This document shows positions 1 to 43,035 of a stretch of DNA of 43,035 nucleotides, in pieces. The notes under the pieces were generated by a model. The model was not told where the DNA came from and did no database searches. It saw nothing but the letters and a program-made list of their open reading frames with translations. Origin of the DNA: Bacteroidota bacterium (GTDB lineage Bacteria > Bacteroidota > Rhodothermia > Rhodothermales > JAHQVL01); contig JBCCIM010000028.1 of the NCBI GenBank assembly GCA_039111535.1, forward strand, positions 1 to 43,035, given 5' to 3'. The position numbers were made by a program, and so were the translations under genes. The first letter of the stretch is position 1, and each line of letters opens with the position of its first letter.

Positions 1-27
1 CCTGCTTCTAGTAATACCACTGTTCAG

Positions 28-63
28 AAAAACCGCCAGGCGTCTTCTCGTCCGGCGGTTTTT
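28..63 (+). terminator. Rho-independent terminator at window edge
   Basis: A perfect 10-bp stem (AAAAACCGCC at 28-37 pairing with GGCGGTTTTT at 54-63) encloses a 16-nt loop and ends in a T run. It most likely terminates a gene lying left of the window. It ends two bases before the first possible ATG of the next gene, so that gene probably starts further in or is transcribed from a promoter inside this stretch. Confidence 0.75.
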
Positions 64-64
64 C

Positions 65-1231
65 ATGCGTTTCACCCCTTGTCCGCGCCTACAGAAATCC
101 GTGAAAGCTAAATCTACCTTCTCTCTCAAAGACCAGCTGTTCAACCCTGAAAAAGTCGCCTACCTGGCCGGCCTCGTAAAAAAGGCATACCCGGACTTCG
201 AGTCAGACGCCTTTCAGAAATCCGTTGTTGATGCCTTTCCGGAACTGGAGCTCAAAGCGCGTATCTCCCACATCACAACCTGCCTGCACGAATACTTGCC
301 CGATGATTATGAAACGGCGCTCGACATCATCTTGCGGGCCCTCCCCCCTGCGCTCGATCCAACCAAAACAGACGATGACTTTGGCGATTTTATCTTTTCG
401 CCCCATAGCCTGTTTGTAGCAACCTATGGCTGTTCTGCAACATACCTCCAGACTTCGCTACTCGCGCTTCGGGAAATGACAAAACGGTTTTCAGTGGAAT
501 ATTCCATTCGCTTTTTCATCAACGCCTTTCCCGACGAAACGATGGCCTTCCTTCATGAGGGGGCAACGGACAAAAACTACCACGTGCGCCGGCTCAGCAG
601 CGAAGGCACACGTCCCAAACTGCCATGGGCACAGGGCTTAAAGACAGCATATACCCTCCCCATGCCACTACTCGAACTGCTCTACGCAGATTCCACCCGT
701 TACGTTACCCGATCTGTTGCCAACCACCTCAATGATATCAGTAAACTGGATCCGGAACTGGTCATTGCTACGCTCAAAAAATGGCGCAAGAGCAAGCGCC
801 AGGAAGCGAAAGAAATGGCCTACATTACCAAACACTCCTTACGCACATTGATCAAACAGGGCCATCCGGAAGCGCTGGATCTGATTGGTTTTGGGGGCAA
901 GCCAGACATTACCGTCACAACCTTTCAGACCTCAACCCCTGTTGTCAAGGTTGGGGAAGCTTTTCTGTTCGACCTGTCTTTTGAATCGAACAAGAAGCAA
1001 AACCTTGTTGTAGATTACCAAATGACTTTTGCCACGACAGGCAAAAAAGCCGGCACAAAAGTATTCAAAATCAAAACATTAGAACTTTCGAAGGGCGAAG
1101 TGGTCAACCTAAACAAGAAACACCCCATGCGGTTGATGACAACGCGACGCCTCTATGCTGGTGAACACAGCATCACCTTACAAGTCAATGGGGAAAATCA
1201 TGGATCACTGACATTCGAACTGGTTGAATAA
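65..1231 (+). CDS. alkC: AlkC-type DNA alkylation repair glycosylase with C-terminal Ig-like domain
   Basis: Likely a HEAT-like-repeat DNA glycosylase that excises alkylated bases (3-methyladenine type lesions) in the cytoplasm without base flipping. Residues 25-275 are helical repeats carrying family-like stretches (HVRRLSSEGTRPKLPWA near 175; YVTRSVANHLNDISK near 212). Residues 280-388 are beta-rich and match the Ig-like C-terminal domain known from a subset of AlkC proteins. Full length is 388 residues if ATG 65 is used, but that codon sits directly behind a terminator T run; GTG at 101 (376 residues) is a credible alternative and trims a tail that looks non-conserved. The next gene starts at the base after the stop codon, so the two are probably cotranscribed. 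The family call is by recognition of motifs; AlkD is the alternative but lacks the Ig domain. Confidence 0.82.
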   Translation: MRFTPCPRLQKSVKAKSTFSLKDQLFNPEKVAYLAGLVKKAYPDFESDAFQKSVVDAFPELELKARISHITTCLHEYLPDDYETALDIILRALPPALDPTKTDDDFGDFIFSPHSLFVATYGCSATYLQTSLLALREMTKRFSVEYSIRFFINAFPDETMAFLHEGATDKNYHVRRLSSEGTRPKLPWAQGLKTAYTLPMPLLELLYADSTRYVTRSVANHLNDISKLDPELVIATLKKWRKSKRQEAKEMAYITKHSLRTLIKQGHPEALDLIGFGGKPDITVTTFQTSTPVVKVGEAFLFDLSFESNKKQNLVVDYQMTFATTGKKAGTKVFKIKTLELSKGEVVNLNKKHPMRLMTTRRLYAGEHSITLQVNGENHGSLTFELVE

Positions 1232-2047
1232 ATGTATGTATGGACCAGCCTGCTGTTTGGATTGCTTGTTTCTTCCTGCAATGCACAGCCAATAACTGCC
1301 CCAACAGAACAGAAGGGTGCGTTGCAGCTGGTTACCATGACCTACAACATCCGCCATGGAGAAGGTGCAGACGGTGTGGTCAACCTGCAACGCATTGCCA
1401 ACGTCATCCTTGCAGCGCAACCCGACCTCGTTGCCATTCAGGAAGTAGACCAGGGCGTTGCAAGAACCGAGCGTGTGGATCAAGCCGCGATACTTGCAGA
1501 CCTAACCGGGATGCACATGCGGTTTGGCTTTGCAGATGTATATCAGGGCGGAGACTTTGGCAACGTGATCTTGTCGCGTGTCCCTATCGATACTCTTCAA
1601 CTCTATCCCCTTCCTGGCCCACCTGGTGAAACGCGGGTCCTCATGGCTACGAAGGTGCGTTTTCCGCTCAAAGATGAAGAAATACCGGTGACGTTTATGT
1701 CGACGCATCTCGAAACGATTGAGGCGCCTCGCAAGGAAGCTGCACAAAGAATTGCCGAACTTATGCCAGAAATGCCTGAAGAGCTTTTTGTGCTGGGAGG
1801 CGACTTAAACGCAACGCCCAACGCTGCTACTCTGGATACCCTTGCGAGTAAATTTGTTATTCCTACGCTGAAGTCACACGTATTTACCCATCCCGCAAAC
1901 AATCCTGCCCGGCAAATTGATCATATCCTGTACGCCGGCCCTAATACCTGGACAATCGACGACGTCTATACCCTAAACGCGCCCATCAGCTCAGATCACC
2001 TGCCCCTGGTAACGGTGTTTACCTATACGCCGCAATCTACCCCTTAA
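1232..2047 (+). CDS. Endonuclease/exonuclease/phosphatase-family lipoprotein
   Basis: A metal-dependent phosphoesterase of the EEP superfamily, exported and probably lipid-anchored. Residues 1-16 form a hydrophobic signal ending in a lipobox (VSSC, Cys16). The catalytic landmarks are in order: TYNIRHG with Asn39, QEVDQ with Glu71, STHLE with His159, GGDLNATP with Asp191/Asn193, IDHI with Asp230/His231 and SSDHLPL with Asp255/His256. The length (271) is normal for the family. The substrate cannot be told from sequence; exported members act on nucleic acid, phospholipid or sugar phosphates. ATG 1232 follows the upstream TAA with no gap and has no clear Shine-Dalgarno, so translational coupling is likely. 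The 3' end overlaps the convergent gene by four bases. Confidence 0.88.
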   Translation: MYVWTSLLFGLLVSSCNAQPITAPTEQKGALQLVTMTYNIRHGEGADGVVNLQRIANVILAAQPDLVAIQEVDQGVARTERVDQAAILADLTGMHMRFGFADVYQGGDFGNVILSRVPIDTLQLYPLPGPPGETRVLMATKVRFPLKDEEIPVTFMSTHLETIEAPRKEAAQRIAELMPEMPEELFVLGGDLNATPNAATLDTLASKFVIPTLKSHVFTHPANNPARQIDHILYAGPNTWTIDDVYTLNAPISSDHLPLVTVFTYTPQSTP

Positions 2048-2553
2048 CTGCCTGTAGAATCGGCATACACGCGCATACTGCGCAAGCTATCCTTGTTGAG
2101 GCCACGGCGCCCAAACGGTTTTCTGGCTCTCGTAGAATCAAACGGTGGTCCGCCAAATCGGGATGGACCGTCTCCGCGCATAAAACCTTTTCTCCGCTTG
2201 CGGTCTTTCTCTACCCGTTGACTCAATGCTGCTTTCTGATCATCATTCAGTATTTGATCGAGTGAGCGCCTCATGTCTACAAATACGTCGCGGTGCTCAA
2301 GGGCAACAGAACGGCGAATCTCCATATGCCGGCGCTCCGTTTCCCGCAACACTGCCTGAATTTCTGCCTGCTGGGCTTCGTCGGTAGGCTCAATCATCCG
2401 CTCAAGGAAGCGCGACATGCCATTCTCTTTACGCAAAGCCTGTATCTCGGCTACCCGATTCGAAAAAATCGCGCCCGTGGCCAACGAGCCGATGATTACA
2501 CCAACGAGCAGCGTTCCTAGAATGACAGCGATAGATTTAGTTTTGGCGTTCAT
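2044..2553 (-). CDS. Membrane-anchored Spy/CnrX-like (metal-resistance family) protein
   Basis: A 169-residue periplasmic helical protein held by one N-terminal membrane segment (about residues 8-30). The body (35-130) is charged and helical with the pattern of the heavy-metal-resistance/CpxP-Spy superfamily: a FLERMIEPTDEAQQAEI stretch, then RRHMEIRRS and a second helix ending ILNDDQKAALSQ, an LTxxQ-like motif. The last 40 residues are Arg/Gly-rich and look disordered. It overlaps the anti-sigma gene by four bases and ends the ECF operon. In Cnr-type systems a protein like this senses metal and releases the anti-sigma factor; that role here is inference from gene order. Met and His residues occur in the helical part but no defined metal site can be assigned. 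Confidence 0.7.
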   Translation of the reverse strand: MNAKTKSIAVILGTLLVGVIIGSLATGAIFSNRVAEIQALRKENGMSRFLERMIEPTDEAQQAEIQAVLRETERRHMEIRRSVALEHRDVFVDMRRSLDQILNDDQKAALSQRVEKDRKRRKGFMRGDGPSRFGGPPFDSTRARKPFGRRGLNKDSLRSMRVYADSTGS

Positions 2554-3026
2554 GGCAAAGCCTCGGTCTGCTCGGCAAAGTAATCAAGGTCGTATACAGC
2601 CATCGTGGACACCGACGGTATGGCAAGGATAGACTCTGTTGTAGTGGAATCAACGGTATAACCATTGGACAGGTTGATGTTGTATACAGCCAGGCATAGC
2701 GCAAGAAACAACCCTGCAATGGCTACTGGGCGAAAGAAACCAACCAGCAAGCCGGCCAACTCTTCATCCCATGAAGGCGTCTGCGACTGAGCAGGGTCCA
2801 GTTTTTTCATTAGCCGATCCGTAAAAAATGGATCAAGTGCATCAGCTGAATCTGCCGTGGTCACTTCCTTCAGCAGGTCTTGCGTAGCGGACAACTGCGC
2901 CAACTCCGAACGTAGTGACGCGGATTGCATCAGCGACGTTGCCAGTTGTGCCGCCTCTTCCGCAGACAATTCCCCTGCAAGGTATCGCAGCAGTGTATCC
3001 GTAGTATGTTGATGGTTCTCTTTCAT
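2550..3026 (-). CDS. Anti-sigma factor, single-pass membrane protein
   Basis: A 158-residue protein with a cytoplasmic N-terminal helical region (residues 8-60, LLRYLAGELSAEEAAQLA is typical of anti-sigma N-termini), one membrane segment at about 91-115, and a short periplasmic tail. It should bind and hold the ECF sigma factor encoded 13 bases upstream. The zinc-binding HxxxCxxC motif of ZAS-type anti-sigma factors is absent, so it belongs to the non-zinc type. The downstream Spy-like gene overlaps its stop by four bases, giving a sigma, anti-sigma, periplasmic sensor operon order. No sequence family beyond this can be named with confidence. Confidence 0.78.
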   Translation of the reverse strand: MKENHQHTTDTLLRYLAGELSAEEAAQLATSLMQSASLRSELAQLSATQDLLKEVTTADSADALDPFFTDRLMKKLDPAQSQTPSWDEELAGLLVGFFRPVAIAGLFLALCLAVYNINLSNGYTVDSTTTESILAIPSVSTMAVYDLDYFAEQTEALP

Positions 3027-3039
3027 ATTCTTGCACGCG

Positions 3040-3699
3040 TTAACGCATCAGGGGAGCTAGCACATTTTTTAGTTTTTTTTGTGCCCTACTCAATCGCGAC
3101 AATACTGTGCCGTAGGGTAAATCGAGCAATTGTGCGGTTTCTTCTGTCGAATACCCTTCGATCATCCGCAAGACCACAACTGCACGGTGTTTGGGTGGCA
3201 ATGCGGCAATTGCTTCGTGTACAAGCCGCGCCCGTTCTTGTTGCTCCAGGCCCTCAGGCGTGGTTGTCTGCTCATCAACAACCTGTTGGGGGTCGTCGCG
3301 GCTCAGCAATCTACCAAAAAAACGTTTGCGCCGGCGCAGGACATCAAGCGACTTGTTGATTGCAATTTTCTTGATGTATGTTGCAAAACTCGCCTCTCCC
3401 CGAAACCTGTACAGCGTTTGGTAACACCGGATAAACGCTTCCTGTACGACATCATCCACCTCCGCAGATCGCCCCAGCATGGAGACCACCGTAAGGGCTA
3501 CACTTTCCTGGTATTGATCTACCAGGGTACGAAACGCCTTACGATCCCCCTCTCGTGCCTTCTCAACCAACACCATATCTGCTTGCTTCCGTTCAGCACG
3601 CAAAGCCTCCCGAGAAGCCGGCAGGCTTCCTGGCGTTTGCGCTTTAACTGGCACAGATTGACGCTGTGGCGAGGTTGCAGACAAAGTAACGTTTATCAA
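3040..3699 (-). CDS. ECF-family RNA polymerase sigma factor
   Basis: An extracytoplasmic-function sigma-70 factor that redirects RNA polymerase to a stress regulon. Sigma-2 is at about 55-125 (DVVQEAFIRCYQTLYRFRGE, then FATYIKKIAINKSLDVLRRR, the -10 recognition helices) and sigma-4 at about 160-215 (LPPKHRAVVVLRMIEGYSTEE, then the helix-turn-helix GTVLSRLSRAQKKLK). The longest frame begins at TTG 3699 with no Shine-Dalgarno; the first 41 residues are not family-like. ATG at 3576 (VLVEKAREGD follows) has GGAAG nine bases ahead and gives 178 residues, the usual size, so I prefer it. The gene leads an operon with the anti-sigma and Spy-like genes, and self-activation is the usual mode of control for such operons. 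Confidence 0.93.
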   Translation of the reverse strand: MINVTLSATSPQRQSVPVKAQTPGSLPASREALRAERKQADMVLVEKAREGDRKAFRTLVDQYQESVALTVVSMLGRSAEVDDVVQEAFIRCYQTLYRFRGEASFATYIKKIAINKSLDVLRRRKRFFGRLLSRDDPQQVVDEQTTTPEGLEQQERARLVHEAIAALPPKHRAVVVLRMIEGYSTEETAQLLDLPYGTVLSRLSRAQKKLKNVLAPLMR

Positions 3700-3716
3700 T
3701 ACTGGTGCAAAGGAGC

Positions 3717-3762
3717 TCTCATGCTACAATACGATTTTTCAGGTTCGCATTGTAGCATGAGA
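3717..3762. repeat. Perfect 14-bp inverted repeat between lipoprotein and ECF sigma genes
   Basis: Arms 3717-3730 (TCTCATGCTACAAT) and 3749-3762 (its exact reverse complement) are separated by 18 bases. Centre-to-centre distance is 32 bp, close to three helical turns. It lies 10 bases past the stop of the upstream minus-strand lipoprotein gene and before the sigma gene. No U-run follows on the minus strand, so it is not a standard terminator. It could be a 3' mRNA-stabilising hairpin or a two-site operator. Confidence 0.85.
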
Positions 3763-3772
3763 TAGTTTTAGC

Positions 3773-4810
3773 TTATCTAAAGGTATTAAATCGGCGATTC
3801 GCGCGCCGGCCGGCAGCCTCTCCTGTGCGTTCTTTTGCGACAGAAAAGGCAAGCGCACGGTGGATCTTGACAATTTCCTGCTGCTCAGCTGTAAGGATTT
3901 CATTGACAGCTTCTGCAGTCTCCTGATGGAAAGCCTTTACTTTTTCCCGCGCTGTTTCTCGGTCGCCGGATTCTTTAATCGAATTCATCAGCGCAGCACC
4001 TGCTTCTTTCTGCTCAGCACGCAATGTTTCAATTTGTTCGCGCTGTGCATCCGTTAGGCCCAGTGCTTCGATGCGGGCAGCTTCCGAGGCCTCACGTTGT
4101 TCGCCAAAGCGGCCTTTACGGGTTTCGCCTTCATCACGCCGGCTTTTCATTTTCTCTTGCCGCTCCGCACGAGCCGCCTGCATGGCTTCCAGTTGTTCAG
4201 CAGTAAGAATGGTAGCGAGCTCAGCTTCTGCCGCCTCCCGCATCGCTTCCAGGGCTGCTTTGAACCCTTCTTCATCGAGTTCGCCTTCTTTGCGCTGTGT
4301 ACGCAAAGCGGTTAGCTCCTCACGCTGGGTTTCACGCAACGCTTTCATTGAGGCTTTTTGCTCATCTGTAAGGCCTTCGATGTTACCAAAGGCGTCGCCA
4401 CCACCGCGTCCAAAGCGTTTGCCACGCAACCCACGCTGACGTTGTTCACCATTGTTGTTGGAACGGAGCCCGCTTCGTTTTTCCTGGCGCGATTCACGCG
4501 CATCTTCGATTTTCTCAAACAGGGCTGTTTTCTGGTCCGTACTTAGCGTTTGCTGTAGCTCAGCAGCGACATACCAGAGTGTGCCTGGTTCGTCTTCTCC
4601 ACGCTTTGCCAGCACTTCATTAACCTGTTCGGTTTGGTTACTGGTCAGTTGCAAATTATCAGCGAGTGTAGAAATGCCCGGGGTCACTGCCGCGGTTTCA
4701 TTTTCCATCAACGCATTACTGGAGTCGCAAGCTGTAAATGCAAAAAGCATGAGGCACAAGCCGGCAATGGTCAACCGATGCAATCCCGGTATTAATTGGT
4801 TCGTTTTCAT
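3773..4810 (-). CDS. Multi-LTxxQ (Spy/CpxP-like) lipoprotein
   Basis: A 345-residue predicted lipoprotein: signal peptide 1-27 with lipobox FTAC (Cys28). The mature part is helical, very rich in Glu, Arg, Gln and Ala, and carries six LTxxQ-type motifs: LTSNQ 55-59, LSTDQ 89-93 (variant), LTDEQ 147-151, LTAEQ 202-206, LTDAQ 252-256 and LTAEQ 306-310. Spy and CpxP normally have two such motifs, so this looks like three stacked Spy-like units on one chain. Spy/CpxP proteins are periplasmic chaperones or stress sensors. A Gly/Arg-rich linker (about 110-140) separates unit one from the rest. It precedes the ECF operon on the same strand, suggesting it is part of the regulon or its sensor. Chaperone function is inferred from the family only. 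Confidence 0.8.
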   Translation of the reverse strand: MKTNQLIPGLHRLTIAGLCLMLFAFTACDSSNALMENETAAVTPGISTLADNLQLTSNQTEQVNEVLAKRGEDEPGTLWYVAAELQQTLSTDQKTALFEKIEDARESRQEKRSGLRSNNNGEQRQRGLRGKRFGRGGGDAFGNIEGLTDEQKASMKALRETQREELTALRTQRKEGELDEEGFKAALEAMREAAEAELATILTAEQLEAMQAARAERQEKMKSRRDEGETRKGRFGEQREASEAARIEALGLTDAQREQIETLRAEQKEAGAALMNSIKESGDRETAREKVKAFHQETAEAVNEILTAEQQEIVKIHRALAFSVAKERTGEAAGRRANRRFNTFR

Positions 4811-5024
4811 ATGTCTATCTATGCTCGTATTTAAAACTGTTCAATGATCTATTTGCTGACAGCTGAACCTTGTACACAGGCTATTCAGCGGACGGTATTG
4901 ATGCATCTTTCAATTTTATAGACGAGGCATTGTACAATACATTCCATTTAGCACTATTTTCTCTGCACAACGCCTGATATCCACCCACAAGGCCTTTTTC
5001 AGTTATTTTACGGACCGCAGATTT
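4811..5024. promoter_or_regulatory. Divergent intergenic region, stress lipoprotein / isomerase
   Basis: This 214-bp spacer must hold the promoters of the minus-strand LTxxQ lipoprotein and the plus-strand isomerase. It contains a perfect 10-bp palindrome, ATTGTACAAT at 4929-4938, and AT-rich stretches. I cannot assign -35/-10 boxes with confidence; a TTGAAC/TAGATA pair on the minus strand with 17-bp spacing would place the start site at the ATG itself. Confidence 0.45.
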
Positions 5025-5966
5025 ATGCTTCGCAGATCTTTTCTAAAACTGTCGACTTCGGCGCTCGCGTCAACCATCCTGCCCGTTCAATTCGGTGCCC
5101 TAAAAAACGGCAGCCGTAAGTTTACCATGAGTTTGAACCCCGGCGCAATAGGGGTCGGGGCACCCCTTGACGAATTGATCAGCTATGCTGCTGACTTCAG
5201 ATTTGAGGCATTGTCTCCCCCTGTTTCAGAAGTACGCAACCTCAGTGATGCACAACGCGAAGCAGTATTGGCACGATTGAAACAACACAATTTGGCGTGG
5301 GGATCTGCCGGCCTGCCTGTTGACTTCAGGAAAGATGCAGCCACGTTTAAGTCCGGCGTTGAGGCCCTACCCGGCACAGCCGCCCAGTTAAAAAAAGCCG
5401 GCGTCACACGCATGAACACCTGGATCATGCCACGACACGATACCCTTACGTACAGAGAAAACTTCGCGCAACATGCTGCGCGCCTGCGTGAAATCGCGAC
5501 GATCCTCGGAGACAATGGCATACGCCTGGGACTCGAATACGTGGGCCCGTATACCCTGCGCGCCCGATGGCGCTACAGCTTCGTGCATTCCCTGAAAGAG
5601 ACACAAGAGTTACTGGCCGCCATAGACCGCCCGAATGCAGGTGTTGTACTTGACAGCTTCCACTGGTTTACCGCACACGAAACTGCCGAAGACCTGCTGA
5701 GCCTCAACAATGCCGACATCGTTGCGTGTGACCTAAACGACGCGCGCATTGGCTTTTCAGTGGATGAACAGGTGGATGGAAAACGCATGCTACCAGCCGC
5801 AACTGGTGTGATAGACCTAAAAGCATTCCTGGAAGTACTCATTGGAATTGGCTACGACGGTCCAGTTCGCGCAGAGCCTTTTAACAAGACCCTGAACGAC
5901 TTACCCAACGAACCTGCCGTTGCCGCGACAAGCGCAGCCATGCATGAGGCATTCAATCTTATTTAA
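5025..5966 (+). CDS. Tat-exported sugar phosphate isomerase/epimerase (xylose-isomerase-like TIM barrel)
   Basis: A 313-residue TIM-barrel protein of the AP-endonuclease-2/xylose isomerase-like family, exported by Tat: residues 3-8 are RRSFLK, followed by an Ala/Ser/Leu stretch. Barrel landmarks include GLEYVGPY (metal Glu on a beta strand, about 169-176), GVVLDSFHWF (about 203-212; Asp and His as expected for metal ligands), IVACDLNDARIG (about 230-241) and YDGPVRAEPFN near 286-296 with the final conserved Glu. Such proteins isomerise or epimerise sugars or cyclitols using Mn or Mg. The exact substrate is unknown; export suggests action on an extracellular or periplasmic sugar. The next gene starts 13 bases after the stop, so both are likely one transcript. 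Confidence 0.87.
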   Translation: MLRRSFLKLSTSALASTILPVQFGALKNGSRKFTMSLNPGAIGVGAPLDELISYAADFRFEALSPPVSEVRNLSDAQREAVLARLKQHNLAWGSAGLPVDFRKDAATFKSGVEALPGTAAQLKKAGVTRMNTWIMPRHDTLTYRENFAQHAARLREIATILGDNGIRLGLEYVGPYTLRARWRYSFVHSLKETQELLAAIDRPNAGVVLDSFHWFTAHETAEDLLSLNNADIVACDLNDARIGFSVDEQVDGKRMLPAATGVIDLKAFLEVLIGIGYDGPVRAEPFNKTLNDLPNEPAVAATSAAMHEAFNLI

Positions 5967-5979
5967 CCCTGCTGAGGCT

Positions 5980-7164
5980 ATGGCTCTACGCACGTACTCC
6001 CCCTTGTTACTTGTATGGCTTGCAGCTTTGCTGGCATGCGCTGGCTGCGCACCAGCAAGCCAGTCACCTCCTGCGATACCCGTCTTCGAAGCCCAGGTTA
6101 TTGACGACGAGATTTCTATCGGCTATGGCCTGGCCATTGGCCACGTCGATCGTGACAATAAACCAGACATTTTGCTGGCAGATAAAAACCAGTTTGCCTG
6201 GTATCGTAACGGCACCTGGGATCGCCACGTACTTATCGAAAACCTGACTGAGCGCGACAATGTGGCGCTTGCTGCGCGCGACATCGACGGGGATGGTCGC
6301 GTTGAGATTGCTGTCGGCGCCATGTGGAATCCTGGAGAAACCACAGACAAAAACATGTCGGGCGCTGTGTACTACCTGATCCAGCCGCCAGAACCAACCA
6401 TGCAGTGGGAGCCCGTTCAGTTGCCACACGACCCTACCACGCACCGCATGCAATGGGTAAAGGTTGGAGAAACTGCTTACGATCTGGTGGTGCTGCCGCT
6501 ACACGGTATTGGAAACAGCAGCGGCGTCGGTGATGGTGTACATATTCAGGCCTATACGCCGCCGGCAAACCCCAGAGATCCCTGGAAGACACGGGTACTG
6601 GACGATAACATGCACCTCACCCACAATTTTGATGTAGTGGAACGTGAGGATGCCGCAGTGCTTTATGTTGCCGGCAAAGAAGGGGTTCGCCAAATCGGGT
6701 TTGACGGCCACTGGGCTAATGCAGCCACCCCCCTGGAAGGGGTCAACAGCGCCGCCGGCGAAGTACGGGTAGGCATGCTGGTCGACAAGCCCCTCGTTGC
6801 CACCATTGAGCCTATGCATGGCAACAAACTGGTTGCCTACATCGGTGATGGGGAACGTCAGCGCGTCGTACTTGATACCACTTTTGCACAGGGGCATGCA
6901 CTTGCTGTTGCGGATGTATTGGGCCTCGGGCGCGATCAAATTGTTGCCGGCTGGCGCAATCCCGACGCCAATGACCAGGTAGGCATCAGGCTTTACATCC
7001 CCGATGAAACGGGTAGCTCGTGGTCTATTTTTCTTATCGATGAAAACACCATGGCCTGCGAAGACCTCAAAGTGGCAGACCTTAACGCTGACGGCAAACC
7101 AGATATCATTGCAGCTGGCCGCGCTACCCGTAACCTCGTCGTTTACTGGAACAAGTCATCCTAA
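5980..7164 (+). CDS. FG-GAP/VCBS-repeat lipoprotein (beta-propeller)
   Basis: A 394-residue exported protein. I choose ATG 5980, 13 bases after the upstream stop, because it gives a clean signal peptide (LLLVWLAALLACAGC, lipobox-like); the longer frame from 5920 overlaps the isomerase and adds residues without signal character. The mature part has FG-GAP/VCBS-like repeats with Asp-rich calcium loops: HVDRDNKPDILLAD, DIDGDGRVEIAVG and DLNADGKPDIIAAG. Such propellers bind ligands or serve as scaffolds at the cell surface and have no catalytic site that can be seen here. The neighbour upstream is an exported isomerase and downstream a second small lipoprotein, suggesting an envelope sugar-handling unit; this is inference. 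Confidence 0.82.
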   Translation: MALRTYSPLLLVWLAALLACAGCAPASQSPPAIPVFEAQVIDDEISIGYGLAIGHVDRDNKPDILLADKNQFAWYRNGTWDRHVLIENLTERDNVALAARDIDGDGRVEIAVGAMWNPGETTDKNMSGAVYYLIQPPEPTMQWEPVQLPHDPTTHRMQWVKVGETAYDLVVLPLHGIGNSSGVGDGVHIQAYTPPANPRDPWKTRVLDDNMHLTHNFDVVEREDAAVLYVAGKEGVRQIGFDGHWANAATPLEGVNSAAGEVRVGMLVDKPLVATIEPMHGNKLVAYIGDGERQRVVLDTTFAQGHALAVADVLGLGRDQIVAGWRNPDANDQVGIRLYIPDETGSSWSIFLIDENTMACEDLKVADLNADGKPDIIAAGRATRNLVVYWNKSS

Positions 7165-7168
7165 ACCA

Positions 7169-7669
7169 TTGAAATTATATCATTTAGCACTCCTTGCACT
7201 TACGTTCGCCGGACTTTCCAATGGTGCCTGCAATTCTAAAATTACAAGCGAAGAACTTGAAGAAGAAGCAATGCCAGGCGAAGCAGGTATGACAGCGGAT
7301 GTGGTGTCTGTCAGTGTCAGTGGAGAAGCCGGCAATTATCAATTTGCGGTTGGCATTGAGAGCCCGGACATCGACTGCTCGCAATATGCCAATTGGTGGG
7401 AAGTGGTAGCACCTGATGGTGCCTTGCTCTATCGGCGTATTTTGGGGCACAGCCATCCGGCAGAACAACCCTTTATCCGCTCAGGCGGCCCTGTCGAAAT
7501 TACAGCAGATGATGACGTGATCATCCGGGCCCACATGCACCCTTCCGGGTATGGCGGCACCGTGTATCGTGGATCAGTTGCAAACGGATTCCAGGCCACA
7601 TCGCCAACGGCCGACTTTGCAGACGAACTCAGCGAACAAGCCCCCCTGCCCAGCGGATGCACCGGCTAA
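7169..7669 (+). CDS. Small lipoprotein of unknown function
   Basis: About 166 residues if translation begins at TTG 7169, four bases after the preceding stop. The first 20 residues (KLYHLALLALTFAGLSNGAC) are a signal sequence ending at a Cys, suggesting lipid anchoring, although Asn at -3 is a poor lipobox residue. A longer frame reaches back to 7004 inside the previous gene and has no signal. The mature domain carries notable conserved-looking stretches: WWEVVAPDGALLYRRILGHS, then HPAEQPFIRSGGPVEI, then RAHMHPSGYGGTVYRG. The clustered His, Arg and Gly suggest a small beta-sandwich with a polar site. I do not recognise a named function. Confidence 0.7.
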   Translation: MKLYHLALLALTFAGLSNGACNSKITSEELEEEAMPGEAGMTADVVSVSVSGEAGNYQFAVGIESPDIDCSQYANWWEVVAPDGALLYRRILGHSHPAEQPFIRSGGPVEITADDDVIIRAHMHPSGYGGTVYRGSVANGFQATSPTADFADELSEQAPLPSGCTG

Positions 7670-7690
7670 TCAAATAGAATTGCAGACTAC

Positions 7691-9253
7691 GTGAACATAG
7701 CTATTCTTTATACGGGAGGCACGATTGGATGTGTGGGTACGCCGCTCACGCCCCTGAAGACACCAGATTTCGAAACGGCTTTTCAATCAATCGTCTACCC
7801 CATTGTCCAATCTGAATATCCACACTGCAAACTCACTTTTTTGCCTTTCGAAAAGGTGCTCGACAGCACCAACCTCCAGCCCACGGACTGGTGTGACATG
7901 GCTTTGCAAATTCTGCCTCATTACGCCAATTACGATGGCTTTGTGGTGTTGCACGGTACCGATACCATGGCTTTTACTGCATCAGCACTGTCATTCCTCT
8001 TCACAGGCATGCAGGCGGATGGTTTCCCTGACGCTGTGCTGAGTAAACCTATCGTATTTACAGGCTCCCAGGTCCCGTTATTTCACAAGGATACTTCAGA
8101 TAACTACAGCCTGCTGTTTAACACTGATGCCCTTCAAAACGTTTGCGGCGCCATAGCTGCAGCGCAACTTGGCATTCCGGAAGTCAGCCTGTTTTTCAAT
8201 GACACGTTGTTCCGGGGTAACCGCACGGTGAAAACCAATGCGGACGCGTTCCATGCATTCTCATCTCCCAACTATCCCAATCTGGGTGAGTACGGCATCG
8301 AGTTTTCGCTGGAAAACGACCACATGTTGCATTTACCAACCACGCAAGACATTTCGCTGGATGCCCCGCAGGCACAACGCCGGCTCCGTGCGCAACTCGA
8401 ATACTTACTCGAACACATAACCCACTCAGCCGTCATTCCGTTTAAAGCATTCCCGGCGTTCTATACGCTACATCCCCATAAAAACGTGCTCGGCGAATTG
8501 CTTCAAGCCGCCATCGACCATGTAGACGTGCAAGGAATTATTCTGGAAGCTTACGGGGATGGCAACTTTCCATCAGGTGCACCCGACGATCCTACGGCCG
8601 GCACCATTTACCAAATCCTCAAAGCTGCCCATGCCCAGGGCATTGTACTAATCGACTGCACGCAAGTGCTCGATGGCGTTGTAGATGCAAATGTATATGC
8701 TGCCGGGTCCTGGCTTGCGGAAGTCGGAGTCGCCGGCGCTTACGACATGACGCCCATTGCTGCCCTCACCAAACTCATCTACTTGAACGCCCTGCGCAAT
8801 TACAACGGATTCAACTGGGATCAGCATACGTTAACGCGGTTGATGCAGACCAACATTACTGGCGAAATCATGGACGTCAACCGGCTTGACACAAGAGGTA
8901 AAGGGTACCTGGGTGTGGGAGAATCCATTCAAACCCTCAATGGCAACGCGCAATTTGTAAATGATGCTGTTGCCGGCCCGGTATTAAAAGATGCCGGGGG
9001 CAAGGTAATGTGGCAAGCGTTGCAAGAACCCGAAATAGCGATCATGCCAGGCCGGCTATACATGCAGGGTGATGGCAATCTCGTATTTTACGACAACTCC
9101 AACACCCCGCTCTGGTCTTCTCAAACCGCTACGCCATCCAATGCAACATCCATGTTGATTCTGGATGATGAGGCAGGAAATAAGATAAGCCTCTCGATCT
9201 ACAATTACGCCAAAGGTGAAACCAGTCGCATCTTATTTAAAGGGGCGGTATAA
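7691..9253 (+). CDS. Type I-like L-asparaginase fused to a C-terminal B-lectin domain
   Basis: Residues 1-390 are an asparaginase of the cytoplasmic AnsA type, hydrolysing asparagine to aspartate and ammonia: the N-terminal nucleophile motif YTGGTIG (7-13), the second motif HGTDTMAFTASALSF (89-103) and the late stretch VYAAGSWLAEVGVAGAYDMT followed by ALTKLIYL all match. Residues about 400-520 are extra and resemble a bulb-type mannose-binding lectin fold: MQGDGNLVFYDNSNTPLWSS contains an exact QxDxNxVxY motif at 459-467. There is no signal peptide, so the lectin domain appears to be cytoplasmic. Start is GTG 7691 with no clear Shine-Dalgarno. AnsA enzymes are about 340 residues, so this protein is about 180 longer. 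Whether the lectin domain binds sugar is unknown; only one intact site is visible. Confidence 0.85.
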   Translation: MNIAILYTGGTIGCVGTPLTPLKTPDFETAFQSIVYPIVQSEYPHCKLTFLPFEKVLDSTNLQPTDWCDMALQILPHYANYDGFVVLHGTDTMAFTASALSFLFTGMQADGFPDAVLSKPIVFTGSQVPLFHKDTSDNYSLLFNTDALQNVCGAIAAAQLGIPEVSLFFNDTLFRGNRTVKTNADAFHAFSSPNYPNLGEYGIEFSLENDHMLHLPTTQDISLDAPQAQRRLRAQLEYLLEHITHSAVIPFKAFPAFYTLHPHKNVLGELLQAAIDHVDVQGIILEAYGDGNFPSGAPDDPTAGTIYQILKAAHAQGIVLIDCTQVLDGVVDANVYAAGSWLAEVGVAGAYDMTPIAALTKLIYLNALRNYNGFNWDQHTLTRLMQTNITGEIMDVNRLDTRGKGYLGVGESIQTLNGNAQFVNDAVAGPVLKDAGGKVMWQALQEPEIAIMPGRLYMQGDGNLVFYDNSNTPLWSSQTATPSNATSMLILDDEAGNKISLSIYNYAKGETSRILFKGAV

Positions 9254-9305
9254 TAGCGATTCAACCACGATCTTTCCAATACATTTGCAATAGCCGGGCA
9301 GACCC

Positions 9306-10505
9306 TTGACGCACGAACAGGAAAAAGCATACCTTACCACGTATCGCGACGGCCTCCTCAACGACATTTTACCGTTCTGGCTTAACAACGCCGTCGACAA
9401 AGCGCACGGCGGATTCATCGTTGCCCTGAACCAGGATGGCTCAATCCTCGACACAGACAAAGGCATGTGGCAGCAGGGGCGATTTACCTGGCTCCTCTCT
9501 ACCCTGTACAACACTGTTGAGCAGAACGATACGTGGCTTTCGTTAGCCAAAAGCGGCATCAATTTCATGGACCAACACGGCTTCGACGACGATGGCCGCA
9601 TGTTCTTTCAGGTTACCCGTGAAGGCGCCCCACTCAGAAAACGCCGCTACGTTTTCACCGAGGCATTTGGTGCGATGGCCTATGCCGCTTATGCCAAAGC
9701 AGCCAATGACGACGCAGCCGCTGCTAAAGCCGGCGAGTTGCTTCGCCTCGTGATACGCTACAATAGTACGCCCAGCCTCATCCCTCCCAAAGGTGTGCCT
9801 GGCACGCGGCCCGCGCAAGGCATCGGTGTCCCCATGATTGCCATTAACCTGGGCCAGGTCCTCCGTGAAACCATAGATGACCCGATGAGCACCGACCTGA
9901 TCGACCAGTCCATTGAATCCATCGAGCGCTATTTCATGAAACCAGATTTGCGTGCGGTCATGGAAACGGTCGGACCCAACGGCGAATTCATCGACCACTT
10001 CGATGGCCGCACGCTCAACCCGGGTCACGCCATTGAAGCTGCCTGGTTCATACTGCACGAAGCGAGCCTGCGCAACAACGATGCACACCTGATCAAAATT
10101 GGCACCCAAATCCTCGATTGGATGTGGGAACGGGGCTGGGACAAAGAATACGGTGGCATCCTCTACTTCCGAGACCTCAACAATCTACCCGTGCAAGAGT
10201 ACTGGCAAGACATGAAGTTCTGGTGGCCACACAATGAAACGATTATAGCCACGCTGCTGGCTTACTGTATGACGGGTGATAAGAAATATGCCACGTGGCA
10301 CAAAGCTGTGCATGACTGGGCATACAAACATTTCCCAGATCCAGCCCACGGCGAATGGTTTGGTTATCTGCATCGTGATGGACGCATTTCCGTCCCTTTA
10401 AAAGGCAATCTGTGGAAAGGCCCCTTCCATCTGCCCCGTATGCAGTGGTATTGCTGGCAGTTGCTTGAAGCGCGGGCAGCATCACGAACCGCGCATAATT
10501 CATAA
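9306..10505 (+). CDS. AGE-family epimerase/isomerase (N-acylglucosamine 2-epimerase type)
   Basis: A 399-residue (alpha/alpha)6-barrel enzyme that interconverts sugars at C2, such as GlcNAc/ManNAc, glucose/mannose or cellobiose. Family landmarks are LPFWLNNAVDKAHGGFIVAL (23-42), GMWQQGRFTWLLSTLYN (52-68), RKRRYVFTEAFGAMAYAAYA, NPGHAIEAAWFILHEA with the first catalytic-type His, WWPHNETIIATLLAY with the second, and HGEWFGYLHRDG near 356-367. No signal peptide, so cytoplasmic. The start is TTG 9306; no closer ATG exists before residue 54, which would truncate the barrel. Its specificity cannot be read from the sequence. It fits the sugar-acid and sugar-handling genes around it. Confidence 0.92.
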   Translation: MTHEQEKAYLTTYRDGLLNDILPFWLNNAVDKAHGGFIVALNQDGSILDTDKGMWQQGRFTWLLSTLYNTVEQNDTWLSLAKSGINFMDQHGFDDDGRMFFQVTREGAPLRKRRYVFTEAFGAMAYAAYAKAANDDAAAAKAGELLRLVIRYNSTPSLIPPKGVPGTRPAQGIGVPMIAINLGQVLRETIDDPMSTDLIDQSIESIERYFMKPDLRAVMETVGPNGEFIDHFDGRTLNPGHAIEAAWFILHEASLRNNDAHLIKIGTQILDWMWERGWDKEYGGILYFRDLNNLPVQEYWQDMKFWWPHNETIIATLLAYCMTGDKKYATWHKAVHDWAYKHFPDPAHGEWFGYLHRDGRISVPLKGNLWKGPFHLPRMQWYCWQLLEARAASRTAHNS

Positions 10506-10539
10506 CCGGTTAGTACGTCAGCCCTTATATTAGGATAAA

Positions 10540-10569
10540 CCACTGGCTCCCCATCCTTTCAAGCAGTGG
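10540..10569 (+). promoter_or_regulatory. Imperfect hairpin at start of Cys4 gene
   Basis: CCACTGGCT (10540-10548) pairs with AGCAGTGG (10562-10569) with one bulged base and a 13-nt loop. The proposed GTG start at 10566 lies inside the right arm, so the hairpin could limit initiation, or the true start could be ATG 10629. Weak evidence, reported because it bears on the start choice. Confidence 0.35.
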
Positions 10570-11177
10570 AGACCCTACAATCGTACAACAGCGTGGAATA
10601 CACACAGCATTATATTGAAATTCCGCGGATGTTCTATTCGGATGCTGCTGAGGCACTTTTCGATCGTTGCCTAGGGTGTGATGTGTTTTTACTCGAAGAT
10701 GGCAGACAATATATCATCGAGAAGGCGTATCGCAGATACACAGGCTATGGCACACAGGATACCGTATTTGAGTACGCCATGTGCTTCGACTGCTTTGTCA
10801 GCTTACAAGAGGCCATGTCCGAAGAGTCCATGAATCGAGTGCGATCTTATTTCGACCGGCATGTAGACCTCTTCGACCGGCGCAAGATTCTGCTGGCTAA
10901 AGACCAGGTACGTGTGGACGATTGGATGGACCGGTGCCTGGTAAAAGGCACCCCGATTGCTGAATTGGAAGAATATCAGATTTTCGGACATTGTGACGGC
11001 AAAGATCTGCTCTTCACCCTCTTCCCTTACGCCATTGGCAGCGAGGCCATAGACGAGATTAGTCTGTTACTATCCAACAAAACCCTGGGCGAAATAGATG
11101 GATTTATGGATGACCATTTTGGTTTCCCACCAGAACTGCGCAAACTATTGATTGAAAAGAAAATGTTTGTTGTCTAA
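10566..11177 (+). CDS. Unknown protein with two CxxC pairs (putative zinc-binding)
   Basis: A 203-residue soluble protein with no signal peptide or membrane segment. The N-terminal part has two CxxC pairs, Cys35/Cys38 (DRCLGCDVF) and Cys73/Cys76 (MCFDCFVSL), 35 residues apart; a four-Cys zinc knuckle or ribbon is the simplest reading. The C-terminal half is acidic and helical, with GHCDGKDLLFTLFPYAIGSE and an ending PPELRKLLIEKK. The start GTG 10566 is uncertain; ATG 10629 would still keep all four Cys. The gene ends four bases into the convergent GWxTD-like gene (11174-11177). I do not recognise the family and no function should be assigned. Confidence 0.72.
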   Translation: METLQSYNSVEYTQHYIEIPRMFYSDAAEALFDRCLGCDVFLLEDGRQYIIEKAYRRYTGYGTQDTVFEYAMCFDCFVSLQEAMSEESMNRVRSYFDRHVDLFDRRKILLAKDQVRVDDWMDRCLVKGTPIAELEEYQIFGHCDGKDLLFTLFPYAIGSEAIDEISLLLSNKTLGEIDGFMDDHFGFPPELRKLLIEKKMFVV

Positions 11178-13480
11178 CCCAGTTCGATCTCGCGTTTACT
11201 GCTTGCTGTAGCTCCCGTATTGTTGTCTTTTACAATGACCTGCAACTCATACCTGCCGGCTGGTACAGCAGACATGTCGATCTCTCCATATTCCACACTG
11301 GTCCGTTCCGCTCCACTTCGCTGGAATGTGATGGAAAGCAACGGATCTTTGCTCTTGCGCCTGAACACTCCCCGCCGCCGGCCTGTCTCGGGAGGCTGCA
11401 AAACGTACGTAATCTCAAAGTCCGTCGCGTCATCTGACGAAAACGTCAGGTTATAAATTTCAAAATACACAAAGAACGGATCTTCAGGTCGATACCCACG
11501 GCCGGGGTTCGTGCGAAGATACAATCCCTGCTTGGTATACCGCCCTGGTCGCTCTGCCGGCACAACTTCAAATGCAGGAATCAAATCACTCAGTTGTAAC
11601 GGTTGTGTAGCTCCTGACCCGGGTTCATAATCCGGCACGGTGTAGTCAAATTGATACGACCCAATCCAGGGAGCGTCTGCAATGCTTGCGTGCAGATTCA
11701 CGTGGTACGAATCGGGCAATGCGCTGAAGCGAAGAAAATCCACAGCAACAGCATCTTTGGCGCGGCTCGCATCCACCGTGAGTGTTTCAAACGAATGGTA
11801 GACTTCGTTCCAATCCATGTCATGAACGGTCAGGCCCACCTCAATCCCCAAAGACGCACGATCCGGTAAAGTATTCGATATTTGCCCGATAGGTACTGAA
11901 AAATAGATTTCGACCTCGGTAGTGTCTTGCGCTCCGTTAAATGCAGCGAGGAAATAAGGTACCGGCATATGCTGCACAGGCTCAATCCACTTGTGTCGGT
12001 CGGAAGCCAGGCCTTCGTTCACACTCTCCAGATTTTCATCGAAGAACTCATTGCCAAACGCAATGAAGTCCATTTCAGTCTGACGACCCCGACCAAAACT
12101 CGAGCCCGTCTCTTTAACCCGCGCAACCGAAGCAAGCCGGGCATAAATGCCCCCCCAAATCTCACGCGCTTCCAGCACTTCCAACACAAGCGGCAGCGTT
12201 GGCACCAGTTCTGCGAGCTTACCGTGCCCTTCAAAATGAAAGTCAAGCGCCGGCTCATAGTAGCGCCAGGACTCCAAAAAAGAGCTCCCTTCCCCCACCG
12301 ACGCTGCAGTAGTCGCCGGCTCCCCATGCCGAAGGAAAATCAGCCCTTTATCGCCAAACTCTCCATTGAGCCAGTACGAAAAAGGAAAATCACCATCTGC
12401 CATCCGGTCGGCGCGTGCATTGTTGCCTACCCGGTAGGCTTCGCGGGGTTGATAGAACGCATACGTTTTCTCAGCAGCGTGCAACCTTCTATAATGTTCT
12501 ACCAGTCGTTTATTGACATTTTGGGCGCGGAGCGGATTTCGCCGGGCGAGCATTTCCCGAAAAAAGGATTGATAGACAGCCGCTGTATCCAGCGTAAAGA
12601 AGGTGCGGCCTTCCGCATTTGTCAGGATGTGTTTAAAGTCCTCAAACACCAGCCAGGCCCCCGTCTGGTTTTGAATAATGTCGATTGCCTGGTTAACAAA
12701 TGAAGTAGCAATAGCCGGCTGATCCAGGGCAAAATACACACGGGCACGCGCAAGCAACACCGGCTGCAATGGTATATGACGTGCTTCTTTGAGCAACGTT
12801 GACAACGCTGCATCTGCTTCCGGCAACTGACCATTGCGTCGCAATTGTTCTGCATTCAAATAAGCAGCATATTCCGAGGGATTGGCCTCAATCCAGCGAG
12901 ACACATCCGCGGGTTTTTCATCAAGAAATTGATGGTAGAGTCTGAAAAGCGCCACATGCACATACGCTGCATCGGGTACCAACTGGAGGTGTGTGTGGTA
13001 ATGCGCAATTGCCGCTTCGAGGTTGCCTTCATACCGATTGAGCAGACCATACTGGAAATGGATATCCTCATATGAGCTATCGCTAGCGAGCAGCGTTTCA
13101 AAGTCGCGCCGGCTGCGTTTCCAGTCGCGCTTGCGCAGCAACAGCGACCGCCGCACGCCATACTCTCTGTAAGCAATTGCTCGCTCGCGTAGCAACGCCA
13201 TATCATTCTCCGCCTCATCCATTCGGCCGTTCATTTTTCGCAACAACATTTCCCACGTGCGTGCCTGAAAGCCGAAGTCTTCTGGCTTCAGATTCTTTGC
13301 TTTGTATTCGAACGGTAACACATCTTGCGCAAGCGAAGGGGCGGCGTTAGCGAAAAGTAGCATCCCGCCAAGAAGACACGCAATAAAAAAGCGGGTGCGT
13401 TGACACCAAATGGAAACGCGTGCACGTTGCATTGCAAAAACCATACGTCGTATGTGATCCTGGGGCGAGCGGTTACACAT
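11174..13480 (-). CDS. Exported TPR and GWxTD-like domain protein
   Basis: A 768-residue exported protein. The N-terminus is long: a hydrophobic signal at about residues 31-50 ends at SLAQ, so ATG 13444 (residue 13) or 13432 (residue 17) may be the real start. Residues about 118-260 are TPR-like helical pairs (FETLLASDSSYEDIHFQYGL, NRYEGNLEAAIAHYHTHLQL). Residues about 375-420 resemble the GWxTD domain region (FGDKGLIFLRHGEP, then ESWRYYEP), but the GWxTD motif itself is not preserved. The C-terminal third is beta-rich (SLGIEVGLTVHDMDWNE; PAGRYELQVIVKDNNTG). GWxTD proteins are common in Bacteroidota and related phyla and have no firm function. It is transcribed away from the cupin gene across a 76-bp gap. 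Confidence 0.75.
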   Translation of the reverse strand: MCNRSPQDHIRRMVFAMQRARVSIWCQRTRFFIACLLGGMLLFANAAPSLAQDVLPFEYKAKNLKPEDFGFQARTWEMLLRKMNGRMDEAENDMALLRERAIAYREYGVRRSLLLRKRDWKRSRRDFETLLASDSSYEDIHFQYGLLNRYEGNLEAAIAHYHTHLQLVPDAAYVHVALFRLYHQFLDEKPADVSRWIEANPSEYAAYLNAEQLRRNGQLPEADAALSTLLKEARHIPLQPVLLARARVYFALDQPAIATSFVNQAIDIIQNQTGAWLVFEDFKHILTNAEGRTFFTLDTAAVYQSFFREMLARRNPLRAQNVNKRLVEHYRRLHAAEKTYAFYQPREAYRVGNNARADRMADGDFPFSYWLNGEFGDKGLIFLRHGEPATTAASVGEGSSFLESWRYYEPALDFHFEGHGKLAELVPTLPLVLEVLEAREIWGGIYARLASVARVKETGSSFGRGRQTEMDFIAFGNEFFDENLESVNEGLASDRHKWIEPVQHMPVPYFLAAFNGAQDTTEVEIYFSVPIGQISNTLPDRASLGIEVGLTVHDMDWNEVYHSFETLTVDASRAKDAVAVDFLRFSALPDSYHVNLHASIADAPWIGSYQFDYTVPDYEPGSGATQPLQLSDLIPAFEVVPAERPGRYTKQGLYLRTNPGRGYRPEDPFFVYFEIYNLTFSSDDATDFEITYVLQPPETGRRRGVFRRKSKDPLLSITFQRSGAERTSVEYGEIDMSAVPAGRYELQVIVKDNNTGATASSKREIELG

Positions 13481-13556
13481 GGCCGCATTGCGTAACTCAG
13501 GTTATTTACTTACGTTACGGCGCATCCTCCCTAGTGTTCGTCTTATTGCCAATATA

Positions 13557-13988
13557 ATGACCGACAAACGCGAAAAACTGCTTCGATTTATTCGACAAAA
13601 CGACATCGAAGTCGAAGAATTCCCATGGGGCCCGCACGACTGGATGAGCCGGCCCGGACTCACAGAAGCGGACCACCTGTTGCTCGTACGTGTCCACATG
13701 CCGCCGGGCAAAGCCCATCAGTTTCATCGGCACCCGGAAATGGAAGAAATCATCTACGTGATATCTGGCAAAGCAGAGCAATGGGTTGAAGAAGAATCCC
13801 GGATACTGAAGGCTGGTGAAATGGCGCATATTCCCAAAGATGTTGTCCACGGCACCTACAACCCATTTGAAGAGCCGCTTGTATTCCTTGCTATTCTTGC
13901 GCCGGCGAAGTTTGAAGGCCCCGCACTGGTTGATGTATTCGAAGAAGAGCCATGGGCCTCCCTCAAGACACCCATGTTTTTTGAATAA
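13557..13988 (+). CDS. Small cupin-domain protein
   Basis: A 143-residue single-domain cupin, probably a metal-dependent sugar-binding enzyme or ligand-binding protein. Motif one is HRHPEME (His57, His59, Glu63) following PPGKAHQF; motif two is GEMAHIPKDVVHGTYN with His98 and Asn102. I choose ATG 13557; the longer frame from 13479 runs into the divergent gene's start and adds 26 non-conserved residues. The gene lies ahead of an FAD oxidoreductase on the same strand (53 bases apart), so they may be cotranscribed. The substrate is unknown; cupins of this size are often found with sugar catabolic genes. Confidence 0.85.
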   Translation: MTDKREKLLRFIRQNDIEVEEFPWGPHDWMSRPGLTEADHLLLVRVHMPPGKAHQFHRHPEMEEIIYVISGKAEQWVEEESRILKAGEMAHIPKDVVHGTYNPFEEPLVFLAILAPAKFEGPALVDVFEEEPWASLKTPMFFE

Positions 13989-14041
13989 CACCCTGTCCGA
14001 CTAACATGTCCGGTTGTTAACTGACCATAGTACCGCAACGG

Positions 14042-15745
14042 ATGAATCGACGACAACTCCTAAAACGAGCGGGTATACTGGCTGGTAGCCTGCCGTTTGC
14101 CGCGCCCCTATTCGGGGCCACTGCCCCCAGGTGGACCACAGTCGATGTGGTGATTGCCGGCGCCGGCGTCGGCGGTTGCGCTGCAGCATTGGCTGCTGCA
14201 CGCGTCGGATTGCGCGTAATTCTAACCGAAGAAACTGACTGGATCGGGGGCCAACTCACCCAGCAAGCGGTACCGCCAGACGAACATCCCTGGATTGAGC
14301 GTTTTGGTGCACCGGCAAGTTATCGCGCTTTTCGGGAGGGGGTAAGGGATTATTACCGACGCTGGTATCCACTCAAGGGTGCGCTGCATCAGGCAACAGA
14401 TTTTAATCCCGGCGGCTGCACCGTGTCTTACATGTGCCACGAACCGCGTGTAGCCAAAGCGGTCTTGGAAAGCATGATGGCGCCTTACGTTAGCGATGGC
14501 CGGCTTCAAATCATGTTAAACACTGTTGCAACGGCGGCGCAAGTGAGCGAAGACAGGGTACAGGCCCTTGAGGTGCATCATCGGCCAAGCGGCCAGCGCT
14601 ATACATTACAAGGAGCATACTTCATTGACGGCACCGAGTTGGGCGACTTGTTGCCCATGACGGGTACAGCCTACGTGACCGGCGCTGAAGCACAAGCTGA
14701 CACGGGCGAATTGCACGCCCCTGAAGAGGCGCAACCGCATAACATGCAAGCCATGACGTGGTGTTTTGCAATAGACCATGTAGCCGGTGAGAACCACACG
14801 ATTGAAAAGCCGGCGGCTTATGAAAAATGGCGAGACTTCATCCCTGACATGCAGCCCGCCTGGCCAGGAAAACTGTTGAGTCTCACGTATTCCAATCCTG
14901 TTACCCTTGCGCCCCGAACGCTCGACTTCGACCCCCGTCCCGGCGCTGTAACCGAACGGTTCAACCTCTGGTCTTATCGCCGGCTTCTTGATCCTGCGCA
15001 ATTTGAACCTGGAGCAATTCAAGGAGACATTAGCCTGATCAACTGGCCACAAAATGACTACTTGCTGGGTAACATCCTCGAAGTCTCAGCGGAGGAAGCA
15101 GCACTACATAGCCAGGCTGCTATGGACGTAAGTTTTGCGTTGCTCTACTGGTTGCAAACAGAGGCACCGCGCCCCGATGGCAAAACAGGATGGCCCGGGC
15201 TTCGGTTGCGTAAAGATGTTGTCGGTACAACCCATGGCCTCGCCAAACGACCTTATATCCGGGAAGCCCGACGGATACGCGCGGCATTTACCGTTACAGA
15301 ACAACACGTAGGACTCGAAGCACGCATGCAGGAAACAGGCCTCCCACAAGAAACCGTCACGGCGGCCTCCTTTGATGATTCCGTGGGCATTGGCAGTTAC
15401 CGAATTGACTTGCATCCCTCAACTGGCGGCGATAATTATATTGACATCAGTTCATTGCCTTTTGAAATCCCCCTCGGTGCATTGATTCCGCAACGGATGG
15501 AGAACCTCTTGCCTGCGTGTAAGAACCTCGGCGTTACCCACATCACCAATGGCTGCTATCGGTTACATCCGGTAGAATGGAATATTGGTGAGGCAGCCGG
15601 CATTACGGCCGCGCATTGCGTACAAACGGGCCATCCTCCCAGGCATATCCGCGATACACCGGCACTTTTTGCAGACCTGGCACGCAAAATGGACCGCCTT
15701 GGCGTTGAGCGTAAATGGCCTACGCCTATGCAAACGGCCCGATAG
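14042..15745 (+). CDS. Tat-exported FAD-dependent oxidoreductase
   Basis: A 567-residue flavoprotein of the FAD-dependent oxidoreductase family (FAD_oxidored type). Residues 3-10 are RRQLLKRA, a twin-arginine signal, followed by a short hydrophobic stretch. The Rossmann dinucleotide motif GAGVGG is at 40-45, with the end-of-strand acidic pair TEETDWIGGQLTQQ at 62-75, which is a hallmark of this family. Near the C-terminus, NLLPACKNLGVTHITNGCYR and VEWNIGEAAGITAAHC match the family's FAD-contacting region. Members oxidise unknown sugars or similar substrates and are abundant in polysaccharide degraders. It is periplasmic or exported by prediction, which fits the Tat-exported isomerase at 5025. 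Confidence 0.9.
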   Translation: MNRRQLLKRAGILAGSLPFAAPLFGATAPRWTTVDVVIAGAGVGGCAAALAAARVGLRVILTEETDWIGGQLTQQAVPPDEHPWIERFGAPASYRAFREGVRDYYRRWYPLKGALHQATDFNPGGCTVSYMCHEPRVAKAVLESMMAPYVSDGRLQIMLNTVATAAQVSEDRVQALEVHHRPSGQRYTLQGAYFIDGTELGDLLPMTGTAYVTGAEAQADTGELHAPEEAQPHNMQAMTWCFAIDHVAGENHTIEKPAAYEKWRDFIPDMQPAWPGKLLSLTYSNPVTLAPRTLDFDPRPGAVTERFNLWSYRRLLDPAQFEPGAIQGDISLINWPQNDYLLGNILEVSAEEAALHSQAAMDVSFALLYWLQTEAPRPDGKTGWPGLRLRKDVVGTTHGLAKRPYIREARRIRAAFTVTEQHVGLEARMQETGLPQETVTAASFDDSVGIGSYRIDLHPSTGGDNYIDISSLPFEIPLGALIPQRMENLLPACKNLGVTHITNGCYRLHPVEWNIGEAAGITAAHCVQTGHPPRHIRDTPALFADLARKMDRLGVERKWPTPMQTAR

Positions 15746-15989
15746 CCGTAATTTGGCGGCTTCTTCAGCCTGAGCCGGCAAAAAGAGAATCAGGTATGAT
15801 TTCTGAAAGCCCTGTATGAGGCAACGAATAAAATACGTCCGGAAGTAACATTTTTACTCAGTAATAAATGACAAGTATTCAGGTATCCGGACGCATGCCA
15901 CAACAGACGCCATACGTCTCCTGACCAGGTATGTGGTACACACTTACCCTCTATGAATTAACTCCAGAACGCTGTTGGGAATTACAGCC
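15746..15989 (+). other. Intergenic region upstream of the DUF6368-like gene
   Basis: About 240 bases without a supported gene. I see no strong terminator, tRNA or repeat; a promoter for the next gene is expected but no boxes stand out. Confidence 0.4.
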
Positions 15990-16538
15990 ATGGGACTTCG
16001 CACACGAATCCTACTGCCTCACCCGCTGAATGAAAAAGAACATTATGCGATAGGGTATGGACTCCGCAAGTTCTGCGCGCGGGTCGAAGAAGGCTACTTT
16101 GAAGAAGAAGGCTGGGACTTCTGGATTGAAAATGGTAGCGCAATACGCATCAAATTCAGTGGCCCCATGCGACGCATGTACATTAGTTTTTACCCCAACG
16201 AGGTTGAAATAGAACCCGTTGAGGCCGCTACCATTAAAGCACATTTTGGTTGGACGCCCCAGTATGCCTTTAACGTAGGGGCTTATGAAGATGAGCCGGC
16301 TGACCACCTCCTGCTTGGCGGCCTCATTCTGAATCTGGCAGAACAATTCAGCGGGCTGGTAGACTATTGCGGATACCTAACCCCTGGCCACATGTCAGAT
16401 AGTAAAAAGCAGCTCCTTGCAAAAATCAAAACCCTGAAAGGTAAAGTCTGCCTGGTCAACGGCGCCTACCAACACCACGTGTCAGATACAAAATTTCTAC
16501 ATTCCTGGTTACAACACCCTAACTTCATGATGATCTAA
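15990..16538 (+). CDS. Unknown protein, resembles DUF6368
   Basis: About 182 residues from ATG 15990 (a TTG at 15975 would add five). No signal peptide or membrane segment. Sequence features: an acidic central part (EEEGWDFWIENGSAIRIKF), YPNEVEIEPVEAATIKAHFG, and a LLLGGLILNLAEQFSGLVDY stretch that recalls DUF6368 proteins, where a Gly/Leu helix is followed by a conserved VDxxG turn. That resemblance is from memory and not certain. Some DUFs of this kind are found as immunity proteins of polymorphic toxins, but no toxin gene is next to it, so no role should be assigned. Confidence 0.7.
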   Translation: MGLRTRILLPHPLNEKEHYAIGYGLRKFCARVEEGYFEEEGWDFWIENGSAIRIKFSGPMRRMYISFYPNEVEIEPVEAATIKAHFGWTPQYAFNVGAYEDEPADHLLLGGLILNLAEQFSGLVDYCGYLTPGHMSDSKKQLLAKIKTLKGKVCLVNGAYQHHVSDTKFLHSWLQHPNFMMI

Positions 16539-16562
16539 CACAGATCCCCTATCTGTACTGCT

Positions 16563-16591
16563 ATAAAGGCCATAGATTGAGAGGCCTTTAT
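16563..16591 (+). terminator. Possible hairpin terminator after the DUF6368-like gene
   Basis: ATAAAGGCC (16563-16571) and GGCCTTTAT (16583-16591) form a perfect 9-bp stem with an 11-nt loop. The T residues are inside the stem and no separate T run follows, so termination efficiency is doubtful. Confidence 0.4.
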
Positions 16592-16613
16592 CCAAGACAT
16601 CCATCCCTGATCC

Positions 16614-17654
16614 ATGAAGCTTACCTTTAGATGGTACGGCCCGGACGACCCGGTTTCGCTGGCCTACATCAAACAGATCCCCCACATGTCGGGTATTGTT
16701 TCTGCACTACACGATTTGCAGCCCGGAGAAATATGGCCGCTGGATCGATTGCTTGAACACAAAGCAACCATAACGGACGCCGGCTTGTCCTTTGCCGTTG
16801 TGGAAAGTATTCCGGTTCACGAAGACATTAAACTCGGCCGGCCAACGCGCGATAAGTTGATCGAAAATTACTGCCAGAGCATCGCCAACATGGGCGCGGC
16901 GGGTATCCCTGTGCTGTGTTATAATTTCATGGCTGTTTTCGACTGGTTTCGCACAGATCTGGCAATGGTGAATCCGGATGCGTCAACCGCACTCAGTTTT
17001 AGTCAGCACGCCCTCGACCAGATAGACCTGTCGCGTGGCACAGGCTTTCTGCCAGGCTGGGGTACAGCCTTTACTGCAGAAGCCCTGCAAAGCTTACTTG
17101 CAGCCTATGCAACAGTTGACGAATCACAGTTATGGGACAATCTGGGGTACTTCCTCGAACGCGTCGTACCTGTTGCTGCCGCAGCCGGCGTGCGCATGGC
17201 AATCCATCCGGATGATCCCCCCTGGTCGGTATTTGGCCTGCCCCGCATTATAACATCGGGCGAGGCACTCAAGCGCCTGACACAATTGGTTGACGATCCG
17301 GCAAACGGCGTAACCTTGTGCTCTGGCTCCCTCGGCGCGGATCCAAACAATGATGTCCCACAAATCATCCGTACACTTGGGAAACGTGGACGCATCCATT
17401 TTTCGCATTGCCGCAATGTCAAAGTCACGGGCCCACGAACGTTTCATGAGAGCCCGCACCCGGCCGCATTGGGCAGCGTAGACATGCGCGAAGTTATGCA
17501 GGCATACAAGGACATTCAGTTTGACGGCCCGTTGCGCCCTGATCATGGCCGAATGATTTGGGGAGAAACAGGCAAAGCAGGGTACGGCCTCTATGACAGA
17601 GCCCTTGGCGCAATGTATTTGCAGGGGCTCTGGGAAGGACTCCAAAACCCTTGA
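16614..17654 (+). CDS. uxuA: Mannonate dehydratase
   Basis: Dehydrates D-mannonate to 2-keto-3-deoxygluconate in the cytoplasmic hexuronate (glucuronate) pathway. The protein is 346 residues, close to the normal UxuA length, with the family's N-terminal MKLTFRWYGPDDPVSLAYIKQ-like opening. Metal and substrate landmarks: AIHPDDPPWSVFGLPRI (about 199-215), TLCSGSLGADPNND (about 235-248), IHFSHCRNVK (about 262-271) and RPDHGRMIWGE near 318-328. Start is ATG 16614. It is not flanked by uxaC, uxuB or kdgK here, so the pathway is completed elsewhere, but the gluconate permease at 19748 and the epimerase at 9306 are consistent with sugar-acid use. Confidence 0.95.
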   Translation: MKLTFRWYGPDDPVSLAYIKQIPHMSGIVSALHDLQPGEIWPLDRLLEHKATITDAGLSFAVVESIPVHEDIKLGRPTRDKLIENYCQSIANMGAAGIPVLCYNFMAVFDWFRTDLAMVNPDASTALSFSQHALDQIDLSRGTGFLPGWGTAFTAEALQSLLAAYATVDESQLWDNLGYFLERVVPVAAAAGVRMAIHPDDPPWSVFGLPRIITSGEALKRLTQLVDDPANGVTLCSGSLGADPNNDVPQIIRTLGKRGRIHFSHCRNVKVTGPRTFHESPHPAALGSVDMREVMQAYKDIQFDGPLRPDHGRMIWGETGKAGYGLYDRALGAMYLQGLWEGLQNP

Positions 17655-17733
17655 ACCGTAAAAAGCTTGAAACGCAAACACTTCCCTTGAATAGAAAGAC
17701 CCGATTCAGTCAACGATAATCCACTTCTGATTA

Positions 17734-18861
17734 ATGTATACAGAGATCCATTCTCTAGAAGAGCTCCGGGCCCACATAGCCGAACACGCGTGCCTGGATT
17801 GTGTTGTGTGCCAGGACCTTGATTTGCGCGAAGACTCCGAACTGCTGCTCAAGTATGCAGCAACAGGCGGCGCATTTCTGGGTTGTGAATTTGAAGACCG
17901 GGCGCTTACGCATATCATAAAAACAGGCGGACTCGTTTTTCCCAAATTACCGAACCTGCCCTACCGCCCCTATCGGGCTTCGCTTTATTCGATAAGCGAA
18001 TTAATGACAGGCTACAAACGCGGTGATCAGGAGAGCTACAACAAGCTTGCTGTAGACTCAACCATCTACAACCACTTCGAGCAATTCAAGAAGACAGATG
18101 AACCCCTGCCCTTGCTTGAAGCGCTCTCCCAACGGCTGCATGACCTGGCCATTGATGACGCCCTCTACGATTTGCTCAAACACCATCCGAAGGTGGTGGC
18201 AATTATGGGCGGGCACCGCATGAAACGCAACGAGGCTTCTTACCGGGATGTAGCCTTGATTGCCCGAGGCCTGACGCGCGCCGGCTATTTTGTTGCGACA
18301 GGCGGCGGACCAGGTGCCATGGAAGCAGGTAATCTGGGAGCATGGATGGCAAAACGTAGACTGGATGAACTCGACGATGCCATTGCAACCCTCTCGAAAG
18401 AGACAGATTTCCATACAATCGCGTACCTCGACCTCGGGTTTGAGGTACTGGAGAAATACAGCAACGGCGAAGAAAGCCTGGCCATTCCAACCTGGTTTTA
18501 CGGCCACGAACCTACCAACCAGTTCTCAACGCACATTGCCAAATACTTTGCTAACAGCATTCGCGAAGATATTCTTTTAGCGGTTGCAACCTCCGGGGTC
18601 ATTTTCTCACCCGGAAGTGCCGGCACCATACAGGAAGTGTTTATGGATGCTGCCCAAAACCATTACGGCAGCTTCAAAGTGGTCAGTCCCATGGTCTTCT
18701 TTGGTGAGCAATTCTGGACCAAGGAAAACCCGGTTTATCCCTTGCTGCAACAGTTGGCGGAATCGAGACAATACGGCGAAATGTTGAGCATCAGCGACTC
18801 ACCGGATGAGATTGTTGCTTTTATCAAAACCCATGCACCCGTGCCGTACAAACAAGGATAG
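17734..18861 (+). CDS. LOG-family nucleotide-binding protein
   Basis: A 375-residue Rossmann-fold protein related to the LOG (lonely guy) nucleoside monophosphate phosphoribohydrolases, which release the base from nucleotides. Landmarks: the first loop VVAIMGGHRMKRNEASYRDV (about 152-171), GYFVATGGGPGAMEAGNLGA (about 183-202), and SPGSAGTIQEVFMDAAQNHY (about 292-311), which corresponds to the PGGxGTxxE motif but has Ser in place of the second Gly. The first 150 residues are an extension not present in short LOG proteins. No signal peptide. The exact substrate is unknown, and PpnN or a distinct nucleotide-binding subfamily are alternatives. Confidence 0.8.
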   Translation: MYTEIHSLEELRAHIAEHACLDCVVCQDLDLREDSELLLKYAATGGAFLGCEFEDRALTHIIKTGGLVFPKLPNLPYRPYRASLYSISELMTGYKRGDQESYNKLAVDSTIYNHFEQFKKTDEPLPLLEALSQRLHDLAIDDALYDLLKHHPKVVAIMGGHRMKRNEASYRDVALIARGLTRAGYFVATGGGPGAMEAGNLGAWMAKRRLDELDDAIATLSKETDFHTIAYLDLGFEVLEKYSNGEESLAIPTWFYGHEPTNQFSTHIAKYFANSIREDILLAVATSGVIFSPGSAGTIQEVFMDAAQNHYGSFKVVSPMVFFGEQFWTKENPVYPLLQQLAESRQYGEMLSISDSPDEIVAFIKTHAPVPYKQG

Positions 18862-19117
18862 GCAGTCCTGTCAATGCTAGGACGATGTGGCAAATCTGAT
18901 GGACGAAAGGACCTGCATGAACCTGCCGGCTCCTGTTATCAAACAACTTTTTTTCGAGGCTACAGAACCATTTAGAAGCTTCTGATGTAGGAGTCTTTAT
19001 CTGGCTAAACCGTGTGTAGCGCACATTTTCAATTCGCATGACGCCATTCATCCTTCGCGCTTCAACCGGTAAAGATACATTAGCAAATCTGTTACCTTCT
19101 TGCCTTGAGGGTTTAAT
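18862..19117 (+). promoter_or_regulatory. Intergenic region upstream of CBS gene with Shine-Dalgarno
   Basis: About 256 bases with no supported gene. A good Shine-Dalgarno, GAGGG, lies about six bases ahead of ATG 19118, which is unusual for this window, where most starts lack one. No strong terminator for the LOG gene is visible. Confidence 0.5.
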
Positions 19118-19705
19118 ATGCCAATTGAATGGGTCGGTGAAAGTCTTTCATCCGCGTATACTTCGGGGGATACACGTCCTGTAGACCCCTCAGATCGTAG
19201 TCAAGCGAATCGAGATCGACAGAAAAGAGGGCAGGATCAGCAGGGGTCGTTCAGAAATCCGTACAGACAATCGATTGCTCGTGCACCACAGCGAATCGAA
19301 AAAGCTGTGTATGCAAAAGAAATTATGCAAACGCGGGTTCAAACCGTCAAGCAAGGGGATCCGCTTGCTGTAATCCTGTCACTGATAGCCACCCATGGCA
19401 TCAACCACATCCCTGTACTTGATCCGGGAAACAAGCTGGCAGGCCTTGTCTCATACCGAAGCATCCTGGAAGCCATATCAGAGAAACGTACGGTAGACAT
19501 GGTAACGGTCCCGGAAGTGATGACGACCAAATTTCTCACGGCTACCGGCAACACCACACTCCATGAGCTCTCCCGCGTGATGGTCGTGGAAAACATAGAA
19601 TGCGTACCTATTGTTGACAATGCCCAGAAGCTCATCGGTCTCATAACAACAGCCGAAATGATGCAATGCATTGTCAACCACTCCAAACTCAATGTTTGGA
19701 TTTAG
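19118..19705 (+). CDS. CBS-domain pair protein
   Basis: A 195-residue cytoplasmic protein. Residues 1-60 are polar, basic and probably disordered. Residues about 66-190 hold two CBS motifs forming one Bateman module: KEIMQTRVQTVKQGDPLAVI with HGINHIPVLDPGNKLAGLVS, then EVMTTKFLTATGNTTLHELS with IECVPIVDNAQKLIGLITTA. Such modules bind adenine nucleotides and sense energy charge or ionic strength. No catalytic or transport domain is attached, so it is a stand-alone sensor or part of a partner complex not identified here. The next gene is convergent. Confidence 0.93.
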   Translation: MPIEWVGESLSSAYTSGDTRPVDPSDRSQANRDRQKRGQDQQGSFRNPYRQSIARAPQRIEKAVYAKEIMQTRVQTVKQGDPLAVILSLIATHGINHIPVLDPGNKLAGLVSYRSILEAISEKRTVDMVTVPEVMTTKFLTATGNTTLHELSRVMVVENIECVPIVDNAQKLIGLITTAEMMQCIVNHSKLNVWI

Positions 19706-19747
19706 TCCGGGTAGATGCAGTTCGTGTTGATGCGAATTGGCGGCGCG

Positions 19748-21094
19748 CTACAGAAACGCGCTTACAATCAGCATGACAATGAGCCCGATGACGCCAACGA
19801 TGGTTGTAACAACGGTCCAGGAGCGAATGGTCTCTTTCTCCGTCATCCCGAAATAGCGGTTAACCAGCCAGAACCCCGAGTCATTAACATGGGATACCAC
19901 ACTGGCGCCAGAGGCAATAGCAATCGTAACGGCTGCAATCATTGGTGCTGAGAAGCCGCCCATTTCGATGACCGGCGCAATCAGGCCGGCAGCTGTAACC
20001 ATCGAAACTGTTGCGGAGCCCTGCGACAGGCGAACAACGAGGGCAATCAAGAATGCCAGCAGCACCAACGGCAAACTCGATGCAGCCATCGCATTTGCAA
20101 GCGCCTCTCCTACGCCAGTTGCAATCAATACTTTACCAAACACACCACCTGCACCTGTAACCAGAATGATCAACCCAACCGGCTCCATCGAGCGCGTTGC
20201 AATGCGCTGGATCTCATCTCGCGAATACCCGCGCAGCGTGCCCAGGCCATAAAATGCAATCAGCGTAGCAATGATCAACGCAATGAATGGATGCCCAATA
20301 AAGCCCAGCCACTCCCGCACCATCGAGGTTTCAGCCAATTGCACCGTTGCAATGGTGTTGGCAAGAATCAAGGCAAGTGGCGTTATGATAATGGTCATTA
20401 CCAGGGCAAACGACGGAAGCTCTTTATCGTTTGTTGAATCTGGCAGACTCTGCTCCATGTATTCGGGTACATCCAGTACAATTTTCTTGGCGATATACCT
20501 GCCGTAATAGACACCCCCAATGGCTGTCGCCGGCGCACCAGCCAGCACACCAAAAAGGATGACCCAGCCCAGATCCGCATTCAAAATGCTCGCGACCGCA
20601 ACAGGCCCAGGCGTTGGGGGAATAAATGCATGGGCCACCGCCATGCCAGCAATCAGGGGTACACCATAATAGAGGAGCGATGTCTTTGTTCTTCGCGCCA
20701 AGCTATAAACAAGCGGGATAAACAGAATTAGCGCAACGTCAAAAAACACAGGAGTCGATACAATGAGTCCGGTTATACCCAGCCCCCACTGCGCTTTATT
20801 CTCTCCAAACCGCTTCAGCATCGTTTGCGCAACACGCTCTGCACCACCCGACACCTGCAACAATTCGCCAAACATGGCACCAATACCAACTACAATGGCA
20901 ATGTAGCCGAGGGTGCTTCCCATCCCGTTCTGGATTGTTGTCGTGATTTCAGAGATGGGTATCCCCCCAACAATCGCAACAAAAATACTGGACAGCAAAA
21001 GTGCCACAAAGGCCTGCAATCGAACAACAATTACAAGGACGAGCAACAGCGCTACGCCGGCAACCGCCAGCGAAATGAGGGCTAAAGTAGACAT
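19748..21094 (-). CDS. gntP: GntP-family gluconate permease
   Basis: A 448-residue inner-membrane symporter with about 12 hydrophobic segments, of the GntP family that imports gluconate and related sugar acids with protons. Family signatures: VVGIGAMFGELLQVSGGAER near the third segment, VSTPVFFDVALILFIPL, PLIAGMAVAHAFIPPTPGPV and, near the end, GSATVSMVTAAGLIAP and SHVNDSGFWLVNRYFGM. Start is ATG 21094. The substrate could be gluconate, fructuronate, ketodeoxygluconate or glycerate; the UxuA gene at 16614 favours a hexuronate breakdown product. It is divergent from pepT across a 245-bp region that must hold both promoters. Confidence 0.93.
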   Translation of the reverse strand: MSTLALISLAVAGVALLLVLVIVVRLQAFVALLLSSIFVAIVGGIPISEITTTIQNGMGSTLGYIAIVVGIGAMFGELLQVSGGAERVAQTMLKRFGENKAQWGLGITGLIVSTPVFFDVALILFIPLVYSLARRTKTSLLYYGVPLIAGMAVAHAFIPPTPGPVAVASILNADLGWVILFGVLAGAPATAIGGVYYGRYIAKKIVLDVPEYMEQSLPDSTNDKELPSFALVMTIIITPLALILANTIATVQLAETSMVREWLGFIGHPFIALIIATLIAFYGLGTLRGYSRDEIQRIATRSMEPVGLIILVTGAGGVFGKVLIATGVGEALANAMAASSLPLVLLAFLIALVVRLSQGSATVSMVTAAGLIAPVIEMGGFSAPMIAAVTIAIASGASVVSHVNDSGFWLVNRYFGMTEKETIRSWTVVTTIVGVIGLIVMLIVSAFL

Positions 21095-21339
21095 ACAGGT
21101 GATAGGTGGGTGAATTAAAGCCTGCTAGTGGGAAAGAAGAATACCGTCTACATAATCACAAATCAAGCATAAAGTTAATGGGAAGGACTTAACTCAACAG
21201 TGCAGCAACAAAAAAGGAACATGTAAGCGGCACACAATTTTCAGCGTATCGTGCTTTTGTGGAACGATGAGTGGATGATAGTCACATCCCAATGCTCCAC
21301 TTCTTGTGTTTTATGACCGTATGAACAACCGTTAACCTC
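21095..21339. promoter_or_regulatory. Divergent intergenic region gntP / pepT
   Basis: A 245-bp AT-richer gap between divergent genes. Promoters for both must lie here. I see no perfect inverted repeat or riboswitch-like fold that would justify naming an operator. Confidence 0.4.
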
Positions 21340-22593
21340 ATGAGCCAACTCCCGTCCGTTGTGGAGCGCTTTATGCGCTATGTGCAGATAGATACACAGT
21401 CAAATCCAGCGTCAGATACTGTTCCGTCTACAGAGAAGCAGAAAGATTTGGGCAGATTGCTCGTAGCTGAACTCGAGGCACTCGGCGTTCCTGATGCAAT
21501 CATGAACGCACAGGGATACGTATTTGGCACCTTACCAGCAGTTGGCGAAGACAACCCGCACGGACCAACACTTGGCCTGTTGGCGCATATGGATACATCA
21601 CCCGACGAATCTGGCAAAGACGTAAAGCCGGTCATTCATCAGAATTATGATGGCGGCGTTATTGCGCTACCGGGTGATCCAACGGTTGTATTGAATCCGG
21701 AAACACAGCCGGCGTTGCTGTCACACATCGGGCACGACATCATTACAAGCGATGGTACCACCCTGCTTGGCAGCGATGACAAAGCCGGCGTTGCCATTCT
21801 GATGCAACTTGCAGAAGACCTGATTGCAGATACAGAAACAACACGCCCAAGAATCCGCCTGTGTTTTACAATCGACGAAGAAATTGGCCGGGGCGTTGAC
21901 CACCTCAGTCTCGACGAACTCGACGTAGACGTAGCATATACCATCGATGGCAGCGGCGTAGGCAACTTCTTTGCAGAGACCTTCAACGCCGTTATGGCCA
22001 CGTTAGCTGTCAAAGGCGTGATGGTTCATCCGGGTTATGCAAAAGGCGTAATGGTCAATGCCCTTCGCATTATGTGTGAAATTATCGCCGCATTGCCGGC
22101 AGATCAGGCGCCTGAGTCGACTGGAGAAAGAGAAGGCTACATTCACCCGCATCATATTGGTGCTGGAGATGCCAGTGCCGTTGAGGCCACCTTTATCCTG
22201 CGCGACTTTACAACTGAGGGAATGGCCCGCAAGCGCGACTTCCTGCAATCTCTCGTTGCACTCTATCGGGTTAAATACCCCAGGGCTGCGATTGAGTTGA
22301 CGCTCGTGGACCAGTACAAAAATATGCGTTCATATATCGAAAATACGGACCCACGTGTAGTGTCGCTGGCACACGTAGCGGCATCACAAATGGGTATCAC
22401 GTTGGAAGAACATGTTGTGCGTGGCGGCACCGACGGCGCACGTTTGTCTGAACTCGGCATTCCAACACCCAACGTATTCAACGGGGGGTATGACTACCAC
22501 AGCAAGTTTGAATGGAACACGGTACAAAATCTGGAAACCTCACTGGTCTACCTGAAACACCTTGTGACGGTCTGGGGAACTGAAGCCCGCTAA
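21340..22593 (+). CDS. pepT: Peptidase T (tripeptide aminopeptidase)
   Basis: A 417-residue zinc aminopeptidase of the M20 family that removes N-terminal residues from tripeptides in the cytoplasm. Active-site landmarks: LLAHMDTSPD with zinc ligand His83 and Asp85, LLGSDDKAG with the bridging Asp near 146-147, FTIDEEIGRG with catalytic Glu180 and ligand Glu181, YTIDGSG with ligand Asp203, and GGYDYHSKFEW near 382-392 with the last zinc His. The length matches the family. Start is ATG 21340. Confidence 0.97.
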   Translation: MSQLPSVVERFMRYVQIDTQSNPASDTVPSTEKQKDLGRLLVAELEALGVPDAIMNAQGYVFGTLPAVGEDNPHGPTLGLLAHMDTSPDESGKDVKPVIHQNYDGGVIALPGDPTVVLNPETQPALLSHIGHDIITSDGTTLLGSDDKAGVAILMQLAEDLIADTETTRPRIRLCFTIDEEIGRGVDHLSLDELDVDVAYTIDGSGVGNFFAETFNAVMATLAVKGVMVHPGYAKGVMVNALRIMCEIIAALPADQAPESTGEREGYIHPHHIGAGDASAVEATFILRDFTTEGMARKRDFLQSLVALYRVKYPRAAIELTLVDQYKNMRSYIENTDPRVVSLAHVAASQMGITLEEHVVRGGTDGARLSELGIPTPNVFNGGYDYHSKFEWNTVQNLETSLVYLKHLVTVWGTEAR

Positions 22594-22640
22594 CACCGGC
22601 TGCCAACGCAAAGCATCATGCACTTCTATCGATCATCAAA

Positions 22641-22694
22641 GAAAAAAAACGCATTGAGCGGGGGATCTCTTTTCCGGTCGGGGTGTTTTTTTTC
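22641..22694 (+). terminator. Probable terminator after pepT
   Basis: A 10-bp perfect inverted repeat (GAAAAAAAAC at 22641-22650 and GTTTTTTTTC at 22685-22694) brackets a GC-rich centre. The T8 run at the end supports termination on the plus strand. The inner pairing is not clear, so the strength is uncertain. Confidence 0.55.
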
Positions 22695-22730
22695 TGCACT
22701 AATTTTATATATCGTGGCATTATTTTCCTT

Positions 22731-22781
22731 AATTTACTACTTCAAGTAAATTCGATGGACAGCCACTCAAATTTAATTTGA
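22731..22781. promoter_or_regulatory. AT-rich double inverted repeat ahead of small membrane genes
   Basis: Two short inverted repeats lie in an AT-rich stretch: AATTTAC (22731-22737) with GTAAATT (22746-22752), and TCAAAT (22767-22772) with ATTTGA (22776-22781). This is the expected promoter area for the small gene at 22858 and could include an operator. Chance occurrence in AT-rich DNA cannot be excluded. Confidence 0.4.
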
Positions 22782-22857
22782 AGCATGCGGCAATAAAGTG
22801 TGCACGGTAAGGTGCTCGATTTACCTTTTTTTGACCGATTGCGATTCCCCCGAAAAC

Positions 22858-23040
22858 ATGCTCATTTACGGCCACCCCTCAGGACGTCAGGCGCGAGAAC
22901 AGCAGCGCCAACGAAGACGTAGACGCCGAATCAATGAATTCAAGGCATTCATGGCCGCAGTTGGACTCGTATTGACCACGGCCCTCATGTATGGCGGTGT
23001 GTTTGCCCTTCTCTTCCTAGTTGCCAAGTGGTTAGCCTGA
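22858..23040 (+). CDS. 60-residue single-pass membrane protein
   Basis: Encodes 60 residues from ATG 22858; an upstream frame to 22798 adds 20 Cys-containing residues without support. The N-terminal half is cytoplasmic and very basic, with a run of six Arg at about residues 19-24; residues about 32-58 form one membrane helix (MAAVGLVLTTALMYGGVFAL and on). The positive-inside rule places the N-terminus in the cytoplasm. I do not recognise the family. A second small membrane protein and the large pseudoenzyme follow on the same strand with gaps of about 40 bases, so a shared transcript is likely. Confidence 0.65.
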   Translation: MLIYGHPSGRQAREQQRQRRRRRRINEFKAFMAAVGLVLTTALMYGGVFALLFLVAKWLA

Positions 23041-23082
23041 CACCAGCTTCCGCGCTGATACCACCTCAACCATTTTCGACCA

Positions 23083-23343
23083 ATGCAGGATAAACGCAAA
23101 CCCTTGAGCAAAACCGCCAGTCGCCGCGTGCTATTTGGCCTGATTGTGGTAACTATCTTCCTTGCTTATCTGGCTGCGCTTGGGATCCAGAGCGCCTCGC
23201 AAAACCAGGCATTGCAGGAAGAAATTATTGAAATGCGCCGGCAATTCGACCCCAACTTTAAAGAGCCTGACAGCTCAAAAAGCGCCGGACCTGCTGCCAA
23301 TGCTGTTGCAGCACCTGCACCTGATTCTACTGTTTCTAACTAA
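23083..23343 (+). CDS. 86-residue single-pass membrane protein
   Basis: Begins at ATG 23083 with a basic N-terminus (QDKRKPLSKTASRR), one membrane helix at about residues 15-36, then a short helical, coiled-coil-like stretch (QNQALQEEIIEMRRQF) and a Ser/Ala/Pro-rich tail. The topology would place the tail in the periplasm. It resembles small divisome or linker proteins in layout only; no family is recognised. It sits 42 bases after the 60-residue gene and 37 bases before the large fusion gene. Confidence 0.65.
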   Translation: MQDKRKPLSKTASRRVLFGLIVVTIFLAYLAALGIQSASQNQALQEEIIEMRRQFDPNFKEPDSSKSAGPAANAVAAPAPDSTVSN

Positions 23344-23380
23344 GTCTTAACAAGACCCGGATTGCTAACCCGGTTAGTAC

Positions 23381-25765
23381 ATGCGATCTGCTGTTCTCAT
23401 TTGCTCTCTTGCCATTCTTGTCCTATTGGTCAACTCAGGTGACTGGTTGGCTGATCAACTCGTGCTGCGAAGCAACGATACCTTCCTGAAGAACAGCCTC
23501 AACATCCTGGTAAACCGCGAACTGGCGGATAAAAAAATACCCGGACTCGCCATTACGGTCATCGACGACCAGAATGTGTTGTTCGAAGATGGGTTTGGTC
23601 TTGCAGATCCCACAGGCAATGTGCCGGCATCTCCATACACGGTATTCCAGGCCGGCGCCGTTGCACAACTGTTTACCACGATAGCCGTCTTGCAGCGCGT
23701 CGAACACAACAAGCTCGACCTCGACGCCCCAATTGCTACCTACCTCCCCTCTTTTGCACCACGCAACCCATACGGACTCGATCTGACGCTCCGCCAAATC
23801 TTGTCGCATCAATCTGGCCTCGTCGCTGAACCACCAGTTGGGCACTACTTTGATACGTCGCGGCCCACACTAACACAAGTTGTTGAGAGTATTAACCAGA
23901 CAACCGTTGTATTTCCGCCAGAAACCTTTACCAAGTATTCCAATGCCGGCTTTGCCGTTGCCGGCAATGTGCTGGAGGCATCACTCGAAAAACCGTTTGA
24001 GCAACACATGCGGGCCATTCTCGATCGTATGCACCTCAAACGCACAAGCTTCACAGACCGGCTCGATCTGAAGAGTAAACTTGCTGTAGGCCACATTTCC
24101 TCGCTGGATGACCGTATTGTACCCCTGGACCCGCTTGAGATTGCCAATGGGCCGGCCAACAACCTGTACACAACGGTAAACGACCTGGGCGCTTTTATGA
24201 AGGTCCTTTTTGCAGACGGACTGAGCCCCAACGGCAGCATACTGGATGGTGATGCCTTTGAACAAATGTGGACCATCCAGCTGTCTACAGCGCGTAAACA
24301 GATTCCGTTTGGTCTCGGCTTTGCCGTTTCCATTTTTGAAGACCAGCGGCGGGCTACCCTGACCAGCAATACCCACGGCTTTACAACGCGCATAGACTTG
24401 CTACCCGATCAAGACCTGGGCGTTGCGATTATTGCCAACCTCGCATACAGCGAAGCCACGCTGGAAAAACTGGCTGGTTATGCGCTCAAACTGGCGCTGG
24501 CGCAAAAGAAAGAGGAGGCAACCCCTGCGTTCCCCAACTCGCGGCAACCGGACTCGTCCATGGTCAGCCAGGCCATCGGTTATTACATCAATGCAGATCC
24601 GCTCTACATTTCCAAGTCTGACCACAACCTGTATCTGTATCAGGACTTCAACAGGTATCGTCTCAGACAGCAAGGAGACTCCTTAATTATAGACGATAAA
24701 CATGCTTACGGCCCGATATTACTCTCTGACGGGCTAACGCTACAATACAATAACACCCTGTATTCCAAGCGGAATGCAGCGGTCCCTCGCGCTGGCGCGC
24801 CGAGGTATGCTAACCTTACAGGCGACTATGGTTTACCCGATCGCCCAATTACCATCGTCGAACAAAACAACAACTTGTATGCGCTCGACGGCTGGAACAC
24901 TGCCTACACCCTCACACCAGACGCTGAAGACCGATTTCTTTTTCCTGTAGACGGTTTGTACGGCGGTGAGTCTATTACCTTCACCAGAAATGAAACGGGC
25001 GAAATAGCATCAGCTTACTTTGCCAATATGCCACTGCCCCGGTTAACCGATGGCGCGTATGCAGATCTGGTACGGACAGTACCGCTGGAAAAACCAATCA
25101 GTGGTACAGCACAGCCGCTGGTTGCACCTCCGGAGTCAATGCTAACAGCGTACGGCAATAAAGAGAGCGAAATGGTAGATCTCACACATGTGGATCCCCT
25201 TTTCAACCTCGACATCCGCTATGCGACGAGGGAGAACCTGCTCGGCACGCAGATTTACAGCGAAGCCCGTGCGTTACTGCAACGGCCCGTTGCGGAGGCT
25301 GTGTTTAGCATCCAGCGCCAGATTCGCCGGCTTGGCTACGAACTGGTTGTCTACGACACCTACCAACCCTGGTATATCTCAAATGCCATCTGGGAAAGCG
25401 TGCCCGATAGCATGAAGTATTTCTTCAATGATCCGCAACAGAGTATCTGCCAAAACAACGGCACAGCGCTCAGTGTGGGTATTTTTGAATTAAACGCCGG
25501 CGCAGCTATGCCCATGCCGTCAGAATACGACGAAATGACGGCACTCAGCTACGCAGACTCTCCCCTTCCGGAGGAGCGACTCCGGTGGAACCGGGACTTC
25601 CTTCGCCGGCTGATGGAATCTGAAGGGTTTACCGTTGCAGCTGACAAGTGGTGGCACTTTACGCACAATTCCTGCCCTCAATACCCCGTGATGAACACAC
25701 CGTTCGCAGAGGTAGAGTATATCAATACGAACAACCTCCAGCGCATCTTCACGGTAGATCGTTAA
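23381..25765 (+). CDS. Beta-lactamase-fold / VanX-like-fold fusion, apparent double pseudoenzyme
   Basis: A 794-residue exported fusion. Residues 1-20 are a signal or anchor. Residues about 35-375 have the serine beta-lactamase/esterase fold: LTLRQILSHQSGLV and a YSN motif (Tyr186-Asn188) are intact, and a THG (331-333) stands at the third motif, but the catalytic SxxK is AVAQ (Ala93, Gln96). Residues about 598-775 match VanX-type D-Ala-D-Ala dipeptidases (LDIRYATRENLLG, LGYELVVYDTYQP, ADKWWHF), but the four key positions differ: the Arg of DGYRP is Gln662, zinc His is Gln691, zinc Asp is Ser698, and the catalytic Glu of EWWH is Lys756; only His759 remains. Both halves are therefore predicted inactive; ligand binding to peptidoglycan-type peptides is a possible role. 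The middle (about 385-590) is beta-rich and unassigned. Confidence 0.85.
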   Translation: MRSAVLICSLAILVLLVNSGDWLADQLVLRSNDTFLKNSLNILVNRELADKKIPGLAITVIDDQNVLFEDGFGLADPTGNVPASPYTVFQAGAVAQLFTTIAVLQRVEHNKLDLDAPIATYLPSFAPRNPYGLDLTLRQILSHQSGLVAEPPVGHYFDTSRPTLTQVVESINQTTVVFPPETFTKYSNAGFAVAGNVLEASLEKPFEQHMRAILDRMHLKRTSFTDRLDLKSKLAVGHISSLDDRIVPLDPLEIANGPANNLYTTVNDLGAFMKVLFADGLSPNGSILDGDAFEQMWTIQLSTARKQIPFGLGFAVSIFEDQRRATLTSNTHGFTTRIDLLPDQDLGVAIIANLAYSEATLEKLAGYALKLALAQKKEEATPAFPNSRQPDSSMVSQAIGYYINADPLYISKSDHNLYLYQDFNRYRLRQQGDSLIIDDKHAYGPILLSDGLTLQYNNTLYSKRNAAVPRAGAPRYANLTGDYGLPDRPITIVEQNNNLYALDGWNTAYTLTPDAEDRFLFPVDGLYGGESITFTRNETGEIASAYFANMPLPRLTDGAYADLVRTVPLEKPISGTAQPLVAPPESMLTAYGNKESEMVDLTHVDPLFNLDIRYATRENLLGTQIYSEARALLQRPVAEAVFSIQRQIRRLGYELVVYDTYQPWYISNAIWESVPDSMKYFFNDPQQSICQNNGTALSVGIFELNAGAAMPMPSEYDEMTALSYADSPLPEERLRWNRDFLRRLMESEGFTVAADKWWHFTHNSCPQYPVMNTPFAEVEYINTNNLQRIFTVDR

Positions 25766-25988
25766 GCAAGCCGCCCTTGCTAACCCTCAATACATAAGCC
25801 GGTTAAGGAGGGAAGAACCCTCTTCCAAAGCCTGGCGCCTCACCTACTCAAGACAGCATGTAAAATTCCATGCGGCCCGAATATCGCGGTATGTCATTTT
25901 TTTTGCCTGCTGCTAAATTGCCATTTGCAGAGCAATTGATTTTCTTTCACCACCGCTCCCTTCCCATGAAGCCCTTAAACCTTACGTG
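25766..25988 (+). promoter_or_regulatory. Intergenic region upstream of the T9SS cargo gene
   Basis: About 220 bases without a gene. A small hairpin at 25806-25824 (stem GAGGG/CCCTC plus flanking pairs, loop AAGAA) lies 40 bases after the previous stop and could stabilise or terminate that transcript, though no T run follows. A T8 run is present near 25900. The promoter of the large gene is expected here. Confidence 0.4.
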
Positions 25989-28900
25989 ATGCGATCTTAC
26001 GTGCTGGTTTTGCTCATGTTACTGCTTGTGCAAGTAGCCGCTGGTCAACAACCTTCAGAAATACTTCAGCTCAACGAATTTATGGCGTCAAATGCCAGTA
26101 CGCTGGCAGATGAAGATGGTGCGTTCAGCGACTGGATTGAAATACTGAACTTAAGCAGTGCACCGGTTGACTTATCAGGATGGTCGCTCACTGATGATAT
26201 TGACGAGCCGGCAAAGTGGGTATTCTCTGGCGGCACACTTTCACCAGGTGATTTTGCCCTTGTTTTTGCCTCAGGAAAGGATCGCGGCAATGCAAATATT
26301 GCATGGGAGACATTCATTGATAAAGGAGATCAATGGCAATACTTTGTCGGTGAAACGGCCCCTCCGGACAACTGGCTGGACCCCGACTTTGACGATACGT
26401 CGTGGGAAGCCGGAGCCAGTGGTTTCGGATATGGTGATGACGATGACGCCACGCTTGTAGATGTAGTAATTTCTGTGTTTGTCCGGAAAACGTTCACGAT
26501 CCAGCAGGTAGAACAGGTTACGCGGGTCTTGTTGGACATAGACTATGACGATGGATTTGTAGCTTACCTTAACGGTATCGAAGTTGCCCGCGCAAACGTA
26601 GGCGTCGAAGGCGTGCGGCCGGCTTTTGACGAGGGCGCGGGAAGTGCTGGTGAGCCCTTTGGTGTTAGAGGTTTGCCGCCGGCGCGCTTTGAACTAGAGG
26701 ACCTGGAAAACGTCCTGCAAGAAGGCGAAAACGTACTCGCCATCGAAGTGCATAATGCGTCTTTAAATTCATCAGATTTGACCCTCATCCCCTTTCTAAC
26801 CCTCGGATTCGATGCGCCGCAAAATCCCGATGCACCAATAGCCGATGACATTGCCCCGTTGCCGGGTGAAGAATACCATACCAATTTCAAACTTGGCGCT
26901 GAGGGTGAATACCTGGCACTGGTCAATCCTGAAGGCATTGTAGCTTCAGCCTTCGATCCAGCGTTTCCCCCGCAATCAGAAGACCTGTCGTATGGTTTTC
27001 AAAATGGTGTAGCGGGCTACCTGGCCTCCCCCACACCAGGAGAGCCAAACAGTGCCGTCATTTCAGGGTTTGCAGAAGCCCCTGTTTTCAGCGTTGAACA
27101 CGGTTTTTTTGACACACCTTTTAGCGTAACGCTGCGTTCATCAACGCCTGATGCGATGATCAGGTATACTCTGGATGGCAGTCCGCCGACCTCGACAACG
27201 GGCACGCGTTACGAAGCCCCGATCACCATAGAGAAAACCGCTGTATTACGGACTGTAGCATACAAAGCCGGTTACCTCGATTCTCCAGTAGCCACACAAA
27301 CGTATCTCTTCCTCGACAATGTCGCTGGCCAGATTGGAAGACCTGAAGGATGGCCAACCACCTGGGGTGGCAATGTTGTAGACTATGGTATGAATCTGCA
27401 AATTGCAGGACTCCCCGACACCGGTAACCGTGCACAAACCATCAAAGCCCTGCAGTCAATTCCCAGTGTATCGTTGGCCATCGACCTCGACGAACTCTTC
27501 GATGCAGACACGGGCATTTATGCCAACGCATTTCAACGTGGACGGGATTGGGAAAGGCCGGCTTCTGTTGAATTCATGTTTCCCGATGGTACAGAAGGCG
27601 TCCAGATCAACGCCGGCGTCCGCATTCGCGGTGGGTTCAGCAGGAGCGAAAACAATCCCAAACATGCATTCAGGTTGTTCTTTAGGGATGAAATGCTCAA
27701 ATTCCCCGCCTTTGAAGATGAAGGTGTCGCTGAGTTTGAAAACCTGGACTTACGAACCAGCCAAAACTACTCGTGGTCATTTAATGGCGATACGCGAAAT
27801 ACCATGAATCGCGACGTGTTCTCGCGGGATACCCAACGCGACATGGGAGATCCTTACACAAGGAGCCGTTATTACCATTTATATATCAATGGCCTGTATT
27901 GGGGGCTATTTCAAAGCCAGGAACGGTCGGAAGCGTCGTTTGCAGCTTCTTATTTTGATGGTGACAAAGACGATTTCGACGTACTTAAATCAACCGGCCC
28001 CACCGATGGGTTTTATGATCTTGAAGTCACAGATGGTAACGCTACAGCCTGGGTCGATTTATGGACTGCTGTAAATAACATGGCGGATGCTACTGACGAA
28101 ACTGAGCGGCAAGCAATTTATCAGCAAATTCAGGGGAGAAACCCGGATGGATCGAGAAACACAGATTTCTCAATTTTGCTTGATGTAGACAACCTGATCA
28201 ACTATACCCTGATCAATTTTTACACTGGCAACTTTGATGCTCCCATTTCCTGGTTTCTGGGGAATGAGCAAATCAACAACTTTTACGCAATCATAAACCG
28301 TGTCGGCGAAGCAGGATTCAAGTTCTTCACCCACGACAACGAACATTCCTTGCTGCCTGATGCTCCCCAGGCCAGAGATCGAACGGGCCCGTATCCTGCC
28401 GGAAACCAGCTTAAAGAGAGCAATCCGATGTGGATTCATCAGCAATTGATGTCATCTCCTGCGTATCGCATCCGTTTTGCAGACCTTGCGCACAAGCACC
28501 TGCGCAACGGTGGCATCCTAACCGAGGAAGCCGGCCGCGATAGATTTCTTGCGCGCGCTGCAGAAATAGAAGAAGCAATATGGGCTGAATCTGCCCGATG
28601 GGGAGACTCCAAACGTCAACCATCCTTAACGAAAGATGACTGGCAAAACGCCATAGACAACATTTCGAATAACTTTTTCCCGGGCCGCTCTGAAGAAATT
28701 ATTCAGCTACTGAGAATATCTCGGCGCTACTCGGATTGGCGTTTCCCATCACTGGGCTTCGTAGTCGATCCTCTTTTCCCCGCGATCGACCCGCCGGCCT
28801 TTAATCAACACGGCGGCAATGTGTCAGCTAACTTCCTACTGTCGCTCGCCAGTGAGGCTGATTCAGTGTATTTTACAATGAATGGCCCTGACCCTCGCCT

Positions 28901-30779
28901 CAGCGATGGCGCAATTTCGCCAGATGCCGTGCTGTACAGCGGGGGCGCCGTTGCACTTGCTGGAGCAGTAGACGTGCAGGCACGCGCCATTGTAGACGGG
29001 CAGTGGTCAGCCTTAAATCAAGCTACTTTCTTTGTAGATGCGGTTGCCCCCACCCCGGCATCGCTTGTCATTTCAGAAATCCATTACAACCCTTCAGCAC
29101 CCGACCAGCCTGAAATTAACGCGGGATTTGAAGACAACGACGATTTTGAATTCATCGAACTGTTCAACACAGGCAACGAAGCCTTACACCTCAGCGGGTT
29201 GCGCTTCGCTGATGGCATATCTTTCACGTTTGACGCAGCTGTATTGCCACCTGCATCTTATGCGTTGCTTGTAAAAGATGCAGCAGCCTTTGCGTTTAGG
29301 TATGGCGCTGATATCTTGGTTGCTGGCGAATATGATGGCAAGCTCAGCAACAGTGGAGAAAACCTGGTACTTCAAGGGTTCGACGGAACGGTTCTTCACG
29401 AGCTAGCCTACGGTACGGGTGGCAACTGGCCGAGCCGTGCTGATGGTAGCGGGAGCTCACTCGAACTCCTTGCTGATGCACAAGACCTTGCTTTATCAGA
29501 GCATTGGCAAGCCAGCCCTGGCGTTGACGGATCGCCCGGTGCACCTACCGCAACAGACGCCCTACCCATACGCATCAACGAGGTGTTAACACATACCGAC
29601 TTGCCACTGGTAGATGCAATCGAACTCTTCAATCAATCAAATGATGACGTTGATATTAGTGGCTGGTACCTGAGCGACTCCGATCAATATAGGAAGTTTG
29701 CCATTCCCACAGGCACTGTCTTGCCAGCAGGCGGGTTTATCGTCTTCGATGAATCCGATTTTAATGCGGATGGCAGCCCAACAGCCTTTGCGCTCAACAG
29801 TGCATCCGGAGATGAGGTCTCCCTCGTCTCAACAGGCAATAATGACAAGCTATTGAGGTTTGAGGACCATGTCTCATTTGGTGCAACAGCCAATGGAGAA
29901 ACGCTGGGCAGATGGCCTGATGGCACGGGAGCTTTATATCCTATGTTACAACCCTCTCTGGGCAGCACAAACGCCGGCCCCAAAATAGGCGACCTGGTCT
30001 TCCGGGAAATCATGTACCACCCACCAAACAACGACCGGTATTTAGAATATGTGGAGGTTATAAACCGAAGCAGTTCATCACTGAATGCCGAAAACTGGCA
30101 AATCGAAGGGGGTGTTTCCTACACCTTCCCAGACGGACTTACTTTGGGAGCCGGGGAAATTGCGCGTATCGTGCCTTTTGATCCATCCGTAGAGTCTGAT
30201 AAAATTGCTGCCATGCAGCAAGCGTTCAGCGATCCGGCGGTACAGGTACTGGGGCCCTGGGACGGCCGGCTTAACAATGCAGGTGAGACGCTGCTACTCA
30301 CCCGTCCTGACATGCCCCCCATCGAACAGCCCGACCTGATTCCTCGAATTGAGGTTGATCGGGTTGGATATAGCAATGCAGCGCCATGGCCAACCGAAGC
30401 CAATGGCGCCGGCGCAGCACTGGTCAAAATTGAATTGGATGACTTTTCTGATGACCCCAGCAATTGGACTGCTGAATCGCGTGTCGTTGAAACGGAGCCG
30501 CCACTGGACCCCGTAGACGTATTTGAATTGGTAGCCCCCTTTCCGAACCCAGCATTTGAATCTGCAACCTTCTCGCTGGTATTGGAAGAGGTCGACTATG
30601 TGCGTATTGCGCTTTACGATGTGCTGGGCCGGCAAGTGCAGGTGATAAATGAATCTTCACTTCGGCCCAATGAGCGCCATCAGTTCACGCTGAATACCTC
30701 AGGGTTGGCAAGCGGAGTCTACTTCATCCACATTATAGCAGATCGCTTCGGTGTAACAGAAAGCATTGTAGTATTTTAA
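25989..30779 (+). CDS. T9SS-exported CotH/lamin-tail-domain multidomain protein
   Basis: A very large exported protein, 1596 residues from ATG 25989 (GTG 25986 also possible). Signal peptide about 1-20. Domain order: lamin-tail domain (about 27-100), a jelly-roll region (105-277), a chitobiase-like CHB_HEX_C domain (about 363-445, IRYTLDGSPPTS), a CotH-kinase-like region (about 490-920, including GVRIRGGFSRSENNPKHAFR, LYINGLYWGLFQSQERSEAS and FFTHDNEHSLLPDA), a second CHB_HEX-like segment, then three more lamin-tail domains (about 1025-1150, 1190-1310, 1330-1470). The last 85 residues are a Por/T9SS type A sorting signal (PFPNPAFESATFSL, YDVLGRQVQ, GLASGVYFIHI). Likely a cell-surface protein; CotH-type phosphorylation activity is possible but unproven. 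It converges on rpoC. Confidence 0.9.
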   Translation: MRSYVLVLLMLLLVQVAAGQQPSEILQLNEFMASNASTLADEDGAFSDWIEILNLSSAPVDLSGWSLTDDIDEPAKWVFSGGTLSPGDFALVFASGKDRGNANIAWETFIDKGDQWQYFVGETAPPDNWLDPDFDDTSWEAGASGFGYGDDDDATLVDVVISVFVRKTFTIQQVEQVTRVLLDIDYDDGFVAYLNGIEVARANVGVEGVRPAFDEGAGSAGEPFGVRGLPPARFELEDLENVLQEGENVLAIEVHNASLNSSDLTLIPFLTLGFDAPQNPDAPIADDIAPLPGEEYHTNFKLGAEGEYLALVNPEGIVASAFDPAFPPQSEDLSYGFQNGVAGYLASPTPGEPNSAVISGFAEAPVFSVEHGFFDTPFSVTLRSSTPDAMIRYTLDGSPPTSTTGTRYEAPITIEKTAVLRTVAYKAGYLDSPVATQTYLFLDNVAGQIGRPEGWPTTWGGNVVDYGMNLQIAGLPDTGNRAQTIKALQSIPSVSLAIDLDELFDADTGIYANAFQRGRDWERPASVEFMFPDGTEGVQINAGVRIRGGFSRSENNPKHAFRLFFRDEMLKFPAFEDEGVAEFENLDLRTSQNYSWSFNGDTRNTMNRDVFSRDTQRDMGDPYTRSRYYHLYINGLYWGLFQSQERSEASFAASYFDGDKDDFDVLKSTGPTDGFYDLEVTDGNATAWVDLWTAVNNMADATDETERQAIYQQIQGRNPDGSRNTDFSILLDVDNLINYTLINFYTGNFDAPISWFLGNEQINNFYAIINRVGEAGFKFFTHDNEHSLLPDAPQARDRTGPYPAGNQLKESNPMWIHQQLMSSPAYRIRFADLAHKHLRNGGILTEEAGRDRFLARAAEIEEAIWAESARWGDSKRQPSLTKDDWQNAIDNISNNFFPGRSEEIIQLLRISRRYSDWRFPSLGFVVDPLFPAIDPPAFNQHGGNVSANFLLSLASEADSVYFTMNGPDPRLSDGAISPDAVLYSGGAVALAGAVDVQARAIVDGQWSALNQATFFVDAVAPTPASLVISEIHYNPSAPDQPEINAGFEDNDDFEFIELFNTGNEALHLSGLRFADGISFTFDAAVLPPASYALLVKDAAAFAFRYGADILVAGEYDGKLSNSGENLVLQGFDGTVLHELAYGTGGNWPSRADGSGSSLELLADAQDLALSEHWQASPGVDGSPGAPTATDALPIRINEVLTHTDLPLVDAIELFNQSNDDVDISGWYLSDSDQYRKFAIPTGTVLPAGGFIVFDESDFNADGSPTAFALNSASGDEVSLVSTGNNDKLLRFEDHVSFGATANGETLGRWPDGTGALYPMLQPSLGSTNAGPKIGDLVFREIMYHPPNNDRYLEYVEVINRSSSSLNAENWQIEGGVSYTFPDGLTLGAGEIARIVPFDPSVESDKIAAMQQAFSDPAVQVLGPWDGRLNNAGETLLLTRPDMPPIEQPDLIPRIEVDRVGYSNAAPWPTEANGAGAALVKIELDDFSDDPSNWTAESRVVETEPPLDPVDVFELVAPFPNPAFESATFSLVLEEVDYVRIALYDVLGRQVQVINESSLRPNERHQFTLNTSGLASGVYFIHIIADRFGVTESIVVF

Positions 30780-30876
30780 TCCCGGAAACGGATACTCCTT
30801 TATCTAACAAGGAGATGAGGTTGCTACTTTATTCCACGAAGTGATCCCTGTAAGCTGTTCAACTTGGTAAAAAAAG

Positions 30877-30911
30877 AAAAGCCGGCTGATCTTATCGATC
30901 AGCCGGCTTTT
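30877..30911 (-). terminator. Strong bidirectional terminator between rpoC and T9SS gene
   Basis: A perfect 15-bp stem (30877-30891 and 30897-30911) with a 5-nt loop contains GCCGGC in each arm. On the minus strand the stem is followed by a long U-rich tail (complement of 30865-30880), so it terminates the rpoBC operon efficiently. On the plus strand the tail is TTTT only, giving weaker termination of the large T9SS gene. Confidence 0.93.
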
Positions 30912-30938
30912 GCAATTTGTTGTTGGCCTTGTACCCGG

Positions 30939-33900
30939 TTATGGGGTGACAGATTCAACTTTGCTAGGCAGGTCGCTTCCAAGTGCTGCCTGCAGTTCTG
31001 CAAGCTCTTTCTTGGACCCAACCACGATGTCGCGGAATCGGCGCTGGCCGGTACCTGCAGGAATGAGGTGACCTACGATCACGTTTTCCTTCAAGCCATA
31101 CAGCGGATCCACTTTCGCGCGGATGGCAGCTTCGGTGAGTACCTTTGTTGTTTCCTGGAAGGAAGCAGCAGATACAAACGAATCTGTTGACAGCGATGCC
31201 TGCGTGATACCGAGCAGGATGGGCTCAGCAACTGCCGGCTGCGTTTCACGCACCGTAACCTGTTTGAGGTCTTTACGCTTCATGTCAGAGTTAATCTCAC
31301 GAAGCTTACGGCGGTCTACAATTTCACCAACCTTGAGTACAGAGTCACCTGCATTCGTCACTACAAAGCGATCATACAAGTAATCATTGAGCTCTTCGAG
31401 GATGAAACGGTCTACCTTGCTGCGCTCCAGCAGGTTTGTATCGCCAGGATCGGTGATGCTAACTTTCTGCATCATCTGGCGCACAATAACTTCAATGTGC
31501 TTGTCATTGATCGTTACACCCTGGAGGCGGTAAACTTCCTGCACCTCGTTTACGAGATACTCCTGTACTGATTTAGGTCCGAGAATACCGAGGATATCCT
31601 GCGGTGAAATCTGCCCATCAGAAAGCGGCTCGCCAGCACGGACAAAGTCGTTCTCATGAACAATCAGGTACTTCGAAAGCGACACAAGGTATGTTTTCGA
31701 GATTTCGCCATCGCGGCTAGTCACAATCACTTCCTGAGAACCACGTTTACGACCACCGAAGGAAACAACCCCATCGATCTCACTAACAACAGCAGGATCA
31801 GAAGGACGACGCGCTTCGAACAGTTCGGTTACACGTGGCAGACCACCCGTAATATCGCGCGTCTTCGCAGACTGACGCGGCATTTTTGCGAGGATTTCAC
31901 CAGCCTGTACCTTGTCGCCGGCATCGATCTGCAAGCGCGCACGGATTGGCAGTGGATACTCTCGAACTTCACCGTCTTTGGTTGTCACGAGGATAGCCGG
32001 CGTAAGGGTACGCTCCCTACTCTCTGTAATAACCTTCTCTTTATAGCCGGTCTGTTCGTCAGACTCTTCGCGGTACGTGGTACCTTCGACGATATCCTGG
32101 AAAGAAACCGTACCGGCAACTTCAGAGAGACGCACACTATTGTAAGGGTCCCAGCTGGCGAGTACTTCACCTTTCTCGAGCACCTGTCCGTCAGAGACGA
32201 GCAGCTCAGCACCATAAGGAATGATGTAGGAGATAAGCTGCCGGCCTTTTTCTTCCGGATCCATAATCCGAACGCCACCCTGACGGGCAAGGACAACTTC
32301 TCTCGTTTCTTCCCCTGTATCCAGCGTTACCGTGCGCAGGTTTTCAAATTCAACAACACCACCAAATTTGGTCTGCAAGGTGCTCTCAGCAGAAATACGC
32401 GAAGCAGTACCACCAATATGGAAGGTACGAAGCGTAAGCTGTGTACCAGGCTCACCAATCGACTGTGCTGCAACTACCCCAACAGCCTCTCCGGTCTCAA
32501 CCAGGCGGTTCATCGCAAGGTTACGGCCATAACACAGGGCACATACGCCACGACGCGATTCACAAGTAAGCACGGAGCGAATCTCAACTTCCTCAATGGA
32601 AGTCTCCGAAATTTTACGCGCTTTAGCTTCGTCAATCAGCTCATTGGCTGCAACGATGGTTTCGCCAGTAAGCGGATCTTCAACATCGTGCACCGATACG
32701 CGACCGAGAATACGGTCTGCCAGCGGTTCTACGATGTCCTCATTGTCTTTCAACGCTGTTGTGCGAATACCACGCAACGTGCCACAGTCCGTAATCGTAA
32801 CCGTAACATCCTGTGCAACGTCAACAAGACGGCGCGTCAGGTAGCCGGCATCAGCCGTTTTCAGGGCAGTATCAGCCAAGCCTTTACGGGCACCGTGCGT
32901 TGAGATAAAGTACTCAAGTACCGACAGGCCTTCTTTAAAGTTGGAGATAATCGGATTCTCGATAATCTCTCCAGCTGAACCAACCAGGCTTTTTTGCGGC
33001 TTGGCCATCAGACCACGCATTCCACCAAGCTGACGAATCTGCTCTTTAGAACCACGAGCACCAGAGTCAGCCATCATGTAAATGGCGTTGAAACCCTGCT
33101 TGTCTTCTTTCAGTGCATCGAAGAGCACTTCAGAGATCATGCCGTTGGTACGGGTCCAGATATCGATAACTTTATTGTAGCGCTCGTTCTCCGTAATGTG
33201 GCCCATTTCGTAGAACTCAAGCGCCTGCTCTACTTCGCCAGAAGCGTCGGAGATCAGGTCTTCTTTTTCCTGCGGTACAACGATATCGGCCAGCGAGAAG
33301 GTCAGACCAGCTGTTGTAGCCTGCTCAAACCCACGGTTCTTCATGCTATCGAGAAACTTCGTGGTTTCAGCAAAACCTGTAGCAGCCAGGATTCTGGAAA
33401 TAATGCTGCGGAGGTTCTTTTTGGTAAGGACCTCATTGATATAGCCGGCGCCTTCCGGTACAACTTCGTTGAACAGGACGCGGCCTACTGTGGTCTCCAG
33501 CGCTTCACCTTCATGCATCAGCGTGATTTTGGCGTGGAGGTCTACAATTTTCTGATCGTATGCCTGGCGAACTTCTTGAGAGGAGCTAAAGCGTTTGCCT
33601 TCTCCCCGCATGCCGTTCCGGGCTTTGGTCATGTAATAGAGGCCCAAAACCATGTCCTGCGTTGGTACCGTCACCGGTCCACCATGTGCAGGGCTCAAGA
33701 TGTTATGGCTGGCAAGCATGAGGATCATGGCTTCCAGACAAGCATCATGGCTCAGTGGCACGTGTACAGCCATCTGGTCACCGTCAAAGTCGGCGTTGAA
33801 AGCGGTACATACCAGCGGATGCAGCCGGATTGCCTTGCCTTCAATCAGTACCGGCTGGAAAGCCTGGATACCGAGACGGTGCAGCGTAGGTGCACGGTTA

Positions 33901-35210
33901 AGCATAACCGGCCGGCCATCGATGACTTTTTCAAGGATGTCCCATACATCGGATGTCCTGCGGTCAACAACCTTCTTGGCGCTTTTAACCGTCTTAACGA
34001 TGCCACGCTCAATCAGCTTGCGGATTACAAATGGCTTGAAGAGCTCCACAGCCATTTCTTTTGGCAAACCACATTGGTGCAGCCCCAGTTCAGGACCTAC
34101 AACAATTACAGAACGGCCAGAATAATCAACACGCTTACCAAGCAAGTTCTGACGGAAACGACCCTGCTTCCCTTTCAGCATATCTGAAAGCGACTTGAGG
34201 GCGCGGTTTGAGTCGGAACGCACTGCGTTGGCTTTACGGCTGTTATCAAACAGCGAGTCAACAGCCTCCTGGAGCATCCGCTTCTCGTTACGCAGAATTA
34301 CTTCAGGAGCCTTGATATCAATCAGGCGCTTGAGGCGGTTGTTGCGGATAATTACGCGACGATACAAGTCGTTGAGGTCACTTGTCGCAAACCGACCGCC
34401 TTCGAGCGGTACAAGCGGGCGCAATTCCGGTGGGATCACAGGAATAACGCGCATGACCATCCACTCCGGGCGGTTCTCCATGCGCTTGTTGGCATCACGG
34501 AAGGACTCAACAACGCTCAATCGTTTCAGCGCTTCAGCTTTACGCTGCTGGCTAGACTCTGTGCGAACCTGGAAACGCAGTTCCTGCGCCAGTTCATCGA
34601 GTTCAGCACGACTCAACATCATTTCGACCGCTTCACCACCAATTTTGGCGATGAATTTTTCCGGGTCTTCGTCGTCCAGGCGATTGTTATCTTCGCGGAT
34701 CTGATACAGAACGTTGAAATACTCGTCTTCAGAGAGCAGCTGCTTCGGCTCGACACCTAGTTTTTCTGCAGCACCAGGCTGAATAACGATATAGTTTTCA
34801 TAATAGATTACCTTCTCGAGGTCTTTCGACTTGAGTCCGAGGAGGTGACCAATTTTGTTTGGTAGTGTTTTGAAATACCAAATGTGAACAACGGGCACAC
34901 TAAGCGTGATGTGTCCCATACGCTCACGACGCACTGCTTTCTGGGTTACTTCAACCCCACAGCGGTCACAAATAATGCCTTTGTAGCGAATACGCTTGTA
35001 TTTGCCGCAATGACATTCCCAATCTTTTACTGGACCAAAGATCTTTTCACAGAAGAGGCCATCTTTTTCAGGCTTAAACGAGCGATAGTTGATCGTCTCA
35101 GGTTTAAGCACCTCGCCATAAGACCGCTCAAGAATGGTCTCGGGAGAAGAAAGACTGACGGTGATCTGTGTAAAGTTCTTTCTTATTTTCTGCGTTTTTC
35201 CGTACGGCAT
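30939..35210 (-). CDS. rpoC: DNA-directed RNA polymerase subunit beta'
   Basis: The 1423-residue beta-prime subunit, which carries the catalytic magnesium. Landmarks: N-terminal zinc ribbon [19 protein letters not shown] (near 66-84), the absolutely conserved [12 protein letters not shown] with the three catalytic Asp (about 469-480), bridge-helix and trigger-loop region around [20 protein letters not shown], and the second zinc site [13 protein letters not shown]. The length fits Bacteroidota-type beta-prime. Start is ATG 35210, 100 bases after rpoB; this spacer carries unusual repeats. Ends just ahead of a strong terminator. Confidence 0.99.
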
Positions 35211-35220
35211 ATCAAATTCC

Positions 35221-35309
35221 GAATGTCGAATGTCAGGTGTCGATTCCTAAAGCGCCGAATGATCGCTGCCACGCGGGGTTAACCGCGCAGCAGGTGTCAA
35301 TCGACATTC
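35221..35309. repeat. Repeat-rich rpoB-rpoC spacer
   Basis: The 100-base spacer holds a tandem heptamer GAATGTC twice (35221-35234), an inverted copy of its start, TCGACATTC (35301-35309), and two direct copies of CAGGTGTC (35234-35241 and 35291-35298). A small GC stem (CGCGG 35272-35276 with CCGCG 35283-35287) lies between. rpoB and rpoC are usually close together with plain spacers, so this may be a dispersed repeat or a folded RNA element in the transcript. Confidence 0.7.
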
Positions 35310-35310
35310 A

Positions 35311-38300
35311 TTAATCCAGTTTGATTTCTAGTCCCAGGCCCTGAAGCTCGCGAACAAGAACGTTAAAGCTTTCCGGGGTGCCGGCTTCCGGCATGTTCTC
35401 CCCTTTTACGATTGACTCGTACGCTTTAGAGCGGCCTTGAACGTCGTCAGACTTGTAGGTTAGCATCTCCTGCAGTGTGCTTGCAGCACCGTATGCATAG
35501 AGTGCCCATACCTCCATCTCACCCAGGCGCTGACCACCAAACTGTGCTTTACCACCAAGCGGCTGCTGGGTAATAAGGCTGTATGGCCCGATGCTACGTG
35601 CGTGCATCTTGTCCTGAACAAGGTGGCTGAGTTTCAGCATGTAGATCTGACCTACCGTAGTACGCTGGTCAAATGCTTCACCTGAGCGGCCGTCGTACAA
35701 CTGTGCACGTCCGTCCGTTGGCAATCCTGCGTTTTCGAGCTCTTGCATGACGTCTTCCATCTTTGCACCGTCGAAAATCGGGGTTGCATACTTTTTGCCC
35801 AGCTTGGAGCCGGCCCATCCGAGGAGGGTCTCAAAAATCTGACCCAGGTTCATACGTGATGGTACACCCAGCGGGTTGAGCACAATGTCAACTGGCTGAC
35901 CATCAGCGAGGAACGGCATATCCTCTTCCGGTACAATCTTGGCGATCACACCTTTGTTACCATGGCGGCCGGCCATTTTGTCGCCCACCTGGATTTTGCG
36001 CTTCTTGGCGACGTACACTTTTGCAAGTTGTACGATACCCGGTGGCAACTCATCCCCCATCTGCACCTGGTGTCGGCGACGTTTAGCGTCTCCCTGTACC
36101 CGGTTGTAGATGGTCTGGTAGTTCCGAATGAGTTTCTGCACCTTACGGTTCGCTTCCTCGTTGTCGAGGTAGGTATGCCGTGTACGCATTGTATGCGGCG
36201 GTACATCTACAAACGGCTCTTTGGTGTACTTGGCACCTTCTGAGATAATTACGCGACCATCACGATCTTCGATACCCGGGCATTTCTTGCCGTCGACCAT
36301 CGAGAAGAACTTGGTATAAAACTTCTCGTTCAGCTCGTTGATCTGGTATTCGAGGTTGGTGTCGATCTCCGTAATGCGCTGTTGCTCTACCTTCTTGGAA
36401 GCAGGATCAAGCTTGCGCCGGCTGAAGAGTTTGGTATCAATCACGATACCCTTCATGCCCGGAGGCGCCTTCAGCGATGCGTCTTTTACATCACCTGCTT
36501 TGTCACCAAAAATGGCGCGAAGCAGTTTCTCTTCTGGCGTCGGATCGGTCTCACCTTTCGGGGTAATTTTACCCACAATGATGTCGCCGGCTTTCACTTC
36601 CGCACCAATACGGATGATACCGCGCTCGTCGAGGTCTTTGGTTGCTTCTTCAGAAACGTTCGGGATTTCACGGGTAAGTTCTTCTTCCCCACGTTTGGTA
36701 TCGCGAACCTGCAACTCAAACTCTTCGATGTGCACCGAGGTGTACACGTCGTCTGCCACGAGGCGCTCAGAAAGCACGATGGCATCCTCGAAATTGTACC
36801 CACGCCATGGCATAAAGGCCACAAGCACGTTTTTACCAAGCGCCAACTCACCGTTGTCCGTTGAGAACCCGTCGGTAAGTACGGTGCCTTTTTTAACCCG
36901 CATGCCAGGTTGCACAATTGGCTTCTGGTTGATGCAGGTATCCTGGTTGGTACGGCGGAATTTGGTCAACATGTATGTTTTGACCGGATCCTCAAATGCT
37001 ACATCAGCATCGTTCTCGTCGAGGTCGTAGCGGACAACCACGCGGGTTGCATCGGCAAACTCAACAATGCCTGGCCCTTCAGCTACTATGTTGGCGCGTG
37101 AGTCTTTTGCTACGCGTCCTTCGAGACCCGTACCTACAATCGGAGAATCAGCACGCAACAGCGGCACGGCCTGGCGCTGCATGTTTGATCCCATGAGGGC
37201 ACGGTTGGCGTCATCATGCTCGAGGAACGGAATCAGGCTGGCCGCAGGCGACACAATCTGGTTCGGCGCAACATCCATGTATTCGATGTTCTCGGGCGTG
37301 ATGATCGGGAAATCACCGCGATGCCGGCACTTCACATAATCGTTTTCGAAGTTACCTTTTGCATCCACCGGCGCATTGGCCTGGGCGATGATGGACTCAT
37401 CTTCCTCTTCTGCTGTCAGGAAGCGAATCTCATTGGTAACTTTGCCTTTTTTCACAACGCGGTACGGCGTTTCGATAAACCCGAACGGGTTGATCTGCGC
37501 ATGCACGCACAGAGAAGAAATCAAACCAATGTTTGGACCCTCAGGCGTTTCAATCGGGCAGAGGCGGCCGTAATGCGTGTAGTGTACGTCGCGAACCTCA
37601 AAACCTGCACGTTCACGTGTCAGACCACCAGGCCCCAGGGCAGACATACGCCGCTTGTGCGTCAGCTCCGCCAGCGGGTTCGTCTGATCCATAAACTGGC
37701 TCAGCTGGTTGGTACCGAAGAAACTGTTAATCACACTCGATACCGTACGGGCGTTGACCAGGTCCTGCGGCGTGAAGTTTTCTGCGTCACGCAGGTTCAT
37801 CCGCTCTTTGATCGTACGCGCCATACGCGCCAGACCAAGAGAGAACTGGGCTGCCAGCTGTTCACCGACGGTGCGTACACGCCGGTTGCTGAGGTGATCA
37901 ATATCATCAACTGAGCTTTTACCGTTTTTCAGGTTGATCAGTTCGCGGATGATGGCTAGAATGTCGTTGCGTGTAAGCGTTGATGTATCTGGTGCTTCAT
38001 CCAGTCGGAGCCGGCGATTCACACGGTAACGCCCTACTTCACCGAGGTCGTAGCGTTTTTCGCTGAAGAACAACCGTTCGAGTACACCACGTGCTGTCTC
38101 TAGGTCAGGAGACTCCGCACCACGAAGCTGCAAGTAGAGATGCGCAAGCGCCTCTTCTTCTGACTTCGTCGGGTCCTTCTTGATTGTATTCAGCAGCGTG
38201 CTTTTGTCGGTCGCATCCTCGCCCTGGTCTTCCTGTAAAAGGAAAATCTTGTCGATCTCAGCTTCCTTGAGTACGTCGTAGTCCTCTTCGGTAAGCGGAT

Positions 38301-39150
38301 GATCGATAGGGAAGAGTACTTTCTTTTCCGTCTTCGTCTCGATGACTTCGCCAGTGTCTTCGTCGATTACCTCTTTAACGAGATTCACGATAACATTGGC
38401 TGCCAACTTGCGATCGATGCTGCCTTTGAAAGACTTTTTGGTTGTGATCTCAACCGTATCCGCAAGGTCGAACATTGCAACAAGATCAGCGTCTGTTGAA
38501 TATCCAAGCGCACGAAGCAACGCCGTTACGGGTAGCTTCTTCTTGCGGTCGATGTAGGCCCACATCACGTTGTGTACATCCGTAGAAAACTCAATCCATG
38601 AACCACGGAAAGGAATCACACGGGCAGAATACAGCTGCGTACCGTTGGGGTGGACACTCTGGCTAAAGAATACGCCAGGGCTACGGTGGAGCTGAGACAC
38701 AACAACGCGCTCAGCACCATTGATGACAAATGTACCTCTTTCTGTCATCGCCGGCAGATTGCCCAGGTATACTTCCTGCTCTACAGCTTCATTTGCTTCG
38801 TCGTCATCGTCGTCTTGCTTGCGAGAAAGACGAAGCTTGGCTTTGAGTGGAATGGAGAAAGTTAGGCCCTGCGCAATACACTCGGAAACAGAATGTTTTG
38901 GCGCATCAAGCGTATAGTGCTGGAACTCCAGCATGTAGCGCTCGCGGCTATCCTGAATTGGGAAGTGTTCTTGGAACACAGTTTGCAAACCTAAATCGTC
39001 CCGATCTTCCGGGGGATTTTCAGCTTGCACAAAATCTTCCCACGACTTAAGTTGTACATTCAAGAAGTCAGGATATTCACGAACTGTTGGAATACGGGCG
39101 AAAGAAACACGCAATTCCTCCCCGCTTTTCCGAATGTTATCGTTGGGCAT
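35311..39150 (-). CDS. rpoB: DNA-directed RNA polymerase subunit beta
   Basis: The 1279-residue beta subunit. The rifampicin-binding region is intact and of sensitive type: [20 protein letters not shown] followed by [20 protein letters not shown], with the Asp, His and Ser positions (E. coli 516, 526, 531) all wild type. Other landmarks are [50 protein letters not shown] and the C-terminal [21 protein letters not shown]. Start is ATG 39150. An acidic insertion near residues 112-123 ([12 protein letters not shown]) is typical variability. It is transcribed with rpoC downstream. Confidence 0.99.
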
Positions 39151-39331
39151 AAGCTGATCTTTTTGCGTAATAGTTGACGCGGTTACAAAGAGGTACTCAT
39201 ATTCATGCGTCTTAAAGACTTAGCGCATAGAGGTGCAACGTATGGTCAACGCCATGCCCCCCTTCTTGTTTCGCTACTTTAAGGCACATCAAAGGTGTAG
39301 CGCTCCCAATTATTTGGCATTAGAAGCGCCG

Positions 39332-39362
39332 AAAGCCGACACCTCCTGAGAGGGCCGGCTTT
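39332..39362 (-). terminator. Hairpin between rplL and rpoB, possible attenuator
   Basis: AAAGCCG (39332-39338) pairs with CGGCTTT (39356-39362), with an inner stem CCTC/GAGG (39342-39345 and 39350-39353). No long U run follows on the minus strand, so partial termination (attenuation) is more likely than full. A hairpin that partly reduces rpoBC transcription relative to rplJL is known from the same position in E. coli; the comparison is by analogy. Confidence 0.6.
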
Positions 39363-39419
39363 GGCCATGTAAAGCAATGCTATGTTGGTGTAGAAAACTG
39401 CTTTACCAATGGTATGAAC

Positions 39420-39800
39420 TTACTTGAGTTCTACGTTTCCGCCAGCTTCTTCGATCTTGCCTTTAATCTGCTCAGCTTCGTCTTTGCTGGCACCTTCTTT
39501 GATCGGGCTAGGCGCGCCATCAACGAGTTCTTTCGCTTCTTTGAGGCCAAGGCCTGTGATAGCGCGAACTTCTTTGATCACAGCGATTTTCTTTGGACCA
39601 GCGCTGGTCAGGATAACGTCAAATTCCGTTTTCTCTTCAGCGCCGCCACCGTCGCCGCCACCTGCTGCAGGACCTGCAACTGCTACTGCAGCTGCTGCCG
39701 GCTTAATGCCATACTCTTCTTCGAGTACTGTTGCCAGGTCGCTGGCTTCTTTGATCGTAAGGTTTACTAACTGTTCTGCGAGTTCTTTAACGTCTGCCAT
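39420..39800 (-). CDS. rplL: 50S ribosomal protein L7/L12
   Basis: The 126-residue stalk protein that recruits translation GTPases. N-terminal dimerisation region ([20 protein letters not shown]), a flexible Ala/Gly-rich hinge (about 34-53), and the globular C-terminal domain with [20 protein letters not shown] and the conserved [14 protein letters not shown] segment. The length is normal. It follows rplJ in the usual order with a 111-base spacer. Confidence 0.99.
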
Positions 39801-39911
39801 TTTTTCTCTCTGTTCCTGCAGCTGTCAACATCCGGGACAGGCCCAAATTCGGCTGCATATTAAGGTGATTGATATTGTCTGTTATTTCCTGTGCGGACAG
39901 GACAACCAAAT

Positions 39912-40442
39912 CTAGCCTTCTTCTCTTTCCGCAATAGTCTTGATTGCACCAACCAGGTTGCTTCCCTGTGCCTGCAGTGCCCCAACAACGTTGGTCATCG
40001 GAGAGGTCAACAAGCCGAGGATATCGCCAAGGATCTCGTCTTTCGACTTGAGTGCGGCCAACATATCCAGCGCATCGGAGCCATAAACGTCGCCGTCTAT
40101 AAATGCACCTTTAAGCGCCGGAAGACCAGCACCAGGGCCTTTGGCAAAATCTTTCATAACCCGTGCTGGAGCAGCGGGCTCTGTGCTAAAAGCAACAGCT
40201 GTTGGGCCGGCGAGGTGGTCGTACAGGTCCTCGTATCCACCCACTTTGTCCATCGCAATCTTCAGTAGCGTGTTTTTAACAACACGGTACTGCACTTCTG
40301 ACTTGCGAAAGTTTGCACGCAATTCGTTGGCGTGTTCTACAGTAAGCCCGGAAGCATTGGTCAGGTAAACAGCTGAAGCTTCTTCCAACTGGCCAGTTAC
40401 TTCTTCCAGGATGGCTGTTTTTTGTTCTTTTGTCAGTGCCAT
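39912..40442 (-). CDS. rplJ: 50S ribosomal protein L10
   Basis: The 176-residue base of the L7/L12 stalk, binding 23S rRNA at the GTPase centre. Landmarks are TASSxxxxxT-like NASGLTVEHANELRANF, the YRVVKNTLLKIA segment, and the C-terminal helices that carry L7/L12 dimers. In many bacteria L10 with L7/L12 represses its own mRNA through a leader hairpin; here the gap to rplA is only 47 bases, so the leader would be short. Confidence 0.99.
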   Translation of the reverse strand: MALTKEQKTAILEEVTGQLEEASAVYLTNASGLTVEHANELRANFRKSEVQYRVVKNTLLKIAMDKVGGYEDLYDHLAGPTAVAFSTEPAAPARVMKDFAKGPGAGLPALKGAFIDGDVYGSDALDMLAALKSKDEILGDILGLLTSPMTNVVGALQAQGSNLVGAIKTIAEREEG

Positions 40443-40489
40443 ATCAGTTCAAATATCTGCTGTGGAGACAGAATGTTCTGTCCAAATTG

Positions 40490-41200
40490 CTAGCGAATAA
40501 CGTTGAGGAGCTCTTGCTTATCCAAAGGAATACCAGGCCCCATTGTCGTAGACATGGTTACTGACTTCACATAGGTGCCTTTGGCAGCTGAAGGACGAAG
40601 CCGGATGACTTCTTTCAGGAATGCTTCTGCATTGTCCCTAATCTGCTCCGCAGTGAACGATATTTTACCAACCGCTGTATGCAGGATGCCTGTTTTGTCA
40701 ACGCGAAAATCGATTTTACCCGCTTTCACCTGTTGAACAGCATCGCTGATATTCATGGTTACGGTGCCGCTTTTGGGGTTTGGCATCAGGCCACGGGGCC
40801 CGAGTACGCGACCCAGTTTACCAACTGCGCCCATTACATCGGGCGTGGCGATCAACACGTCAAAATCGAACCAGCCATCTTTCTGGATTTTCTCGACATA
40901 GTCATCAAGGCCTACGTGGTCAGCGCCGGCTTCAGTAGCTTCGGCCTGTTTCCCAGGGCTTGCCAGTACAAGTACACGTACTTCTTTACCGGTGCCATGT
41001 GGAAGGGTTACTGTACCACGAACCATCTGATCAGCGTGCCGGGGATCTACACCCAGGCGCACGTCGATGTCGACTGATTCATCAAATTTTGCTGTTGATA
41101 ATTTCTTAATCAGCTCGGAGGCACCTTCAAGAGAAAAAGCAGTGCCTGCTTCTTCAATTGTTTTTTGCGCCTGCGCATAGCGTTTCCCTCGCTTTGCCAT
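40490..41200 (-). CDS. rplA: 50S ribosomal protein L1
   Basis: A 236-residue protein of the L1 stalk, which moves deacylated tRNA out of the E site and often represses rplKA translation. I choose ATG 41200 ([13 protein letters not shown] is the usual N-terminus); the longer frame to 41248 adds 16 residues not found in the family. Signatures: [40 protein letters not shown], and [12 protein letters not shown]. It lies 116 bases downstream of rplK. Confidence 0.98.
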
Positions 41201-41316
41201 ATGCTTTTTGTTTTTGCGGTACAATCGCCCGGGAGGCAAATCCCCCAAAGCTCCCGCTGTGATAATCCAAAAATGATATCCAAACGTGCCAATACTGGCA
41301 CCTACTCATGCATACA

Positions 41317-41754
41317 TTAGGCAGCCGGCGCACCGTCTACCTTGATTCCCATAGAGCGAGCTGTGCCAGCAATCATACGGGCTGCATTTTCAATATCGTG
41401 GGCGTTTAGATCCTCCATTTTCTGGGAGGCAATATCTTTGCACTGATCCCAGGTAACGGTACCAACCTTCATGCGCAGCGGGTCAGCCGCCCCACTGTCG
41501 ATTTTTGCCGCTTTCTTAAGGAGGATAGCTGCCGGCGGGCTTTTTACGATAAACGTAAAAGACTTGTCGGCAAACACCGTGATAACTACGGGCAAAACGA
41601 GGCCCATTCTATCCTGCGTAGCTGCATTAAAAGCTTTACAGAATTCCATGATGTTTACCCCTTTCTGGCCCAGTGCCGGCCCAATTGGAGGTGCAGGACT
41701 CGCCTGTCCCGCTTTGATTTGCAGCTTTATAAAGCCGTCTATTTTTTTAGCCAT
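41317..41754 (-). CDS. rplK: 50S ribosomal protein L11
   Basis: The 145-residue GTPase-centre protein. Signatures: the N-terminal thiostrepton-site Pro-rich segment [20 protein letters not shown], then [15 protein letters not shown], and C-terminal rRNA-binding part [20 protein letters not shown] with [10 protein letters not shown]. Normal length, ATG start at 41754, followed by rplA as expected. Confidence 0.99.
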
Positions 41755-41918
41755 AATCGAAACCGCGGTGCAGACGCCCAGGGCCTTACCCTAAAGCTCC
41801 CGCCTTTTTCTTGCCAAAAATATTTAGCGTACTTGGTAAATGTGGCCGCGTAATATGCTTACCGGCCCTGGAGGTTCCTGCAAAACAATCCCAGCTAGAG
41901 ATTTACCGCAGGATTCTT
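41755..41918 (-). promoter_or_regulatory. Spacer between nusG and rplK
   Basis: This 164-base gap is larger than other gaps in the block and may contain a second promoter or a leader for rplKA. I see no clear terminator and cannot assign promoter boxes. Confidence 0.35.
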
Positions 41919-42473
41919 TTACTCTTCGTGTTCGACCTGTAAATAGTCGAGCTCGAGTGGTGTTTTTCGTCCGAAGATGGATACCATGACCTTCACCTTC
42001 ATTTTGTCAGGATAAACCTCCTCAACAAACCCGGTGAAGTTGTTAAATGGCCCATCAACAACTTTGATGGCATCGCCAGCCTTGAAAGGAATTTCCGGCT
42101 GCTCGCCCATTTCCCGTGCCTCGTCGACCTTGCCAAGAATCCGGTTCATTTCGTCCGGACGCAACGGCGTTGGCTGGTCTCCTGTCGTCAGAAAACCAAC
42201 AACAGACGGCACACCTGCGATCACATGCTGAAGTTCATTGTCTAGAATTGCCTGAATCAGAATGTAACCAGGGAAAAACGTTTTCTCACGCGTACGTTTC
42301 TTGCCCTGCCGCATTTCAAATACGGTCTCAGTGGGAATCATAATCTCTGAAAGCTTACCTGTCAGGCCAATACGCTCTATCTCTTTCTCCAGGTAGGCTT
42401 TCACCTTTTTCTCGTGCCCGGAAAAAGTCCGTAACACGTACCACTTGGGAATTTTATTTTTCAGAGTGGCCAT
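41919..42473 (-). CDS. nusG: Transcription termination/antitermination protein NusG
   Basis: A 184-residue NusG with the N-terminal NGN domain that binds RNA polymerase (KWYVLRTFSGHEKKVKAYLE, FFPGYILIQ, VVGFLTTGDQPTPL) and the C-terminal KOW domain (FKAGDAIKVVDGPFNNFTGF followed by VEEVYPDKMKVKVMV). It couples transcription with Rho or the ribosome. A good Shine-Dalgarno (GGTGAG) lies close ahead of ATG 42473. Confidence 0.99.
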   Translation of the reverse strand: MATLKNKIPKWYVLRTFSGHEKKVKAYLEKEIERIGLTGKLSEIMIPTETVFEMRQGKKRTREKTFFPGYILIQAILDNELQHVIAGVPSVVGFLTTGDQPTPLRPDEMNRILGKVDEAREMGEQPEIPFKAGDAIKVVDGPFNNFTGFVEEVYPDKMKVKVMVSIFGRKTPLELDYLQVEHEE

Positions 42474-42522
42474 TGCTCACCCCCCAGCTTGATCACTGAA
42501 TTATTGAATCGATAGTGATGTA

Positions 42523-42711
42523 CTATGCACGCCCGTAAACCCACTCCAGAATGATGCTAATCACGCGGTCGGCACCAAAAATAAACAGGGATATGATGAT
42601 GGTAGCGATAACAGTAATCGTCGTAAAAGCAATCAGTTCGGACCGTTTGGGCCAACTGACCTTCTGCATTTCCTTCAGAACCTCTTTCAGGTATCCTGTA
42701 ATCTTACTCAT
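42523..42711 (-). CDS. secE: Preprotein translocase subunit SecE
   Basis: A 62-residue single-pass SecE of the short type. The conserved amphipathic segment LKEVLKEMQKVSWPKRSELI is followed by one membrane helix (ITVIATIIISLFIFGADRVI). It stabilises SecY in the translocon. Gene order tRNA-Trp, secE, nusG is standard. Confidence 0.97.
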   Translation of the reverse strand: MSKITGYLKEVLKEMQKVSWPKRSELIAFTTITVIATIIISLFIFGADRVISIILEWVYGRA

Positions 42712-42773
42712 AACTCAGTGCAAATTTTGTGGCTCCTTTCTGACTTTCATCAGCGAGGTTCTAGGATTACTTG

Positions 42774-42846
<73 letters not shown>

Positions 42847-42851
42847 GTAAA

Positions 42852-42892
42852 AGCAGCCGGCAAGATTCGCAGGAATCCAGTCGCCGGCTGCT
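42852..42892 (-). terminator. Hairpin between tuf and tRNA-Trp
   Basis: A perfect 10-bp stem (AGCAGCCGGC 42852-42861 with GCCGGCTGCT 42883-42892) contains an inner 5-bp stem (GATTC/GAATC). On the minus strand it follows the tuf stop and is trailed by a short T run that ends two bases before the tRNA 5' end. It may be a weak terminator or a processing signal that frees the tRNA. Confidence 0.75.
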
Positions 42893-42900
42893 CAAATCAA

Positions 42901-43035
42901 TTACTTGATAATTTTGGAAACAACACCTGCACCAACTGTGCGGCCACCTTCACGGATTGCAAAGCGCAAGCCTTCTTCCATCGCCACTGGCTGGATCAGG
43001 GTTACTTTAAACTGCGTGTTGTCACCTGGCATTAC
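42901..43035 (-). CDS. tuf: Elongation factor Tu, C-terminal fragment (cut by window edge)
   Basis: The last 44 residues of EF-Tu, running out of the window on the right. The translated end reads [20 protein letters not shown], then [20 protein letters not shown] and KIIK before TAA, which is the conserved end of domain III. It is the first gene of the visible core block as transcribed. Confidence 0.97.

Follow-up and report, generated by a model that had tools for sequence, protein, structure and literature searches.

A probable double pseudoenzyme of fused S12 and VanX-type folds retained beside rpoC in three genera of a Rhodothermales family

The fusion gene and its neighbourhood

The window, by which we mean the whole stretch of 43,035 nucleotides that was analysed (contig JBCCIM010000028.1, from a Bacteroidota bacterium of the order Rhodothermales), contains a fusion gene that lies downstream of a pepT-like gene and three short open reading frames. 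The convergent gene on its other side was named from family knowledge, and we take it to be rpoC.

21340..22593, + strand: M20 peptidase (pepT-like), the conserved upstream neighbour (Pfam; synteny)
22618..22749, + strand: ORF1, a 43-aa small membrane protein starting MHFY, conserved in all three genomes of the family
22858..23040, + strand: ORF2, a 60-aa small membrane protein starting MLIYGHP, present in two of them (the window's own genome, G000, and G001)
23083..23343, + strand: ORF3, an 86-aa protein with a transmembrane segment plus a short coil, present in all three and found after pepT in several of the order's families
23381..25765, + strand: S12-M15D fusion gene with both catalytic sites lost (ATG start, 794 aa, stop-free frame)
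30939..35210, - strand: presumed rpoC, the convergent gene that defines the conserved slot (87-89% identical to its G001 and G002 counterparts)

The same slot was found in G001 and G002, two further genomes of the window's family: pepT is followed by small membrane ORFs, then by the fusion gene, and then by convergent rpoC-rpoB. The fusion gene and rpoC are separated in the window by a gene for a 1597-aa LTD/CotH/chitobiase-C/Por-secretion-tail protein (25986-30779), which is absent from the corresponding slot in G001 and G002. Sugar-acid genes, including those for a UxuA mannonate dehydratase and a GntP permease, lie upstream of pepT (16614-21094), in an order conserved in G002.

The starts of ORF1 and ORF2 are strongly conserved. 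The ORF2 proteins of G000 and G001 share 68% identity, and no ORF2 was found in G002; matches to it outside the family were weak and were not accepted as homologues. ORF3, which has no Pfam match, and pepT form a gene pair that several of the order's families have conserved. Since ORF3-like proteins follow pepT in other families, ORF3 belongs with pepT, and it was rejected as a partner specific to the fusion gene. No small membrane ORF was found directly upstream of the fusion at six intact copies of the order.

Domain layout and predicted structure

An earlier note on this DNA had described an intact scaffold of 794 residues free of frameshifts. This was confirmed: the frame opens with ATG, runs without a stop and carries both domains. 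The only Pfam matches in the protein were PF00144 and PF01427, and no M23/LytM domain was detected with Pfam.

23384..23434, + strand: N-terminal hydrophobic helix, residues 2-18 (model helix H2-18; no lipobox Cys)
23516..24487, + strand: S12 beta-lactamase-fold domain, residues 46-369 (Pfam PF00144 Beta-lactamase, 5e-46)
24488..25162, + strand: beta-rich middle region, residues 370-594 (many strands in the model; the match to 2qmi reaches residue 463)
25163..25678, + strand: M15D (VanX-type) domain, residues 595-766 (Pfam PF01427 Peptidase_M15, 3.4e-23)

The AlphaFold model of the whole protein had a pLDDT of 88.3 and a pTM of 0.85. Its S12 half was matched to 2qmi (VIA Z 41.7, rmsd 5.0, 388 aligned) and to human LACTB, 7v21 (VIA Z 39.9, rmsd 2.5, 337 aligned). 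Because the structure search with the whole model returned S12 chains only, the M15 half was also modelled and searched alone (pLDDT 89.2), and its best PDB match was VanX 1r44 (E 3.8e-15, TM 0.71/0.73). Both the S12 fold and the VanX fold are therefore predicted with confidence.

In the model, residues 2-18 probably form a membrane anchor or an uncleaved signal. Most intact fusions of the order have a lipoprotein-like leader that ends in Cys, whereas the window copy and its two counterparts carry a conserved hydrophobic helix there, which in the window copy has no lipobox Cys. Residues 1-45 are 38-40% identical between these three copies; intact pairs that have diverged to a similar extent overall give 18% ± 7. 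The window protein is thus probably membrane-anchored, as far as export and anchoring can be read from the N-terminal helix.

Loss of both catalytic sites

Both folds are present in the window copy, and both active sites have been altered. The S12 domain lacks the Ser and Lys of SxxK as well as the third motif. In the VanX superfamily, zinc is coordinated by a His-Asp-His set (PMC4087270); in the window copy these ligands, the catalytic Glu and the Arg are not intact.

23657..23668, + strand: AVAQ (residues 93-96) where SxxK is expected (alignment to solved S12 proteins and intact fusions)
23936..23944, + strand: Y186-S-N188, the second S12 motif, kept in the window copy (Phe at 186 in G002)
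24359..24367, + strand: L327-T-S329 replacing the third S12 motif, HSG (alignment to relatives)
25364..25366, + strand: Q662 replacing the VanX Arg (alignment to 1r44 and intact fusions)
25451..25453, + strand: Q691 replacing the first zinc His (same alignments)
25472..25474, + strand: S698 replacing the zinc Asp (same alignments)
25646..25657, + strand: K756-WW-H759, with the catalytic Glu gone and the last zinc His retained (same alignments)

The earlier note had placed AVAQ at the SxxK position and had read Gln662, Gln691, Ser698 and Lys756 in place of Arg, His, Asp and Glu, with His759 kept. Both assignments hold: AVAQ falls in register with GSITK of 2qmi and 7spn and with [AG]SVSK of the intact fusions, and the VanX positions agree with the alignment to 1r44. 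Two further points had been overlooked, namely that the third S12 motif (K/H-x-G) is also gone (LTS in the window, IGS in G002, IED in G001) and that Tyr186 of YSN is kept.

We considered whether the S12 fold or the VanX pocket could catalyse another reaction through new residues. Several residues are fixed in the three copies and absent from intact copies at the same positions (Q96, T100, R106, F183, R305, Q307, D339 and C765), as such a change of chemistry would predict. However, no conserved Ser/Lys pair in register substitutes for the dyad in the three copies; C765, which alone among the Cys residues noted in the VanX half is both new and invariant, lacks an equally conserved partner (C690 is replaced by Ser in G001); and several catalytic positions differ among the copies (S/S/A, K/R/T) instead of having been fixed anew. 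We regard a new catalytic activity as quite improbable.

Intact relatives and the origin of the inactive copies

Full-length S12-M15D fusions were present in several families in a search of 60 relatives, and wider searches also recovered them from Acidobacteriota, Planctomycetota, Ignavibacteriota and Calditrichota. (In the wider contig scan the window protein used alone as query gave no match, and an alignment query found the fusions.) The fusion is widespread, and its architecture was accordingly rejected as a novelty in itself. The intact fusions of Rhodothermales and of these four phyla have the domain order of the window protein at 30-40% identity; unlike the window copy, they keep SxxK, YSN, HxG, the VanX Arg, the zinc ligands and the Glu. 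Of the 55 distinct fusions of full length, which span at least five phyla, 51 have all nine catalytic residues intact. The other four comprise L061, with Lys replaced by Asn, and the copies of the window, G001 and G002, which lack residues of both sites. L061 (7770-10238), an Ignavibacteria fusion from a single MAG, has SVSN for SxxK and an intact VanX site, possibly through a sequence error or an independent loss confined to S12.

The three copies lacking residues of both sites, hereafter the dead copies, come from three genera, one genome each. The window protein is 49% identical to its counterpart in G002 and 46% identical to that in G001 (about 45-49% across the dead copies). They form a single clade with support of 100/100 against the 52 other fusions; its stem is long, at 1.19 changes per site. 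No further dead member was found among 394 sampled genomes in a search of the phylum with a dead-clade profile. The dead copy is the sole M15 domain found in G000 and in G002 (89% complete), and G001 has a second fusion elsewhere, which is intact and clusters in the tree with an intact fusion from family f11.

The slot itself bears on the origin of the dead gene. Intact fusions of another family, f15, likewise face rpoC convergently, several of them lying no more than ~150 bp from it, and the dead gene is most simply their positional orthologue. Activity was therefore most likely lost in place, and horizontal replacement is disfavoured, as the rpoC-adjacent slot is common to intact copies. In a genome of family f5 (G105, L156 1888-2442), an M15 domain with intact motifs lies between pepT-ORF3 and rpoC, and no S12 match was found at that locus.

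The substitutions are shared by homologues, as the core losses recur in G001 and G002. K96, H327, H691, D698 and E756 are absent from all three dead copies (Lys96 having become Gln in each), and S93, Y186, R662 and H759 are each missing from one copy or from two. Some of these losses may hence postdate the stem. The earlier note had proposed simultaneous loss in both domains, which these data do not bear out: both sites were hit on one stem branch, along which the order of events is not readable from sequence. G002 retains Ser93 and Arg662, so that weak residual chemistry may persist in some members of the clade. The Ser93 codon is AGT in G002 and the Ala codon is GCC in the other two copies; from these codons, Ser may have been lost twice, after Lys.

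To set these losses against the general loss of conserved positions, we compared 148 sites that are conserved in intact fusions, 9 of them catalytic. Not one of the 9 catalytic sites is retained throughout the three dead copies, compared with 71 of the 139 others (Fisher p = 0.003, a guide only, given that the catalytic residues were picked from prior knowledge and that sites and sequences are not independent).

Selection and uneven constraint

The fusion has evolved faster than its neighbours within the family (45-48% identity, compared with 65-71% for pepT and 87-89% for rpoC), as would be seen if a dispensable gene were decaying slowly and neutrally and were still open by chance. Third-position differences between dead copies are 0.61-0.71, close to a random expectation of 0.66-0.74, and second-position differences are 0.21-0.28 in S12, 0.27-0.33 in M15 and 0.38-0.47 in the middle region. 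Third positions are thus saturated and second positions are not, which argues that the dead protein is constrained. A formal dN/dS is not possible with dS saturated among the dead copies. Against neutral decay, moreover, three frames of ~795 codons remain open after third-position saturation, and conservation of the S12 half exceeds that in active copies that have diverged as far; we consider such decay extremely improbable. Judged by the substitution pattern in the three genomes, the dead fusion is kept under purifying selection. The earlier suggestion that this is not a recent decaying allele therefore stands, and a decaying single allele was rejected, with the core losses present in three genera, in one slot and in a fully supported clade with open frames and constrained second positions.

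Constraint is unevenly distributed between the two halves. For S12, identity is 0.52-0.59 between dead pairs and 0.474 ± 0.038 between intact pairs of similar overall divergence; for M15, the corresponding values are 0.42-0.48 and 0.617 ± 0.033. By these comparisons, constraint has shifted in the dead clade, with S12 more conserved and M15 less conserved than in intact pairs. Branch lengths of the dead crown relative to the intact total rise from 0.064 in S12 to 0.104 in the middle region and 0.149 in M15, whereas those of a control clade are flat (0.119, 0.126 and 0.116). Scaled to the S12 half, the VanX half of the dead clade has therefore evolved ~2.3 times faster. The claim that the scaffold was retained holds in that both halves are constrained, but they are constrained unequally.

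This imbalance would be expected if only the S12 half had a (non-catalytic) function and the VanX half were a relic kept for folding or solubility. Consistent with that, all three dead copies have lost 16 of the 65 conserved M15 sites and have kept 22; for the 57 conserved sites of S12, the losses number 6 and the retained sites 36. However, second-position differences in M15 are far below its third-position differences (0.61-0.70), the domain carries fixed residues specific to the dead clade (F682, Q691 and C765), and the VanX fold is predicted to be intact. We consider such a half-functional protein unlikely.

A proposed non-catalytic role

With catalytic residues lost, the fold conserved and homologues apparently active, the protein is a probable pseudoenzyme. 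The reading that we hold to be fairly probable is an ancient, vertically inherited and membrane-anchored double pseudoenzyme that acts by non-covalent binding. That both halves were kept for a non-catalytic role, as the earlier note proposed, gains support from three genera sharing one slot, a single clade and open, constrained frames, and the dead fusion probably works by binding and not by cutting.

Relatives of this S12-M15D fusion in the order are catalytically intact and mostly lipoprotein-like. Along the stem that leads to a single bacterial family, the S12 site lost Lys96 and His327, and the VanX site His691, Asp698 and Glu756; the gene remained open, constrained and in position beside rpoC. 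Its product would be held in the membrane by the N-terminal helix, with the domains predicted to lie outside the cytoplasm. The S12 cleft, whose walls TLRQILSHQSGL and ETFTKYSNAGFAVAG include the best conserved segments, is the most likely site of non-covalent binding, with D-amino-acid peptides, peptidoglycan fragments and protein partners as candidate ligands. The best conserved stretches are residues 136-150 and 181-195, the second S12 motif included; they are also conserved in active relatives and may thus reflect folding and not ligand binding. The VanX-fold half could be a less constrained structural or secondary contact module, and the protein would then regulate or scaffold a process of the envelope instead of hydrolysing a substrate.

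A BlaR1-type acyl-enzyme sensor requires a Ser-Lys pair. The window copy has neither residue, so an acyl-Ser sensor mechanism of this kind is not possible. Sensing of D-Ala-D-Ala peptides or of a beta-lactam-like ligand, which the earlier note had given as examples, would have to work in another way and is a conjectural role. A more elaborate and rather doubtful arrangement is a receptor-like envelope complex, in which the dead fusion, its membrane helix and ORF1-ORF3 would sense peptidoglycan-derived D-amino-acid peptides through the two former active sites.

Comparison with known systems

Pseudoenzymes are common; the unusual point here is that two unrelated peptidoglycan-peptidase sites are dead in one protein. 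Our search of open-access papers found none on an S12-M15 double pseudoenzyme, and none on a bacterial M15 pseudopeptidase that lacks its zinc ligands and is fused to a dead S12 domain. Intact orthologues in the matching slot of a sister family provide a clean natural before-and-after pair, which makes the binding-only capacities of the S12 and VanX folds directly testable.

Among the best structural matches, Pyrococcus abyssi 2qmi and human LACTB (7v21) share the S12 fold of the window protein; 2qmi has SxxK at the position aligned to AVAQ, and neither chain includes a VanX domain. The C-terminal domain has the fold of VanX (1r44), an M15D D-Ala-D-Ala dipeptidase, but has substitutions at two of the three zinc ligands, at the catalytic Glu and at the Arg. 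Sonic hedgehog is an M15-fold pseudopeptidase whose partners are reported to bind at the pseudo-active site, and hedgehog is the only M15 entry in a review of inactive metallopeptidases, its zinc ligands being kept (PMC11266112). Unlike the window protein, it comes from animals, keeps H140, D147 and H182 and is without an S12 domain. A comparable working model, that of a dead peptidoglycan-peptidase fold regulating envelope enzymes, is offered by EnvC and NlpD, two amidase activators of the degenerate LytM type (PMC5533458, PMC7668044). Their fold is M23, compared with S12 and M15 here, and the window protein is likened to them by working principle alone. It belongs to neither the hedgehog proteins nor the degenerate LytM activators.
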